Assembly (NCBI GenBank): GCA_913019975.1
Contig: CAJWBH010000002.1
Location: 124,001-188,000 of the forward strand
Reading direction: 5' to 3'
DNA length: 64,000 nt
Source of the DNA: Thalassolituus maritimus
GTDB taxonomy: Bacteria > Pseudomonadota > Gammaproteobacteria > Pseudomonadales > Oceanobacteraceae
Shown in pieces: positions 1-64,000 of this stretch. A program made the translations under genes and the position numbers. The stretch's first letter is position 1. Each line of letters starts with the position of its first letter. The notes below the pieces were generated by a model. That model was not told the DNA's origin, ran no database searches, and worked only from the letters and a program-made list of their open reading frames with translations.

Positions 1-729
1 TTAGCACTTGCCAAAGATGGCGCCAAAGTGGGCCTGTTGGATGCCGATATCTATGGGCCGAGCCAAGGCATCATGCTGGGCATTGAAGAGGGCACTCGCC
101 CGGAAACCATTGATAATAAATGGTTCGTTCCTGTTGAGGCACACGGCATTAAATCTATGTCGATGGCGTATCTGGTGACCGAAAGCACCCCGATGGTGTG
201 GCGCGGCCCTATGGTCTCAGGTGCGCTGATGCAGATCCTGACGCAGACTCAGTGGAGCGAGCTTGATTATCTCCTGATCGATATGCCACCGGGTACCGGT
301 GACATTCAGTTGACCCTGAGCCAGAAGTTTCCGGTCAGTGGTGCTGTTATTGTGACCACACCTCAGGACATCGCGTTGGCCGATGCGCGCAAAGGCGTTG
401 AGATGTTCAACAAAGTGAATATTCCGGTGCTGGGGATGATTGAGAATATGAGTATGCATATCTGTTCTCAGTGTGGTCACGCAGAACATATCTTCGGGCA
501 GGACGGGGCAGAACGTCTGGCGCAAACCTACCAGACCAAAGTGCTGGGTTCCTTACCATTGTCGACCTATATCCGTAAGCAGAGCGATGAGGGTACACCT
601 GTTGTTGCCGCGGATGATTGCTCCGAAGTGTCTATGATGTACCGCCACGCAGCACGTCGCCTGGCCGTAACTCTGGCGACGTCAGAGACTGGTCAGAAGA
701 TACCGGATATTCAGATCAGCGACGATTGA
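1..729 (+). CDS. Mrp/ApbC-family Fe-S cluster carrier ATPase (5' truncated)
   Basis: The frame is open from base 1, so the gene begins upstream of the window and the N-terminal P-loop is missing. The visible part has the Mrp signature DMPPGTGD after a hydrophobic beta strand, a DADIYGPS segment typical of the deviant-Walker ATPases, and a C-terminal CSQC pair (CxxC) that in this family binds a bridging 4Fe-4S cluster between two subunits. The known role is cytoplasmic assembly or transfer of Fe-S clusters. It ends 22 bp from the converging chemoreceptor gene. Family assignment is secure; mrp and apbC are used interchangeably for such genes, so no symbol is given. Confidence 0.93.
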   Translation, partial: LALAKDGAKVGLLDADIYGPSQGIMLGIEEGTRPETIDNKWFVPVEAHGIKSMSMAYLVTESTPMVWRGPMVSGALMQILTQTQWSELDYLLIDMPPGTGDIQLTLSQKFPVSGAVIVTTPQDIALADARKGVEMFNKVNIPVLGMIENMSMHICSQCGHAEHIFGQDGAERLAQTYQTKVLGSLPLSTYIRKQSDEGTPVVAADDCSEVSMMYRHAARRLAVTLATSETGQKIPDIQISDD

Positions 730-750
730 TTCAGTCTGATTCAGCCCCGG

Positions 751-2064
751 TCAGTGCAGGCTGTCACTGAAAATGCTTACCGCATTGACAGCCTCACGTG
801 CTCCCTGACGTATTTCGAGAATTACCTCCCCAGCGCGGGTCGCAAGTGCAACCCCTTCTCCTGCCTGATGCTGACAGGACTCCATGCTCTGTATCGCAAG
901 AGACGTACCCGACTGCATTTTGTTGATCATCTGTGAAATTTCTTCGGTTGAGCTGCTGGTTCGGGCGGCGAGCTGTCTGACTTCATCAGCCACAACAGCG
1001 AATCCACGCCCCTGATCTCCGGCCCGTGCCGCCTCAATTGCAGCGTTCAGCGCCAGAAGGTTTGTCTGGTCGGCGATTCCCCGGATGGTGTTTACGATAG
1101 ACGTAATCATGTCTGATTGAGAACCCAGCTCAGAAATTACACTTGCAGCCTCCGACACCGCTGTTGAAACCTTGGTCATCTCATCGGATGCCTGCTGAAT
1201 AATATCGGTGCCAGTCGACGCGGATTGCTCGGTGGCGGTTGTGATGTGATAGGCACTTGCTGCACGTTCTTTCTCTTTCAGCGCCCTCTGAACATTAGCG
1301 GTGATGTCGGTGGCAAATTTTACGACACCGTACACCTCGCCTTGAGAAGAAATTAGCGGTGTATAAGACGCCTCCAGCCACAGATCCCTGCCATCTTTAC
1401 GCACACGACGGAAGCGGTCGCTGAAGAATTTTCCCTCGGCCAGATTCTTCCAGAACTGCTCGTATTCGGGGGTGGAAGCGTCTTCTTCGGGGACAAATAT
1501 TCTGTGATGTTTACCGACGATCTCACTGGCAGAATAGCCTGTAGCGGCAAGGAAATTATCATTGGCTCGCTGAATAATACCATCGCAGTTGAATTCAATG
1601 ACGGCCATTGACCGCTCTACCGCTTTGAATGCATCTGTAAAGCGGTTGTTTTCTTCCATCAGTGATGTCACATCGTGCGCAATCTTAACCACTTTAGTTA
1701 CCTGACCATTGGTGTCTCTGATAGGGGCATAAGTGGCATCTAGCCAGATGGTATTACCGTCCGCTTTTTTCCTTCGGAACTGGCCGTTAACCAGTGTGCC
1801 AGCCGCCAGTTTTTGCCAGAAGGCGGCGTATTCCGGACTGTTTACGTCCTTTTGATGGCAAAGCTCTTTGTGAGGGCGGTTGATCAAAGAGCCATCATCA
1901 CAACCGAAGAGTCCGTGATATAGAGAATTTGCGGTCAATACCGTGCCTTCTGTGCTGAATTCCGCGACAGCCTGGGTCTCGTAAATAGATTCCAGCACGC
2001 TAAGCTTTTCAGCGATATTCGATGCTTCTTCCGAGGGTTTTACAGGTTTGCGAGAGAAGAACAT
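751..2064 (-). CDS. Soluble methyl-accepting chemotaxis protein with two PAS domains (BdlA-like)
   Basis: The 437-residue protein has no membrane segment or signal peptide. Two PAS/PAC repeats occupy roughly residues 20-135 and 145-260; the parallel phrases [20 protein letters not shown] and [20 protein letters not shown] suggest internal duplication. They are followed by a short MCP signalling domain containing the conserved tip [20 protein letters not shown]. This PAS-PAS-MCP layout and length match BdlA of Pseudomonas, a cytoplasmic sensor of biofilm dispersion, and also Aer-like energy-taxis receptors lacking the membrane anchor. GGAG lies a few bases before the ATG. Ligand or cofactor (haem, FAD) cannot be read from the sequence. 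Confidence 0.88.
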
Positions 2065-2188
2065 GGGTGTGCTCCAGACTTATTCTGCCTGATTCAGACT
2101 AGTTCAGTATCTTCATTAAGGCCAGAAATGAGAGTTATTCATATGTAGCTAAAAAGTGTTTTACAGGGTAGCTTTATCGTTATCTTTG

Positions 2189-2203
2189 ATCATTTCAAAT
2201 GAT
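2189..2203. promoter_or_regulatory. 15-bp inverted repeat upstream of the FadH-like gene
   Basis: ATCATTT-C-AAATGAT is a perfect 7-bp palindrome with a one-base centre, 73 bp before the start codon of the dienoyl-CoA reductase gene and just upstream of a possible -10 (TACACT at 2215-2220). Size and position suit a dimeric repressor or activator site. The regulator is unknown. Confidence 0.35.
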
Positions 2204-2266
2204 GGCGAACTGGCTACACTGAGCCTTATAACCATGACAACTCAGCCGAAGAGCTGACTTAGATGA

Positions 2267-4310
<2,044 letters not shown>

Positions 4311-4312
<2 letters not shown>

Positions 4313-4349
4313 AAAAACGGTCCGGGCGCTGCGGTTATGCGGCGCCCGG
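4311..4349 (-). terminator. Intrinsic terminator of the histidine kinase gene
   Basis: An 8-bp GC-rich stem (CCGGGCGC at 4322-4329 with GCGCCCGG at 4342-4349) is followed on the minus strand, after a few bases, by a run of Ts (plus-strand As 4311-4317). It lies between the two convergent stop codons. Confidence 0.65.
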
Positions 4350-4403
4350 TGTCACTTCCTGGTATTGCACTTCTTTTGGTTACTGCACCATTCTGGTTAG
4401 AGG

Positions 4404-6848
4404 CTACCAACTGGCTTTACTGCCAGAATCGGCTGTGCTTTCTGTTTCTTTGATTGCCTCAGGCAAGCGTATATTCAGAGTGAAGCCCTGTGACGACGGA
4501 GGGCTTACGATGCTGCCTTTCATAATGTTGGTCACAAGGTTCCGCACCTCGTAAAGCCCCAATCCTTTTTTAGTCGCCTCTGAACGACGTGTTGTGAAGA
4601 ACGGCAGAAATATCTTTTCGCGGTGATCTGTACTTATGCCACGGCCATTGTCCTGAAATTCAATATCAAGCACTCCGTTGTCAACGGAGGCCGAGACTCG
4701 CACATAGAGTGTCTGCTCATCGTATTTCTCAGGGTTGTGTACGACGGCATTCTCAGTAAGCTGATTCAGAATCTGTTCCAGTAGACTGGTGTATCCGCGC
4801 CACAGTGCGGTGTCAGGGTAGCTGATAACTTCCAGTGAGAGATGGCGGTATTGATGTTGGGCTCTTTGTTTCCAGTCACCCAGCCATGCCCGTAGGTAGA
4901 TGCTATCGGCATATTGTGAAGAACTCGCTCCCATGGATGACTGAATCAGCTGATTCAGCTCAGCAAGTCTGGAAATATTGTCCGTCACCTGATGGATCGC
5001 AGTTTTCAGTTCGCTATCGACAAGAATCTCGTTATCGTCGACCCGCCCCTTAATGTGTGTGGTTGCCAGCCTGATATTTCCCAGGGGAGTATTCATTTCA
5101 TGCGAAACACCCATCACCAACTGTTGTAAAGACTGATTCCGGTTGTCTTCCAGTTTTCGTAGCGCGGCTTCCTGATCGTATTTTTCAGTGACATCCAGAA
5201 ATGATCCAACCCATTGATATCCTTGATCCGAGATCTCCTGGCGCATCGTTAGAATTGCGTTTACGGCCTTGCCGCGCCGTGGCATAAGAATCAGTTCGTA
5301 TCCGGTGACCCTCATATCGCGACCAAGTAGCTCCCAAAGCTCAATCGAAGCATGCGGAGACTCAACAAACTGATCAAAATGCGGCTTAGCTTCGACCACC
5401 TCTTCTACCGATGGAAAGCCGAGCGCAGAGGCGAATGCCGGGTTACAGTCGGTAATCTCACCGCGGCTGTTAAGCTGGAAGCGGGCTGAAATGGAGTTCT
5501 GATACAGATCTTCGTATTGCTTGAGATAGCGTATAGCCTGTGACTGGCTATCGCTCAGGCGGCGCTGATCTTCCTGTTGCGCCTCTCGTAACATATTGAT
5601 CCGTGCCCCCATTGCAAGCGAGATCAGAATGACGTCAAAGACCGAACCAATCTGGTAGCCGTATAGAATCAGGGGGGTACCCGGAATCACCCCAAGCGTA
5701 CTCATATTTGCAGAGATTACGCCCATCATGAAAGCCAGCCAGGCGATGGTGAAGTACTTGGCGGGTTTGTGGCCTTGCGTCCAGGCACGGATCCCGGCTA
5801 GTAGAGTGTAAATCGCAAGAAGGGAGTTCACGTAATTCTGGATGCTAACTGCAGTCTGGTATGGCGCTGCCATAGATAATATGGCGAAGCCAAGTGTCAC
5901 AGGGACGTAGACCCGATAAACCATTGCGGCCTTCGGGCAATAATTTTTCAGCATCAGCAGTTGGGGTAGAAAGAGGGCGAAGAAAAATTGACTGATAGCA
6001 AACGACAGAGGGACCATAAACGCATTCAGTTCGGGCTTATCTGGCCAGAAATAGCCGAAGGCGGAGCCTTCAAAGTTCATATGAAAGAACAGAAAACTAC
6101 TGACGAATGCGGTGTAGTAGAGGTATAGCCGGTCACGTACTGCAAAAAAGAGAATGAGATTGTAGAGCGCCATGGCCAGCATGACCGCGTAGTACGCCCC
6201 CCGGAATACACCATTATTGATGAGTTGGGTGTTAAGAGTCGTTTGATCAACGAACTCCATAGGTAGCTGATAGGTCCCTTCTGTGGTGACATACAGGTAG
6301 AGGTCGTATGTGTTACCTGGTGTGAGGTCCAGTGGCAGAATCAGATTGGGATGATCTATGGCTCTCTCAGTATAGGGGATCCTGTCTCCCCCTCGGGCTA
6401 CATGGCATTGATTCGCATCGCGTATGCCCTCTGGGCATTGAAACAGAGCGACGGTATCCAGAAGCGAATATCTATTACGAAGAAACCAGTCGCGATCATC
6501 TTTCGTTTGCACCTGCATTACGAACCAATAACCAGCATCACCAACCCCGAGGTTCGGGTATTCATCAGTGCTTCGTTGCCATGGCTGCTGCTCGTGCAAA
6601 GTTGCGAGTTGTTCTGAGGCTGAATCTACTGACAGCTTATCCGTTTTCAGATACTGCCAATGCTTACCTGCGAGGTAAGTCGAGCCAGCATCCAGAATTA
6701 GAGGCGATTGATCCTGCACTGAGGGCAGGGCCAAGGCCGGAAGCGCAGCAGTGATGAGCAGACAAAGCGCCGCGATGAAAGAGAGTATGGAAGGCACAGA
6801 AATTCCTTTGCGCAAAGCGACCAGATCCTGATTGGCATTTCGGGCCAT
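4404..6848 (-). CDS. 7TM-DISM sensor histidine kinase with PAS domain
   Basis: A longer frame reaches 6920, but the ATG at 6848 has an excellent GGAGGG site just upstream, so I take an 814-residue product. An N-terminal signal or membrane segment is followed by an extracytoplasmic 7TMR-DISMED2-type domain (to about 180), seven hydrophobic helices (about 190-400), a PAS domain (about 440-560), a HisKA helix with phospho-acceptor His near 583 in SHEMNTPLGN, and an HATPase domain with N-box (LTENAVVHN), DNGRGIS and GLGLYEV. It probably senses a carbohydrate or other small molecule at the cell surface. No response regulator is adjacent, so its partner is unknown. It is divergent from the condensin operon. 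Confidence 0.9.
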   Translation of the reverse strand: MARNANQDLVALRKGISVPSILSFIAALCLLITAALPALALPSVQDQSPLILDAGSTYLAGKHWQYLKTDKLSVDSASEQLATLHEQQPWQRSTDEYPNLGVGDAGYWFVMQVQTKDDRDWFLRNRYSLLDTVALFQCPEGIRDANQCHVARGGDRIPYTERAIDHPNLILPLDLTPGNTYDLYLYVTTEGTYQLPMEFVDQTTLNTQLINNGVFRGAYYAVMLAMALYNLILFFAVRDRLYLYYTAFVSSFLFFHMNFEGSAFGYFWPDKPELNAFMVPLSFAISQFFFALFLPQLLMLKNYCPKAAMVYRVYVPVTLGFAILSMAAPYQTAVSIQNYVNSLLAIYTLLAGIRAWTQGHKPAKYFTIAWLAFMMGVISANMSTLGVIPGTPLILYGYQIGSVFDVILISLAMGARINMLREAQQEDQRRLSDSQSQAIRYLKQYEDLYQNSISARFQLNSRGEITDCNPAFASALGFPSVEEVVEAKPHFDQFVESPHASIELWELLGRDMRVTGYELILMPRRGKAVNAILTMRQEISDQGYQWVGSFLDVTEKYDQEAALRKLEDNRNQSLQQLVMGVSHEMNTPLGNIRLATTHIKGRVDDNEILVDSELKTAIHQVTDNISRLAELNQLIQSSMGASSSQYADSIYLRAWLGDWKQRAQHQYRHLSLEVISYPDTALWRGYTSLLEQILNQLTENAVVHNPEKYDEQTLYVRVSASVDNGVLDIEFQDNGRGISTDHREKIFLPFFTTRRSEATKKGLGLYEVRNLVTNIMKGSIVSPPSSQGFTLNIRLPEAIKETESTADSGSKASW

Positions 6849-6979
6849 TATACCCTCCGATGCGGAAGAATGCAGTGCGTTGCGCAGACATTGTGACAGG
6901 GCTCTCATCGGGCTGGCCAACGCCTCATCCTTTAAGTAATCTACTCCTCTTTAATCGCGCTGGAATAATAAGAAATTGT

Positions 6980-8440
6980 ATGTTTTTTGAGCAGGAACGG
7001 AGCCAGTTTTTCCGCCCGTTAACCGGTAAGTATCGAGCGCAGGTCATGGAGTGTCTGAAAGAGCTCTATCAGAGGCTCTACAGCTCTAGCAGTGCTGACT
7101 ATGGTCAGGCGATTCAACGAGACACCGTGATTGAAGTCTTTCAGGAAGCTCTAGTGCGGGCTCCGGTTCTGGCTGACGAATACGACAGTGAGGATGAGTC
7201 CAGCGAGAGCCGCTTCCGTACCAGCCGTGAACAGGCAGGTTGGGTACTGAATCAACTCATTGAATACGGCTGGCTTGAGAAGCAGGTCGATGAGGCCAGC
7301 TTACAGAGCACTTTCGGATTTACCCGGTTCGGGCGCCAGTTCACTGAGCCTTTTATCGAAGAAAGCCGGGCTATGGCACGGACCCGTCATCGTAATACAC
7401 GGAATACCCGTAACTCCCTTGAGTCCTTTCAGGAACGCGGCGACATATACGATCTGCTTGACGCCTATGAGTACTCAGAGCGCATCATCAGTGACTTTAC
7501 CGATGTGATTGGCGAGCTTGAGGAACGCAAGCGCGACCTTGTTCGTGAGATGGAAGACCAGTTGCTGATCGAGCGCGCCAGTGAAGCCTTCTTCGACTTC
7601 ATGGAGAACCGCTTCCAGCCAGATCTCTCTGTGCGCTTGTCAGCGGACAACGTGGAGAAGCACCGGGACCAGATTCAGGGTTTGATTGATCGTATCCGTA
7701 AACAGGACGTCGAATTCAAAGCCAACGCCGAGAAACGCCTACGTGAGTTATTACCAGAACTGGGGAAAGAGGGCAGTTCGGTACTCTGGACCATTCTCGA
7801 TGGCATAGAACTGCGTATGCGGAATGCCAGCGACATCATGCTGCCTGCATTACGTCGTGCCCTGCAGAGCTTTACTAAGCGGGCAGACATTATCATTCGT
7901 CAGATGAGTTATCTGGCATCGCAACAACACAACGACGTTCTTGCGGTATGCAAGCACCTCTCATCGCTTACTGAAGAAGAGCAGGCGAGTGCTCTGGAGA
8001 GAGCTGGAGAGCTTATGGAAGTACCGCAGCTCCGCCTGGTTGATCCTGCTTCTGTTCGCATGCACGCCTCACGAACCCGTCAGAAGATCGAAGCGGCACT
8101 GGACGATGGCAAAGGTGACTTTGATGTCGATGCCCGTCGGGAGATCTATGTGCAGCAGGTATTGGATCAGGCCTTCCTAGTGAACCAACAGGCACTACGG
8201 CACTTTATGAGCAGCAAGCTCAGTAGCGGTAAAAAAATATCCACACGCGATATCCCGATTGAATCGGCGAAAGACTTCCTGGCGGTTGCACATGCGATTG
8301 GTTTGGGCGCAGCCGATGGACTCTCGTCAGAGTTCGAATTCCATATTGATTATGATGAGAATCCGCGTGAAGAAAACAGCGATGGTTACTTCATCAAAAA
8401 AGACCACTTTACCTTCGAACTTGTTCAGAAACAGTCCTGA
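6980..8440 (+). CDS. mksF: Condensin kleisin-type subunit MksF (JetA-like)
   Basis: The product is 486 residues from the ATG opening [19 protein letters not shown], a beginning typical of JetA/MksF proteins; an in-frame extension to 6860 would overlap the divergent kinase promoter and looks wrong. It is largely helical with winged-helix-like ends, as expected of a kleisin bridging the heads of an SMC-type ATPase. It is the first gene of a tight mksF-mksE-mksB operon (26 and 6 bp gaps). Known role: the MksBEF condensin organises the chromosome, or, with JetD, forms the Wadjet anti-plasmid system. No JetD is present here, so chromosome condensation is the likelier job. Confidence 0.88.
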
Positions 8441-8466
8441 GCGGGTACAGAGAAAAGAATCAGATT

Positions 8467-9429
8467 ATGTTGCATGAAATAGATCGCGAACTGGAAAAAG
8501 AAGGCCTCAGCCAGAAAGAATATTCTGAGCTGCTGGTACGCTTGCTCGATTACGGAGTAATTTGCCGTGATGAATCTCAGATCGAGCAAACCCTGTACGA
8601 CCGGTTTGTCCGTATCGAAGAACTGGTGGGCGAGTACCTTTCAGTTCTGGGTATCCGCATTCAGCACGATAAGCGCTTTCAGTTTATTCGTTTGTACCCG
8701 CCCGGCGCGCAGGTACCGGGGATGGATGAAGATCAGCAGAACGTTGGCAACCCAGCATTTCGCCAGCGCCTGAATCAGAGCGAAGTCGCCTTGATTCTCG
8801 TATTGCGCGCGCAGTACGACAAAGCGTTGCGCGAAGGGGCTGTTGATGAGCAAGGCTGTGTCATGGTGTCACTTGAAGGCCTGACCATCGCCATGAAAAA
8901 CCTGCTGAAGCGCAGCCTGCCAGAAAACGTCACTGAGCGGAAAGCGCTGTTCCGTAAGTTGCGTCAGATGCGTCTTGTTCAACTGCAGAATGAAGACAGC
9001 GTCCACGATGGTGATATCTGGTTGCGTATTCGCCCAATGATCATGAGCTACGTCAGCGATGAAGTGCTTACTGAATTAATGGCGACCGATGAAGACGACG
9101 AAGGCGATAACGAGACTTCCGAATTAAATTCTGAAGCCGGCCAGAGTGAAGATGCCTGGGCTGAAGCAGAGGCCAACGTTGGCGAAGAGTCTAGTTCTGA
9201 CGTGCCTGCGTCTGAAGAGCCGATTGCAGAAGATGAATCTGAACAGGAAGCTGAGTCTGAAGCGGTTACTTCTGAAGATATCAGCGCTGGCACTGATGAG
9301 CCGAATCAAGAAGAAAACTCATCAGAAAATGCCAAAAGTGCTTCGGCGGATGACGCAGAAGAAAGTGAAGAAAAAGAAGATCAGGCAGAACCTGAAACCA
9401 AGCAACCCGTCAGCCTGTTCGGAGAATAA
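8467..9429 (+). CDS. mksE: Condensin accessory subunit MksE (JetB-like) with acidic C-terminal tail
   Basis: Residues 1-205 resemble the small KITE-like MksE/JetB subunit (tandem winged helices) that docks on the kleisin. The rest, about 205-320, is a low-complexity tail almost entirely of Glu, Asp, Ser and Ala, ending KQPVSLFGE. Typical MksE proteins are only slightly longer than the folded core, so the roughly 115-residue tail is a conspicuous extension. Similar acidic tails could mimic DNA or limit DNA binding, but that is inference. The gene sits between mksF and mksB, 6 bp from the latter. Confidence 0.86.
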
Positions 9430-9435
9430 AACGAT

Positions 9436-12400
9436 ATGTTCCTGAAGAAGTTTATTTACATCAACTGGGGCAATATCCCTGCGACCGAATTTGAGTTTGG
9501 TCCGATTAATCTGCTATCGGGTGGCAACGGCTCTGGTAAAACGACGGCTGCTGATGCTATTCAGACCATCATGACCGCAGCGCACGATACGCTGTTTCAC
9601 TACAATCCGGGTCAGGACGAAGCGACACAGCGTGGTCGTGGTAAAAACGTTCGTACACTGGCTTCCTACGTGCTGGGTTGTGATGATGGCAGTTATGCGC
9701 GCCCGAATGGCGCCGTGGGTTATCTCGGTGCGGTTTTTTATCCAACCCAAGGCGAAAGTGGTGAACCTTTCACGGCGATTATTGGTGTCAGTGCGACGGT
9801 GGATCGTGCTGGTGGTGCACCGGTAGCGCGCCAGAATGATATTCAGTTTTTTATCGTGGCTGGTGAAGAGTTAACTCAGAATGACTTTCTGCTGGACCTT
9901 GATGACTCTCATCAGGAAGTTATTCCACTTGGGAAACTGACAAAAAATCTCGCGCGCAGGATCAACCCGAACAGCGTAGAGAAGTACGACACCAAGAAAC
10001 AATATCTGCGTCGACTGTACGGTGCTCTGCGTGGCCGCAACGATGCGGTTCCGGAGCGCGAGGCAATGAATGCCGCGCGTACCTTCTCGCGCTTTATGGC
10101 CTACAAGCCGGTTAAAAGTATAAATGGTTTCGTGGCGAATGAAATTCTCGAAGCCAAAGACATGGGCGATGCAATTCGCAGTGTCTCGGATCTGATGAAG
10201 ACCATTTATGCGATGGAATCCGATGCGAATAAACTCGCTGAGTCCATCGAAATGCTGAGTGGCACGCGAGACAGTGCAGGGCGGTATATTGATCAATGGA
10301 TCGACTACAACGTTCTCGAATACACCGCAGCGCGCAGTCGTTATCTTAACGACCAGAAGAATTACCTGAACGCGAAAGAAATCCAGCAGCAGATTCGTGA
10401 GTCTCTGAATAAAACTCAGAAAGAGCGTGACGTTGCACAGGATCGCCGTAAGCAGGTGCGCGAGCAATTAATCAGTATGGAAGCCCGCCGTCAGGGCATC
10501 GACGCGCTGCAGGATAAAGATGCCGCAGAGCAGGCGATCAATGATGGTAAAGCGAAGCTGCAACAGCAGGCAATTCCGTTGCTTGAGCAGGATCAGATGT
10601 TGCAGGCATCGCTACGTGCTACTGAGCTTTTATATGGGGCGTTGCAGAAAACTAACGTCGCTGCAGAAATTCCGTCTCTGGGTAGTAAACGTATTGCGGA
10701 GCAAGCGCGCGAAGTACTGGCTATTAAAGACAATGGTGCCGTCGACTTCCGTAAACTCCTCGGTAAAGACTGGATCGATCTTTCACCTCTGGAAGCTCAC
10801 CTCGACGATGCCCGCACCCAACAGTCACTGGTAAACAGCTGGCGCGATCGCTTCCACGATACTGAACTGGAAAGCAGCGGCGTATCACTGCGCGATCAGA
10901 TTGCCCGTGTGGCGGACCGTCGTGATCAGAAGCTTCAGCAAGCGAAGCACCGTATGGTGCAGAAGCAGAATGAAATCTCCAGCCTTGAGGCACGCCAGGC
11001 GACGTATCCAGGGTATGTGCGCCAGGCGCTCGAAGCGATTATGCGTGAATGCCCGCAGGCAGAACCGCGCGTACTGGCGGACTACGTTGAGGTCACTGAC
11101 CCAGACTGGCAGAGTGCGGTCGAAGGTTATATCGGTGGAGCGCGCTTCAGTATTATTGTTGAGTCTGCGTTTGAAGCCGAAGCTGCGCATATTCTTCGTC
11201 AGATTCCGGGTGGCAGCCGCGCTCGTGTTATTCAGGGTGAGAAAGCGAAAAAAGACAGTGAACGGATGAAAATTCCGGCGAATTCCATTATCCACCTGAT
11301 GGATTTTGAACACGCGACTGCCCGTTATTATCTTGAAGCCAGTTACGGCACGGTCGAGCAGGTAGCCGATATTCAGGCGCTGCGTATGACACGTCGTGGT
11401 GTGACGAAAGAAGGTCTGGGCTCGGGTGCGTATTCTATTTATCGCTGTGACCTTGAAGATGCGGATCTCGTTTTCGGTTTAGGAGCGCGCGAGCGTGCAC
11501 TTGCGGCGAAGCGCAGCGAAGTGAATATGCTCGAAGACGTTGCTAACGAAGCAAACTATCAGCTTCGTCAGGCGCAGCAGTTACTTGATGCGGTTAATCT
11601 TCTGCGTCACGTTACCTTCGCAGACCAGATGCAATCGATGCTCGATACTCAGTATGCGATGACGCAGGCTGAAAATTCACTGAAAGGCGTGGATGTCTCC
11701 AGCTTCGGTGATATTGAGCACGAATTTACCGCACTTAAAGAAAAAGCGGACGACCTCGATGCACAGATAAAAGAGCTGGATGGTGAGCTTGGCCGTTTGC
11801 AACAACAGTTAAATGATGCTGAAAAAGCCGTTAAGGCACTGAGTGAGCATCAGGAGCAGACATCAGACACGGCTGACGCTAAAGAAGATGCCCTGCGCTC
11901 TATCGTGGGTATCTGGCCTGACTTTGATCTTGAGAAGCGCCTGGAACAAGCGGATAAAGAGGCCGAAGAAAGCCCGGTTGATGCAATTGAGAACCTGCGA
12001 AAATCGGTTTCTCAGGAGCTCAATTCCATTGCGTATGAAATTGAGCGGAACATCACTGAACACAATCAGACTTGCCAGACCGTCGATTCGATTGTTTACG
12101 CTCCGGATTATCGTGATGAGCATGGTGCGAAATTTTTTACCGGTGTGTGTGACCTTCAGCGCGAAGTCGAACGTGTTCACAACCGTTTGAAGAATAATAT
12201 TCTGGTCGAGAAGCAGGACAAGCTGCATCAATTACGTGAAAGCTTTAATAACGTCTTTGTGACCAACCTGTGTCACTCAATTTATCAGGCGATCAACGAC
12301 GGCAAACGTATTCTTGAAGACCTGAATAAAGAGCTGGCTCATCACCAGTTTGGTGCTGACCGCGAAACCTATTGGTTCGATTGGGAATGGGTGCCAGAGT

Positions 12401-13077
12401 ACAAAGAGTACTTCCAGTTCTTTGATGAAGTGATCAAAAATCCGGCATTGGGAGACGGTGCGACTCTGTTTACGGCTGAGCTCTCTGCCAGTTCCGTTAA
12501 GGTTCGCGATCAGTTAATGGATATGCTGCTCGACGATGACGAGCAGAAAGCGATGCGCGAGCTTGAGCGTATTTCTGATTACCGTAATTACCGCTCGTAT
12601 GAGATTTATAAACAACCGCTGAATAAAGAACCGATCGCTCTTTCACAATACGGTACAGGGTCCGGTGGCCAGCTAGAGACGCCAGCCTACATTATTCGTT
12701 CAGCAGCCATTACTTCAGCTTTCCGCTTTAATGAAGGGGATACTCACCTGCGTATTGTGCTAGTGGATGAAGCCTTCTCGAAAATGGATGAAACCCGCTC
12801 TAAAGAGGTGATTAATTACCTTACCGAGAGCCTGGGTCTGCAGTTGTTGTTTATTATGCCGACCAGTAAATCGGGACCATTTATGGATCTGGTTTCGAAC
12901 CAGTTTGTCTTCTCAAAAGTACCGCTTACCGGCGGACAGAAGAAAGGGGAGTTGCAGACTCGGGTGCTGGTCGACAGGCAGCAGTGTAACCAGGAAAAGG
13001 TTAAAGAGCTTTGGGCGAACCACCGCCGGACTATCCGTCACCAGGCGTCACTAGACTTTATGGAAGAGTTTGCCTGA
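9436..13077 (+). CDS. mksB: SMC-like condensin ATPase MksB (JetC-like)
   Basis: The 1213-residue protein has an SMC/RecN-like plan: Walker A GGNGSGKTT at residues 29-37, long coiled coils (about 290-520 and 680-860), a hinge-like region in between (around 530-650), an ABC signature GTGSGGQ near 1074 and Walker B IVLVDEAFSKMD with D1111-E1112. It would dimerise at the hinge and, with MksF and MksE, form a DNA loop-extruding ring. All ATPase motifs look intact. Its TGA overlaps the ATG of the following globin gene, so the two are probably translationally coupled. Confidence 0.92.
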   Translation: MFLKKFIYINWGNIPATEFEFGPINLLSGGNGSGKTTAADAIQTIMTAAHDTLFHYNPGQDEATQRGRGKNVRTLASYVLGCDDGSYARPNGAVGYLGAVFYPTQGESGEPFTAIIGVSATVDRAGGAPVARQNDIQFFIVAGEELTQNDFLLDLDDSHQEVIPLGKLTKNLARRINPNSVEKYDTKKQYLRRLYGALRGRNDAVPEREAMNAARTFSRFMAYKPVKSINGFVANEILEAKDMGDAIRSVSDLMKTIYAMESDANKLAESIEMLSGTRDSAGRYIDQWIDYNVLEYTAARSRYLNDQKNYLNAKEIQQQIRESLNKTQKERDVAQDRRKQVREQLISMEARRQGIDALQDKDAAEQAINDGKAKLQQQAIPLLEQDQMLQASLRATELLYGALQKTNVAAEIPSLGSKRIAEQAREVLAIKDNGAVDFRKLLGKDWIDLSPLEAHLDDARTQQSLVNSWRDRFHDTELESSGVSLRDQIARVADRRDQKLQQAKHRMVQKQNEISSLEARQATYPGYVRQALEAIMRECPQAEPRVLADYVEVTDPDWQSAVEGYIGGARFSIIVESAFEAEAAHILRQIPGGSRARVIQGEKAKKDSERMKIPANSIIHLMDFEHATARYYLEASYGTVEQVADIQALRMTRRGVTKEGLGSGAYSIYRCDLEDADLVFGLGARERALAAKRSEVNMLEDVANEANYQLRQAQQLLDAVNLLRHVTFADQMQSMLDTQYAMTQAENSLKGVDVSSFGDIEHEFTALKEKADDLDAQIKELDGELGRLQQQLNDAEKAVKALSEHQEQTSDTADAKEDALRSIVGIWPDFDLEKRLEQADKEAEESPVDAIENLRKSVSQELNSIAYEIERNITEHNQTCQTVDSIVYAPDYRDEHGAKFFTGVCDLQREVERVHNRLKNNILVEKQDKLHQLRESFNNVFVTNLCHSIYQAINDGKRILEDLNKELAHHQFGADRETYWFDWEWVPEYKEYFQFFDEVIKNPALGDGATLFTAELSASSVKVRDQLMDMLLDDDEQKAMRELERISDYRNYRSYEIYKQPLNKEPIALSQYGTGSGGQLETPAYIIRSAAITSAFRFNEGDTHLRIVLVDEAFSKMDETRSKEVINYLTESLGLQLLFIMPTSKSGPFMDLVSNQFVFSKVPLTGGQKKGELQTRVLVDRQQCNQEKVKELWANHRRTIRHQASLDFMEEFA

Positions 13078-13496
13078 TGGTGGCCGCCTATGGTGTTGAA
13101 GATGCTTCTTTCCGTGCTGCGGGAGAGTACGAGGGTATAAAAGCCCTCGTTGACGGCTTTTACGATGCGATGGAGGCTCTGCCTGCGGCTAAAAAAATCC
13201 GCGATATGCACCCCGCGGATTTAACCGAATCACGCGATAAGCTGACGCGCTTCTTGTGTGGCTGGTTAGGAGGGCCGCGCCTGTATCGCGAAAAGTACGG
13301 GCCAATCGCGATCCCTCGGGCCCATGCTCATTTGCCGATTGGCGAGGCTGAGCGGGATGCCTGGCTGTTGTGTATGGAAGAAGCGCTAAAGTCACAGGCG
13401 TACCCTGAAGAGTTCAAATCCTACCTGATGACCCAGTTATTCGTGCCCGCAGAGCGGTGCCGTATGGCGTCAGAGTCAATGACGAGGCACTCATAG
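13077..13496 (+). CDS. Group II truncated haemoglobin (TrHbO-like)
   Basis: The start is the ATG in the TGATG overlap with mksB; a longer in-frame reading inside mksB gives a Pro-rich non-globin N-terminus and was discarded. The 139-residue product has the group II 2/2 globin pattern: FCGWLGGP-like LCGWLGGPRLY (60-70), a proximal-His segment HAHLP with His at about 85, and a Trp at position G8 (AWLLCMEEAL, W96). Such globins bind O2, NO or peroxide and are linked to oxidative or nitrosative protection. Location as the fourth gene of a condensin operon is unusual; a functional link is not established. Confidence 0.9.
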   Translation: MVAAYGVEDASFRAAGEYEGIKALVDGFYDAMEALPAAKKIRDMHPADLTESRDKLTRFLCGWLGGPRLYREKYGPIAIPRAHAHLPIGEAERDAWLLCMEEALKSQAYPEEFKSYLMTQLFVPAERCRMASESMTRHS

Positions 13497-13512
13497 TATT
13501 CCGGAGATCCGG

Positions 13513-13572
13513 ATGCAAAACGTATTGCCAACAGGTCAGCCTCTCGTTATCTTCCTTCCATCACAACAATAA
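13513..13572 (+). CDS. Possible 19-residue small ORF
   Basis: ATG 13513 is preceded by GGAG with about 6 bp spacing and encodes MQNVLPTGQPLVIFLPSQQ, ending at TAA just 14 bp before the next gene. Good spacing is the only support; it could be a leader peptide or chance. Confidence 0.25.
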   Translation: MQNVLPTGQPLVIFLPSQQ

Positions 13573-13586
13573 AAACCGGATCGAAT

Positions 13587-14000
13587 ATGAGCACATTCTC
13601 CCGACTTGTGGTTTACGTTATGGCCGCAATACCAGTCATTAGCGTTCATGCCGAAACCATCAACGATTACGCCCTCTGGAACATCAAAAGTGACCCGAGA
13701 GAAACGCGCTGGATCCAGATTCGTGAGTTTCAGCGTATGGAAGGGGAAGAGATTTTTCATATTGATGTGTACTCACGCGAGAACGGTGATATGCAGGAGC
13801 TTGCCATGCGCCTCGCTGACCATATTGCGATTGAGCGCGAAGCACTGCTGAACAGCATCGGTCAGCCGGTTGATACCGGTGTTCCAGAGCGGGTGGCTTA
13901 TGATAAAGCCGTCACCCGGTGGATGAAGACACCGGCAGCCCAGCGTGAAATCTGTCGGCGCCCGGTGCAGAGGTGTCTTGATCCTGTATTCTCGGAGTAA
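13587..14000 (+). CDS. Exported protein of unknown function
   Basis: The 137-residue product starts with a typical signal peptide (hydrophobic VVYVMAAIPVISV, likely cleavage after VHA), leaving a mature periplasmic domain of about 115 residues rich in charged residues and Arg, with two Cys near the C-terminus (CRRPVQRC) that could form a disulphide. I do not recognise a family. It lies 90 bp after the globin gene in the same direction and ends 20 bp from the converging lipase gene. The ribosome-binding site is weak (CGGAT). Confidence 0.65.
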   Translation: MSTFSRLVVYVMAAIPVISVHAETINDYALWNIKSDPRETRWIQIREFQRMEGEEIFHIDVYSRENGDMQELAMRLADHIAIEREALLNSIGQPVDTGVPERVAYDKAVTRWMKTPAAQREICRRPVQRCLDPVFSE

Positions 14001-14020
14001 ATACTACCGACTAGCGATAG

Positions 14021-15418
14021 TCAGAAACCACGTTCGATTAGGTCTCTCATTACCTGCTCATAAAAATCGGCCACGGAACCCTGATAGGGAGGCCGCTCCT
14101 GAAGCCAACTCTCCTGAGGGCCGTAGTATTTATTCCGGCCGGTAAAGTAATTGTGATAGTAACCGTGGCTTAAAATACTGCCATCCAGTGTCTTGATATG
14201 CTCGAAGTTACTGCGGCTATCCGCACAAGGTGGATAGCCAATCTTATCGAAATTCTGAGAGTCCATCGTGGTATAGCCATCATTAGGGCCGTATAGGGCG
14301 GTGACCCCAAGATAAAAAGTCGCGTCGCCCCAGTATTCGTAATCCCAACTTCTTATGCGTGCTGAATAACTGAAGTAACTTACGCCATTACAGTTCTCGT
14401 TGTCTTCGTTCACGAGTTCGTACCAACCTTCCTCCTGTACGCCAATCGCATCCAGCAGGTCACGCCACGCAGTCTCATCACGGTAAAAGTCTTCTCGCAT
14501 GTAATGACTTGAGAGAGAAGTCAGGCCACTCAGGAAGGCTCTGAACTGACCGTTAATATCCAGGTCATACTCGTCCGGATTATCAGGGTCGTATCCTTCG
14601 GTCAGAACCAGAGGTTGGTTGAACAGAGCCTCGTCTGTGGTTGTATCTCCTACCTCCCGCCACATGAGGTCTGTATTCAGACGCTCGCCTTCTTCGAATT
14701 CCCAGAAGGGTTCGCCAGCAACAGGGTCAATCCAGCCGTCGCCAAAAACATAATTGGAAAGATACATGCCGTTAATGCCGATGGTCGCGATTTCTGCGCC
14801 GAGATGCTCGCCAGAAAGTCCCACCACTGCAGCGACATGCTTTGCCATAGAGCCTTCTTCTGGGGCGCTATCACTGGCTGGCAAGGCAGTTGTCATGAAA
14901 CGAGCATCCTGAGTTCCTTGTGATGTACCAATAATGATTACCTTGTCTGCCTGCGTCGCGGATAAAGCTTCATAGACCGTATTGCGGAGGGAGCGGGCAC
15001 GTATGTGATAGGTTGCGTAGGCTGGTTTGTCGGCGATAAATACCTCGTTGCCGCAGGCTTTAAGGCGGTCAACGATGTCTTTACTGAAGTAGCGATGGTA
15101 TTGCGCTATATCGCTGGTACGTTTTAGGCGGTTGTCATAAAGGTTGTCGATGCGCGGCGGCAGGTGAGCTTCATCAGCGGGTAGAATCCACTCTTGGCAG
15201 CCATTGTCAGAATCCCAGGCTGCGCAATACTTCTGCAGATTATCGGATTCTCGCGTCATGCACTCGTCAGCTGTCCAGCTGTCAGGGCAGATGGTCCGTA
15301 AGCCAAAATGGTGGGATAAGACGATAGGGTACTGAAGCCTACACTCATTAAATTCCTGAGCATAAGAGGCCGGAGATAAAATGATTAAAAGAGCGGCGAG
15401 GCGGAAGCTGACATTCAT
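14021..15418 (-). CDS. Secreted triacylglycerol lipase-like alpha/beta hydrolase
   Basis: I take the ATG at 15418 because it begins a classic signal peptide (NVSFRLAALLIILSPASYA); the frame continues upstream without similar sense. The 465-residue enzyme resembles bacterial lipase family I: oxyanion-loop segment YPIVLSHHFG (30-39), nucleophile elbow GTSQG with Ser166, acidic candidate in YGPNDGY, and a C-terminal His candidate in GSILSHGYYHN. It contains many Cys, likely as periplasmic or extracellular disulphides. Compared with the classical HGxxG lipases it has HHFG at the oxyanion loop, and GTSQG instead of GHSxG. Substrate is unknown. Divergent from a lipoprotein gene. Confidence 0.82.
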   Translation of the reverse strand: MNVSFRLAALLIILSPASYAQEFNECRLQYPIVLSHHFGLRTICPDSWTADECMTRESDNLQKYCAAWDSDNGCQEWILPADEAHLPPRIDNLYDNRLKRTSDIAQYHRYFSKDIVDRLKACGNEVFIADKPAYATYHIRARSLRNTVYEALSATQADKVIIIGTSQGTQDARFMTTALPASDSAPEEGSMAKHVAAVVGLSGEHLGAEIATIGINGMYLSNYVFGDGWIDPVAGEPFWEFEEGERLNTDLMWREVGDTTTDEALFNQPLVLTEGYDPDNPDEYDLDINGQFRAFLSGLTSLSSHYMREDFYRDETAWRDLLDAIGVQEEGWYELVNEDNENCNGVSYFSYSARIRSWDYEYWGDATFYLGVTALYGPNDGYTTMDSQNFDKIGYPPCADSRSNFEHIKTLDGSILSHGYYHNYFTGRNKYYGPQESWLQERPPYQGSVADFYEQVMRDLIERGF

Positions 15419-15649
15419 ATCGATTCCCTGACTGTGAAGTGAAGCCCTGAGAAGGCTGAAGCCCCAGTATGGTCGGCGCCGGAGCGTTTGTGTGACCATC
15501 GATGCAATGAAATGCGCCAACTCATGGTGCACATGGGGCCAGTTTGTCGGACTCGTTAACCGAAGGTTGGATATGCTTGTCCCGGATACTTGCAAATTAC
15601 GATACTCCCCGGCTTACTGGAAAGAGTTAAACGCCAACATGGATTTACC

Positions 15650-16231
15650 ATGAAAGGACTCATTCTTAGCCTCAGTATTGCGACTCTTGTGTCATGTGCG
15701 CAGATGCCCGCAACTCATCCTGCTCAAAGTAAGCAGCCAGACACGGCCTCGGTGACTCCTGAGCCCTGTATCGGAACAACCGATTTGCCAGCATCATTGC
15801 GCGACAGTTTTGTTCCAGCCGTTGATTCAGACTTATTAAATGCTGCGCTCGGAGAGCCTGGCAAAGGCGGCTTGTGCCAGGGGCAGGTGTATATTTCAAC
15901 TGGCGTAAAAATCGTTACCCTTTATCGCGCCTGGAACAGTACTAATCCCGGAAGCACCTATGGCAATTGGTGGGCGTTCAATAAGCCGTCAGGAAAGGTT
16001 GCTGAATATCGTGAAGACTTCGAAATCTGCTACCAATGGTCACCGCTGGATAAGTTGGTCACTTGTGAGCTGAAGGCGGGTACGAAAGTAGTTGTAGGGA
16101 ACGGTCAGAGCGCCTATTGCTCTGAATATCTGACTTATAGTGTGTCAGCCAGTCAGCAGGTCTACATAAATGACGCGAGTAATTCAGTTATGAATTGTGA
16201 GACCGCAGACGGGGTGCTCGTCTGGCAGTAA
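15650..16231 (+). CDS. Putative lipoprotein, unknown function
   Basis: From ATG 15650 the 193-residue product has a short signal peptide and a lipobox-like LVSC, giving Cys16 as probable lipidation site. The mature domain has about six further Cys and aromatic-rich stretches (RAWNSTNPGSTYGNWWAF), suggesting a disulphide-stabilised beta fold. No family is recognised. It is 48 bp upstream of the next gene, forming a three-gene set with two other envelope proteins. Confidence 0.68.
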   Translation: MKGLILSLSIATLVSCAQMPATHPAQSKQPDTASVTPEPCIGTTDLPASLRDSFVPAVDSDLLNAALGEPGKGGLCQGQVYISTGVKIVTLYRAWNSTNPGSTYGNWWAFNKPSGKVAEYREDFEICYQWSPLDKLVTCELKAGTKVVVGNGQSAYCSEYLTYSVSASQQVYINDASNSVMNCETADGVLVWQ

Positions 16232-16279
16232 GGTGATCAATAGAGTGATGTAACTCAAGTACGAAACGGAGAGATTCTC

Positions 16280-16915
16280 ATGGATAGAGAAATTGCTGGA
16301 ATCATGCTGTCTTTTGCTTTGTATCTGACTTATTTTCTGATTCCCCTTGTACCTTCAATCCTTATTTATAAGATCTTCCCTTCCACGTCTGTGGTTGCTA
16401 GTGGCAGCTTCTCAGGGCTTAAGATTAATTCGTCCGGTGCCTTTGCTGCATATCTTATTACTCTGGTTATCAGTATAAATGCGTTATCTGAAACCGAGGC
16501 TCGTATTCTCGAGATCCGAAATCCGAATGAACCAACCTGGAGTATCATCGGAACGCTTGAACTTCGCGATGGTGAGGGCAACGTCATCAATAATCCTCTG
16601 CTGTTTGATCTACTGGAAATATCTCTCGAGCCCCGTGTTTTAAGCAGTGCGAATGGAGATATTCATTTCAAGATACCTGGCTCACCAGACGGTTCGCCTC
16701 CTAAAAGAATGATTACCTTGGACGTTAAGGGCTTTGGCCGCGGCAAGATTAATCTGACGTCTGAAGCAGCATTAACGGGGAGTGACATGGTGGTTAATTA
16801 TCAGACCAGAACCATTGAGTTCAGTGAGCCTATCGAAATTACAACGCTCACTCAGCCAGGACAAAGATACTCTGAAACCTCGTACATGACACCCGTGACA
16901 GGAGCAGGAGAATGA
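16280..16915 (+). CDS. Membrane-anchored protein of unknown function
   Basis: The 211-residue product has two N-terminal hydrophobic helices (about 8-30 and 52-68) followed by a soluble beta-rich domain of about 140 residues containing LELRDGEGNVINN-like turns; this is probably periplasmic. Start is ATG after CGGAGAG. Its TGA overlaps the ATG of the next gene (ATGA), implying coupled translation. I do not recognise a family. Confidence 0.65.
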   Translation: MDREIAGIMLSFALYLTYFLIPLVPSILIYKIFPSTSVVASGSFSGLKINSSGAFAAYLITLVISINALSETEARILEIRNPNEPTWSIIGTLELRDGEGNVINNPLLFDLLEISLEPRVLSSANGDIHFKIPGSPDGSPPKRMITLDVKGFGRGKINLTSEAALTGSDMVVNYQTRTIEFSEPIEITTLTQPGQRYSETSYMTPVTGAGE

Positions 16916-17229
16916 AAACCATCGCATTTACGATACTGCTTTTTTTGTCTGAGTTGGCTTTGGCGACGAATCTGAGGGGGAGGGTGGATATTCGTCATCC
17001 CTATACCGGCGACCTTTTCCCAGCGTCGGGAGCGACGGTCGAACTTATCGTGTTTACTAACTTTGGCCCTCAACTGGTTTACACCTATTTCACCGGCTCA
17101 GATGGTATGTATTACATGCCCAGTATAATACCGGGAAATTACATTCTCCGTATTAATGGCTATCTGGACTATCAGATTCAGGTAGTGAATATGCCTTATC
17201 AGGATTTACAACCGGTGTTGATGCAATAA
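16912..17229 (+). CDS. Small exported protein with carboxypeptidase-regulatory/Cna-B-like fold
   Basis: The 105-residue product begins with a signal peptide (KTIAFTILLFLSELALA) and then has the pattern of a transthyretin-like or carboxypeptidase regulatory domain: LRGRVDIR, GATVELIVF, TGSDGMYYMPSIIPGNYILRI. Such domains usually mediate protein or carbohydrate contacts. It overlaps the preceding gene by 4 bp and is likely a partner of that membrane protein. Function is unknown. Confidence 0.68.
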   Translation: MKTIAFTILLFLSELALATNLRGRVDIRHPYTGDLFPASGATVELIVFTNFGPQLVYTYFTGSDGMYYMPSIIPGNYILRINGYLDYQIQVVNMPYQDLQPVLMQ

Positions 17230-17250
17230 AAAAAGCGGCATCCATGCCGC
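17228..17250 (-). terminator. Intrinsic terminator of fadE
   Basis: GCGGCAT-CC-ATGCCGC (17235-17250) is a perfect 7-bp stem followed on the minus strand by seven Ts, 28 bp beyond the fadE stop codon. Confidence 0.8.
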
Positions 17251-17277
17251 TTCAAGGGTGCTGAACAAGGGGAGTGT

Positions 17278-19749
17278 TCAACTAACGTTGGCATCAGCTG
17301 CCGGATCTTTTACCTCAACTTCCGCTTTTTCAAAAAAGCTCTTCTCAAAGGCATCGGTTAACAGAGCGTCATAGCGCTGCTTGTCGTACTCACGAATATT
17401 ATCGGCTTCTTCCTGAGTAATAATATTCTGAGAAACAGCGCTGGAGAGGCGGGCATCGATGTTGTCTCCCGCGAGCTTTCCTCGGGACTCTGCTTTGTTG
17501 TATTTTCCCCACGCATCGTCAACCGTCAGCAGTTTCTGATACGTGCTTTCAACACGGCCGAAAGCGTCGCTTGGCTCAAGGTTGTTATGAATGAACTGAC
17601 CAAATTTCTGACGCACAGGGTTGTCCTCCATGATCAGGTCACCGAGCGCACGAAGCTGATCGTCATCAGGCTTTCTCAGAATCCGACCGTATGGGAACGC
17701 CAGACGCTTAAATACTCCGGCGATGCCCGGAACCGTGAAGTTGTCGTAGAAGTCGAACAAGGCTTCCTGAGCTGTGTACAGAGCCTGATGCAATGAGGCA
17801 CGGGCGTGTACTTTTTCAGCGGTACTTGCAGGCTGATTTTCGTAGTATTTAAGAATACTGCATGCGATAAACAGCTGGCTATGAACATCGCCTAAACGAG
17901 CACTCAGAAGTTCACGACGCTTAAGGTCGCCACCAAGAACACCCAGCGCAAGGTCTGCTGAAGAGGCCAGTGCAGCACTCATGCGGTCGATGCGCTGGTA
18001 CCACTCTTTGGTAAAGCTGTCCGCTTTCTCTGGTGCATTTGCCAGACGATTGCCACTGAGCCCAAGCACGAATGCGCGCATGGTACGGCTGATGCTGTTG
18101 CCAGCGAGTGCAAAGAACAGGCGGTCGAAATCTTTTAGCCCCTGCTTCTTATCATCGGTCTGCAGTGTCTGAATAACGTCGAACAGGTAAGGGTGGCAAC
18201 GCATCGACCCCTGGCCGAAAATCATCAACGAGCGGGTCAGAATATTCGCCCCTTCCACTGTGATCGCGATAGGCACACTCTGATAAGGCAGTGCCATGAA
18301 GTTACGAGGCCCTAACTGAATGGCGCGGCCACCGGCGACATCCATACCGTGATTGATCAGAGTACGCATCATTTCTGTAGCGTGGTACTTGGCCATGGCC
18401 GTAATCACCGACGGGGTGCCAGACTCGAGGCTCTTCGTCACAAGGTGACGCATCGCTTCGAGCGTGTAGCCGAGAATAGCGATCTGCGATGTCGCTTCCT
18501 GCACACCTTCAAATTTACCGACCTCCGTCTTGAACTGGCGACGGATTTTGCCGAACGCACCGGTCATACGATAGCCAACTTCGCCACTTGCGGTAGCCAG
18601 AGCAGGAAGTGAAACGCCTCGACCTGCACCCAGGCATTCAATCAGCATACGCCAACCCTTACCGGCCATTTCAGGGCCACCGATGATCCAGTCAACCGGG
18701 ATGAACACATCTTCGCCGTTAATCGGCCCATTCATGAATGGCGCACCGGGGTAGTGACGACGACCGATTTCAACGCCCTCGTGATCAGCCGGAATCAGGG
18801 CACAGGTAATGCCGTAATCCTGAGTATCAGGGTCACCCAGCAGGCCGTCCGGATCACGCAGCTTAAATGCCAGGCCAATTACCGTTGCCACCGGCGCAAG
18901 TGTAATCCAGCGTTTGGCAAAGTTGAGGCGAATACCAAGTACTTCTTTACCGTCATGCTCGCCCTTACAAACGATACCCAGATCGGGGATCGCACCTGCG
19001 TCAGATCCTACTTCCGGGCCTGTCAGACCAAAGCATGGAATCTCGGTGCCTTTGGCAAGTCCGGGCAACCAGCGCTTTTTCTGCTCGTCAGTACCGTATT
19101 TTGCAAGCAGTTCGCCTGGGCCGAGTGAATTGGGAACCATCGCCGTTACTGCACCCGTGATGGAGCGGGATGCGATTTTGCTCATGATGCGGCTTTGAGC
19201 ATACGGTGAGAAGTGCTTACCGCCGTACTCTTCTGGAATGATCAGGCTGAAGAAGCCTTTGTCTTTCAGAAACTGCCAGGCCTCTGGTGGCAGATCTTTG
19301 CGGTAGTGATGGATTTCCCACTCATCCAACATGCCGCAGAGCTCTTCAACTTCGTTGTCAATAAACGACTGTTCTTTCTTGGTCAGCGTCGGCATGGTGA
19401 TCGAAGAGAATTTCTCCCAATCAGGCTTCCCCTGAAACAGGTCGGCGTCCCACCATGTTGTGCCAGCTTCGAGAGCCTCGCTCTCGGTCTGGCTCATCTG
19501 GGGCATGACGCCTGAAATGGTTTTGTAGGCCGATTTTGTCAGCACGGCCCTGCGCAACTGCGGCACGTTCAGCACAGCGAGAACGCCTGCGAGCAGTACC
19601 AGAGTGACAGGGTGAACCATGGCTGGTGTGATCAAGCCAGTGGTTAACCAGACGGCAGTGAATATTGCAGAGCCGATCAACAGCCCCGGGTTGAAATACA
19701 TGACTGCGGCGAATGCCACTAAGACGCTGAGGAGGGTAATAAGAAACAT
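17278..19749 (-). CDS. fadE: Acyl-CoA dehydrogenase, long FadE type
   Basis: At 823 residues it matches the long gammaproteobacterial FadE rather than the 380-residue mitochondrial type. Two N-terminal hydrophobic segments (1-25, 30-70) would anchor it to the inner membrane; then an acyl-CoA dehydrogenase core follows with the FAD-binding stretch CFGLTGPEVGSDAGA, GAGRGVSLPA and a C-terminal DUF1974-like region. It catalyses the first, FAD-dependent step of beta-oxidation. The start has CGGAG before the ATG. It stands alone with its own terminator, and the FadH-like enzyme at 2.3 kb would serve the same pathway. Confidence 0.93.
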   Translation of the reverse strand: MFLITLLSVLVAFAAVMYFNPGLLIGSAIFTAVWLTTGLITPAMVHPVTLVLLAGVLAVLNVPQLRRAVLTKSAYKTISGVMPQMSQTESEALEAGTTWWDADLFQGKPDWEKFSSITMPTLTKKEQSFIDNEVEELCGMLDEWEIHHYRKDLPPEAWQFLKDKGFFSLIIPEEYGGKHFSPYAQSRIMSKIASRSITGAVTAMVPNSLGPGELLAKYGTDEQKKRWLPGLAKGTEIPCFGLTGPEVGSDAGAIPDLGIVCKGEHDGKEVLGIRLNFAKRWITLAPVATVIGLAFKLRDPDGLLGDPDTQDYGITCALIPADHEGVEIGRRHYPGAPFMNGPINGEDVFIPVDWIIGGPEMAGKGWRMLIECLGAGRGVSLPALATASGEVGYRMTGAFGKIRRQFKTEVGKFEGVQEATSQIAILGYTLEAMRHLVTKSLESGTPSVITAMAKYHATEMMRTLINHGMDVAGGRAIQLGPRNFMALPYQSVPIAITVEGANILTRSLMIFGQGSMRCHPYLFDVIQTLQTDDKKQGLKDFDRLFFALAGNSISRTMRAFVLGLSGNRLANAPEKADSFTKEWYQRIDRMSAALASSADLALGVLGGDLKRRELLSARLGDVHSQLFIACSILKYYENQPASTAEKVHARASLHQALYTAQEALFDFYDNFTVPGIAGVFKRLAFPYGRILRKPDDDQLRALGDLIMEDNPVRQKFGQFIHNNLEPSDAFGRVESTYQKLLTVDDAWGKYNKAESRGKLAGDNIDARLSSAVSQNIITQEEADNIREYDKQRYDALLTDAFEKSFFEKAEVEVKDPAADANVS

Positions 19750-19903
19750 CCCGATCTCCGAAAGTTAATATCAATACAAAACCTATACAAGAATTAATTT
19801 AATGTAAAGGATTGTGTTGATTGACAAGTTAATCTGGCACAGACATGCTCATCCGCCCCGATTCACTGCAGGCTCGCACTGCAATAGTTATAGGTACGAC
19901 GGT

Positions 19904-20149
19904 ATGGATAAGATGGAGTTCACTTCTGAAGAGAAGGCGCAGATGGTACAAAAGGTGAAAATGTACTTCCGCGAGGAGCTGGATCAGGAATTGGGTGGCT
20001 TTCAGGCGGAGTTTCTGATTGATTTCTTCGCAGAAGAAATGGGTGGTTTTTTCTATAACCGGGCGCTGTACGATGCAGAAACCGTTATGTCTGAAAAACT
20101 TCGCGATATCTCAGATGAGTTGATGCAGCTGGAGAAAGCTGTCCGGTGA
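19904..20149 (+). CDS. DUF2164 family protein
   Basis: The 81-residue product (MDKMEFTSEEK...) contains the DUF2164 signature: YFREELDQELGGFQAEFLIDFFAEEMGGFFYN. Proteins of this family are small, acidic and cytoplasmic, of unknown function. I start at ATG 19904; ATG 19913 is equally possible, and the longer reading from 19814 has no homologous look. A perfect -35 (TTGACA at 19821) lies upstream. It ends 12 bp from the converging transglycosylase gene. Confidence 0.82.
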   Translation: MDKMEFTSEEKAQMVQKVKMYFREELDQELGGFQAEFLIDFFAEEMGGFFYNRALYDAETVMSEKLRDISDELMQLEKAVR

Positions 20150-20160
20150 GCAGAGCAGCC

Positions 20161-20775
20161 TCAGTAGTTAACAAACCAGTATTTATCCCAGGCCATAAGC
20201 ACTTTTTCGGGATATTTGGTTTTACCCAGACTGCCGTTGTAGCGAGCAAGGGCGCGAATCAGGTTCCCTTTTTCGCGGTCAAGATAATGTTTGAGGATCG
20301 TACATCCGTAGCGCAGATTTGTGCGTGTATCCATGAGATTGTCTTCAGTTCTGCCGAGCTCATTCTTCCAGAACGGCATCACCTGCATATATCCCTGGGC
20401 TCCGACATAGCTCAGGGCAAAGCGGTCGAACGCACTTTCAACCTGAATAACAGAGAGAACCAGCTCAGGCTGTAGACCGGCTCTGGTTGCCTCCTGGTGC
20501 ACCATGCGCAGTAAATCAAGGCGGATCTTGTCGTCGCGCATGTTCCGGTAACGCTTCAGTCGGCCTGACATGTCCATCAGCCAGACCTGAGCATCGAACT
20601 GGTCACCAAAGGAATCGGAAGCATTGACGGCTTCCATCAGGGCTGATCTTAACTCCGGGTCAGGGTCGGCACTGGTCATCGCTGCAGAGGGAAGTGCCAG
20701 CACCATCAGTACAGTAATACCGCACCCGAGCAATCGGGAGCGGTATTTACGGCAGGCGTACTGGCAGGGGATCAT
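20161..20775 (-). CDS. Lytic transglycosylase (SLT domain)
   Basis: The 204-residue protein has an N-terminal hydrophobic export signal (about 15-32) and a soluble lytic transglycosylase domain with catalytic Glu113 in [12 protein letters not shown], followed by [10 protein letters not shown] and the [10 protein letters not shown] motif. It would cleave peptidoglycan glycan strands in the periplasm, forming 1,6-anhydro-muropeptides. Its ATG overlaps the proS stop codon (ATGA), so it is co-transcribed and probably translationally coupled with proS, an arrangement seen in other gammaproteobacteria. Confidence 0.9.
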
Positions 20776-22517
20776 CCGAGTTTGATCCGCTCTTTCAGAA
20801 CATTGAGCACGTTGTCAGCTGCGATCTCTTCTTTTTCATCAGCACTGCGGTGCTTGTACTCCAGGGCACCGGCTTCGAGACCACGATCACTGATTACTAC
20901 CCGGTGAGGAATACCCATCAGCTCCATGTCGGCAAACTTCACACCAGGGCTGGTCTTTTTATCGCGGTCATCCATATACACTTCAAAACCGGCTTCGGTC
21001 AGCTCGTTATAAAGCTTCTCAGCCGCTTCTTTCACGGCCTCAGACTTGTGCATGTTCATCGGCACAATGCCCACATGGAAAGGAGCGATAGCGTCTGGCC
21101 AGATGATGCCGTTGTCGTCGTTGTTCTGTTCAATCGCAGCAGCAACAACCCGACTCACACCGATACCATAGCAACCCATCATCATGACACGATCTTTGCC
21201 GTTTTCATCCAGTACAGTCGCTTTCAGCGCTTCAGAGTATTTCGTACCCAGCTGGAAGATATGTCCCACTTCAATACCACGTTTGATATCGAGCGTACCA
21301 TTACCACACGGGCTTGGATCACCAGCAACGACATTACGCAGGTCAGCGATCGTGCCTTCTTCGAAGTCGCGATCCCAGTTTGCGCCCGTAAAGTGCGCAT
21401 CGGTTTCGTTTGCGCCGCATACAAAATCCGCCATGTGTGCGGCAGACCTGTCTACATAAACGCGGGCTGAGAGACCGCGAGGGCCTATGAAACCAGCAAC
21501 GCCGCCAATTTTCTGGACTTCTTCAGCGCTGGCAAACTGCAGCGGGCTGAGAACGCCCGGAAGTTTTTCGGCTTTGATCTCATTCAGCTGATGATCACCA
21601 CGGAGGAAAAGCACCACTGGCTCACCGGCTTCGCCTTCTTCTGCGTCTTCCGCTTCGCTGGTACCGCGCACGACGATGGCTTTCAGCACATCACTGGTGG
21701 CAACGTTTAGCAAAGCGGCGACGTCTTCGATGCTCGTGACGTCTGGGGTTGATACTTTCTCAAGTTCTTTCGATGCAGCAGGACGTTCGCCAGCAGGAGC
21801 AAGCGCTTCAGCTAGCTCAACGTTTGCCGCGTAGTCAGAGCTGTCAGAGAAGGCGATGTCATCTTCACCGGACTCTGCCAGTACGTGGAATTCGTGCGAT
21901 GACGCCCCACCAATAGAACCTGTGTCGGCCAGCACCGGACGGAAATCAAGGCCGAGACGGTTGAAAATGCGGGTGTATGCTTCGTGCATTCGCTCGTAAG
22001 TTTCCTGCAGGCTTTCTTCGTTGGCGTGGAAGGAATAGCCATCTTTCATCATGAACTCGCGGGCACGCATGACACCAAAGCGAGGGCGGGTCTCATCGCG
22101 GAACTTGGTCTGAACCTGATACAGGTTCATCGGTAATTGCTTGTAGCTGCTGAGGTTATTACGAGCGATGTCTGTGACCACTTCTTCAGCGGTCGGGCCG
22201 TAGCAGAACTCCCGGTTATGGCGGTCTTTGAGGCGCATCAGCTCACCGCCGTACTGGTACCAACGGCCAGATTCTTCCCACAGCTCAGCTGGCTGGACCG
22301 TAGGCATCAGAATCTCTTGTGCGCCAGCACGGTCCATTTCTTCCCGAACGATATTTTCGACTTTGCGTAAGGTGCGAAGGCCCAGCGGCATCCAGGTATA
22401 GAGGCCTGCAGCCAGTTTGCGGATCATGCCGGAGCGGAGCATCAGCTTATGGCTGACAACAACCGCATCAGCTGGGGTTTCTTTTTCGGTCGCAATAAGA
22501 AATTGAGTAGCGCGCAT
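20772..22517 (-). CDS. proS: Prolyl-tRNA synthetase
   Basis: This is the bacterial-type class II enzyme of 581 residues, starting [18 protein letters not shown]. Motif 2 ([20 protein letters not shown]), the editing insertion (about 220-400, with [10 protein letters not shown] and [10 protein letters not shown]), motif 3 ([10 protein letters not shown]) and a C-terminal anticodon-binding domain are in order. It charges tRNA-Pro and edits mischarged Ala. I prefer ATG 22517 to ATG 22541 because family members begin at this point; neither has a strong ribosome-binding site. Confidence 0.96.
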
Positions 22518-22736
22518 AGAGACAGTAGGCCATCGGGTCATTAATTAGTGCACGTATTCTAAAGCATGTACCGCTCCTGTATAAGCCCTTTAGTAAGTCC
22601 GTTTGCATCGGAGCCGCCGTAAAGGCTGATCACGACCAAGCCTTTAGTCGGACTGTCATGTATGACTTTCTATTGTATGATTTGTGAACAGAATCAAGAA
22701 AGACTGAGTATTTCGCCTGATTCACAAGTGCGGCCG

Positions 22737-22764
22737 TTGTGTCATTCTGCGTCTGTGAGATAAT
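22737..22764 (+). promoter_or_regulatory. Possible sigma-70 promoter of the DUF938 gene
   Basis: TTGTGT (22737-22742) and GATAAT (22759-22764) are separated by 16 bp and lie about 55 bp before the TTG start. Moderate match only. Confidence 0.35.
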
Positions 22765-22817
22765 CCAATAAACACGGACGTGTATAAGAAGACGTTGGAA
22801 ACCCGGAGAGATCATTA

Positions 22818-23444
22818 TTGAGTAATGAACCAGAGATCGCCGAACTCCCCACAGCTGAAGCGTGCATTCGCAATCAGCGCCCGATACTGGACGTACTAGG
22901 CAAGTACGCCCCAGAAAATGCCTTCATCCTCGAAGTGGGAAGTGGCACAGGCCAGCACGCTGCGTACATGACCGCCAACCTGCCAGGAATCCGCTGGCAA
23001 CCTACCGAATTGAAAGAGCGTCTTGAAGATATCCGTCAATGGCGTAAGCATGCCGCACAGAAAGGTTTTCTTGATCCACTCGAACTCAATGTCGAGCAGG
23101 ATATCTGGCCTGCGCGAGACGCCGATGTGGTCTTCAGTGCGAACGTTGTGCATTTTGTTAGTTGGCCGGAAGTCGAAAAGATGTTCCGGGGTATCAGCCG
23201 GGTGCTGAAAGCAGGTGGCCTGCTGCTTTTATATGGTCCGTACAATTATGACGGCCAATACACCAGTCAGGGCAATGTCGATCTGGATCAGTGGCTACGG
23301 GAGAGAAATCCCGATAGCGGAATCAAAGACTTTGAACAGATCCTGCTTCTTGCTCGTCAGTTCCATCTGTATCTCAGAGCAGATGAGGAAATGCCTGCCA
23401 ATAACCGAACCCTGGTGTTCCAGAAAGCCGAAACCGGCGAGTGA
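22818..23444 (+). CDS. DUF938 family SAM-dependent methyltransferase
   Basis: The 208-residue product has methyltransferase motif I (ILEVGSGTGQHAAYM) and the DUF938 hallmark VVFSANVVHFVSWPEVEKMF plus LLLYGPYNYDGQYTS. The substrate is unknown. The start is TTG, with CGGAGAG at good spacing and no ATG that preserves the N-terminus. It is followed 10 bp later by tag, suggesting a two-gene operon. Confidence 0.88.
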   Translation: MSNEPEIAELPTAEACIRNQRPILDVLGKYAPENAFILEVGSGTGQHAAYMTANLPGIRWQPTELKERLEDIRQWRKHAAQKGFLDPLELNVEQDIWPARDADVVFSANVVHFVSWPEVEKMFRGISRVLKAGGLLLLYGPYNYDGQYTSQGNVDLDQWLRERNPDSGIKDFEQILLLARQFHLYLRADEEMPANNRTLVFQKAETGE

Positions 23445-23454
23445 TTCAGCCTTT

Positions 23455-24024
23455 ATGACTAAACACCTCGAAACCTGTCCGTGGGCGCAGGGCGAACTCT
23501 ACGTTGAGTATCACGATACAGAGTGGGGCAACCCCTGTTACGATGATCACCGTCTTTTTGAAAAGCTCTGCCTTGAAGGCCAGCAGGCCGGATTGAGCTG
23601 GATAACCGTTCTGAAGAAACGACCAAACTACCGGCAGCGTTTTTATAACTTCGATCCCGCTCTGGTCGCTGCAATGACGGACGACGAGATTGAAGATTGC
23701 CTGCTCGACGCCGGTCTTATCAGGCATAGTGGCAAGCTTGAAGCCATCCGTAAAAATGCTCGTGCCTGGGTTGCAGCTGAAAAGGACGGAATCAACTGGA
23801 GCGAGTGGCTATGGTCGTTTGTCGGCGGGTCGCCCGTCATAAATCGCTACGCAGAATTGAAAGATTGCCCGGCTCAGACTGAAGAGTCAAAAGCGATGAG
23901 CAAGGCACTGAAAAAACTTGGCTTCGGCTTTGTCGGCCCGACGACCTGTTACGCTTTTATGCAGAGTATGGGCATGGTGAACGATCATCTGACCAGTTGC
24001 CCCTTGCATCCTGATAACGCCTGA
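23455..24024 (+). CDS. tag: DNA-3-methyladenine glycosylase I
   Basis: The 189-residue protein matches Tag: zinc ligands Cys8 and His20 near the N-terminus and HLTSC near the C-terminus, the conserved LEGQQAGLSWITVLKKR with the catalytic-pocket Glu41, and the GFVGPTTCYAFMQ block. It excises 3-methyladenine from alkylated DNA. The frame extends upstream to 23215 inside the methyltransferase gene, but homology begins at ATG 23455. Confidence 0.94.
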   Translation: MTKHLETCPWAQGELYVEYHDTEWGNPCYDDHRLFEKLCLEGQQAGLSWITVLKKRPNYRQRFYNFDPALVAAMTDDEIEDCLLDAGLIRHSGKLEAIRKNARAWVAAEKDGINWSEWLWSFVGGSPVINRYAELKDCPAQTEESKAMSKALKKLGFGFVGPTTCYAFMQSMGMVNDHLTSCPLHPDNA

Positions 24025-24029
24025 TGCTT

Positions 24030-24047
24030 AGTCGCTTGTCTGCGACT
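24030..24047 (+). terminator. Weak hairpin after tag
   Basis: AGTCGC-TTGTCT-GCGACT forms a 6-bp stem just after the tag stop codon, followed by a pyrimidine-rich but not pure T stretch. The remaining sequence up to 24318 holds nothing I can identify. Confidence 0.4.
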
Positions 24048-24318
24048 CATTTCTCTTACCGGAGATGATCAAGGCGCTGACCCCTCTTGGTCTGTGAAGT
24101 TCAAGTCTGTCCCTACGCCTTTTTCATCGATGATTCGACAGGTAGGCAAATATCCATGTCTTGGCCGGGCGTCGTCCGTTGAAGAAACGGAATTTCTGAA
24201 GCAACCAGGCTCGGGGTTTTGAGTCTCTTTTCCATTGCAGAGGAACTGACTGGTGTATGAAGACTCAGACAGTGCGATGGGTTACGACAGGGTAATAATG
24301 GTGAACAGAGAGAATAAA

Positions 24319-25080
24319 ATGATAGATGCTGTGTTCAGATTTGTGTCGCGTCTGTGTGTTGCTTTTGTGGCGTCAGTTCTAATGTTTTCTCAACTTAGTG
24401 CTGCCGAAGGTTCTCCCTGGTCCTGGGGCGTTGGTGTGGTTGGTTCCGAGGATGTCTATCGCGACTTTAATAGCCGGGTCATACCTGTTCCTCTGATCAT
24501 TTATCGTGGTGATCGACTTAACCTCTATGGTCCGTACGCAACTTATGATGTGTATCGCCCGGGGGACGTCACTGCGTCTCTGATATTAAGCCCGGTGTTT
24601 GCTGGCTACAGCGAAGGCGATAGCCCTGTCTTTGATGGAATGGATGACCGAGGTTACTCTATGGCTGGAGGCGTGGGCGTTGCCTATCGTCCCGGACAAT
24701 GGCATTTCAGCGTCAATGCCATTCACGACCTGCTTGGCGTTTACTCTGGGTATGAAACTGCGGCCCGGGCATCATACGTAATACCTGCCGGCTCGGTATT
24801 TGTAGAACCCGGTATCGGTGTTGAGTATCAGAGCAGAGATTATGTCGATTATTACTACGGTGTAACAGAAGCAGAGGCTCGTTCCTGGCGTCCTGCCTAT
24901 GCACCCGCAGGGTCCACTAACCCAGAAATCAGTATTGCCTTTTTCACTCGAAGCCTGGGTGGCGGAACGACCCGACTTCAGCTGACTCATACGACGTATG
25001 GCAAAGAAATTTCCAACAGCCCACTGACCGATGCAGAGCAGTCGCTTGGCGTAAATCTCTCATTCGGTCGAATGTTCTGA
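24319..25080 (+). CDS. MipA/OmpV family outer-membrane protein
   Basis: I use ATG 24319 (GAGAGAATAAA before it); in-frame ATGs at 24253 and 24298 only add residues before the signal peptide. The 253-residue product has a signal peptide ending LSAA-E, then alternating beta strands typical of OmpV/MipA barrels (PLIIYRGDRLNLYGPYATYDVY, YSMAGGVGVAYR), and a C-terminal LSFGRMF ending in Phe as outer-membrane barrels usually do. Family members are porin-like or scaffold peptidoglycan enzymes; the role here is unknown. Confidence 0.84.
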   Translation: MIDAVFRFVSRLCVAFVASVLMFSQLSAAEGSPWSWGVGVVGSEDVYRDFNSRVIPVPLIIYRGDRLNLYGPYATYDVYRPGDVTASLILSPVFAGYSEGDSPVFDGMDDRGYSMAGGVGVAYRPGQWHFSVNAIHDLLGVYSGYETAARASYVIPAGSVFVEPGIGVEYQSRDYVDYYYGVTEAEARSWRPAYAPAGSTNPEISIAFFTRSLGGGTTRLQLTHTTYGKEISNSPLTDAEQSLGVNLSFGRMF

Positions 25081-25217
25081 GAGGTTATACAGTAACAAAA
25101 GGCGATACTTCTGGAGGATTGTGCAAGAAACAGATTGTTTCAGACATGTCCTCGTACTCGCTGTACCCTTACACTGTCTATCGAAATCTGATGAAACCCA
25201 GACTCTAAGGAGCGCTC

Positions 25218-26270
25218 ATGAAAACTGTTGGTTACGCAGCACACAACTCAGATGCAGAAATGGTTCCGTATCACTTTGAACGTCGTGCACTGCGCGCAAA
25301 CGATGTTGCGATTGAAATTCTGTTCAGCGGTATCTGTCACTCCGACCTGCACACAGTGAACGGCGACTGGGGGCCTCAGCCTTACCCTCTGGTTCCTGGC
25401 CACGAAATCGTCGGGCGTGTCATTGAGGTAGGTTCAGACGTTAAAAACTACAAGGTGGGTGATAACGTTGGCGTAGGCTGCATGGTCGACAGCTGCCAGG
25501 AGTGCGACCAGTGCCACGGTCACGAAGAACAGTACTGCCGTGTTGGCATGACTCCTACTTACGGTGCTCCTGATCGTATTGATGGCACGATTACCCAAGG
25601 GGGCTACTCTAAGCACATTGTCGTTCGTGAAGAGTTTGTCCTGAGCATTCCGGATACCCTGGATATGTCTAAAGCCGCTCCAATTTTGTGTGCTGGTATC
25701 ACGACTTTCTCGCCGCTGCGCACCTGGGGTGTAAAAGAAGGGAGCCGAGTTGGTGTGATTGGCCTGGGTGGTCTTGGGCATATGGCAGTGAAGCTCGCCG
25801 TCGCCATGGGTGCGGAAGTCACGGTACTCAGCCGTTCCAACAAGAAAGAAGCGGACGCTAAAGAGCTGGGTGCAACCGGTGTACTGGCATCCACAGACAA
25901 AGACGCGATGAAAAAAGCGACAGCCTCTTTTGATCTGATTATCGACACTGTACCTGTAAAGCATGATGTGACTGTTTACGCGCCCCTGCTCGACATTGAC
26001 GGCACACTGGTTATTGTTGGTCAGGTCGGTCCTATGGAGGAGTTCATGTCAGTACCTATGATTATGGGACGTCGTCGTGTGGCTGGTTCCCTGATTGGCG
26101 GTATTAAAGAAACTCAGGAAGTGCTCGACTTCTGCGGTAAACATAACATTCATCCCGAATGTGAGATTATTCGCCCGGATGAAGTGAACGACGCCTTTGA
26201 CGTTATGGCTAAAGGTGATATCTCTCATCGTTATGTGATGGACATGTCGTCACTTACTGTAGAAGGCTGA
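25218..26270 (+). CDS. Zinc-dependent NAD(P) alcohol dehydrogenase (YahK/cinnamyl-alcohol type)
   Basis: The 350-residue medium-chain dehydrogenase has catalytic zinc ligands Cys40 and His62 (GICHSDLHT, GHEIVG), four structural-zinc Cys at 93, 96, 99 and 107, and the Rossmann motif GVIGLGGLGHMAVKLA near 176-190. The closest pattern is the broad-specificity aldehyde reductases such as YahK. It is likely NADPH-preferring and cytoplasmic. The start follows AAGGAG. A strong terminator follows. Confidence 0.92.
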   Translation: MKTVGYAAHNSDAEMVPYHFERRALRANDVAIEILFSGICHSDLHTVNGDWGPQPYPLVPGHEIVGRVIEVGSDVKNYKVGDNVGVGCMVDSCQECDQCHGHEEQYCRVGMTPTYGAPDRIDGTITQGGYSKHIVVREEFVLSIPDTLDMSKAAPILCAGITTFSPLRTWGVKEGSRVGVIGLGGLGHMAVKLAVAMGAEVTVLSRSNKKEADAKELGATGVLASTDKDAMKKATASFDLIIDTVPVKHDVTVYAPLLDIDGTLVIVGQVGPMEEFMSVPMIMGRRRVAGSLIGGIKETQEVLDFCGKHNIHPECEIIRPDEVNDAFDVMAKGDISHRYVMDMSSLTVEG

Positions 26271-26291
26271 TTTACAGCAGTGAGATATCAA

Positions 26292-26321
26292 AAACACCCC
26301 GCTTGTCGGGGTGTTTTTTTT
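26292..26321 (+). terminator. Intrinsic terminator of the alcohol dehydrogenase gene
   Basis: ACACCCC-GCTTGTC-GGGGTGT (26294-26314) followed by seven Ts, about 22 bp after the stop codon. Confidence 0.9.
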
Positions 26322-26387
26322 CGCGTCGTGATAATGTGAACAAACACAGAACAGAGATACAAAACATAGAACACAGGAGCTATGACA

Positions 26388-26753
26388 ATGATTGACCCGA
26401 ATGAAGAGTATTGGGGGATGCCGGTCAATACCTATTGCACTATGATTCATCTCAGTCAGTTGAGCAGTATTCTTGTTCCTGGGCTGGGTTTGATATTACC
26501 CATCGTTATGTGGCTCATGAATAAAGATAAGAATGAGCAGATAGATCGTCATGGTAAGGTGACCGCTAATTGGTTACTGAGCCTGGTAATCTACTCTGTC
26601 GTCTGTTTTATCCTATGGATCTTTGTCATTGGTGCATTGGCCTTTTTTGTTCTGGGCATCATGAATCTGGTATTCGCTATCATTGCTGCCGTCAAAGCTA
26701 ATAACGGCGAGCTTTGGATTTACCCAATGAGCATCACCTTTTTCAAACCCTGA
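26388..26753 (+). CDS. DUF4870 small membrane protein
   Basis: The 121-residue product contains three hydrophobic helices and the DUF4870 pattern: MIHLSQLSSILVPGLGLILPIVMWLMNKDKN and GKVTANWLLSLVIY. The family is of unknown function in the inner membrane. AGGAG is 8 bp before ATG 26388, which is why I prefer it to ATG 26382. Confidence 0.85.
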   Translation: MIDPNEEYWGMPVNTYCTMIHLSQLSSILVPGLGLILPIVMWLMNKDKNEQIDRHGKVTANWLLSLVIYSVVCFILWIFVIGALAFFVLGIMNLVFAIIAAVKANNGELWIYPMSITFFKP

Positions 26754-26797
26754 ACACGTTGGTGCATAAAATGGGCGTCGGATGAATATGCTGGTGT

Positions 26798-27148
26798 GTG
26801 TTTTTGTATTCTCTGCTCACACTAGCGAGAGCCCCAAAGGTCTGGGGCCTTCAATGGTCAGAAAAAGCAGCTTCCCTTTGTAAGGGTATGGAACCCAGAA
26901 TATCAGCCAATCTCAGTAATCAGTTTGAATGGCCGGTATTTTTCTATATTGCCTGCCTGGTCCTGATGATGAAGGCGCTGGACAGCAATATCGTTTCTAT
27001 TGCTTTGGCCTGGGTATTTATTCTCGGGCGCGTGATTCACCGTGGCGTTCAGATTCTGACGAACAATGTTCGCCTTAGAGGCCTTGTATTTACCATCAAT
27101 TTTCTGGCTGTGCTGGCCATGCGGTGCCTACTTATTTTGGCTCTCTGA
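26798..27148 (+). CDS. MAPEG family membrane protein, possibly frameshifted near its start
   Basis: Residues 30-110 fit the MAPEG family (NLSNQFEWPVFFYIACLVLM, AWVFILGRVIHRGVQ), bacterial relatives of membrane glutathione S-transferases. The in-frame start would be GTG 26798 without a ribosome-binding site, directly after a stop codon at 26783-26785. One frame away, ATG 26782 encodes MNMLVCVFVF, a fitting start to the first helix, and then runs out of frame. Removing one base from the T run at about 26801-26805 would join the two into a normal-length MAPEG protein. Either the gene is damaged, or the sequence has an error, or GTG is used. Confidence 0.65.
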   Translation: MFLYSLLTLARAPKVWGLQWSEKAASLCKGMEPRISANLSNQFEWPVFFYIACLVLMMKALDSNIVSIALAWVFILGRVIHRGVQILTNNVRLRGLVFTINFLAVLAMRCLLILAL

Positions 27149-27173
27149 TCTCAGAATTTCGGAATCTCAGCTC

Positions 27174-27205
27174 AAAAAAAAGCCCCAGGCCTTGCGGGGT
27201 GGGGC
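27174..27205 (-). terminator. Intrinsic terminator of the nasA-cobA operon
   Basis: A GC-rich stem (GCCCC at 27182-27186 with GGGGC at 27201-27205, with alternative inner pairing) is followed on the minus strand by eight Ts. It lies about 70 bp beyond the cobA stop codon. Confidence 0.75.
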
Positions 27206-27274
27206 GAGTCCTAAAGTTCGCTTTTCAGCATTGGACCAACAGCTTACTTGGGAATCCGGCTTGCGCCGGTATGC

Positions 27275-28030
27275 TCACGCCACGGCTTCGCCGTGGGCCT
27301 GAACCTGGTTGCGGGCAGCGAACGCCGCCACTTCGCCAACGATGATCAGCGCAGGGCCTGCACCGGAATATCGCTCAGCTAAAAAAGGCAGATCCATCAG
27401 TACACCCGTATGTACTTCCTGATCTGGTAATGTCCCGTTAGCAATCAGAGCGACAGGTGTAGAATCTGACAGCCCCTCACTTAACAGGCTCGCTGTGATC
27501 ATCCCTGCCTGTTTAACGCCCATATAAAATACTCGGGTAGGGCTTTGGCTTTTCTGATACTCACCGAATTGACTGTGACCGCTATCCAGCATCAAAGCAT
27601 TTCCGTATTGGCGATGAGTCAGTGGTATTTTGGCGGCGGCAGCGCAGCCGCCAGCGGCGGTAATTCCGGGAACAATATCAACTTCGATACCGTGCTTCTG
27701 GAGATATTCCAGCTCTTCACCTCCCCGACCAAAAATAAACGGATCACCGCCTTTAAGGCGAACTACGCGGGCGTATTTACGAGCGCTGGTGAGCAGAAGT
27801 TTCTGAATGTCGACTTGAGTCATCTTGTGCGCACCGCAGCGCTTTCCGACATGAATCCGTGTGCACTTCTTCGGCAGCATATCGAGAATTTCATCAGAAA
27901 TCAGACTGTCATATAGCACAATGTCTGCCTGACTGATCACTCTCATTGCCTTTATCGTCAGCAGCTCAGGATCACCGGGACCACCGCCTACGAGCCAGAC
28001 TTTACCGGGTTGCTTCTGTGTATTTTTCAT
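27275..28030 (-). CDS. cobA: Uroporphyrinogen-III C-methyltransferase
   Basis: The 251-residue SAM-dependent enzyme has the CobA/SUMT signature KVWLVGGGPGDPELLTIKA and the second block RLKGGDPFIFGRGGEE. It converts uroporphyrinogen III to precorrin-2, the first step to sirohaem. This is a stand-alone SUMT without the CysG oxidase/ferrochelatase half. ATG 28030 has GGAG 7 bp upstream and lies 4 bp after nasA, so the two are co-transcribed. The context is clear: NirB needs sirohaem. Confidence 0.94.
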   Translation of the reverse strand: MKNTQKQPGKVWLVGGGPGDPELLTIKAMRVISQADIVLYDSLISDEILDMLPKKCTRIHVGKRCGAHKMTQVDIQKLLLTSARKYARVVRLKGGDPFIFGRGGEELEYLQKHGIEVDIVPGITAAGGCAAAAKIPLTHRQYGNALMLDSGHSQFGEYQKSQSPTRVFYMGVKQAGMITASLLSEGLSDSTPVALIANGTLPDQEVHTGVLMDLPFLAERYSGAGPALIIVGEVAAFAARNQVQAHGEAVA

Positions 28031-28034
28031 TGTC

Positions 28035-30698
28035 TTACTCCACAGCCTCTGCGGGCTGGTATTTCGCAATAAGAGATTTCAGCTCTGGTATACAAGAGCC
28101 GCAGTTCGTGCCGCATTTGAGCTGACCGCCCAGTTCATCTGCACTGGTACAGCCATCGGCAATCGCTTTGTTGATCGTATTTTCACCGACCTGAAAACAG
28201 GAGCAGATAATGGCTCCTTTATCTTCCACTTTGCCAAGAGGGCGGCCAGCAAGGATGGCTCGGCGGTCTTGCATTGACAGCTCTTTCTGACCAAACGTGT
28301 CGATCAACCACTGTCGACTGCTGAAGTCATAATCCTGATGTATAAAGAGAACCGCTTTGAGTTGGTTACCCTCAACCAGGCACAGGCGATAATGCAGGTT
28401 CGCGGGGTCACTGAACATCACCCAGTTATCGGACTCAAACTGGTTTCTGACTGAGCTGATGAATTCAACCGGATCGTTTTGCCCACTAATTTCGTACATG
28501 TGGCCAGTATCTGTAACGTTGTAAACCCAGTAATCGGTATCAAGGCTGCCCAGGTCTTTATTCGTCAGTAGAAAGCCTTCCCACTCGGTTGGAAATATAG
28601 TCGCTTCAACATCAGTGATCTTAAGGGCAGGCTGACCAGAAATTGGATCATGATCTTTGTTGATCAGAGTACCCATGCGGGCTTTGCTGGCGTAGCGACT
28701 GGTCCAGTGCATGGGAACAAAAACTTCGCCCTTACGCTGCGCCATATCACTGCGGACATGAGCGCGTACGATAATCTCTCCGAGGTTACTCCAGAGTCTG
28801 ACCAGCTTGTTGTCCCTGATGCCGAGACGCATCGCATCTTCAGGGTGAAAGTCCGCATAAGGTTCAGCAATGTGTCGGGCCAGAACAGGCGCTTTCGCGG
28901 TTCTGGTCATGGTATGCCAGTGGTCACGTACTCGCCCCGTATTCATGCTCAGACCTGTTTCTGATGCCGCGGGCGGCACTGCAATGACAGGAATGAATTT
29001 CGCTTTTCCTGATTCAGTATAGAAATATCCATCGTCGTAAAAACGTGCACGGCCAGAAGGGTAGTTATCATTAACCGGCCATTGAATCGGAGCGAGTGCA
29101 TCGTATTGTTCGCGGCTTAAATTGGTCAGGCCGCTGAGATCAAAGTCCCGCGTGCCTTTGTTCTCAAACATGGAAAGCCGCGCGTGCTCGTCAAAAATAT
29201 CGGCCGGATGCTCGTACGGAAATTCTTTCTCGAAACCCAGTCGACGCGCAACCTGAGTAATTATCCACCAGTCAGGGCGTGCTTCGCCTGGAGCAGGGAG
29301 GAAGCCTCTCTGACGCGATATACGGCGCTCAGAGTTTGTGACAGTACCGTTCTTTTCACCCCAGCTGGCAGCGGGCAGCAGTACATGAGCAGCCGCGGTT
29401 GTATCGGTGTTTGCCATGCAATCTGAGACGACAACCAGCTCACAGTGTTTCATGGCTTCTTTAACATCATCAGCATCAGGCATACTGACCAGCGGGTTGG
29501 TGGACATAATCCACAGGAACTTTATTTTGCCGCTTTTGACTTCGTTGAACAGATCGACCGCTTTTAAGCCCGGCTTTTCTGCAATACGAGGTGACTGCCA
29601 GAAACGACGTACGCGGTCTCTATCGGCGGGGGAGAAGTCCATATGCGCAGCCAGCTGGTTGGCCAGACCTCCGACTTCCCGCCCACCCATTGCATTCGGC
29701 TGCCCTGTAATTGAGAACGGGCAGGCACCCGGCTTACCAATACGACCGGTGGCGAGGTGAAGGTTGATAATGCTGTTTGCTTTATCAGTTCCATCGACGC
29801 TCTGGTTCACCCCTTGAGAATAAAAGGTCACCGTTTTCGGCGTATCGCGAAACCAGGCGAAGAAGGTTTCCAGGTCCTGCTGGCTGACATCAGTAATATC
29901 AGCGAGTGAAGAAAAATCAGCGGCTGCTTGTGATGCGGCATCAAGTGCTGCGCTGATGTTTTCAGAACACTGCTCAATAAAGTGTGTGTCCAGTGCGTTC
30001 TGTTGGTGTAAGTAGGTCAGCAGCGCATTAAATAGCGAAGTATCGGAACCCGGCTTTATTGGCAGATGCAGGTCTGCAATGTCACAGGTTGCTGTTTTAC
30101 GAGGGTCGATCACAACAACCTTCATATCCGGGCGAGCTTTCTTTGCCGCAGCCATACGTTGGAACAGAATAGGGTGGGCCCAGGCGGCATTGCTTCCGGT
30201 GATCACCAGAAGGTCAGCCTGTTCCAGGTCTTCGTAGCAGCCCGGTACGGTATCACTGCCAATAGACCGTTTGTAAGAAGCAACAGCCGACGCCATACAC
30301 AGACGCGAATTGGTATCCATATTCGCACTGCCTATAAAGCCCTTCATCAACTTGTTGGCGACGTAATAATCTTCTGTGAGAAGCTGGCCTGACCCGTAGA
30401 ACGCAACCGCTTCCGGGCCATGGGTAGAGACTACCTGGCGGATCTTATCGGCGACCAGGTTCAGTGCGGTATCCCAATCAGCTGCCTGGCCATTCATTGT
30501 CGGGTGTAGCAAACGGTCGGTTTGATCCAGAGTATCGTGCAGCGCAGATCCCTTAACGCATAGACGCCCGAAATTTGCTGGGTGCGACTTCATTCCAGCG
30601 ACAGGCGCAATATCCTTCTCGTCGACAGAAATATCCACACCACATCCTACTCCGCAGTATGGACATGTTGTCTGAACCTGTAGCTTTTTATGACTCAT
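28035..30698 (-). CDS. nasA: Assimilatory nitrate reductase, molybdenum catalytic subunit
   Basis: The 887-residue enzyme has the N-terminal 4Fe-4S site Cys12, Cys15, Cys19 and Cys47 (CPYCGVGC...RLCVKG), the bis-MGD molybdopterin oxidoreductase core, a molydopterin dinucleotide-binding domain, and a C-terminal BFD-like 2Fe-2S domain (CSCFQVG...CGTNCGSC). No signal peptide, as expected for the cytoplasmic Nas enzyme. It reduces nitrate to nitrite. A GTG at 30710 is in frame, but ATG 30698 is preferred. Expression appears to be controlled by a leader terminator (see 30747-30827). The likely electron donor is the NasB-like flavoprotein at 38.0-39.3 kb. Confidence 0.96.
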   Translation of the reverse strand: MSHKKLQVQTTCPYCGVGCGVDISVDEKDIAPVAGMKSHPANFGRLCVKGSALHDTLDQTDRLLHPTMNGQAADWDTALNLVADKIRQVVSTHGPEAVAFYGSGQLLTEDYYVANKLMKGFIGSANMDTNSRLCMASAVASYKRSIGSDTVPGCYEDLEQADLLVITGSNAAWAHPILFQRMAAAKKARPDMKVVVIDPRKTATCDIADLHLPIKPGSDTSLFNALLTYLHQQNALDTHFIEQCSENISAALDAASQAAADFSSLADITDVSQQDLETFFAWFRDTPKTVTFYSQGVNQSVDGTDKANSIINLHLATGRIGKPGACPFSITGQPNAMGGREVGGLANQLAAHMDFSPADRDRVRRFWQSPRIAEKPGLKAVDLFNEVKSGKIKFLWIMSTNPLVSMPDADDVKEAMKHCELVVVSDCMANTDTTAAAHVLLPAASWGEKNGTVTNSERRISRQRGFLPAPGEARPDWWIITQVARRLGFEKEFPYEHPADIFDEHARLSMFENKGTRDFDLSGLTNLSREQYDALAPIQWPVNDNYPSGRARFYDDGYFYTESGKAKFIPVIAVPPAASETGLSMNTGRVRDHWHTMTRTAKAPVLARHIAEPYADFHPEDAMRLGIRDNKLVRLWSNLGEIIVRAHVRSDMAQRKGEVFVPMHWTSRYASKARMGTLINKDHDPISGQPALKITDVEATIFPTEWEGFLLTNKDLGSLDTDYWVYNVTDTGHMYEISGQNDPVEFISSVRNQFESDNWVMFSDPANLHYRLCLVEGNQLKAVLFIHQDYDFSSRQWLIDTFGQKELSMQDRRAILAGRPLGKVEDKGAIICSCFQVGENTINKAIADGCTSADELGGQLKCGTNCGSCIPELKSLIAKYQPAEAVE

Positions 30699-30746
30699 AG
30701 GGCTATCCACATAGTTGGCTTGCTACTCTCAAGCCTTTTCGTGAGC

Positions 30747-30779
30747 AAAAAAAAACGCCCGCGGAGTTACCCGCGAGCG
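30747..30779 (-). terminator. Leader terminator (attenuator) of nasA
   Basis: On the minus strand the GC-rich hairpin formed by 30779-30756 is followed by nine Ts (30755-30747), 48 bp before the nasA start codon. A terminator lying inside a leader implies antitermination. Confidence 0.85.
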
Positions 30780-30827
30780 CCAATGCTCATAAACACAACA
30801 CAAAACGACGACACCAACGTTGGTGTC
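30775..30827 (-). promoter_or_regulatory. ANTAR-type two-hairpin antiterminator in the nasA leader
   Basis: In the minus-strand RNA, hairpin P1 (30827-30810) has stem GACACC/GGTGTC and hexaloop AACGUU; hairpin P2 (30788-30775) has stem GAGC/GCUC and hexaloop AUUGGC. Both loops have A at position 1 and G at position 4, the known ANTAR-protein recognition rule, and P2 shares its 3' arm with the 5' arm of the terminator, so the two are mutually exclusive. This matches NasR/NasT targets. The ANTAR protein is not encoded here. Confidence 0.8.
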
Positions 30828-30879
30828 TGGACCGCTGAATCTGGCTCCCTGCCAATGCACAAGGTCTTAGTAATGAGTA

Positions 30880-30896
30880 AACAAAAAGAGTGCCAA
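30880..30896 (-). promoter_or_regulatory. Sigma-54-like promoter of nasA
   Basis: Minus strand TTGGCAC-TCTTT-TTGTT. The -24 element is perfect; the -12 has TTGT instead of TTGC. The predicted start is near 30869, giving a 171-nt leader with P1 about 40 nt downstream. Confidence 0.6.
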
Positions 30897-31036
30897 CTCT
30901 GAGATGCTAGTCATTTATTCATACTCAGACCCGCCTCAACGCCCGTGGCAACTGAGCCTGGTGATATGTGAGCAGAATCGGCCGGCCCGTTTTCAGAAGT
31001 TGATTCGGTAAGTCACTGGTGACCTTGTATCTTATT

Positions 31037-31053
31037 TGCCTTTTTGGGGTGCA
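31037..31053. promoter_or_regulatory. NtrC-like binding site (upstream copy)
   Basis: TGCCTTTTTGGGGTGCA matches the NtrC 17-mer TGCACTATTTTGGTGCA at about 12 positions. Its centre is 31 bp from the second site and it lies between the divergent nasA and nirB promoters. Confidence 0.5.
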
Positions 31054-31067
31054 ATAAAACTGTAATG

Positions 31068-31084
31068 AGCACTCTTCTGGTGCG
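31068..31084. promoter_or_regulatory. NtrC-like binding site (strong copy)
   Basis: GCACT-CTTC-TGGTGC (31069-31083) keeps both half sites of the NtrC consensus. It is about 153 bp upstream of the predicted nirB start and about 207 bp from that of nasA, so it could serve both. Confidence 0.65.
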
Positions 31085-31108
31085 AAAAGTGGAGTCTGAT
31101 CACTTTTT
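31085..31108. promoter_or_regulatory. Inverted repeat beside the NtrC sites
   Basis: AAAAGTG, nine bases, CACTTTT. A perfect 7-bp inverted repeat directly adjoining the strong NtrC-like site. The protein that binds it, if any, is unknown. Confidence 0.3.
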
Positions 31109-31201
31109 CTCTGTGGTTCTGATACTCCCAGCCCACCGACAGGCAGGCTGAAAACCAGACGCGACGGCCTGCCATTGCATCTGGCGGTTCTGGATACCGC
31201 T

Positions 31202-31218
31202 TTGGCACTCATATTGCT
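31202..31218 (+). promoter_or_regulatory. Sigma-54 promoter of nirB
   Basis: TTGGCAC-TCATA-TTGCT has the invariant GG and GC exactly 10 bp apart and matches the sigma-54 consensus closely. The predicted start is about 31229, 98 bp before the nirB ATG. This indicates RpoN- and NtrC-dependent transcription. Confidence 0.85.
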
Positions 31219-31299
31219 AAAGCCTATTCGATACTGTTTGCTGCAACGGCGTAGCGGGTAAGTAGAGCAACGATGCACTTATTTAAGGAGACAAGAAGA

Positions 31300-31311
31300 A
31301 TGTCTGAATAA
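31300..31311 (+). CDS. Possible three-codon leader ORF (MSE-stop) before nirB
   Basis: A strong AAGGAG (31285-31290) stands 9 bp before ATG TCT GAA TAA, ending 15 bp before the nirB start. It may be a minimal ORF loading ribosomes for nirB, or the AAGGAG may be accidental. Confidence 0.3.
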   Translation: MSE

Positions 31312-31326
31312 GAGAGAGTCATCGCC

Positions 31327-33891
31327 ATGAGTAAGAAGCGCATCATAGTTGTTGGTAACGGTATGGTTGGCCACAACTTCCTCGCCACTATGGCCGAATC
31401 TGAGAAAGCCTCAGAATTCGAATTAATCACCTTTTCCGAAGAACCTCGCCTTGCGTACGACCGCGTACAGCTGAGCAAATACTTTTCAGGGGCGACCGCC
31501 GCTGACCTGGCACTCACCACAGAATCTGAATACGACGATTCCGGTATTACCTATTTAAAGAATGAGAAAGTTGTCGAAATTGACGCCGACAACAAAACCA
31601 TTACGACCTCAACCGGGCGTATAGAAGGATACGACAAACTGGTGCTGGCAACGGGTTCCTATCCATTTGTTCCACCGATTCCGGGTAAGGATCAGGATCA
31701 CTGCCTTGTTTATCGTACGATTGAAGATCTTGAAGCAATTTCTGCGTCCGCTGAAGTATCCAAAACGGGTGTTGTTGTTGGTGGCGGTCTGCTTGGCCTT
31801 GAGGCAGCAAATGCACTTAAAGAAGCCGGCCTTGATACCCACGTTGTTGAATTTGCTCCGCGCTTAATGGCCGTGCAGCTCGATGAAGGCGGCGGTAATC
31901 TGCTGCGACATAAAATCGAATCTCTGGGTGTGTCAGTACACACTGAAAAAAACACCAAAGAAATTGTCGCCGGCGAAGAATGCCGCTATCGCATGAACTT
32001 TGCCGACGGCTCACACCTTGAAACAGATATGATTCTGTTCTCTGCAGGTATTCGCCCTCAGGATGAACTTGCGCGACAGTTCGGCATCGACGTCGGCGAA
32101 CGCGGCGGTATTGTCATTAACGATTATTGTCAGACCTCAGAAGAAGACATCTATGCAATTGGCGAATGTGCGCTCTGGGACAGTAAAATTTTCGGTCTGG
32201 TCGCACCGGGCTACCAGATGGCAAAAGTCACAGCGGCTCACATCACAGACACCCTGGTAAATCTGAAAACCCCGGAACTTGCTTTTAAGGGTGCTGATAT
32301 GAGCACCAAGCTTAAGCTGCTGGGCGTGGATGTCGCATCGATAGGTGATGCGCATGGCCATACGGCGGGTTCTCAGTCGTTTGTATTCAGTGACGACATC
32401 GAAGAAGTCTACAAGCGACTTATTGTTTCTGCCGACGGTAAAAAACTGCTTGGCGCCGTGCTGGTGGGTGAAACTGAATCCTACGGTACTTTGCTGCAAC
32501 TCATGCTTAACGATATGGATATCCCGGGTAATCCAGCTGCACTTATTCTGCCAGCACTGGGTGACGAAGCGCCTGCAGGCCTGGGGGTAACTGCATTACC
32601 CGACACGGCTCAGATCTGTTCATGCTACGACGTATCAAAGGGTGACATTGCTGCTGCGGTACAAGGTGGCTGCTGCACCATGGGAGACATTAAAGGTGCG
32701 ACCAAAGCGACCTCGGGTTGCGGTGGTTGTGCTGCCCTGACCAAGCAGGTAATGGATGCCGAGCTGGAAGCTCTGGGTGTAGAGGTCAATAATGATCTGT
32801 GCGAACACTTTGCCTACACCCGTGCTGAGCTGGCAGACATTATTCGAGTGAAAGGCTACGCCAGCTTTAAGGATGTATTGCAGGGGCACGGCAAAGGACA
32901 CGGTTGTGAGATCTGTAAGCCGACCATTGGTTCTATTCTGGCTTCGTACAAGAACGAGTATGTTCTGAAAGATGATCTGATGCCGCTGCAGGACACCAAC
33001 GATATTTTCCTCGGCAATATGCAAAAAGACGGTACTTACTCTGTCGTACCGCGCGTACCGGGGGGTGAGATTACCCCTGATAAACTGATTGCCATTGGTG
33101 AGATCGCTAAAGAGTTTGATCTCTATACCAAAATTACTGGTGGGCAGCGTATCGATTTATTTGGTGCACAACTCCACGAGTTGCCGAAAATCTGGGAGAA
33201 GCTGATTGCCGCTGGCCTTGAAACCGGGCATGCCTACGGTAAAGCACTTCGTACCGTGAAATCCTGTGTAGGAAGCACCTGGTGCCGTTACGGTGTGCTC
33301 GATTCTGTCTCCATGGCTGTCGCTCTTGAGCATCGCTACAAAGGACTGCGCGCACCACACAAAATTAAGTTCGGTGTTTCTGGTTGTACACGCGAGTGTG
33401 CCGAAGCCCAATCAAAAGACATTGGTGTCATTGCGACTGAAAGCGGTTGGAATCTGTATGTCTGCGGTAATGGTGGTATGCGACCTCGTCATGCTGATCT
33501 GTTTGCGACAGATCTGGACGATGAAACCCTGATCAAATATATCGACCGCGTATTGATGTTCTATGTACGTACAGCAGATCGCCTGCAGCGTACATCTGTA
33601 TGGCTGGAAAACCTTGAAGGTGGTCTCGACTATCTGCGTGAAGTCGTTATCGATGACAAGCTGGATATCTGTGGTGAGCTTGAAAATGACATGACTCGTG
33701 TTGTGGGTACTTACCAGTGTGAGTGGAAAACTACGGTTGAATCCCCAGAGAAGCTCAAGCGCTTCAGTCACTTTATTAATGCTGCTGAAGAAGACAACAA
33801 CCTTCTCTATGTGCGTGAACGCGGACAGCGGCGCCCGGCGACTGATAACGAGCGTATCGAACTGGTTGAGTTAACGGCAGAGAAGCACTGA
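31327..33891 (+). CDS. nirB: NAD(P)H nitrite reductase, large subunit
   Basis: The 854-residue enzyme has an FAD/NAD(P)H oxidoreductase domain (GNGMVGHNF at about 10, second Rossmann GGGLLGLEAANAL), a BFD-like 2Fe-2S region starting at Cys431 and Cys433 (CSC), a ferredoxin-like nitrite/sulphite reductase repeat, and the sirohaem/4Fe-4S Cys at 647, 653 (CVGSTWC), 687 and 691 (CTREC). It reduces nitrite to ammonium in the cytoplasm with NirD. It is the first gene of nirB-nirD-narK-kinase-VOC and has a clear sigma-54 promoter with NtrC-like sites. Confidence 0.97.
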   Translation: MSKKRIIVVGNGMVGHNFLATMAESEKASEFELITFSEEPRLAYDRVQLSKYFSGATAADLALTTESEYDDSGITYLKNEKVVEIDADNKTITTSTGRIEGYDKLVLATGSYPFVPPIPGKDQDHCLVYRTIEDLEAISASAEVSKTGVVVGGGLLGLEAANALKEAGLDTHVVEFAPRLMAVQLDEGGGNLLRHKIESLGVSVHTEKNTKEIVAGEECRYRMNFADGSHLETDMILFSAGIRPQDELARQFGIDVGERGGIVINDYCQTSEEDIYAIGECALWDSKIFGLVAPGYQMAKVTAAHITDTLVNLKTPELAFKGADMSTKLKLLGVDVASIGDAHGHTAGSQSFVFSDDIEEVYKRLIVSADGKKLLGAVLVGETESYGTLLQLMLNDMDIPGNPAALILPALGDEAPAGLGVTALPDTAQICSCYDVSKGDIAAAVQGGCCTMGDIKGATKATSGCGGCAALTKQVMDAELEALGVEVNNDLCEHFAYTRAELADIIRVKGYASFKDVLQGHGKGHGCEICKPTIGSILASYKNEYVLKDDLMPLQDTNDIFLGNMQKDGTYSVVPRVPGGEITPDKLIAIGEIAKEFDLYTKITGGQRIDLFGAQLHELPKIWEKLIAAGLETGHAYGKALRTVKSCVGSTWCRYGVLDSVSMAVALEHRYKGLRAPHKIKFGVSGCTRECAEAQSKDIGVIATESGWNLYVCGNGGMRPRHADLFATDLDDETLIKYIDRVLMFYVRTADRLQRTSVWLENLEGGLDYLREVVIDDKLDICGELENDMTRVVGTYQCEWKTTVESPEKLKRFSHFINAAEEDNNLLYVRERGQRRPATDNERIELVELTAEKH

Positions 33892-33918
33892 TCTCTGGCA
33901 GACCTTAATAGAATTAAA

Positions 33919-33940
33919 GCATGCAGCAACGGCTGCATGC
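33919..33940 (+). other. Intercistronic hairpin between nirB and nirD
   Basis: GCATGCAGC-AACG-GCTGCATGC is a perfect 9-bp stem with a tetraloop, directly next to the AGGAG of nirD and without a T run. It is more likely an mRNA stability or translation element than a terminator. Confidence 0.6.
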
Positions 33941-33949
33941 AGGAGAAAA

Positions 33950-34285
33950 ATGATGACTGACTGGACAAATATTTGTTCTCTTGAAGATCTGGTTCCCGAT
34001 ACTGGCGTATGTGCGCTGGTAGAAGGAAAACAAGTAGCGATATTTCGCTTTGGTGATGGCGAGACGGTATACGCAATCAGTAACTACGATCCGTTCGGAA
34101 AGGCGAACGTACTGTCGCGCGGAATTCTGGGCTCGATAGGTGAGCGTCCTGTGGTAGCGTCTCCGCTTTATAAGCAGCACTTTGATCTTACTAGTGGCGA
34201 GTGCCTGGAAGATGATGCTGTGAAGCTGGAGCACTTCCCAGTGCGCATTGAGAACGGGATTGTACAGGTGAGTTCAGCCGCGTAA
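33950..34285 (+). CDS. nirD: NAD(P)H nitrite reductase, small subunit
   Basis: The 111-residue protein is a NirD: a Rieske-fold domain (VPDTGVCALVEGKQVAIFRFG, AISNYDPFGKANVLSRGILG) without the Cys/His cluster ligands, as usual for NirD. It associates with NirB. AGGAG precedes the tandem ATGs at 33950 and 33953. A short hairpin (34276-34291) covers the stop codon. Confidence 0.94.
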   Translation: MMTDWTNICSLEDLVPDTGVCALVEGKQVAIFRFGDGETVYAISNYDPFGKANVLSRGILGSIGERPVVASPLYKQHFDLTSGECLEDDAVKLEHFPVRIENGIVQVSSAA

Positions 34286-34334
34286 GCGGCTTTCTCGCTA
34301 ATCGGATTGCTATATATCGTTACTAAGGCCATTT

Positions 34335-35801
34335 ATGACCTCTGAAAAATTTAATATCTTCTCGTTCACAGGGAAGATGAAAGTCTTGCACCTGAGCTGG
34401 ATTGCATTTTTTATTACCTTTGTCGTCTGGTTTAACCACGCGCCATTGTTAATGGCTATTGCAGATAGCCTGGGGCTGGCACCGTCAGAAATTAAGACGC
34501 TGCTGATTCTCAATGTTGCGTTAACGATTCCTGCCCGTGTCGTCATAGGAATGCTTACTGACCGGTTTGGGCCCCGGGTTGTATATTCATCTCTGCTGGC
34601 AGTGTGTTCAATTCCCTGCTTTATGTTCGCGTTTGCCGATAGCTTTGTGCAAGCCGCTGTAGCCCGTTTTATGTTGGGCTTCATCGGTGCTGGCTTTGTG
34701 ATCGGCATTCGTATGGTGAGCGAATGGTTTCCTGCAAATGAACTGGGCACAGCCGAGGGCATTTACGGCGGTTGGGGGAACTTCGGTTCCGCAGCAGCAG
34801 CTTTCACATTGCCTGCGGTTGCTTTGTGGTTCGGTGGTGAAGACGGCTGGCGTTATGCCATCGCTGTAACGGGGGCGATGAGCCTGCTGTTCAGTGTCGT
34901 GTACTACATGAATGTCTCTGATACGCCGAAAGGATCGACTTACTTTAAGCCGAAAAATATTGGTGCGATGGAAGTGACCAGCAAAGGCGATTTCTTCTTC
35001 CTGCTGTTCATGAAGATTCCTATGTACGCAGCGCTGGCGCTGTTGACGTGGAAGCTGTCTCCGAACGGTGTTGGTCTTCTGACAGAAACCACGGCGGTCT
35101 TCTGTTATGTCGGTCTGGCTCTGCTGTTCATCTACGAGGTAAGCCAGGTTTGGAAGGTGAACAAAGAAATTTTTGAAAAGCCGGTTCCGGAAATGCACCA
35201 GTACAAGTTTAAGCAGGTAGCTGTTCTGAACGTACTCTACTTCGCAACCTTCGGTTCTGAACTGGCGGTTGTTTCTATGCTGCCACTTTTCTTTGCTGAA
35301 ACTTTCACCCTGGACCCTGTTATGGCCGGTATGGTTGCGTCGGCTTACGCCTTCATGAATCTTATGTCCCGTCCGGGCGGCGGCTGGTTGTCTGATAAGT
35401 TCGGACGTAAGTCGACCTTGTTGATTCTGACAGCGGGTCTGGCTGTGGGTTATTTTATAATGTCTCTGGTTGATAGCAGCTGGCCACTCTGGCTCGCAGT
35501 TGTTGCTGCGATGGCGTGTTCGTTCTTTGTTCAGTCAGGTGAGGGTGCAGTATTCGCTGCAGTGCCTCTGATCAAGCGTCGTCTGACTGGTCAGATTGCG
35601 GGTATGACTGGAGCCTACGGCAACGTGGGTGCTGTTACTTATCTGACAGTGCTGTCGTTCGTCGATTATTCTGTCTTCTTTATGGTAATCGCGGCGACCG
35701 CCGTAGTAGGCTTTATTACTCTTCTGTTCATGGAAGAACCGAAAGGTCACATTGCTGAAGTCCGTGAAGACGGATCGGTTGAGATGATCAGTGTAAACTG
35801 A
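34335..35801 (+). CDS. Nitrate/nitrite transporter, NarK/NasA-type MFS permease
   Basis: The 488-residue protein has 12 hydrophobic segments and the two nitrate-signature glycine-rich stretches [11 protein letters not shown] (about 149) and GAYGNVGAV (about 425), plus the MFS loop motif [10 protein letters not shown] after TM2. It would import nitrate, or exchange nitrate for nitrite, across the inner membrane. Its place after nirBD suggests nitrite or nitrate uptake for assimilation. An ABC nitrate system is encoded nearby, so uptake is apparently doubled. Confidence 0.93.
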
Positions 35802-35817
35802 TGGGTCTCGGTTCGGT

Positions 35818-35844
35818 AAAAAAGTGGCTCCGGCCACTTTTTTT
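35818..35844 (+). terminator. Intrinsic terminator between the narK-type gene and the kinase gene
   Basis: AAAAGTGGC-TCCG-GCCACTTTT with a total of eight Ts sits between the transporter stop and the next start (ATG 35859, only 15 bp later). It should lower expression of the downstream genes relative to nirBD. Confidence 0.8.
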
Positions 35845-35858
35845 ATGGGAGAAAGAAA

Positions 35859-37619
35859 ATGACGCCGCCAGGCAACGAACGTAACCTCGAAGTGACATTT
35901 GGAGGTTTTAGCTCTGCTGGGAACAAACCAGAAAATCAGGATGCTTTCGCAGCCTGGCAGCCGTCGACAAACAGTGCCCGTTATAAAGGAATTGCCTGTT
36001 GTATTGCAGACGGCGTGAGTTGTAGCGATAACGCCCAACAGGCAAGCACCACCAGTGTTACTCATTTTCTAAATGATTATTACAGCACGCCGGATAGTTG
36101 GGATGTAAAAACGGCAGCCGGAAAAGTGCTGAGCTCCCTCAATGCCTGGCTGTATCATCATGGACAGCAAGCGAGTGCGCGGCATAACTCTCTGGTAACA
36201 ACTCTTAGCTCGGTCGTGCTTAAATCGAGCACTCTTCATGTCTTTCATGTGGGCGACTCGCGTGTATACCGCTTAAGAAACGGTTCTCTGGAATGCCTGA
36301 CCCGCGATCATACTCATCAACATGGGAATGGTCAGGATTACCTCAGTCGCGCTATGGGCATGGACACTCACCTCGAGGTTGACTACCTGAACCAGCCGCT
36401 GGAAAGCGACGATGTTCTCCTTATGACGACAGATGGAGTTCACGGTTTTCTTACAGATAAGCGGATGCGCGACACTCTGATCAAGGAACTGACATCGCAG
36501 AGCACACAAATTCATTTCGAGAAATGTGCTCAATCTCTGGTTGATCAGGCGTTGAATAATGGCAGTAACGATAACCTGACCGCCATGATTATCCGGGTCG
36601 AAAGTCTGCCTGAAAAGAATATTGAGGAAACTCATCGGGTATTAACTGAGCGCGTTATTCCCCCCGTGTTGAATACCGGAGATTGTATTGATCATTACGA
36701 GGTTGAGCAGGTTGTCTATGCAGGAACCCGCAGTCATTTATACCGTGTACTGAACAGACGTAATCAGAAACGTTATGTGCTCAAGGCACCCTCGCTGAAC
36801 TTTGAGGAAGACCTGGTCTATCTAGAGGGGTTTGTGCGTGAACAGTGGGTGGGGGCACGTGTTGATCATGCGAATGTTATGAAGATTCTACCGCCCGAAC
36901 CACACGCTCGTTTTATGTATCATATCTGTGAGCTGATTGAAGGAGAGTCCCTGCGTCAGTGGATGAACGATCACCCACAACCGGAGTTAAGCAGTGTACG
37001 AAACATTATTGAGCAGATAGTGATGGCCCTGCGGGCGTTTCAACGCATGGGCATGGTACATCGCGATCTGAAACCCGAGAACGTCATGATCACCGCTCAG
37101 GGGCAGGTGAAACTGATTGATTTTGGTACGGTGCAAGTGAAGGGCCTGGCAGAAGTTACCAGTCCTGTGGAAGAAGACTGCCCGGTTGGCTCAGTAAATT
37201 ATATTGCTCCTGAGTACGTTATGTACGGTACGGCGACAACTCAGAGTGATCTGTTCTCACTAGGAGTGATGGTGTATGAGATGCTTTGTGGAGAACAGCC
37301 TTTTCGTATGTCTCATATCCACAGAACGGGAGCACGATCTGTTTCCGAGTGGAAGTATCAACCGCTGCGGGAAGTACGCTCTGATATTCCTTTATGGCTG
37401 GATCTGGCTATCGAAAAATCTTGCCACCCTGATATTCGCGCCAGACATTCCGCACTGTCCGAATTCTGGACTGATCTGATAAAGCCGAATGAAGCTCTGG
37501 TGAGTACGTATTCTGGCAAGCCTCTGATCGAACGTCACGCGGATAAAGTATGGCCAGCAGTATCGGCCATACTTATGCTGGTGGTTATACTTCAGTCCTG
37601 GTTGCTATTGTCAGAGTAA
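35859..37619 (+). CDS. PP2C phosphatase / Ser-Thr protein kinase fusion with C-terminal membrane anchor
   Basis: The 586-residue protein joins two opposing activities. Residues 1-250 are a PP2C phosphatase with metal-binding Asp28 (ENQDAF), Asp51 (ADGVS), GDSRVYRLR and GSNDNLT. Residues 275-550 are a Hanks-type kinase with catalytic Asp403 in HRDLKPENVM, IDFGTVQ and APEYVMYG; the Gly-rich loop (YAGTRSHLYRV) is degenerate but the Lys in YVLKAPS is present. A terminal helix (about 563-584) anchors it in the membrane. Comparable fusions occur in nitrate-assimilation clusters of Pseudomonas. The substrate is unknown; control of nitrate transport or reduction is a reasonable inference. Confidence 0.9.
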   Translation: MTPPGNERNLEVTFGGFSSAGNKPENQDAFAAWQPSTNSARYKGIACCIADGVSCSDNAQQASTTSVTHFLNDYYSTPDSWDVKTAAGKVLSSLNAWLYHHGQQASARHNSLVTTLSSVVLKSSTLHVFHVGDSRVYRLRNGSLECLTRDHTHQHGNGQDYLSRAMGMDTHLEVDYLNQPLESDDVLLMTTDGVHGFLTDKRMRDTLIKELTSQSTQIHFEKCAQSLVDQALNNGSNDNLTAMIIRVESLPEKNIEETHRVLTERVIPPVLNTGDCIDHYEVEQVVYAGTRSHLYRVLNRRNQKRYVLKAPSLNFEEDLVYLEGFVREQWVGARVDHANVMKILPPEPHARFMYHICELIEGESLRQWMNDHPQPELSSVRNIIEQIVMALRAFQRMGMVHRDLKPENVMITAQGQVKLIDFGTVQVKGLAEVTSPVEEDCPVGSVNYIAPEYVMYGTATTQSDLFSLGVMVYEMLCGEQPFRMSHIHRTGARSVSEWKYQPLREVRSDIPLWLDLAIEKSCHPDIRARHSALSEFWTDLIKPNEALVSTYSGKPLIERHADKVWPAVSAILMLVVILQSWLLLSE

Positions 37620-37660
37620 CCGGGCAGTCTTGAACAGAACCACTGACAAGGAAGGAACGG

Positions 37661-38011
37661 ATGAAACACGAAAAGATGGATTACGTTGAGTTTGCAGCAC
37701 GTGATCTTGAAGCAACCAAAACGTTTTTTAATCAGGTATTTCACTGGCAGTTCACCGATTATGGTGAGTCGTACACAGCGTTCGACTTTCAGGGGTTAAT
37801 GGGCGGTTTCTATCAGGCTGAGTTAGCCTCTGACCCCGCCCGAGGTGGTGCATTGCTGGTGTTTTATAGCCGCAATATAGAAAACACCATGAGTAAGGTC
37901 AGTGCTGCTGGCGGTGAAATCGTGCGCCCGGTTTTTGAGTTTCCAGGAGGGAAGCGTTTCCATTTCCGTGAGCCCAGTGGGAATGAGTTCGCAGTCTGGT
38001 CTGATCACTGA
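37661..38011 (+). CDS. VOC (glyoxalase/bleomycin-resistance) superfamily protein
   Basis: The 116-residue protein has the VOC beta-alpha-beta pattern: MDYVEFAARDLEATKTFFNQVFHWQF at the start and FHFREPSGNEFAVW at the end. Members include glyoxalases and metal-dependent or ligand-binding proteins; the function here cannot be deduced. AAGGAAGG lies upstream of ATG. Its stop codon abuts the stop codon of the converging nasB-like gene with no gap. Confidence 0.85.
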   Translation: MKHEKMDYVEFAARDLEATKTFFNQVFHWQFTDYGESYTAFDFQGLMGGFYQAELASDPARGGALLVFYSRNIENTMSKVSAAGGEIVRPVFEFPGGKRFHFREPSGNEFAVWSDH

Positions 38012-39259
38012 TCAGGCTGCGTCGGAACAATACGCTTGCCCGAATATGAGCATGTCGCGATAGTCACTGACGTCTGTTTTTTCTTCCATCATTTGGTAGT
38101 ACCAATGGCTGTCGGTGACATCTCCTATACATAACGCACCTATGATCCGGTTGGCCTTCAGGATCACTTTCTTGTAGACACCATATTCTCGGTCTTCCAG
38201 TACCAGGGCGTCTGCGCCTTCCGGTGTTTCGTACTCACCGATACTATGGATGTCCAGGCCCGATACTTTGAGTTTGGTCAGGTGTGATCGCTCAATGTAA
38301 CCACTGGCGTTATCTTTGGATGTTAGTTGTCTGACGATGACGTCGGCCTGATCCCAGATAGGTGCTACTAAACCGTAAGTGGTTCCTGAAAACTCACAGC
38401 ATTCTCCCAGGGCAAAGATGTCGTCAGCAGATGTCTGCATTCTTTCATCGACACAGATACCTCGATTCACGCTGAGTCCTGAGCTATCCGCAAGTTCTTT
38501 GTTAGGAAGAATACCCGTTGCAAAGATAACCAGTTGAGTATCGCGTTTTTCGAGAGTATCGGCGGTTGCAAAGGATACTTCGCGGACCCCTGAGTCGTCT
38601 GTCAGAACTTCTTCTGGATTTACTCCAGTGATCACTTCAATTCCTCGTTCCTCCAAAGCCCCTTTTAAAAGATCAGACGCTTTTGCATCAAGCTGGCGGT
38701 TCATTAAAACAGGATTGCGATGAATCAGAGTGACGTCGATTCCTCGTAGTTTCAGCCCGACGGCAGCTTCTACGCCAAGCAAGCCAGCGCCTATTACGGT
38801 TGCATGTTTAAGGCCGTTGAGCTTTTCTTCCATAGCATCAACATCACTCATTGTGCGAAAACCGATGACATCCGGGTGATCTGCACCTTTGACCGGAGGT
38901 ATAAACGAACGGCTCCCCGTGGCGAATACCAACTTTTCATATGGATAGCTACGACCGCTTTGGGTGGTAACGATTTTTTGTTCTGTATCAACCAGAGTGG
39001 CACTGTCACCCAGCTGAATCGATATACGGTAGTTGGAATACCATGCGTCATCATGGGGTGTTATGTTCGCCAGAGTCGTTTCTTTGGCGAGAAGAGGTGA
39101 GAGCATAATGCGATTGTAGTGAGGGATCTTTTCATCGCCGAGCACAAGAATCCGGTCGTATGGATGATCTTCAGCAAGCCCCTCCAGTATGCGATTAGCC
39201 GCCATACCGTTACCGATAATTACCAGTTGGTTTTCTACTTTCTTGTCTTCACTCTTCAC
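38012..39259 (-). CDS. nasB: NasB-like FAD/NAD(P)H oxidoreductase, likely electron donor to nitrate reductase
   Basis: The 415-residue flavoprotein resembles the N-terminal half of NirB: VIIGNGMAANRILE for FAD, HYNRIMLSPLLA, GAGLLGVEAAVGLKLRG for NAD(P)H, and IFALGECCE before the C-terminus. It lacks the 2Fe-2S and sirohaem domains. I choose GTG 39259, which has GGAG with proper spacing; the frame opens at 39307 without such a site. Assignment to NasB rests on domain content and its place at the end of the nrt operon; a related NAD(P)H reductase role is possible. Confidence 0.78.
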   Translation of the reverse strand: MKSEDKKVENQLVIIGNGMAANRILEGLAEDHPYDRILVLGDEKIPHYNRIMLSPLLAKETTLANITPHDDAWYSNYRISIQLGDSATLVDTEQKIVTTQSGRSYPYEKLVFATGSRSFIPPVKGADHPDVIGFRTMSDVDAMEEKLNGLKHATVIGAGLLGVEAAVGLKLRGIDVTLIHRNPVLMNRQLDAKASDLLKGALEERGIEVITGVNPEEVLTDDSGVREVSFATADTLEKRDTQLVIFATGILPNKELADSSGLSVNRGICVDERMQTSADDIFALGECCEFSGTTYGLVAPIWDQADVIVRQLTSKDNASGYIERSHLTKLKVSGLDIHSIGEYETPEGADALVLEDREYGVYKKVILKANRIIGALCIGDVTDSHWYYQMMEEKTDVSDYRDMLIFGQAYCSDAA

Positions 39260-39293
39260 TCGATTCTCCACATCTTTTATAACAGAATAAACG

Positions 39294-39316
39294 AAAACAG
39301 CGGCCATAGGCCGCTG
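39294..39316 (-). terminator. Hairpin between the porin and nasB-like genes
   Basis: CAGCGGCC-ATA-GGCCGCTG is a perfect 8-bp stem, followed on the minus strand by only four Ts. It could partly terminate after the porin gene. Confidence 0.5.
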
Positions 39317-39333
39317 AGTTTCGTTGCGGGGTA

Positions 39334-40485
39334 TCAGAACTTAGCCTGAACCCATGCCCACATTTTAGTGGTATCTACGCCGGTATCACCCGCAGAGTAA
39401 AACGCCGCTTTTGCACCTACAGTGAAGGTGTCATCGAGTTTCTTAACTGCCAGCAGGTCCAGTTCGTTACCAAAATCAACGTCATCTTCAACAGAGTTGA
39501 AAGTGTGGTAAAAACCAACCAGTTTTACGCCAGCGACTGCACCAGCGGCTTTGACATAAGTATCGCTCAGGCCGTCACCGCTGGTACTTACCGTGGTACT
39601 CAGGAACTTATCCGCCCAACCATTAAACTTGTGTTTGGTTGCCAACGGAGTTTCAAATGCTGCATTACCATCATCGCTACCCAGTGTTTCATTACCCAGT
39701 GCCAATGTTACGCCAGATACCACGGCGCCACCCTCAAGGGCAAAGTAGTTAGTGTCTGCAGTTTCCGTGCTCTGAGTAGCATACTCGGCCTTATAGATGA
39801 GTTTAGTGCCATCCATATCATAGCTACCGTTGTAGCTAAGGCCGAATGTGTCACGTTGACTATTTTCGGTATCATCGTCTTCTAGCAGGTAAGCGTACGC
39901 AGTGATTTTACCGGTACCTACTTTATAACCAGCGTTTAGTAAATGGCTTGTCGTATCGGCGTCAAACCTCGGCAAGATACCATTGACCTGATCAATGAAA
40001 GAGTAGTGCAAAGAAAGCTCATCTTTAGAATAGGTCAGCGTAACAGCATCAAACGTTTGCTCGTTTGCGCGCCAGCCTACGTTACCAACAAAACGTGCGC
40101 CGTCGAGAATAATACGCTGGCGGCCGACGATTGCACCGAATTCGTCTTTTTTGTAGCTGACCTGGGCCCGGTTCCATTCGCGGGTTTCAGGATCTGCAAT
40201 AGCATCATAGCCTGCCTTTTCGGGAGCGTAATCGTCAATCAGAGGCTGAACAATTTCGTATTCTACAAGAGCCGAGAACCCTTCGTAATTGAGCGTTTCA
40301 AAGCCGACTGCAGCGTCAGTAATCAGGCCTGTCGCGGCGTCATTATCAGTCGCATCGTCAGTATCATTGGTCTCGTAACGCACTTTGACATCAGCGTAGG
40401 CATTGCCGTACTCAGTTTCATACGCAGATGCACCCAGTGTGGCAGTCCCCAATGCGATCGCCAGTAACGTTTTCTTAGCTTGCAT
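39334..40485 (-). CDS. Outer-membrane porin, probably for nitrate/nitrite
   Basis: The 383-residue protein has a signal peptide (KKTLLAIALGTATLGASA), many alternating amphipathic strands (TFDAVTLTYSKDELSLHYSF, LLNAGYKVGTGKITAYAYLL) and ends WAWVQAKF with C-terminal Phe, all typical of a beta-barrel porin. An AAGGAG precedes the ATG. It lies 41 bp downstream of nrtD and upstream of nasB, so it is part of the nitrate operon, and a role in bringing nitrate across the outer membrane is inferred. I recognise no specific porin class. Confidence 0.8.
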   Translation of the reverse strand: MQAKKTLLAIALGTATLGASAYETEYGNAYADVKVRYETNDTDDATDNDAATGLITDAAVGFETLNYEGFSALVEYEIVQPLIDDYAPEKAGYDAIADPETREWNRAQVSYKKDEFGAIVGRQRIILDGARFVGNVGWRANEQTFDAVTLTYSKDELSLHYSFIDQVNGILPRFDADTTSHLLNAGYKVGTGKITAYAYLLEDDDTENSQRDTFGLSYNGSYDMDGTKLIYKAEYATQSTETADTNYFALEGGAVVSGVTLALGNETLGSDDGNAAFETPLATKHKFNGWADKFLSTTVSTSGDGLSDTYVKAAGAVAGVKLVGFYHTFNSVEDDVDFGNELDLLAVKKLDDTFTVGAKAAFYSAGDTGVDTTKMWAWVQAKF

Positions 40486-40526
40486 GGCATTCTCCTTTTA
40501 ATTCGAAGCCTTTTTATCAATAGAGG

Positions 40527-41396
40527 TTAAGCAACTTCACCGGTCTTTTTGTCGACCTTTTCTTCATTACTATCGTCGGAGTCGGCAGCCTTCTTAGCGG
40601 GCGCATCTGTATCCGGCTTTCTCTGTTTTTCATACAGGAAACTCAGAACCTGCTGACGGTACTTGTTGTATTGCGGGTCGTCGGCAAGTTGAATTCGGTT
40701 ACGTGGGCGTTCAAGTTCTACGTCCATAATTTCGCCTATGGTCGCGGACGGACCATTGGTCATCATCACAATACGATCCGAAAGCAATACTGCCTCGTCG
40801 ACATCGTGGGTAATCATGATGACGGTGTTGTTCAGGTCTTTCTGAATTTCCATCAGAGAGTCCTGCAGGTGAGCGCGTGTCAGGGCATCAAGTGCGCCGA
40901 ACGGCTCGTCCATTAACAGAACCTGCGGCTCCATCGATAGTGCACGGGCAATACCAACGCGCTGTTTCATACCACCGGAGATTTCATCGGGGCGTTTGTG
41001 CATGGCGTGGCTCATGTGAACCAACTCGAGATTGTGTTCAATCCATTCGCGCATTTCTGCTTTGGATTTCTGGCCTTTAAATACGCGCTTTACTGCCAGT
41101 TCGACGTTCTGATAGGCGGTGAGCCAAGGCAGGAGAGAGTGGTTCTGGAAGACAACAGCACGCTCAGGGCCTGGTTCATTCACTTCTTTTCCGCTCAGAA
41201 CGACGCCGCCCTGAGTCGCCTGATACAGACCAGCCACGATATTCAGTACCGTAGACTTACCGCAGCCAGAGTGACCAATCAGCGAAATGAATTCGCCTTT
41301 CTTAATTTTCAGGTTCACATTCTGAAGCGCACAGAAAGGACCTTTCGGTGTTGGAAATTCGATACCAACATCTGATAGTTCGAGTAATGGGTTCAT
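40527..41396 (-). CDS. nrtD: Nitrate ABC transporter ATP-binding protein
   Basis: The 289-residue ATPase has Walker A GHSGCGKST (41-49), signature ISGGMKQRVGIARA, and Walker B VLLMDEPFGALD. Sequence around the Q loop and length are those of the NrtD/TauB/SsuB group. A hydrophilic Asp/Lys-rich tail (from about 255) extends beyond the usual end. It energises nitrate import with the neighbouring NrtA and NrtB. No NrtC (ATPase with fused solute-binding domain) is present. Confidence 0.92.
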   Translation of the reverse strand: MNPLLELSDVGIEFPTPKGPFCALQNVNLKIKKGEFISLIGHSGCGKSTVLNIVAGLYQATQGGVVLSGKEVNEPGPERAVVFQNHSLLPWLTAYQNVELAVKRVFKGQKSKAEMREWIEHNLELVHMSHAMHKRPDEISGGMKQRVGIARALSMEPQVLLMDEPFGALDALTRAHLQDSLMEIQKDLNNTVIMITHDVDEAVLLSDRIVMMTNGPSATIGEIMDVELERPRNRIQLADDPQYNKYRQQVLSFLYEKQRKPDTDAPAKKAADSDDSNEEKVDKKTGEVA

Positions 41397-41423
41397 AATG
41401 AAACTCCTCTGTCCTTTGTGTAC

Positions 41424-42428
41424 TTATCGTGTAGCTGCTGACTTATCCCACGACACTTTGCGCTGAATCATCAGCATGACGCGGTCAAGTAAGAAGCCAA
41501 TCAAACCAATGGTGATAACGGCGACCATAATCCGGCCTAAGGAGTCAGAAGAGCCGTTCTGGAATTCGTCCCAGACGAATTTTCCAAGACCTGGGTTCTG
41601 CGCAAGCATTTCCGCCGCGATCAGTACCATCCAGGCAATACCCAGAGAAAGACGCAGACCGGTAAATACCATTGGGATAGATGAAGGAAGTACGATCTTA
41701 CGAACGTGTTCCATATAGCTCAGGCGCAAGACCTGTGACACATTCACGAGATCTTTAGGAATAGATGCGACACCCACTGCGGTATTAATTACCGTTGGCC
41801 ACAGGCAGCACAGCATGACTGTGATCATGGAAGTCACGAATGATTTCGGCACCATCGGATCGTCTGATACATAGAGAGCAGATACCACCATAGTGACGAT
41901 AGGGAGCCAGGCTAAAGGTGATACTGGCTTAAAAATCTGGATAACAGGATTGAATGCGCTGTAAAGGTTAGCACTCAGTCCAATAACGATACCAAATGGG
42001 ATAGCAATCAGTGAGGCAAGAACAAAACCACTTAATACGGTTACCAGGCTGGTTCCAATCTGATCGATGTAGGTTGGCTTACCTGTGTAGTCCCGGATTT
42101 TCGGAACGTACGTTGGGTCTTGTTTAACGCGGGCAGCGTTACGTTTTTCCTGACGCTCGTAAAACGCTTCGGCTTTTTCACGTTCAGTGAAGTGTTCAGA
42201 GAGCAGACCTTTGGTCTGGGTAACAACGTCACCTGGTCCGGGGAATTGCCCCAGAGATGTATTGATATTACTGGCGGCGGCTTGCCAGATCATCAGAAAA
42301 ACCAGTAGGCCGGCCAGTGGCAGACCGATAGTTTTAATAATCGTCTGGATATTTCCAGAAACATCTTCACCTTTCGCAATGCTTACAAAGGGTGAAATCC
42401 AGGCAATGTTCGACAGCGCAGTAGTCAT
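41424..42428 (-). CDS. nrtB: Nitrate ABC transporter permease
   Basis: The 334-residue inner-membrane protein has a first helix around 30-55, a periplasmic or cytoplasmic Lys/Glu-rich insert (about 70-115) and the BPD_transp_1 domain with the EAA-like loop RIMVAVITIGLIGFLLDR near the end. AAGGAG lies 5 bp before ATG 42428, so this is preferred over 42452. It pairs with NrtD and NrtA for nitrate or nitrite import. Confidence 0.92.
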   Translation of the reverse strand: MTTALSNIAWISPFVSIAKGEDVSGNIQTIIKTIGLPLAGLLVFLMIWQAAASNINTSLGQFPGPGDVVTQTKGLLSEHFTEREKAEAFYERQEKRNAARVKQDPTYVPKIRDYTGKPTYIDQIGTSLVTVLSGFVLASLIAIPFGIVIGLSANLYSAFNPVIQIFKPVSPLAWLPIVTMVVSALYVSDDPMVPKSFVTSMITVMLCCLWPTVINTAVGVASIPKDLVNVSQVLRLSYMEHVRKIVLPSSIPMVFTGLRLSLGIAWMVLIAAEMLAQNPGLGKFVWDEFQNGSSDSLGRIMVAVITIGLIGFLLDRVMLMIQRKVSWDKSAATR

Positions 42429-42477
42429 AAAAACTCCTTCGGTCCGGACCATTGAGTCCGTTGACCCTTTTTAATGG

Positions 42478-42501
42478 GTGGGTGAGGAAAGCCTCACCCA
42501 C
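42478..42501 (-). other. Intercistronic hairpin between nrtA and nrtB
   Basis: GTGGGTGAGG-AAAG-CCTCACCCAC is a perfect 10-bp stem with no T run after it on the minus strand. Such hairpins after solute-binding-protein genes commonly protect the upstream mRNA, giving a surplus of binding protein. Confidence 0.65.
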
Positions 42502-42528
42502 TTTGTTGCATCAGACCGGATATTCAGA

Positions 42529-43911
42529 TCAGATTTTCTCGGCGCCTTTCAGGCCGATTTCGAACTTCTTGAGGTACTCATTAGGCTTGCTACCGTCGTA
42601 TACGATATTGTCGATGAAGCCTTTCTGAGCGGGTTTGAAGCCGGTTTCTGTTGCGAAATCCGGGAAGTCTTTCGCATCAAGCTTGCCTTCTTTGATCAGC
42701 TCTTTGGCTGCAGAAGCGTAGATGTCTGGGCGATAAACTTTCTTCGCTGTTTCCATGAACCAGTCATCTGATTTTTCTTCAGAAATCTGCCCCCAGCGAC
42801 GCATTTGAGTGAGGTACCAGATGGCATCCGAGTAGTATGGGTAGGTTGCGTTGTAACGGAAGAACACGTTGAAGTCTGGCACTTCGCGCTTATCGCCTTT
42901 CTCGTATTCGAAGGTGCCTGTCATTGAGTTAGCAATAACGTCATAGTCAGCGCCTACGTACTGAGACTTAGACAGAATTTTTACTGCTTCAGGACGGTTC
43001 GCGTTGTTGTCAGCATCCAGCCAGGCTGCTGCACGAATCATCGCCTTAACCACTTTCTTATGAGTGATTGGGTATTTGTCTGCCCATTCTTTGCTCACAC
43101 CAAATACTTTTTCTGGATTGTTTTTCCAGATTTCGTAGTCGGTAATAACGGGTACACCAATACCTTTAAATACGGCTTGCTGGTTCCATGGTTCACCCAC
43201 GCAGTAACCGTAAATGGTGCCGGCTTCCATCGTTGCAGGCATTTGCGGTGGTGGAGTTACAGAAAGCAGCGCATCAGCATCAATCTGACCCGAGGTATCA
43301 CCTTTATGCGGTGCGTAGTAACCCGGGTGAATACCGCCCGCAGCCAACCAGTAACGCAGTTCATAGTTGTGTGTTGAAACCGGGAATACCATGCCCATGT
43401 TGAATGGCTTACCGTCGGCTTTATATTTCTCAACGACTGGCTTAAGTGCATCTGCTTTAATCGGGTGAACTGGCTTGCCATCTTCGTGCGGGATGTGCTC
43501 TTTCATCTGGCTCCAGATATCGTTTGATACCGTGATGCCATTGCCGTTGAGGTCCATGCTGAACGCAGTGATGATGTGTGCCTGCGTACCGAAGCCAATG
43601 GTTGCGCCCAGGGGCTGACCAGCAAGCATGTGGGCACCGTCGAGCTGACCATCGATTACGCGGTCGAGCAGGACTTTCCAGTTAGCCTGTGCTTCGAGGG
43701 TGACGTACAGACCTTCTTCTTCGAAGTAGCCTTTTTCATAGGCTACAGCCAGAGGAGCCATGTCGGTCAGCTTGATAAAACCGAACTTCAGTTCTTCTTT
43801 TTCTGCCCATTCCTCAGCGGATACCAGAGGCGCTGACATGGTTGCCATGCCTGCGGCCAATACCAGTGCGCTTTTCACAAACGTGCGGCGCAGAGTTTTG
43901 ATTCCTCGCAT
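42529..43911 (-). CDS. nrtA: Nitrate ABC transporter substrate-binding protein, Tat-exported
   Basis: The 460-residue product matches NrtA/CmpA-type binding proteins: [26 protein letters not shown] and [20 protein letters not shown] are characteristic. The N-terminus [14 protein letters not shown] is a twin-arginine signal. It binds nitrate or nitrite in the periplasm. It is the first gene of nrtA-nrtB-nrtD-porin-nasB. Its 125-nt leader contains a strong attenuator and an ANTAR-like antiterminator. Confidence 0.94.
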
Positions 43912-43934
43912 TTCCTTCCCCTTTTTAAAGCAAC

Positions 43935-43983
43935 AAAAAAAGGCGCTACGACAGCACTGCTATTAGCAGGAGTCGAAAGCGCC
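43935..43983 (-). terminator. Leader terminator (attenuator) of nrtA
   Basis: On the minus strand a long, interrupted hairpin (GGCGCT 43983-43978 with AGCGCC 43947-43942; inner CGAC/GTCG and CTGCT/AGCAG) precedes seven Ts, 24 bp before the nrtA start codon. Confidence 0.85.
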
Positions 43984-44034
43984 TTTGCTTTGTAAATCTT
44001 GATTTGAAAATTGCGAACTTCGCCATTGAAGTTC
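43976..44034 (-). promoter_or_regulatory. ANTAR-type two-hairpin antiterminator in the nrtA leader
   Basis: P1 (44034-44015) has stem GAACTTC/GAAGTTC and hexaloop AAUGGC. P2 (43991-43976) has stem AAAGC/GCUUU and hexaloop AAAGGC. Both loops have A1 and G4. P2 contains the GGCGCU that forms the 5' arm of the terminator, so P2 and the terminator exclude each other. The same design is seen before nasA with different stems, which argues against chance. Confidence 0.82.
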
Positions 44035-44046
44035 TGAAATGCTTAA

Positions 44047-44063
44047 TACAAGCACCGTGCCAA
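44047..44063 (-). promoter_or_regulatory. Sigma-54-like promoter of nrtA
   Basis: Minus strand TTGGCAC-GGTGC-TTGTA: perfect -24, and a -12 with T in place of C. The predicted start (about 44036) puts P1 at the very beginning of the transcript. Confidence 0.68.
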
Positions 44064-44192
44064 TTAATTTATTAAATTGAAATAATTCCAGAGAAGCCTT
44101 GTTTCATGCAGGTTTCAGAGAGGTAAGGATTATATGGTTGTCAGTTTTAAATATGAGGTTGAGAATTATTATTAGATATCTGCGATTACCTT

Positions 44193-44209
44193 CGGCTTGT
44201 TTTGGTGCG
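44193..44209. promoter_or_regulatory. NtrC-like half-site region upstream of nrtA (proximal)
   Basis: A TTTTGGTGCG half site within a 17-mer matching NtrC at about 11 positions, about 165 bp from the predicted start. Confidence 0.42.
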
Positions 44210-44223
44210 GAGCGCTGATGTTT

Positions 44224-44240
44224 GGTGATACTCTGGTGCA
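44224..44240. promoter_or_regulatory. NtrC-like half-site region upstream of nrtA (distal)
   Basis: CTGGTGCA half site in a 17-mer matching at about 11 positions. Its centre is 31 bp from the proximal copy, the same distance as the pair before nirB. The remaining sequence at 44064-44286 holds nothing else I recognise. Confidence 0.42.
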
Positions 44241-44286
44241 GCTCGTATCGTAATCACTATAACCATTTGTGAAATAAGGAATTTTT

Positions 44287-44823
44287 ATGCTCAACCGCAA
44301 GCGCACCGGCCTGATCATTGTGGATGTTCAGGGTAAGTTAGCCCGATTGATGCACGATTCCGAGGCAATGCACGCCTCTCTGAGAACACTGATTTCCGGC
44401 ATAAAGGCGATTGACCTGCCGATTATCTGGCTTGAGCAGAACCCGGAAAAGCTGGGCGAGACATCATCTGAGTTAACGGAGCTTCTTTCTGGAGAACCCA
44501 TCTCCAAGTACACCTTCAGTGCCTGTGGTGAACCGCGTTTCGTCGATGCTATTGAAGCGAGTGATGTCCATACCTGGCTGGTCGCGGGCATCGAATCGCA
44601 TATTTGCGTGTATCAGACCGTACGGGATCTGATTGAGCTTGGGCGTAAAGTTGAGGTCGTTACTGACTGCGTTTCCTCGCGAACACCCGCAAACCGTCAG
44701 CTGGGAATTGATCGTATGCTGGATGCCGGTGCTCGCCCAACCAGCGTCGAAATGTGCCTGTTCGAGCTGGTGGGCAGTTGCAAGGTACCGGAGTTTAAAG
44801 CCGTATTGGATCAGATTAAGTAA
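44287..44823 (+). CDS. Isochorismatase-family cysteine hydrolase
   Basis: The 178-residue protein has the family triad Asp13 (IVDVQ), Lys74 (SKYTFSAC) and Cys107 ([11 protein letters not shown]), plus the typical cis-peptide segment before the nucleophile. It resembles YcaC-like hydrolases and nicotinamidase relatives; substrate unknown. AAGGAA precedes ATG. It is divergent from nrtA; whether it shares nitrogen control with that operon cannot be said. Confidence 0.88.
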
Positions 44824-45001
44824 TCTCTACCGTAATATGGGCGAGGCCAGACACCTCGCTCAGCCAGCGCTTCACAGTTTATTACATGTCAGGTGTGAGA
44901 AAGCACCAACCATACAAGCCATAAAGCCGGTGTGCACATTGGCTCTGGGCTCTGATTTTGAGACAATAGCTGACCATACTCCTCGGTCTTTGCGGTTATC
45001 C

Positions 45002-47215
45002 ATGAATCAGCCTTCCAGCCAGACGAACAAGCACTTGTTCTCCAACTATCCATACTGGGCAGAGTGCTTTGGCACCGCGCCGTTTCTGCCTATGTCCAGG
45101 GAAGAGATGGATCAGCTTGGCTGGGATTCATGTGACGTTATCCTGGTAACCGGGGACGCGTACGTTGATCACCCCAGTTTTGGTATGGCGGTCATGGGGC
45201 GGATGCTGGAATCTCAGGGGTTTCGTGTCGGCATCATTGCTCAGCCTGACTGGAACAACCCCGAAGACTTCACCAGGTTAGGTAAGCCGAATTTCTATTT
45301 CGGCATCACCGCGGGAAACATGGACTCCATGATTAACCGCTACACAGCCGACCTGAAAGTTCGCTCAGACGATGCCTACACACCGCATGGCGAGCCGGGT
45401 AAGCGACCAGATCGCGCGGTGATCGTCTATTCGCAGAAATGCCGGGAGGCCTATAAAGATGTCCCCATCGTGATTGGTGGCATTGAGGCATCGCTGCGCC
45501 GAATTGCTCAATACGACTACTGGACTGATCAGGTTCGTCGCTCGGTGTTGATTGATTCTGGTGCGGACATCCTTTTATATGGCAATGCAGAACGCGCGAT
45601 TGTCGACCTGACGCATGCGTTAGCTCAGGGGCGGGAAGTCAAAGATCTGACCGATCTCCGGGGTACGACCATCGTCCGTGAAGCAACTCCGGAAGGCTGG
45701 GCAGAAGTCGACTCCACACGAATCGACTGGCCAGGGCGTATCGACGAGATACCGAATCCCTATGAGATGAAAGATACAGAGACCATGTCCTGTAGTACCA
45801 ACGGAGACGGGGAAGAACAGGAAGGCAGCGCAGAAGACAATGATGTGATGCCGGTTAAGATTGTGCCTATGCCACTGCATCGAAAGGCCGATCTTGATCC
45901 TGAAACAACGGTCATTCGTCTGCCATCGTTCGAGAAAGTCCGCAACGACAGCGCGCTGTATGCGCATGCATCACGGGTGCTTCATCAGGAGTCGAACCCC
46001 TATAACGCACGACCGCTGGTACAGAAACATGGCACCCGTGAAATCTGGGTCAATCCGCCACCGATCCCCCTCGAAACCGACGAGATGGACAGCGTGTTCG
46101 GCTTCCAATATCAGCGGGTTCCTCACCCTTCGTATGGTGATGCGAAAATTCCGGCTTACGAAATGATCCGTTTTTCGGTCAATATCATGCGGGGTTGTTT
46201 CGGTGGCTGTACCTTCTGCTCAATTACCGAGCACGAGGGGCGGATTATTCAGAGCCGCTCTCAGGAATCGGTGATCAATGAGATTGAAGAAATCCGCGAT
46301 AAGGTCCCGGGCTTTACCGGCACTATTTCGGATCTCGGCGGCCCGACCGCAAATATGTACCACCTGAACTGTAAGAGCCCTGAAATTCTTAAAAACTGTC
46401 GTCGTCTGAGCTGTGTTTTCCCGGGTATCTGCAAAAACCTGAAAACCGACCATAGTGCAACGACTCAGCTTTACCGTGCCGCCCGTGCACTGCCGGGAAT
46501 CAAGCGAGTAGCGATTGCCTCTGGCCTTCGTTATGACCTGGCAGTCAAAGATCCCGAGTACGTTCGTGAACTGGTGACGCACCACGTTGGTGGCTATCTG
46601 AAGATCGCGCCTGAGCACACAGAGATGAACGTGCTTAACAAAATGATGAAGCCGGGCATGGGAACATACGATGCCTTTAAGCGCATGTTCGATAAATTCT
46701 CGAAAGAGGCGGGTAAAGAGCAGTACCTGATTCCTTACTTTATTGCGGCGCATCCGGGTACTGAAACCAAAGACATGATGAATCTGGCGCTGTGGCTGAA
46801 ACGCAACAAGTTCCGGGTCGATCAGGTACAGACTTTCTATCCGTCACCAATGGCACTGGCAACCGCCATGTATCATTCCGAGCGTGATCCGTTGCACCGG
46901 ATGAGCTACAAATCGAAGAAGATGCATATACCTCGTAAGCTTGAGGAGCGTCGTCTGCAAAAGGCTTTCCTTCGTTATCACGATTCAAGAGGCTGGCCTG
47001 CCTTGCGTGAGGAGCTGAAACGCATCGGGCGTACCGATCTTATTGGTAGCGGCCCGAATGCATTGATTCCGGCAGAGGATGAAGTACCTTCCAAGCGTCA
47101 TCAACGCCCGGGTTTCAAACCAAAGGCGAGTGCTGCGAAACGCAAAGGTGGATCACCAACGAGTTCAACAAAACCCGGTACTGCAAAGAAGGCTGGCCCA
47201 CGTAAGCGCCGCTGA
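45002..47215 (+). CDS. YgiQ family radical SAM protein
   Basis: The 737-residue protein starts [37 protein letters not shown], a typical YgiQ start; an upstream in-frame extension to 44633 runs through the isochorismatase gene and is rejected. It has a B12-binding-like N-terminal domain ([17 protein letters not shown]), the radical SAM cluster Cys399, Cys403, Cys406 (CFGGCTFC) and a basic, Lys/Arg/Pro-rich C-terminal tail (from about 680). The family's reaction is not firmly established. Confidence 0.92.
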
Positions 47216-47256
47216 ACTCTGGTGGCTTGCTGACGTCCAACCTGGATATGGACGAT

Positions 47257-49188
47257 ATGACACAGCAGTTTACTTCTTACGACGATATGGTCGCGCAGGT
47301 TATTGAGACCTGCGGGCCGGACATTCGCCTGGCTACTATTCTGGGGCTAGGCAAACCCAACCGTTTAATCAACGCGCTGTACGATACGGTGAAAGATCGC
47401 AGTGATTTATCACTGACTATTTTCACCGCACTTTCTCTTAACCCTCCTGAGCCTGCCTCCGATCTTGAATCCCGATTTCTGACTCCCTTTGTCGAAAGGT
47501 TGTATGGCAAGGATTTCCCGCGGCTGAAGTACGCTGACGATATGAAGGCCGGTAAGTTGCCTGGGAACATTCACGTTGAGGAGTTTTACACTCAGCCCGG
47601 CAGCTATGTGAAATCCGCGCAAGGGCAACAGAATTACAACAGCCTTAATTACACAGAAGTGGCGGATGCTTTATCGACCAAAGGGATAAACGTTGTTTTT
47701 CAGCGAGTATCAGCTAACGACAGTGGAGAATATTCGCTCTCGTCGAATACAGATTTGACACAGGACGTGCTTGATCGAATACAGCAGGCAGGGCAACCCC
47801 GACCTTTCTGTGTCGGTGAAGTTGATCACAACCTTCCGTGGGTCGGTGGCAAGGCCGTCATGCCTTCTCAGTTTTTCGACGCTATCGTCAATGTTACAAG
47901 TACCAATGACCAGTTGTTTGCTTTGCCTCGTCAGCCGGTCAGTGACAGTGATTTTGCCATAGGCTTTTATGCGTCATTACTGGTAAAAGACGGAGGTACC
48001 CTACAGGTGGGGATTGGGGCATTAGCCGATGCCCTTTGCTACGCACTGGTCCTCCGACATACGGACAATGCACTTTATCGTAAGATTATTAACGCGCTGA
48101 ACCCGGATGTTCTGGCGTCTGATCTGGTGCGGGAGTACGGGGGATACGAGCCTTTCGAAACCGGAGTATACGGTTGTAGCGAAATGGTGAACGAAGGGTT
48201 CAGGGTGCTCGTCGAGCAAGGCATTATGAAGCGGCGCGTGGTTGATGACCTGGCTCTGATGCGCAAACTTAATGCTGGGCAACTGTCCGCAGCGGAGCAG
48301 GAAACTGTTGAGTCTGAAGGTAAATACCTTCGTGGTGGATTTTATCTTGGCTCGCCGGAGTTTTATCAATGGATTGAAGAACAGGGCGCGCAACCGAATA
48401 CATTAGAGATGGATCGCATTGGCCGCATTAACTCTGTCACCGGGCCGGACTATGAGCTTGAGGTTGAACAGAGGCGTCATGCGCGATTTATGAATATTTG
48501 TATGATGGCAACGCCGCTCGGTGGAGCTGCTTCTGAGACATTGCCTGATGGTCGCGTCGTCTCAGGCGTTGGTGGACAATATAATTTCGTATCCATGGCG
48601 GCGGATTTACCGGAAGCGCGTTCAGTGCTGATGTTACATGCTGCTCGCGGCGATAAGCAGGAAAGTAATGTCCGCTGGAACTTATCCAACCTGACGATAC
48701 CTCGCCATCTTCGCGATATTTATGTGACCGAATACGGCATTGCCGATCTGCGTTTTGCGTCCGACGAAGAATGTATTCAGCGAATGCTCAGCGTATCGGC
48801 GTCGGGCTCAGTCACGAGTCTGAAAGAGCAGGCTGTTGCCGCCGGTAAATTGAAGGCTTCTTTTTATATCAGTACGATTAAACAGAAAAATTCACCGGAA
48901 ATTCTGGGAAAAAGACTCGCAGAGTTTCGTCGCAATGGTAGCCTGATCGACTACCCACTTGGCAGTGACTTTACCCCGGTCGAGCAGAAACTGGTCACAG
49001 CCTTGCAGATATTGAGGCGAAGCACGTCGACCACAGCCGGTAAGTTACAGCTGATATATCGAGCCCTGACAACCCAGCTCCCGGATTACGAAGAAGAAGT
49101 ATCGCGAATGTCGCTCAGTGAGGCTACGTCGCTCAAGGAAAAATTAACCGCCAGGTTGTTACGTTATGCATTATTCTCAAGCGAGTAG
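47257..49188 (+). CDS. Acetyl-CoA hydrolase/transferase family protein
   Basis: The 643-residue product (from ATG 47257; TTG 47227 and ATG 47248 are other choices) has the CoA-transferase-like domains of this family, with VGIGALADALCYAL, GVYGCSEMVNEGF and the C-terminal GVGGQYNFVSMA and YVTEYGIADLRF, typical of AcetylCoA_hyd_C. It probably moves CoA between acyl and carboxylate groups, but hydrolase activity is possible. At 643 residues it is longer than the 500-residue acetate CoA-transferases, by N-terminal and C-terminal extensions. It follows ygiQ by 41 bp. Confidence 0.85.
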   Translation: MTQQFTSYDDMVAQVIETCGPDIRLATILGLGKPNRLINALYDTVKDRSDLSLTIFTALSLNPPEPASDLESRFLTPFVERLYGKDFPRLKYADDMKAGKLPGNIHVEEFYTQPGSYVKSAQGQQNYNSLNYTEVADALSTKGINVVFQRVSANDSGEYSLSSNTDLTQDVLDRIQQAGQPRPFCVGEVDHNLPWVGGKAVMPSQFFDAIVNVTSTNDQLFALPRQPVSDSDFAIGFYASLLVKDGGTLQVGIGALADALCYALVLRHTDNALYRKIINALNPDVLASDLVREYGGYEPFETGVYGCSEMVNEGFRVLVEQGIMKRRVVDDLALMRKLNAGQLSAAEQETVESEGKYLRGGFYLGSPEFYQWIEEQGAQPNTLEMDRIGRINSVTGPDYELEVEQRRHARFMNICMMATPLGGAASETLPDGRVVSGVGGQYNFVSMAADLPEARSVLMLHAARGDKQESNVRWNLSNLTIPRHLRDIYVTEYGIADLRFASDEECIQRMLSVSASGSVTSLKEQAVAAGKLKASFYISTIKQKNSPEILGKRLAEFRRNGSLIDYPLGSDFTPVEQKLVTALQILRRSTSTTAGKLQLIYRALTTQLPDYEEEVSRMSLSEATSLKEKLTARLLRYALFSSE

Positions 49189-49256
49189 CAACAATATAAA
49201 TGTCATCTGTGCAATGCATCATTGCATGAAGATAGGGCAGCCTCAGGAGACGGCGA

Positions 49257-49841
49257 GTGGCGGATAATCTCGATATAACCTCAGTACTGACGACACTGCG
49301 TGAGGATACCGACGATGAGCGTATTTCGCTGGGGGATATTGTCAGTTCGCTGGAAGGGCGGGGCTTTGGTCCGCTACTGATGGCTCCGGCACTGATAGCA
49401 TTTTTACCCAGTGGTGCCATACCCGGTATACCGAGTTTGTGTGGGATTCTTATTGCCCTTATTGCAGTACAGAAAGTATTTGGAAAAAGTCATCCCTGGA
49501 TTCCATCCCGTTTACGCAAAGCAGACTTCGACCGGGAACGCTTCAGTGAGGGCGTTGATCAGATCACTCCAGTGACCAAGCGAATTGACCGCTTGTTCAA
49601 GCCACGGCTGACGTTTTTATTCGGCCCTGTCATCAGTCGCTTAATCGCAGCGCTGTGCGTTATGTTTGGCTTGTTAATGATACCGCTTGAACTCATCCCT
49701 ATGGCTGCAGCAATCCCTGCACTTGCGATTATTTTCGCTGCCATCGGCTTGAGTACCCGCGATGGGATTATGTTGGTTCTTGCACTGGTTCTTTTCTCTG
49801 TAGCCGGTTATTGGGCCGGTACTGAATTTGGCTTTCTTTGA
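49257..49841 (+). CDS. ExoD-like exopolysaccharide synthesis family membrane protein
   Basis: The 194-residue protein carries the ExoD pattern: LGDIVSSLEGRGFGPLLMAPALIAFLPSGAIPGIPS, followed by SHPWIPSRLR and three to four hydrophobic helices. ExoD was found in rhizobial exopolysaccharide production, but the biochemical role is unknown. The start is GTG with CAGGAG at good spacing. Confidence 0.85.
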   Translation: MADNLDITSVLTTLREDTDDERISLGDIVSSLEGRGFGPLLMAPALIAFLPSGAIPGIPSLCGILIALIAVQKVFGKSHPWIPSRLRKADFDRERFSEGVDQITPVTKRIDRLFKPRLTFLFGPVISRLIAALCVMFGLLMIPLELIPMAAAIPALAIIFAAIGLSTRDGIMLVLALVLFSVAGYWAGTEFGFL

Positions 49842-49849
49842 GTCTGGCT

Positions 49850-50152
49850 CTAAGCTCGGAACAGCGCGAGAGGTCTGAGTAGAGTCGGGCGATAACTTAA
49901 TACCTGGCCAACGATAAAAGCAGCAGTTGCGCTTAGCATGGCCCAGACAAGCACTGCCATTGAGGCGTGGTCAGCCTGAAGGCACGCCAGACCAGACAGC
50001 ATGACGCAAAACCAGCCCAGGCTTCTGAGAATACGCGAGGCGGGCTTTCCGTCCGTCACCTGCTTCCAGTGTGACTTGAGAGACAGCGCGAACCAGCTCA
50101 TTGCCAGCAGCATCAGTACAAAGGCGATTGTTAACCATGCTGCCTCATTCAT
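49850..50152 (-). CDS. DUF3325 small membrane protein
   Basis: The 100-residue protein has three hydrophobic helices and the DUF3325 pattern (SLKSHWKQVTD, LRSLGWFCVMLSGLACL). Such proteins accompany PepSY-type proteins and siderophore receptors in iron-uptake operons. It overlaps the PepSY gene by 8 bp and is the last gene of the operon. Confidence 0.82.
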   Translation of the reverse strand: MNEAAWLTIAFVLMLLAMSWFALSLKSHWKQVTDGKPASRILRSLGWFCVMLSGLACLQADHASMAVLVWAMLSATAAFIVGQVLSYRPTLLRPLALFRA

Positions 50153-51857
50153 AAGCGGTTTCTCCTGTAGCTATCTCTTCTTGTCCGGCTTCCTGTTTGC
50201 TTTGTGTTTCATTCATTGCGGACATCTTTTTTACTGTCAGTAGAGCGATGAGGCTTCCCGCTAGCAGGCTGAGGTCGACACCCGCGACTGCCCAGTAGGG
50301 ATCTGTAAAGATTGTTTTAATTAAATGGTCTCCGGTACTGATCCAGTTCGCGATGACCGCGACAACCCCCAGGAGGGCAATTAGCATCGTCTGCTCTTTC
50401 CAGGCGGGATTACTTTTCGCCAGAGCAACAGGAGCACTACGCCATGCTGCGTGCAGGAACGACAGAGCCCACACAGACCAGAAGACAATTTTCTCTATCT
50501 CACCTTTGCCTTCCGTTGCGGCAGGAATAAAGCGGTTGGCGGTCAGCATTGCGATTGCAGCGATGACCATGCCGGTCACTGTGGTCACTGCAAATGCGTC
50601 GACAACTCTGCTTCCCTGAGAACCTGCTTTGGCATGCTGCTGCTTGCGCTTTTCGACAAAGAACATAAACCCAGTAGCAATACATGCACAGCCGAGCAGG
50701 CCTCCAATAACGTAGAGCCAGCGTAGGAACCAGTGCTCAAAATGCTGGAGGTGCAGGCCGGCGAGAAAATCGCCAATGGCTTCGGCAAGACTGTGAGGGG
50801 GATCTTCGCGGAGCACTTCCCCCGTGACGCCATTAAAGTGGATACCTTCACCCACGAGAGCAACGCGATCGCTACCCGCACGATAAATGCTGACATAAGC
50901 ATTCTGGTCACCGACATGGTGCATCTGCAGGAAGCCGACTTCGCCAGCCATGTCCCTTGCTGCCCAGCGACGTTTCGCTTCTGCGACCATCGCATCGACA
51001 GAGGCCATGGGTGCAGTAACGCCGGCGCGTTTATGAGGTAACCCCATTTCCTGTGCTTCGATTTCCTGCTGGGCGCTGTGCAAGGGTTCCAGCATGGTGT
51101 TAGTGACGGGCATATAGTAAAAGGCGACGAAGATAATCAGGCCAGTAAACGCAAAAAAGAAGTGAAATGGCAGCGCCACCACGCCGGTCATATTGTGCAT
51201 GTCGAGAATACTGCGCTGCTTACTTTTATGGCGGCGGAAGGTAAACAATTCGCGGAAAATCTTACGGTGTATCCATACACCAGAAATAAGCGCAACCAGC
51301 ATAAAGAAACCGGCAATGCCCACAATAAAAAAGCCGAGGAAGTTCCAGTTAATATTCAGGCTATAGTGCAGTGGATAGAACCATTCACTCCCGATTTTAA
51401 GGTGATGATCCGGGACACTGGCGCCAGTACGAGGATCGATCGTGGTATTGCCATGGATATGGTTGTGACCTTCAGTGTCGGCAGGAAAGGGAACCCGGAA
51501 ACCCGCACCCATACGTAAGACAGGGTCGCGATGGGTGGTATACGCCCAATACTCATCCGCCGGTAGTTCCAGTCGCGGCGTCATCTCGCCAGCGCTGGCA
51601 TCATGGTATTTCGGCATCATGCGATTGTATTCTGCTTCATCCGGTTCGATGCGCTCGAACACACCCATCAGCAGGTTGTCGAAAGACGGCATAGGTTGCG
51701 GATCAAAGCGGGTCTCAGGGATGGCCCAACGATCAATCTCCCGGTCGAATACAGACAGGGCACCAAAGAAAAAACAGACCATCAGGACGAAACCAAGAAT
51801 CAGGCCAAGCCAGGTATGCAACCAGGCCATACCCTGGCGAGTGCTATTGAATTGCAT
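50145..51857 (-). CDS. PepSY-associated transmembrane protein (iron-uptake type)
   Basis: The frame is open to 52232, but the product begins at ATG 51857, which has AGGGAGG upstream; this gives 570 residues. A first helix (GMAWLHTWLGLILGFVLMVCFFFGALSVFDREID) with conserved His and several later helices, plus MHNMTGVVALPFHFFFAFTGL, characterise PepSY_TM proteins such as PiuB or FoxB-like ferric-siderophore reductases of the inner membrane. The Fur-like box upstream supports an iron role. Confidence 0.88.
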   Translation of the reverse strand: MQFNSTRQGMAWLHTWLGLILGFVLMVCFFFGALSVFDREIDRWAIPETRFDPQPMPSFDNLLMGVFERIEPDEAEYNRMMPKYHDASAGEMTPRLELPADEYWAYTTHRDPVLRMGAGFRVPFPADTEGHNHIHGNTTIDPRTGASVPDHHLKIGSEWFYPLHYSLNINWNFLGFFIVGIAGFFMLVALISGVWIHRKIFRELFTFRRHKSKQRSILDMHNMTGVVALPFHFFFAFTGLIIFVAFYYMPVTNTMLEPLHSAQQEIEAQEMGLPHKRAGVTAPMASVDAMVAEAKRRWAARDMAGEVGFLQMHHVGDQNAYVSIYRAGSDRVALVGEGIHFNGVTGEVLREDPPHSLAEAIGDFLAGLHLQHFEHWFLRWLYVIGGLLGCACIATGFMFFVEKRKQQHAKAGSQGSRVVDAFAVTTVTGMVIAAIAMLTANRFIPAATEGKGEIEKIVFWSVWALSFLHAAWRSAPVALAKSNPAWKEQTMLIALLGVVAVIANWISTGDHLIKTIFTDPYWAVAGVDLSLLAGSLIALLTVKKMSAMNETQSKQEAGQEEIATGETAYE

Positions 51858-51859
51858 GG

Positions 51860-52168
51860 TCAACCTCCCTGAGTCAGTAGAACGGATTGCAACCAGATTG
51901 ATATGCCTGTCATAGCAACGCCTCCGCCGTAGGCAATGGCATGCGTCAGCAAGGTTTTCCGGTTCAGAAACAGCCAGAAGAACACGAGCAGGAAGACAGG
52001 GAAGGCCAGAAGAAATGCAGTGTGCTCTGCGGTATGAAAGCCCCAGCCAAGGGCGACCGTTGCGGTGACCGTCAGGGCAACGAAGCCCCAGGTGAACAGG
52101 TAGCCACCAATGAAGGCAGTAAGAACCGGGCCAAGCGACCTGCGGGTGAAACTTAAAAGAGTCGACAT
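51860..52168 (-). CDS. DUF3649 small membrane protein
   Basis: The 102-residue product (ATG 52168, AGGA upstream) has three hydrophobic helices with the DUF3649 core (FLLAFPVFLLVFFWLF). This family typically precedes PepSY and DUF3325 genes in iron-uptake operons, exactly as here. Its stop is 2 bp before the PepSY start codon. A longer reading to 52255 covers the promoter and Fur-like box and is rejected. Confidence 0.8.
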   Translation of the reverse strand: MSTLLSFTRRSLGPVLTAFIGGYLFTWGFVALTVTATVALGWGFHTAEHTAFLLAFPVFLLVFFWLFLNRKTLLTHAIAYGGGVAMTGISIWLQSVLLTQGG

Positions 52169-52217
52169 AAATCCTACACGATTGTGGGTATGGCATTTCG
52201 CTTGTGATAGTACAAGA

Positions 52218-52236
52218 GATAATGGTTCGCATTCAA
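52218..52236 (-). promoter_or_regulatory. Fur box upstream of the DUF3649-PepSY-DUF3325 operon
   Basis: The sequence reads AATGCGAACCATTATC on the minus strand, about 12 of 19 positions of the Fur consensus with intact outer half sites, 50 bp before the first start codon. Iron repression is expected. Confidence 0.6.
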
Positions 52237-52383
52237 TTGTTATCGTGAAACTCATCGGCCAGTAGTAAGGTCATTGTCAGGTGTTGTGTTTTGGCAACGG
52301 GGAGTGTGGTATTTGTGGCCTGAAAGAACATATCGGGCCGGGGTGCTGCTATTCTGAGGAGTAAGTCGACAGGAGACGTATTT

Positions 52384-53505
52384 ATGCGAGTTGGCGTACC
52401 AAAAGAAATAAAGAATCACGAGTATCGGGCAGGGTTGACGCCCGACAGCGTCAGAGAGCTGGTACATCGGGGACATGATGTCTTTGTTGAAACGGGCACC
52501 GGAGAGGCGATAGGTTTCACCGACGATCTCTACCTGAACAGTGGCGCTGAAGTAGTCAGCAGTGCTGCCGAATTATTCGATGTTGCTGAACTCATCATTA
52601 AGGTGAAAGAGCCGCAGGCGTCTGAAGTAGAATTACTTACGTCCAAGCACACTTTATTCACATATCTCCATCTGGCACCTGACCATGACTTAACTGACTC
52701 GCTTATTGCGTCTGGCGCTACCTGTATCGCATACGAGACAGTCACAGACGAGCAAGGGCGATTACCTCTGTTAGCACCTATGTCCGAGATAGCCGGGCGT
52801 ATGGCTGTTCAGGCAGGGGCTCATAGCCTTGAGATGGCCGCTGGTGGGCGGGGAGTGCTGCTGTCAGGTGCTGCTGGGGTGCCAGCGGCTGAAGTGATTA
52901 TTCTGGGCGGCGGCGTGGTCGGGAGCAATGCGCTTGCCGTCGCTGTGGGTATGGGGGCTCGTGTCACAGTGCTGGATACATCGATGAATCGGTTGCGTGA
53001 ACTCGACTCTCACTATGGCAACAGAATAAATACCGTGTACTCAACGAGAACAGCGCTGGACGAACACCTGGCTCGTGCTGATCTGGTCGTCGGTGCGGTT
53101 CTTCTTCCCGGGGCTTCAGCGCCCAAGCTGATTAAGCATAGCCACCTGCATTCCATGAAGCTTGGCTCTGTTATTGTGGATGTGGCTATCGATCAGGGTG
53201 GATGTGCTGAAACCTCGCGTCCTACAACTCACGAATCACCTGTATTCATTGAAGAGAGCGTTGTTCACTACTGTGTAGCCAATATGCCCGGCGCCGTTGC
53301 CCGCACGTCCACCCTTGCGCTGAATAACGCAACGCTGCCGTTTATTTTTGCGTTGGCCAATCATGGTGTGAAAGAGGCGCTGGTTGCAGATACTAACCTT
53401 TTAAATGGCTTGAATGTTTATCGAGGAGAGCTTGTCAGCCCTGAGGTTGCGGCGAGTCAGAATCGATCTTTCACAGATCGCCTGAGACTACTGTCGAGAA
53501 GTTGA
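52384..53505 (+). CDS. ald: Alanine dehydrogenase
   Basis: The 373-residue NAD-dependent enzyme has the Ald active site: Arg15, Lys75 (IIKVKEP) and His96 (FTYLHLAPD), and the Rossmann motif VIILGGGVVGSNAL. It interconverts L-alanine and pyruvate plus ammonium, so it can assimilate or release ammonium. AGGAG stands before ATG. It is a single gene between the iron operon and the Ala-rich lipoprotein gene. Confidence 0.94.
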   Translation: MRVGVPKEIKNHEYRAGLTPDSVRELVHRGHDVFVETGTGEAIGFTDDLYLNSGAEVVSSAAELFDVAELIIKVKEPQASEVELLTSKHTLFTYLHLAPDHDLTDSLIASGATCIAYETVTDEQGRLPLLAPMSEIAGRMAVQAGAHSLEMAAGGRGVLLSGAAGVPAAEVIILGGGVVGSNALAVAVGMGARVTVLDTSMNRLRELDSHYGNRINTVYSTRTALDEHLARADLVVGAVLLPGASAPKLIKHSHLHSMKLGSVIVDVAIDQGGCAETSRPTTHESPVFIEESVVHYCVANMPGAVARTSTLALNNATLPFIFALANHGVKEALVADTNLLNGLNVYRGELVSPEVAASQNRSFTDRLRLLSRS

Positions 53506-53612
53506 GAGTAATTGATCTAATGATTTTTGAAAAATTACAGATGTCGGAACTTTGCAGCCTCGCCTTGGTCATTTAATGTAAGCTCAATAAATAAAAGCTT
53601 ATGGAGATGATT

Positions 53613-53948
53613 ATGAAACGTATTACATTCGCAATGCTCACTCTGATGTTTGGTCTGGTACTGGCAGGGTGTGAACAGGCCAAAGAAACGGCGGATACAG
53701 CCAAAGCCGAAGCCGAAGAAATGGCCGAAGCGGCAGGTGACAAAGCGGAAGACGCGATGCGCGCGGCGGAGGATGCTGCAGAAGAAGCCGCTGCTGCAGT
53801 CGAAAATACCTTTACCGATAAATCAGCTGCCGAAAAAGCAGCGGATAAAGTCTCTTCTGCCGCAGAGGATGCTGGTGAAGCAACGGAAGATGCTGCTGAA
53901 GATGTAGCAGATGAGATTGACGATGCTGCGACCGCAGCTGCTGAGTAA
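53613..53948 (+). CDS. Alanine-rich helical lipoprotein
   Basis: From ATG 53613 (GGAG 7 bp upstream) a signal peptide ends in the lipobox LAGC (Cys19 or so), leaving about 92 residues of Ala, Glu, Asp and Lys in heptad-like repeats (AAEDAAEEAAAAVE). It would form a long helix or coiled coil attached to a membrane, like small Lpp-type or stress lipoproteins. The function is unknown. Confidence 0.8.
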   Translation: MKRITFAMLTLMFGLVLAGCEQAKETADTAKAEAEEMAEAAGDKAEDAMRAAEDAAEEAAAAVENTFTDKSAAEKAADKVSSAAEDAGEATEDAAEDVADEIDDAATAAAE

Positions 53949-54010
53949 CAGTTTCGATGCGGTGAAGTGAAGCGATTACGATAAAATAGCAGTTAGTTTT
54001 GCTTCACAGA

Positions 54011-54038
54011 AAAGGCCACTCTTCGGAGTGGCTTTTTT
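54011..54038 (+). terminator. Intrinsic terminator after the lipoprotein gene
   Basis: GCCACTC-TTCG-GAGTGGC (54015-54032) with a UUCG tetraloop, followed by six Ts. Confidence 0.88.
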
Positions 54039-54154
54039 CGGCTAGGACGTTTTATACCTTTTCTTTTGTTTCCTTCTTTTTGGCCATATTTAACCAGCCC
54101 TTTCAGATCTGATCTCCTATACCTGACTGACCATTTTCAGCCCAGGATAAAAAC

Positions 54155-56041
54155 ATGACAACAGGACTTCGATCATACCGGCCACGCTACCTCACACTTG
54201 CCACAGCAATCGTATCTGCGGCACTCAGTGCGAATACTTATGCCTGGTATTCCCCCAAAGGAGCCGTGCCCGAAGAAAAACTCGAGCGAGTGGCTCGCGA
54301 CTGGACTCGAGAGCAGGTTGATACTGCGGTTGTATCGAGTTTTATGAAAATTCCATCAACAAATCCAGCTGTGAATGCGACCGTTAGTGAAGGGTGTGCG
54401 TCTATACAGTTCGTGCGTCATAAATTACGCAGTGGCCCTGACAACGCTGCTGAGGCGGATGCAGCCTTGTTGATGATGCCCGGTGTAATCGAAGGTGCAA
54501 ACGGATTCCACTACATTGCGCGCAATATGATTTATAAGGCGGCTATGCAACATGGCATTAGCCTTGAGGTGTGGGCAGTCGATCGTCGCTCAAATTGTCT
54601 GGAAGACCTGACGGGCGTTAATGCGGCTGAAGGTCTGACTGACGTCAGTGAAGCGGAAGACGTCATGATTGGTTATTACTACGAGGGCAAAGAAGTCGAC
54701 GGCAAGATATTTGAAGGATTCAAGACGTCCCGCGATCTTGAGGAAGTCGTCGATTACGGCCTCGCCATGGCCACTGACGATATGTTCGCTGTGATGGAAT
54801 ATATGATTCCGGATCAGGCTACGCGTAAAGAAAAAGTCTTTGTCGGTGGTCACTCATTGGGTGGCCTGCACACCTCGACCTTCCTTGCCTGGGATCGGGA
54901 CGGCGACAGAAGCACTCTCGATGATGCAGGTTATATGAATACGGCAGGGGCATTTGGTTTCGATACCTCGTTGCGTCCAGTGTATGCCAGCACTGAAGAG
55001 GATATGGTCGAATCAACCACCATGATCAGTTTGTCGGACTGGCTGGGAATTCAGCAGGAGGACGACGAAGCGGATCAGGCTGAGAGTTACGCAAACACGG
55101 TCAACCTTCTGCGTGACAACTATCTGCCACGTACATTAGCTGTCGAGGGTGCCTTTAACGCAGAGATTCTTGCCCTGCCAGAAGCCATGGCCCTACTTGC
55201 TGGTATAGCCCCAGAAGAAGAGAGCATGGCTCTTCAGCGGTTGCCACGTTCGCTGACGTTGAGAACACTTTTGGCTCTGGTACACAGTCGGGATATCAAC
55301 GATTTCTTTTATAAGCCAAGCATTGATGACTTTCGCTACACCAACGAGGCCCTGGTCGGTCTGATCTTTGATGATAACTCAACCGTTCTGCCATTTATCA
55401 GCACCTCCCTTGGGTTCTTCGAAGGCGGTGGTATGGAAGAGCGCAAGGGCATTGCTGATCTGGTGGGGTCGATCGTACCAATTCTGGGTACCGGCGGCGG
55501 TGACGTTATTCCAACGCCTTATATCGCGACAGATGCTGGACCTTATCGCTGGCGTACGGGGGAAGGGCCGCTGTACGGCTGGGCCGACTTCGATGAGGTC
55601 GCGAGTAATTCAGACACCGAACATCAGGACGAGAACGGCGAGATTACCTTCACGAGCCGTCGTTCAGAAACCTCAGATATGGATGACTTCGTAGAGGCGC
55701 TCTACGCCGGTGAAACCAACCTGACTGAATGGTATTTCCCGACGCGTTTGTTGCTGGACCTGACTATGGCGGCACCTTATGACTTTGCCGAGAATTATGG
55801 CATGTATCTCTATCACCGTGATGGGGCAGCTAACGTTCCAAAAATTGAGTTTATCGCTGAAGAGGGCATCGGTGCCGACCCAGTTGGTGGTCAAGGTACG
55901 GACGACCCGATCGTTCTTGAGGGAATGAACCATCTGGACCCGATGTTCGCAGTGGCAAATGCGAGCGCGACGCACCCCAATCCGGTCATCGACAGCCTGC
56001 TGGATTTTGTCGAAAGCAACCTGAACTCATCTCGTCGATAA
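54155..56041 (+). CDS. Large exported alpha/beta hydrolase
   Basis: The 628-residue product has a signal peptide (YLTLATAIVSAALSANTYA), a nucleophile elbow GGHSLGG with Ser234, and a possible catalytic His in GMNHLDPMFA near the C-terminus. The fold is interrupted by a large insertion (about 275-480), likely a lid or cap. It probably acts as a periplasmic or secreted esterase or lipase. Its ATG follows GGATAA, a moderate site. No named family is recognised with certainty. Confidence 0.78.
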   Translation: MTTGLRSYRPRYLTLATAIVSAALSANTYAWYSPKGAVPEEKLERVARDWTREQVDTAVVSSFMKIPSTNPAVNATVSEGCASIQFVRHKLRSGPDNAAEADAALLMMPGVIEGANGFHYIARNMIYKAAMQHGISLEVWAVDRRSNCLEDLTGVNAAEGLTDVSEAEDVMIGYYYEGKEVDGKIFEGFKTSRDLEEVVDYGLAMATDDMFAVMEYMIPDQATRKEKVFVGGHSLGGLHTSTFLAWDRDGDRSTLDDAGYMNTAGAFGFDTSLRPVYASTEEDMVESTTMISLSDWLGIQQEDDEADQAESYANTVNLLRDNYLPRTLAVEGAFNAEILALPEAMALLAGIAPEEESMALQRLPRSLTLRTLLALVHSRDINDFFYKPSIDDFRYTNEALVGLIFDDNSTVLPFISTSLGFFEGGGMEERKGIADLVGSIVPILGTGGGDVIPTPYIATDAGPYRWRTGEGPLYGWADFDEVASNSDTEHQDENGEITFTSRRSETSDMDDFVEALYAGETNLTEWYFPTRLLLDLTMAAPYDFAENYGMYLYHRDGAANVPKIEFIAEEGIGADPVGGQGTDDPIVLEGMNHLDPMFAVANASATHPNPVIDSLLDFVESNLNSSRR

Positions 56042-56156
56042 TCGACCAAAGCGACACGTCCCGTAGGTGAAAACGGGGCGTGTCGCCACACAAAACCCTG
56101 TTACAATGAACGTCCTCAGTTCAGTCACGCCCAACGACCAGACAGACAAGGACGCC

Positions 56157-59100
56157 ATGTTTCGCTTATACCATTCCAACGATCTTGAAGTCCTGAAAGA
56201 GCTCCTGCTCAACGAGATCCGTCAAAACCCACCCGGTGTTTTTGATTCAGAGCAGATACTCGTTCAGTCACAGGGCATGGCACACTGGCTCAAGCTTCAA
56301 TTGGCCGACGGCCTCGGAGTAGCGGCTCAGGTCGATTTTCCTCTGCCATCGGCCTACGTCTGGAAGGTATTCAATACGCTCAAACCTGAGCTGCCCGAGC
56401 GTTCGCACTTTGAGAAACAGGCCATGGCATGGAAGTTAATGCGCCTTCTACCGGGGCTGAAAGATGAACCTGAGTGTGAAGGTATTGCCCGTTACCTCAA
56501 GAACGACCCTGATGGCCTGCGCTGCTATGAACTTGCTCATAAAATAGCCGACGTTTTTGACCAGTATCTGGTGTATCGCCCCGACTGGCTGCTTAACTGG
56601 GAAAAGGGCATAGACGGGATCGATGACAGTGATGTATCGGTTCATCCCTGGCAGCCGCGGGTCTGGCGAGCGCTGGTGGCTGACAGTCGGGCGTTGGGGA
56701 ATAGCCTCGAGCACCGCGCCCGGCTGACGACCTCATTAGCGTCCATCGTTGCTGAAAATGGGCATCGCTTAAACGCTATGCCACAACGCTTATTTGTATT
56801 TGGTATCGCAGCTTTACCCGGTGGTTACTGGGATGTTCTTAATGCGATTTCTGGTCATATCGATGTGCATTTCTTCCTGTTGAATCCTTGTCGTAATTTC
56901 TGGGGAGATATTGTCAGTGACCGACAGAAAGCCTGGATTCTGAAGACCAACCCAGATGCGGAGAATTACCTAGAGCGTGGTAACCCGTTACTGGCCAGCT
57001 GGGGGCGTCTTGGTAAAGATTTTCTGACGCTTGTGCACGAAACCTCAGATGAAGGTCAGTTACAGGACGTTGAAGCGTTTACAGAGATTGAGCGAACAAG
57101 CCTACTGAAGCATATTCAGGCAGATCTGTTAGACCTCCGGGATGGTCAATCAGCGGCCTATCAACCAGCAGCTTTAAAAAGTAGCCGCTTCAAATCATCA
57201 ATATCTAAGAACGATGAGAGTCTGAGGGTAGTCTCGGGGCACAGCCCGTTGCGGGAAGTTCAACGCCTGCATGACCAGCTCCTGTTCTGGTTCAACGACA
57301 ACCCATCGCTTAAACCTCGCGACGTTGTGGTGATGGTGCCCGATATCGACCAGTACGCCCCCTATATCGATGCTGTATTCGCCAGCGCGCCCGAAGGTCA
57401 TCGTGTTCCGTGGGCGATTGCAGATCAGTCGCAGGTTCAGGAGAACCCGCTACTCGATAGCGTCGTGTCTCTGATGAGTTTATTTGATAGCCGGTTGCAA
57501 CTGACCGATGTGCTTGATTGGTTGGACGTGCCCGCCATACGTCGTCGGTTCAGCATTGAAGAGGGCGATCTCGAGGGCGTGCGTGAATGGCTTGATAACG
57601 CAGGTGTTCGCTGGGGGTTAGACAGTGATCACCGCAGTGACCTTGGTTTTCCTGCCTTTGGTCAGAACAGCTGGCGCAAAGGTTTGCGTCAGTTATTGTT
57701 AGGGTTAATGCTGCCCACCGATGCTACAGCGCATCAGGGCGAAGATTGGCCAGTGTTTGGCGTAGAAGGTGGAGCAGCTGAGCTTCTTGGCCAGCTGATC
57801 CAGTTAATCGAAACTCTTGATCATTGGCGCGGCTATCAGTCTGAAACGCATACGGTAGAAGAATGGATGACCGCCATTCCTGAATTACTGGATGATTTTT
57901 ATGAACCCGACCTTGATGAAGGTGTTCAGCTTCAGCGGGTCCGCGATGCTATTCAGCGTTGGGCAGAAGAACTCAGTGATGCAGCGTACGACGAAGCCTT
58001 ATCACCTCAGGTAGTGCGCAGCTGGTTTCAGGAACATCTCGGTCAACAAGGTGGCTGGCAGCGTTTTCTGGCTGGTCCGGTGAACTTCTGTACTTTAATG
58101 CCGATGCGATCAATCCCATTTAAAGCTGTGTGCTTATTGGGAATGAACGATCAGGATTATCCGCGTCAGGTGACTCCGGTCGGTTTTGATTTAATGGTGC
58201 AGGGGCGAGCGCGTCGGGGAGATCGTTCCCGACGTGAAGACGACCGTTACCTCGTTCTTGAGGCACTGTGTTCTGCGCAGGAGAATTTCTACATCAGTTA
58301 CCGCGGACGCGATGCCCGGGAAAATCACGAGTTGCAACCTTCGGTTCTGATCAGCGAACTTCTTGATTACATCTGTGATGCATATTGCCTTGAAGGTGAT
58401 GAAAAACTACCTGCACGAGAGAGCCGGGAGCGGCTGCGCAACTGGTTAACCGAAGAACTCCCATTGCAGCCGTTTAATCGCCATACCTATGAGCCAGAGC
58501 AAGCCAATGCTGTAGCCGGTTACCATAAACTGTGGGCTGATGTTGCAAACGCTGATCACAGTCAGGCGGAGAATCGGCCATTTTATCGTCAACCTGTTTC
58601 CATACCGGAAGGCTTTAATCGTCGCCAGGTACTCTGGAGTGATGTGAAAGAGTCCTTGTTGAAACCGGCCGATTTCTTTCTGAAACGCCGGTTAAAGTTG
58701 CAGCCTGATCTGTACATGACACAGTCCCGTAACGAAGAAACTTTTCATCCTGACGCGCTCGAAAATAGTGTGTTAAAGCACCGTTGGATGCAGGATAAAT
58801 TAACGGCTAGCGGCGAGTCGGACACACCTGACTTTGCTTTTCGTGAGCAGGCATTGGGCAGTCTCCCAGTCAATGCGTTGGGCGATATATACGTCAGTCG
58901 GGTTGAAAATGAATTGGCGCCCTTACTGGAAGGGGTTAAGCGTTTTGCATCAGGGCCTGCAGAGAGTGGTGCTCTGACATTAACGATTGATGATCCGAAA
59001 CTCTCAGGCGGCGAAAATGAGGCCATTGATATCAGCGGTGAATACGGCCAGTGCTGGAATCGCCAGCTGGTGTACTGGAGAGCCGGAGATTTACGTGGTG

Positions 59101-59531
59101 AGCATTTGCTGAACTTATGGCTCGACCTGGTGTTCGCGGCGGCCGCACAGCCGGGGCTGGTGGATATGGCGGTGATTGTCGGCGGTAAAAAGAAAACTGA
59201 AGAATTTATATTTGACGCACCCTCACAGGATGAAGCCATTCAGTACGTACGTCACTGCCTCGATCACTACTTTGCCAGCTGGACTGCGCCGCAGGACGCT
59301 GTCCCCGGGGTACAGTGGACGCTATTACACACCGATGATGCAAAGAAAATGGATACGCTGAAAAAACAGGCGGATAACGAATTTTCGGCATTTAACCGAA
59401 CAGCAATGCAGCGCTGTTATCCAAACCTGGCAGAGACTCTCCTATCTGGTGGCCTGGAAGACTGGCTGGAAACACACCGTTGGATCTGGGCGCTTCCCGA
59501 ACAATGTTTGCAGCAGGAGGCCGAAGCGTGA
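56157..59531 (+). CDS. recC: Exodeoxyribonuclease V gamma subunit
   Basis: The 1124-residue protein begins MFRLYHSNDLEVLKELL after AAGGA; an in-frame region up to 56067 adds a poor N-terminus. It shows the RecC helicase-like fold (RQMAHWLKL-like QGMAHWLKLQLAD, RVPWAIADQSQVQENPLL, LLGMNDQDYPRQV, SRREDDRYLVLEAL). In RecBCD it recognises Chi and holds the split DNA ends. Its TGA overlaps the recB GTG, so translation is coupled. Confidence 0.95.
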   Translation: MFRLYHSNDLEVLKELLLNEIRQNPPGVFDSEQILVQSQGMAHWLKLQLADGLGVAAQVDFPLPSAYVWKVFNTLKPELPERSHFEKQAMAWKLMRLLPGLKDEPECEGIARYLKNDPDGLRCYELAHKIADVFDQYLVYRPDWLLNWEKGIDGIDDSDVSVHPWQPRVWRALVADSRALGNSLEHRARLTTSLASIVAENGHRLNAMPQRLFVFGIAALPGGYWDVLNAISGHIDVHFFLLNPCRNFWGDIVSDRQKAWILKTNPDAENYLERGNPLLASWGRLGKDFLTLVHETSDEGQLQDVEAFTEIERTSLLKHIQADLLDLRDGQSAAYQPAALKSSRFKSSISKNDESLRVVSGHSPLREVQRLHDQLLFWFNDNPSLKPRDVVVMVPDIDQYAPYIDAVFASAPEGHRVPWAIADQSQVQENPLLDSVVSLMSLFDSRLQLTDVLDWLDVPAIRRRFSIEEGDLEGVREWLDNAGVRWGLDSDHRSDLGFPAFGQNSWRKGLRQLLLGLMLPTDATAHQGEDWPVFGVEGGAAELLGQLIQLIETLDHWRGYQSETHTVEEWMTAIPELLDDFYEPDLDEGVQLQRVRDAIQRWAEELSDAAYDEALSPQVVRSWFQEHLGQQGGWQRFLAGPVNFCTLMPMRSIPFKAVCLLGMNDQDYPRQVTPVGFDLMVQGRARRGDRSRREDDRYLVLEALCSAQENFYISYRGRDARENHELQPSVLISELLDYICDAYCLEGDEKLPARESRERLRNWLTEELPLQPFNRHTYEPEQANAVAGYHKLWADVANADHSQAENRPFYRQPVSIPEGFNRRQVLWSDVKESLLKPADFFLKRRLKLQPDLYMTQSRNEETFHPDALENSVLKHRWMQDKLTASGESDTPDFAFREQALGSLPVNALGDIYVSRVENELAPLLEGVKRFASGPAESGALTLTIDDPKLSGGENEAIDISGEYGQCWNRQLVYWRAGDLRGEHLLNLWLDLVFAAAAQPGLVDMAVIVGGKKKTEEFIFDAPSQDEAIQYVRHCLDHYFASWTAPQDAVPGVQWTLLHTDDAKKMDTLKKQADNEFSAFNRTAMQRCYPNLAETLLSGGLEDWLETHRWIWALPEQCLQQEAEA

Positions 59532-62500
59532 ATAAACTCGACCTTCATACATTTCCACTTTATGGGCAGTCGCTGATTGAAGCCAGTGCAGGCACAGGGA
59601 AAACCTACACGATTAATCAGTTATATCGTCGTGCCGTACTGGGGCATGGAATTAACCAGAAGCTTGATTGCACTCAGATTCTGGTGGTGACCTTTACTAA
59701 TGCCGCTGCGGAAGAATTACGCGGCCGGATTCGTGCTGGCTTACGTGATGCCTTTGAGAATTTATTGGCTGCAGAGCAGGGGGTAATGCCTGACCCTGAC
59801 ATTCAGCGTTGGGTTAACGAACTACAAACCGATAAGGTCTCTTCTGAAGCACTTATAAAAGAGCTTCAGACCTGGTTGCAGCTAAACCTCGCCCAGATGG
59901 ACGAGTCCTCTATCTGTACCATCCATAAATTCTGCGCAAAGATGTTGAAACGCTACGCATTCGACAGTGGTGTAGCGTTTAACCAGGCGTTAGAAGTAGA
60001 AGGTGAAGAATATCTTCGCCGCGCCTGTGAAGATATATGGCGCCAGCTGTGCTATCCACAGAATCGGGACGTGCTCGAGTTTCTGACATCAGGTTTCTCT
60101 GATCCTGATTCCCTGTTCAGGTATTTCCGCAGCTGGATGAATAAACCTGGCGTGCGCACTAAGCCGGATATCAAAGAGGACTTTGACGTGCTCTGGGGGC
60201 GTTTAAAGCAAACGTTCGAAGATGCTAAAAACCTTTGGTTTTTCCTTGGGCATGACAACATCGTTAAAGAGATCATGTCGGCTGATATCGATAAGCGCAG
60301 TTACAGCAGTAAGAATTTTCCTAATTGGTTGCAGCAGGCCGGAGACTACTTCGCAGCAGGGCAGGCTTTGCCTATTCCGGCCAATCTGAACCGTTTCGGT
60401 TCAGTCATGCTCAGTGAAAAAACGAAAACGGGTGAGCCGCCACGTCATAAGCTATTTGAGAAAATTGATGAGCTGATCGAACTTGAAAGAACACTCAGGC
60501 AATCTCAGGAGCTGACCTGGTTTCGTTCTATTTACGACCGTTACATCGACCTTCTTGAGCAAGCGGCGGTTGTCACCAGTAATGATCTTCAGCGCCTTCT
60601 TGATAGTGCTCTGCAGTCTGAACAGGGCGAAGAGCTGGCAGCGCAGATCCGAAGATTGCACCCGATTGCAATGATCGATGAATTTCAGGACACCGATCCG
60701 GTTCAGTATCGAATCTTCAGTCGTATATATCAGTCTTCTGAGGTCAATGAGTCGGCTGCCGTAAATAACACGGATGATCAGCATGGCCTGATTATGATCG
60801 GTGATCCTAAGCAGGCGATTTATGGGTTTCGTGGTGGTGACATCTTTACCTATATGGCCGCGAGTAAACGAGTTGATGAGAGTCGGCGCTTTACACTGGA
60901 TACTAACTATCGCAGTGATAGTCACCTGATTCATGCGGTGAATGCACTCTGGCAGAATCACGACAAGCCTTTCGTCTTTGATGACGCAATTCAGTTTTAC
61001 CCGGTACAGGCCGGCGGCCATCACGATAAAAAGGCTCCCCATTGGCAGCAGAATATCCCGACAGAAGCGTTACAACTTTGGGTCGGTGACGATCTGGAAG
61101 AATCGAAACCAGAAGCTCAGCAACGAATAGCCACTGAGTGTGCTTCTCAGATTGGCGCTCTAATGTCGGGTGCCGCCAGTTTCCCGGTTAATGGTAAAAA
61201 GAATGCGAAAGGAAAGCCGGTTGAGGCCGGCGATATTGCCGTATTGGTTTTCTCCCGGTCACAGGCAAAGATTATTCGGGATGCGTTGACCCGAGAAGGT
61301 ATTGGCAGTGTTTATCTGACGCGCGACAGCGTACTTGATTCTGTAGAAGCCTGGGACCTGTTAGCAATGCTTGAAGCCATTGCTCATCCCGGCAATGAAA
61401 CCAGTGTGCGTCGGGCAATAGCTACCTCAATCTGGGGAGCAACAGCCGATGATCTGGTGCAAATGCAGGATGATGAAAATATCTGGGAATCTCAGCTTGC
61501 CAGCATGCACGAGTATCACCAGATATGGCAACGCCGGGGTGTGATGGCGATGCTGATGCAATGGCTCGAAGATGATGAGCGTGCAGTACGCCTGCGCAAA
61601 ATGGAAAACGGTGAGCGCACTCTGACCAATATTCTCCACCTCGGGGAAATGCTCCAGGCACAAAGTCGTAAACTTCGTGGCCATCAGGCTTTGATTCGCT
61701 GGTTCAGTGAGCGCATTGATCCGGAGTCTGATCGTGGAGAAGAAGCTCAGCTCCGCCTTGAAACCGACTCACGCCTGGTCAATATTGTCACCATTCATAA
61801 ATCGAAGGGGCTTGAATATCCTTTTGTATTTCTTCCGTACCTCTGGGCCGACAGTGCCAGGCCCAGACGCCAGAATACAGAAACGATTTACTTTAATGGT
61901 CGTGAGCTGGTACGCGATCTTGCACCGGATGATAAAGCAAAAGAATTGCAGGCTCGCGATACATTAGCCGAGCAGATGCGGCTCTTATACGTTGCTTTAA
62001 CACGGGCGAAATTCGGCTGTTATATGTGGCTGGCGAGTGTGCAGACAGGCGCCAAAAATAAACGTGCGCCGATCTGGCTTGATTCTGCATTGGGTGAGTT
62101 ATTAAGCAATGGTGGACGTATTGCCGATATCGCTGACGTAGATATTGACGGTATGTTTATCGGTGAGCTACCAGAGTGGCGGGTAGCCGGTCAGGCCGAA
62201 CTTAATGTCCCACCTCCGCCGGTTGTTCCGGCAATCAATAAAGCGCGTTGGCGCGACCACTGGCGGGTGGGAAGTTACAGCCAGCTGGCTGCCCACTCTG
62301 CAAATTCTGCCGCCCACAGTGTTGAAGCGGCAGCGGCAGATTTAGGGTATTACTTTGACTGGGAGGCAGGTGTCACAGATGTCTCTTCAGTATCCGATGG
62401 CGAATTGCCGCTGGCTTTGCGTTTCCCGAAAGGTGCCAATCCGGGGACCTGTTTGCACGCAATTTTTGAACACTGGGATTTCCACGATAAAGAGGCTCTG

Positions 62501-63148
62501 CTTGATGTGTGCAAAGAGCAGCTGAATCTCTATGGCCTGCAGGAGCAGCCCGTCGACGAGGTGTCAGACTGGATTGAAAGTATCGTGAGTCAACCATTGG
62601 CACTTTACGATACAACTCTCACACTGAAAGACATTGAGCCATCGTCACGGTTGGATGAAATGGAATTTTATCTACCCGTGGGCCAGCTATCGGCGTCGGA
62701 TATTGATGCTTTGTTAGGAGGTGATCAACGCTTCAGCTTTGAACCTTTAACCGGCTATCTGAAAGGTTTTATCGATCTTATTTTTGAGTGGCAGGGCCGT
62801 TATTACGTCGCCGACTATAAATCGAACCATCTGGGTGATCATTGGCGTAATTATGTGCCCTCGGTATTGCGCGATTCGATGCGTGACCACAGATACGATC
62901 TGCAGTCCTGGATTTATATGCTGGCACTTGATCAATTGCTTAGCCGTCGATTGCCTGATTATCAGCCGCAAAAGCACTTAGGTGGCAGTGTGTATTTCTA
63001 CCTCCGTGGTATGGGAAGTCATTTCTGTAAAAGCGATCACAATACAGACCCTGATGCCGGCGTCTGCTTCACGCCCGTGAGTGTTGAATCTCTGCGCCAG
63101 TGGCGAAAAGCGATATTGCCAGAGCAAGCGCAGGAGGTTGCCCCATGA
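59528..63148 (+). CDS. recB: Exodeoxyribonuclease V beta subunit
   Basis: The start is GTG 59528 in a GTGA overlap with recC, with a perfect AGGAGG upstream; an earlier in-frame ATG would read through recC. The 1206-residue protein has UvrD-type helicase motifs: Walker A ASAGTGKT (Lys25), DEFQDTDPVQY, GDPKQAIYGFRGGD, VTIHKSKGLEYPFVF, LLYVALTRAK. A RecB nuclease domain at the C-terminus contains GRYYVADYKSNH. It unwinds 3'-5' and degrades DNA to make recombinogenic ends. Confidence 0.96.
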   Translation: MNKLDLHTFPLYGQSLIEASAGTGKTYTINQLYRRAVLGHGINQKLDCTQILVVTFTNAAAEELRGRIRAGLRDAFENLLAAEQGVMPDPDIQRWVNELQTDKVSSEALIKELQTWLQLNLAQMDESSICTIHKFCAKMLKRYAFDSGVAFNQALEVEGEEYLRRACEDIWRQLCYPQNRDVLEFLTSGFSDPDSLFRYFRSWMNKPGVRTKPDIKEDFDVLWGRLKQTFEDAKNLWFFLGHDNIVKEIMSADIDKRSYSSKNFPNWLQQAGDYFAAGQALPIPANLNRFGSVMLSEKTKTGEPPRHKLFEKIDELIELERTLRQSQELTWFRSIYDRYIDLLEQAAVVTSNDLQRLLDSALQSEQGEELAAQIRRLHPIAMIDEFQDTDPVQYRIFSRIYQSSEVNESAAVNNTDDQHGLIMIGDPKQAIYGFRGGDIFTYMAASKRVDESRRFTLDTNYRSDSHLIHAVNALWQNHDKPFVFDDAIQFYPVQAGGHHDKKAPHWQQNIPTEALQLWVGDDLEESKPEAQQRIATECASQIGALMSGAASFPVNGKKNAKGKPVEAGDIAVLVFSRSQAKIIRDALTREGIGSVYLTRDSVLDSVEAWDLLAMLEAIAHPGNETSVRRAIATSIWGATADDLVQMQDDENIWESQLASMHEYHQIWQRRGVMAMLMQWLEDDERAVRLRKMENGERTLTNILHLGEMLQAQSRKLRGHQALIRWFSERIDPESDRGEEAQLRLETDSRLVNIVTIHKSKGLEYPFVFLPYLWADSARPRRQNTETIYFNGRELVRDLAPDDKAKELQARDTLAEQMRLLYVALTRAKFGCYMWLASVQTGAKNKRAPIWLDSALGELLSNGGRIADIADVDIDGMFIGELPEWRVAGQAELNVPPPPVVPAINKARWRDHWRVGSYSQLAAHSANSAAHSVEAAAADLGYYFDWEAGVTDVSSVSDGELPLALRFPKGANPGTCLHAIFEHWDFHDKEALLDVCKEQLNLYGLQEQPVDEVSDWIESIVSQPLALYDTTLTLKDIEPSSRLDEMEFYLPVGQLSASDIDALLGGDQRFSFEPLTGYLKGFIDLIFEWQGRYYVADYKSNHLGDHWRNYVPSVLRDSMRDHRYDLQSWIYMLALDQLLSRRLPDYQPQKHLGGSVYFYLRGMGSHFCKSDHNTDPDAGVCFTPVSVESLRQWRKAILPEQAQEVAP

Positions 63149-64000
63149 GCACCGATTACTTAAAGCTCTGGTCAGAAAGCGATCTTATCCGTGCGATTGA
63201 TTATCAGCTGGCTCGTCAGGCAGTGGAGTGGGAGTCCAGATACGGTACAACCTCTCCACAAGACCAGCAGGCCTTAATATTGACGGCCTGTGCCGTAAGT
63301 TATGTCCTCGGCCGCGGACAGGTCTGCCTCGAATTATCAGCCTGGCCAAAAGCATTGGCTGTATCGCCTGAGCATCTACCGACGACTGACCAACTGACGC
63401 GCTGTCAGACTGTTTCTATCGCAACGTCAGAAGCAGATACATCAGCACTGTTTGTCGTTCAGGGTGAGCGGGTCTACCTGAACCGGTATTTCCGATATGA
63501 GCAGTCGGTGCTGGAGCAGATACGTCAGCGCGTCAGCCCGGAAGGCATGCCGGCCAGTAAGGCGCTGGCGACGACGTTGCGAAAACTGTTTCCAGCCCCG
63601 GAAGCGGATATCGACTGGCAGGCTATTGCAGCCGCAACGGCCTGTGTTCAGCCGCTGTGTGTGATTACTGGAGGCCCCGGCACAGGAAAAACGACCACGG
63701 TGACTCGTTTGCTGAGTGCCTTGTTGAGTGAAAACCCGGATCTACGGGTTGCCCTGGCCGCGCCGACCGGTAAAGCTGCGGCACGCATGACAGAATCCAT
63801 CCGCCAGGCCCGTGAGCGCGGTGGACTGCCGCATGCCGATGGTATTCCCTCGGTTAGTTTTACTCTGCATCGTCTGCTTGGCTGGAGCCCGCGAGGCTTT
63901 CGCTACCACCATGAACGTTACCTTCCGTATGACTGCATCGTGGTCGATGAAGCGTCCATGATTGATTTGCCAATGATGGCTCATCTGCTGAGTGCACTGG
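63145..64000 (+). CDS. recD: Exodeoxyribonuclease V alpha subunit (3' truncated)
   Basis: The ATG at 63145 lies in an ATGA overlap with recB, with AGGAGG before it. About 285 codons are inside the window. The visible part has the RecD N-terminal domain, Walker A ITGGPGTGKTTT (Lys182), AAPTGKAAARM, and Walker B CIVVDEASMIDLPMM. It is the 5'-3' helicase of RecBCD. The end of the window cuts it before the later helicase motifs. Confidence 0.94.
   Translation, partial: MSTDYLKLWSESDLIRAIDYQLARQAVEWESRYGTTSPQDQQALILTACAVSYVLGRGQVCLELSAWPKALAVSPEHLPTTDQLTRCQTVSIATSEADTSALFVVQGERVYLNRYFRYEQSVLEQIRQRVSPEGMPASKALATTLRKLFPAPEADIDWQAIAAATACVQPLCVITGGPGTGKTTTVTRLLSALLSENPDLRVALAAPTGKAAARMTESIRQARERGGLPHADGIPSVSFTLHRLLGWSPRGFRYHHERYLPYDCIVVDEASMIDLPMMAHLLSAL

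What the first reader, a model, noticed from the sequence alone, without database searches (positions are those of the whole stretch)
43935..44034. Second ANTAR-type leader upstream of nrtA
The nrtA leader has its own two hexaloop hairpins (AAUGGC, AAAGGC) with wholly different stems, and the second overlaps the terminator stem. Conservation of loop rule and topology without stem identity in two leaders of one island strongly suggests selection. It places transporter and reductase under the same nitrate-sensing switch.
Basis: partly seen in the sequence, partly recalled or inferred. Interest (0 to 1): 0.75.

Follow-up and report, generated by a model that had tools for sequence, protein, structure and literature searches.

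The report
Nitrate-sensing RNA switch before nrtA
The nitrate-transporter operon of this marine bacterium starts with a conserved two-hairpin RNA switch, matched by one before the nitrate reductase gene, and the only protein of the right kind found in the genome is a nitrate-sensor type encoded far away, so this is a new example of a known kind of switch with an unusual, terminator-less cousin nearby.

Summary
On the minus strand, nrtA is preceded by P1 (44034-44015, loop AAUGGC), P2 (43991-43976, loop AAAGGC) and a terminator whose 5' arm is P2's loop and 3' strand. A covariance model trained only outside the window's genus finds this leader (42.1 bits) and the nasA leader (35.6 bits), and nothing else in the own genome at E<=1. 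P1 stems covary strongly. Model R2 finds the element in 27 of 42 nrtA leaders from genomes with an ANTAR protein and 0 of 10 without.

One correction: the genome search gives no NasT or NasS. The single ANTAR protein found is an unlinked NIT-ANTAR (NasR-type) protein about 132 kb away. Relatives carry NasR-type, NasT-type or both with similar leaders.

Verdict: new member of a known kind, the NasR/nasF-type ANTAR antiterminator.

The bolder lead is the nirB leader: a covarying hexaloop hairpin, a 2-bp second one, no terminator found in the window, and a Shine-Dalgarno plus three-codon micro-ORF in 24 of 26 leaders with the hairpins (4 assigned by eye) and 0 of 24 without. It fails two membership criteria and is only a candidate.

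The parts
44047..44062 (-). sigma-54-like -24/-12 promoter TGGCACGGTGCTTGTA (11 of 12 consensus positions; consensus recalled); P1 starts 15 nt after the -12 G, i.e. close to the predicted transcript start
   Evidence: 44 of 52 nrtA leaders score >=10/12 versus 22 of 1040 shuffles
44015..44034 (-). P1 hairpin GAACUUC[AAUGGC]GAAGUUC
   Evidence: 5 of 6 counted pairs change on both sides across 15 orthologues; closing C-G 15 of 15
43976..43991 (-). P2 antiterminator hairpin AAAGC[AAAGGC]GCUUU
43935..43986 (-). intrinsic terminator whose 5' arm overlaps the P2 loop and 3' strand; U tract 43941-43935
42529..43911 (-). nrtA, ABC-type substrate-binding protein (first gene of the switched operon); the name is inferred from family and neighbours
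   Evidence: NMT1_2 1.3e-98
38012..42452 (-). downstream genes in the same direction: permease, ATPase, porin-like protein (Alginate_exp match), NirB-like FAD oxidoreductase; probably one operon (inferred)
30880..30895 (-). sigma-54-like promoter of the nasA leader (10 of 12)
30810..30827 (-). P1 of the nasA leader GACACC[AACGUU]GGUGUC
30774..30789 (-). P2 of the nasA leader UGAGC[AUUGGC]GCUCG
30754..30781 (-). terminator overlapping P2 of the nasA leader
28035..30710 (-). nasA, assimilatory nitrate reductase-like molybdoenzyme with a NirB-like BFD domain (second switched operon, with a cobA-like gene 27275-28069); NCBIfam matches are below their cut-offs, so the name is inferred
31203..31218 (+). 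sigma-54-like promoter of nirB (11 of 12)
31235..31260 (+). P1-like hairpin in the nirB leader, loop AACGGC, stem covaries in relatives
31267..31276 (+). 2-bp P2-like element GC[AACGAU]GC in the nirB leader; no terminator found
31285..31311 (+). Shine-Dalgarno AAGGAG and three-codon micro-ORF ATG-TCT-GAA-TAA (31300-31311) ahead of nirB (31327)

Best explanation
The nrtA leader is a NasR-type ANTAR antitermination switch. Transcription probably starts from a sigma-54 promoter (nitrogen-limitation input), so that P1 forms almost at the RNA 5' end. Without nitrate, P2 gives way to the stronger overlapping terminator and RNA polymerase stops before nrtA. With nitrate, the unlinked NIT-ANTAR protein binds the P1 and P2 loops, holds P2 and lets transcription through. 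The nasA operon carries a second copy with a different P1, so uptake and reduction respond together. Shown here: the sequence features, covariation, the genome-wide pair of hits, co-occurrence with ANTAR proteins, and the identity of the only ANTAR protein found. Inferred: transcript start, protein binding, nitrate dependence and operon extent.
For: Anatomy. Independent model R3 (17 leaders, none from the window's genus) hits the nrtA leader at 42.1 bits, E 7.2e-8, and the nasA leader at 35.6 bits, E 2.2e-6 (the next window matches are E 0.077 and 0.52). In the whole own genome these are the only two at E<=1 (150 of 956 first-look candidates scored). Covariation: nrtA P1, 5 of 6 pairs change on both sides, score 0.452 versus 0.159 shuffled, 0 of 500; nasA P1, 4 of 6, 0.315 versus 0.153, 0 of 500. 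Loop-closing C-G in 15 of 15 and 14 of 14, as in NasR SELEX (PMC7496416, passages). Overlap: model R2, which does not see terminators, marks 51 leader elements at E<=0.05; 50 of 51 have a P2-overlapping terminator by rule, versus 414 of 5000 random upstream positions (20 of the 51 are training sequences that a terminator-requiring scan had chosen, and one non-leader row, L115 4523-4561, was left out). Co-occurrence: R2 in nrtA leaders 27 of 42 with an ANTAR protein, 0 of 10 without; nasA 24 of 38 and 0 of 10. Genome-wide, all 46 R2 hits (E<=0.05) in the 26 window-family genomes that have an ANTAR protein and a hit lie within 400 nt upstream of nrtA (22) or nasA (24). Regulator: one ANTAR protein, NIT 2.2e-51 plus ANTAR 4.5e-20, best solved match NasR 4akk, E 1.9e-55, keeping R340, K341, K345, K347, R366, N373, with Y for W362 (residue numbers from PMC7496416 passages, mapped by me with offset 27). 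Energetics: terminator -25.2, P2 -3.5, P1 -8.4 kcal/mol.
Against: P2 hardly varies, so covariation does not prove it: of 5 counted pairs 2 never vary, 1 varies on one side, and the two outer ones are unpaired in 6 and 10 of 15. R2 finds nothing at E<=0.05 in 15 of 42 ANTAR-bearing nrtA leaders and 14 of 38 nasA leaders. Only 28 of 80 named nrtA loci pass the relaxed scan. The genomes are related, so counts are not independent; 6 of the 10 no-ANTAR nrtA genomes are one genus and three of the ten have under 800 nt of upstream DNA. By the relaxed scan 1 of 10 no-ANTAR nasA leaders scores (G037, score 30). Linkers run from 18 to 58 nt in the window family's clear nrtA hits, whereas EutV responds poorly to changed spacing (PMC3369931, passages). 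Predicted P2 pairing is not steady during elongation (0.29 to 0.98). The inhibitory residues E191, R193, Q194 of Klebsiella NasR are A, Q, D here, so nitrate control need not work the same way.
Confidence: 0.88

Rival explanations
1. The leader is an ANTAR antiterminator but is worked by NasT-NasS.
For: Some relatives with such leaders have only a NasT-type protein: G007 in the same genus (both leaders) and G012 (nasA leader 34.8 bits); both also have a NasS-like protein.
Against: In the own genome the ANTAR search gives one protein, the NIT-ANTAR one, and the NMT1_2 search gives NrtA and one weak match (73 bits) of a kind also seen in relatives, no NasS-like protein.
Confidence: 0.05
2. An ordinary attenuator or partly read-through terminator with no protein partner; the hexaloops are chance.
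For: The terminator is strong on its own.
Against: Loops and closing pair are fixed while stems covary; R2 finds the element in 0 of 10 nrtA leaders of genomes without an ANTAR protein; the flanking genes diverge, so no upstream gene needs a terminator here.
Confidence: 0.04
3. The element acts mainly by another route, for example translation control or RNA stability through P1 at the 5' end.
For: P1 starts 15 nt after the -12 G, so near the predicted RNA 5' end; actinobacterial ANTAR RNAs act on translation (PMC8164766, passages).
Against: P2 overlaps a terminator in 50 of 51 model hits; the ribosome-binding site lies beyond the terminator.
Confidence: 0.05

Closest known systems
Klebsiella oxytoca nasF leader with NasR
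   Same: Two hexaloop hairpins with A1 and G4, C-G closing pair, P2 overlapping the terminator, NIT-ANTAR regulator (passages of PMC3369936, PMC3369931, PMC7496416; part 1 of section 10 of PMC3369931).
   Different: Here two separate operons (nrtA and nasA) carry leaders and the regulator gene is about 132 kb away. The characterised NasR system is described as affecting a single locus.
NasS-NasT controlled nitrate-assimilation leaders (Paracoccus, Pseudomonas, Azotobacter, Bradyrhizobium)
   Same: ANTAR protein shown or proposed to act on leader RNAs of nitrate-metabolism genes (passages of PMC3795266 and PMC6759348).
   Different: No NasT-type or NasS-like protein found in this genome.
Enterococcus eut leaders with EutV
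   Same: Same RNA architecture and several leaders under one regulator (passages of PMC3369931 and PMC3369936).
   Different: Different signal, regulator input domain and pathway.
Actinobacterial ANTAR RNAs near ribosome-binding sites
   Same: Dual hairpins close to the ribosome-binding site, mostly without terminators, like the nirB lead (passages of PMC8164766).
   Different: The nirB element has a 2-bp P2, lies upstream of rather than over the Shine-Dalgarno, and precedes a three-codon micro-ORF; its binding is untested.

Membership tests
ANTAR-target antiterminator RNA | two hairpins with hexanucleotide loops, A at 1 and G at 4 | tested here: met
[quoted passage not shown]
   7 and 5 pairs; criterion from PMC3369931 section 10
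ANTAR-target antiterminator RNA | C-G pair closing each loop (NasR SELEX) | tested here: met
   criterion
ANTAR-target antiterminator RNA | P2 overlaps an intrinsic terminator | tested here: met
ANTAR-target antiterminator RNA | P1 pairing supported by covariation | tested here: met
ANTAR-target antiterminator RNA | P2 pairing supported by covariation | tested here: inconclusive
   nearly invariant
ANTAR-target antiterminator RNA | ANTAR protein encoded in the genome | tested here: met
ANTAR-target antiterminator RNA | bound by the ANTAR protein, signal-dependent read-through | not testable with these tools
   needs bench work
NasR (NIT-ANTAR) regulator | NIT domain plus C-terminal ANTAR domain | tested here: met
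NasR (NIT-ANTAR) regulator | RNA-binding residues of the ANTAR domain kept | tested here: met
NasR (NIT-ANTAR) regulator | Klebsiella-type NIT-ANTAR inhibitory residues (E191, R193, Q194) | tested here: not met
   variable across 17 NIT-ANTAR proteins, so taken as a mechanism detail of one protein, not as defining
NasS-NasT system | NasT-type short ANTAR protein and NasS-like NrtA paralogue in the genome | tested here: not met
[quoted passage not shown]
   P2-like element has two pairs
ANTAR-target antiterminator RNA, applied to the nirB leader | overlapping terminator | tested here: not met
   none overlapping P2 in 22 of 22 strict leaders; none in window 31150-31400; a loose rule finds a terminator-like site somewhere in 7 of 26 leaders
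Rfam family | match at gathering score | tested here: not met
   0 matches; whether Rfam holds an ANTAR RNA model was not established

The most novel reading that the evidence does not exclude
The island has a third ANTAR-type leader, before nirB, that works without a terminator. A NasR or NasT dimer bound to the covarying 5' hairpin and a minimal 2-bp hexaloop sits just upstream of a strong Shine-Dalgarno that drives an exactly three-codon micro-ORF, whose translation is coupled to nirB. One nitrate sensor would then control two operons by antitermination and a third by translation, on RNAs that have outlasted exchange of the regulator between NasR and NasT.
Probability: 0.35. Interest if true: 0.7.

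Novelty: new member of a known kind. Interest (0 to 1): 0.45.

Why it matters
It places the nitrate transporter and the nitrate reductase of a marine Oceanospirillaceae-like bacterium under one predicted RNA-level nitrate input on top of nitrogen control, and names a specific, unlinked regulator to test. The family gives a natural experiment: leaders of one design in genomes with NasR-type, NasT-type or both proteins, and not found where no ANTAR protein was found. If the nirB lead holds, one sensor would use two different RNA mechanisms in one pathway.

Tried and rejected
Rfam at gathering threshold gave no match in the window; at E<=10 over 26-46 kb it gave nine sub-threshold matches to other families, none at these leaders except chance-level ones near the nasA leader (30744-30859).

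NasT as regulator: rejected for this genome. A sigma-54 promoter upstream of nasR: none convincing, best 5 of 12 in 417 nt.

The sigma-70 consensus scan found no promoter on the nrtA strand in 43800-44400.

The strict stem descriptor missed many leaders because P2 has only three strict pairs there; a relaxed scan and covariance models replaced it. The relaxed scan hit 24 of 5000 shuffled leaders.

Model R3 on 36 nirB loci: at the nirB leader itself only weak hits (16.3 and 15.1 bits, E 0.13 and 0.25, G007 and G003), and none in the window's nirB leader up to E 10, so the nirB element is not claimed as a member.

Left out: 3 of 51 nasA leaders (G029, G041, G059) and 8 of 58 nirB leaders were not examined.

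Literature: eight of ten searches used; from titles and abstract starts I saw no paper on an nrtA leader of this group or on the nirB micro-ORF. PMC8708949 (a minigene affecting toxin translation) was seen in a listing only. Supplementary tables of PMC3369931, which list covariance hits, could not be read, so a published hit in a relative is possible; its main text already names nitrate and nitrite transporters among hits.

Full report
What is there. The leader lies on the minus strand between nrtA (start 43911) and a divergent isochorismatase-family gene (44287). Reading 5' to 3': a sigma-54-like -24/-12 element (44062-44047), P1 (44034-44015, loop AAUGGC), a 23-nt linker, P2 (43991-43976, loop AAAGGC), and a terminator (stem 43986-43939, U tract 43941-43935) whose 5' arm reuses the P2 loop and 3' strand. 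Folding of 43930-44045 has z -4.59. Because the flanking genes diverge, no upstream gene needs a terminator here.

Chance. A mechanical descriptor of the full architecture gave two hits in the window, at nrtA and nasA, and one in 80 Markov-shuffled strands of the same length. Model R3, built from 17 leaders with none from the window's genus, finds the nrtA leader at 42.1 bits and the nasA leader at 35.6 bits in the window; the next matches there are E 0.077 and 0.52. In the own genome these are the only two at E<=1; the tool scored 150 of 956 first-look candidates. Models R1 and R2 contain sequences of this genus, so their scores for this leader are not independent. E-values are rough because calibration was short.

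Conservation. nrtA was found in 52 of 74 searched genomes, nasA in 51, an ANTAR protein in 46. Fifteen distinct nrtA leaders give P1 with 5 of 6 pairs changed on both sides, 91% of cells paired, closing C-G invariant, and covariation score 0.452 against 0.159 when shuffled; slid structures score at most 0.158. Fourteen nasA leaders give 4 of 6. P2 is nearly invariant. That is expected if its 3' strand must also pair in the terminator, but it means covariation does not prove P2. The loops differ by operon: nrtA P1 is AAYGGC (one AAUGGU) and P2 AAAGGC in all 15 aligned leaders; nasA P1 is A..G.. with freer positions, and P2 is AUUGGC in 12 of 14.

Co-occurrence. All 52 nrtA leaders and 48 of 51 nasA leaders were examined. 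R2 at E<=0.05 marks the nrtA leader in 27 of 42 ANTAR-bearing genomes and 0 of 10 others, and the nasA leader in 24 of 38 and 0 of 10. Within the window's family the figures are 23 of 29 and 0 of 6, and 24 of 30 and 0 of 7. The relaxed scan (score 30 or more) marks 32 of 42 and 0 of 10 nrtA leaders, and 23 of 38 and 1 of 10 nasA leaders; the one is G037 at score 30. R1, built from nrtA leaders only, gives 32 rows at E<=0.05 over the 100 loci, none from a genome without an ANTAR protein. Genome-wide, R2 at E<=0.01 hit 30 of 74 genomes, all with an ANTAR protein; at E<=0.05 it hit 33, one of them (G021, E 0.0467) without one (76 candidates per genome scored). Of 56 R2 hits, 50 lie within 400 nt upstream of nrtA or nasA; in the window's family 46 of 47 do, the exception being that of G021. 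R3 in 17 genomes without an ANTAR protein gave nothing below E 0.045. Genomes that contributed to the models count among the positives, and relatedness makes these counts non-independent. Leaders without the attenuator still have a sigma-54-like element (9 to 11 of 12) near nrtA: in eight of the ten it lies 80 to 132 nt before the start of the protein match, six of these scoring 9, below the cut-off of 10 used for the counts. For nasA, 21 of 48 leaders reach 10 of 12, against 28 of 960 shuffles. In the named set, 28 of 80 nrtA loci pass the relaxed scan, including Methylophaga, Marinomonas and Marinobacterium loci (names), and R2 marks 13 of 80 at E<=0.05, one of them (L212) about 1 kb upstream rather than in the leader.

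Regulator. The own genome gives one ANTAR protein, 423 aa, NIT plus ANTAR, at C2:34988-36259, about 132 kb from the leader on the same contig. Its best solved match is Klebsiella NasR, 4akk. RNA-binding residues named in passages of PMC7496416 are kept, with tyrosine for W362; the inhibitory-interface residues E191, R193, Q194 are A, Q, D and vary across the 17 NIT-ANTAR proteins aligned, own one included (residue mapping mine). No NasS-like protein was found with it. By open-frame length, relatives divide into NasR-type only, NasT-type only, and both. The split was checked by domain search for the own protein only; one search shows NIT motifs in the 17 long proteins and not in the 13 short ones aligned. 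G007 of the same genus has only a NasT-type protein, with a NasS-like gene between it and nrtA, yet both leaders are found there by R3 at E 3.1e-6 and 2.4e-5. NasT-type genus g6 (G013, G018, G022, G030) has weak nrtA motifs and none in nasA.

Mechanism. Predicted energies: P1 -8.4, P2 -3.5, terminator -25.2 kcal/mol. P2 pairing is predicted at 0.97 with the RNA ending at 43976, between 0.29 and 0.98 as the terminator stem is made, and 0.00 once the end reaches 43940. So P2 is lost when the terminator's 3' arm emerges, which is where a bound protein would matter. P1 begins 15 nt after the -12 G, near the predicted transcript start; in other family leaders that distance is longer, up to 34 nt in NasR-type genomes. 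Binding, nitrate dependence and the start site are inferred from the Klebsiella system.

Outside the coordinates. The nirB leader on the plus strand has a sigma-54-like element (31203-31218), a P1-like hairpin (31235-31260, loop AACGGC), a 2-bp P2-like element (31267-31276), a Shine-Dalgarno and a three-codon ORF (31300-31311). Fifty of 58 nirB leaders were examined. The strict P1 plus P2-like core is in 22 of 26 family genomes with an ANTAR protein outside genus g6; G007, G009, G015 and G016 were counted as near misses by eye. It is in 0 of 4 g6 genomes, 0 of 11 ANTAR-bearing genomes outside the family, and 0 of 9 genomes without an ANTAR protein; shuffles 4 of 5000. P1 covaries in 6 of 7 pairs over 23 sequences, near misses included, score 0.584 against 0.267 shuffled. 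No terminator overlaps P2 in the 22 strict leaders and none is found in window 31150-31400, but a loose rule finds a terminator-like site somewhere in 7 of the 26. No mechanism is shown.

Host. NrtA is 100% identical in an Oceanospirillaceae bacterium MAG from the Red Sea, with Thalassolituus marinus at 91% and Thalassolituus sp. UBA674 at 86%, so the window is probably from a Thalassolituus-like marine gammaproteobacterium. Which named genus is the window's own was not settled.

Noticed in passing
window 31203-31327 (+): nirB leader with covarying hexaloop hairpin, 2-bp P2-like hexaloop, no terminator found, and a three-codon micro-ORF with Shine-Dalgarno (24 of 26 leaders assigned the hairpins, 0 of 24 others).
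   Followed up: partly
L001:1471-2742 (-): Own NIT-ANTAR protein has A, Q, D where Klebsiella NasR has the inhibitory residues E191, R193, Q194, and relatives vary there, so its off-state may be held differently.
   Followed up: partly
G007, G009, G024, G028, G032: NasT-type proteins occur instead of (G007) or beside (the others) NasR-type ones in close relatives with the same kind of leader.
   Followed up: partly
G072 C29:13201, C13:7416, C19:98565: One order-level relative has four R2 hits, one at nrtA and three not at nrtA or nasA.
   Followed up: no
window 35859-37619 (+): A fused PP2C phosphatase / protein kinase gene follows the NarK-type transporter downstream of nirB.
   Followed up: no
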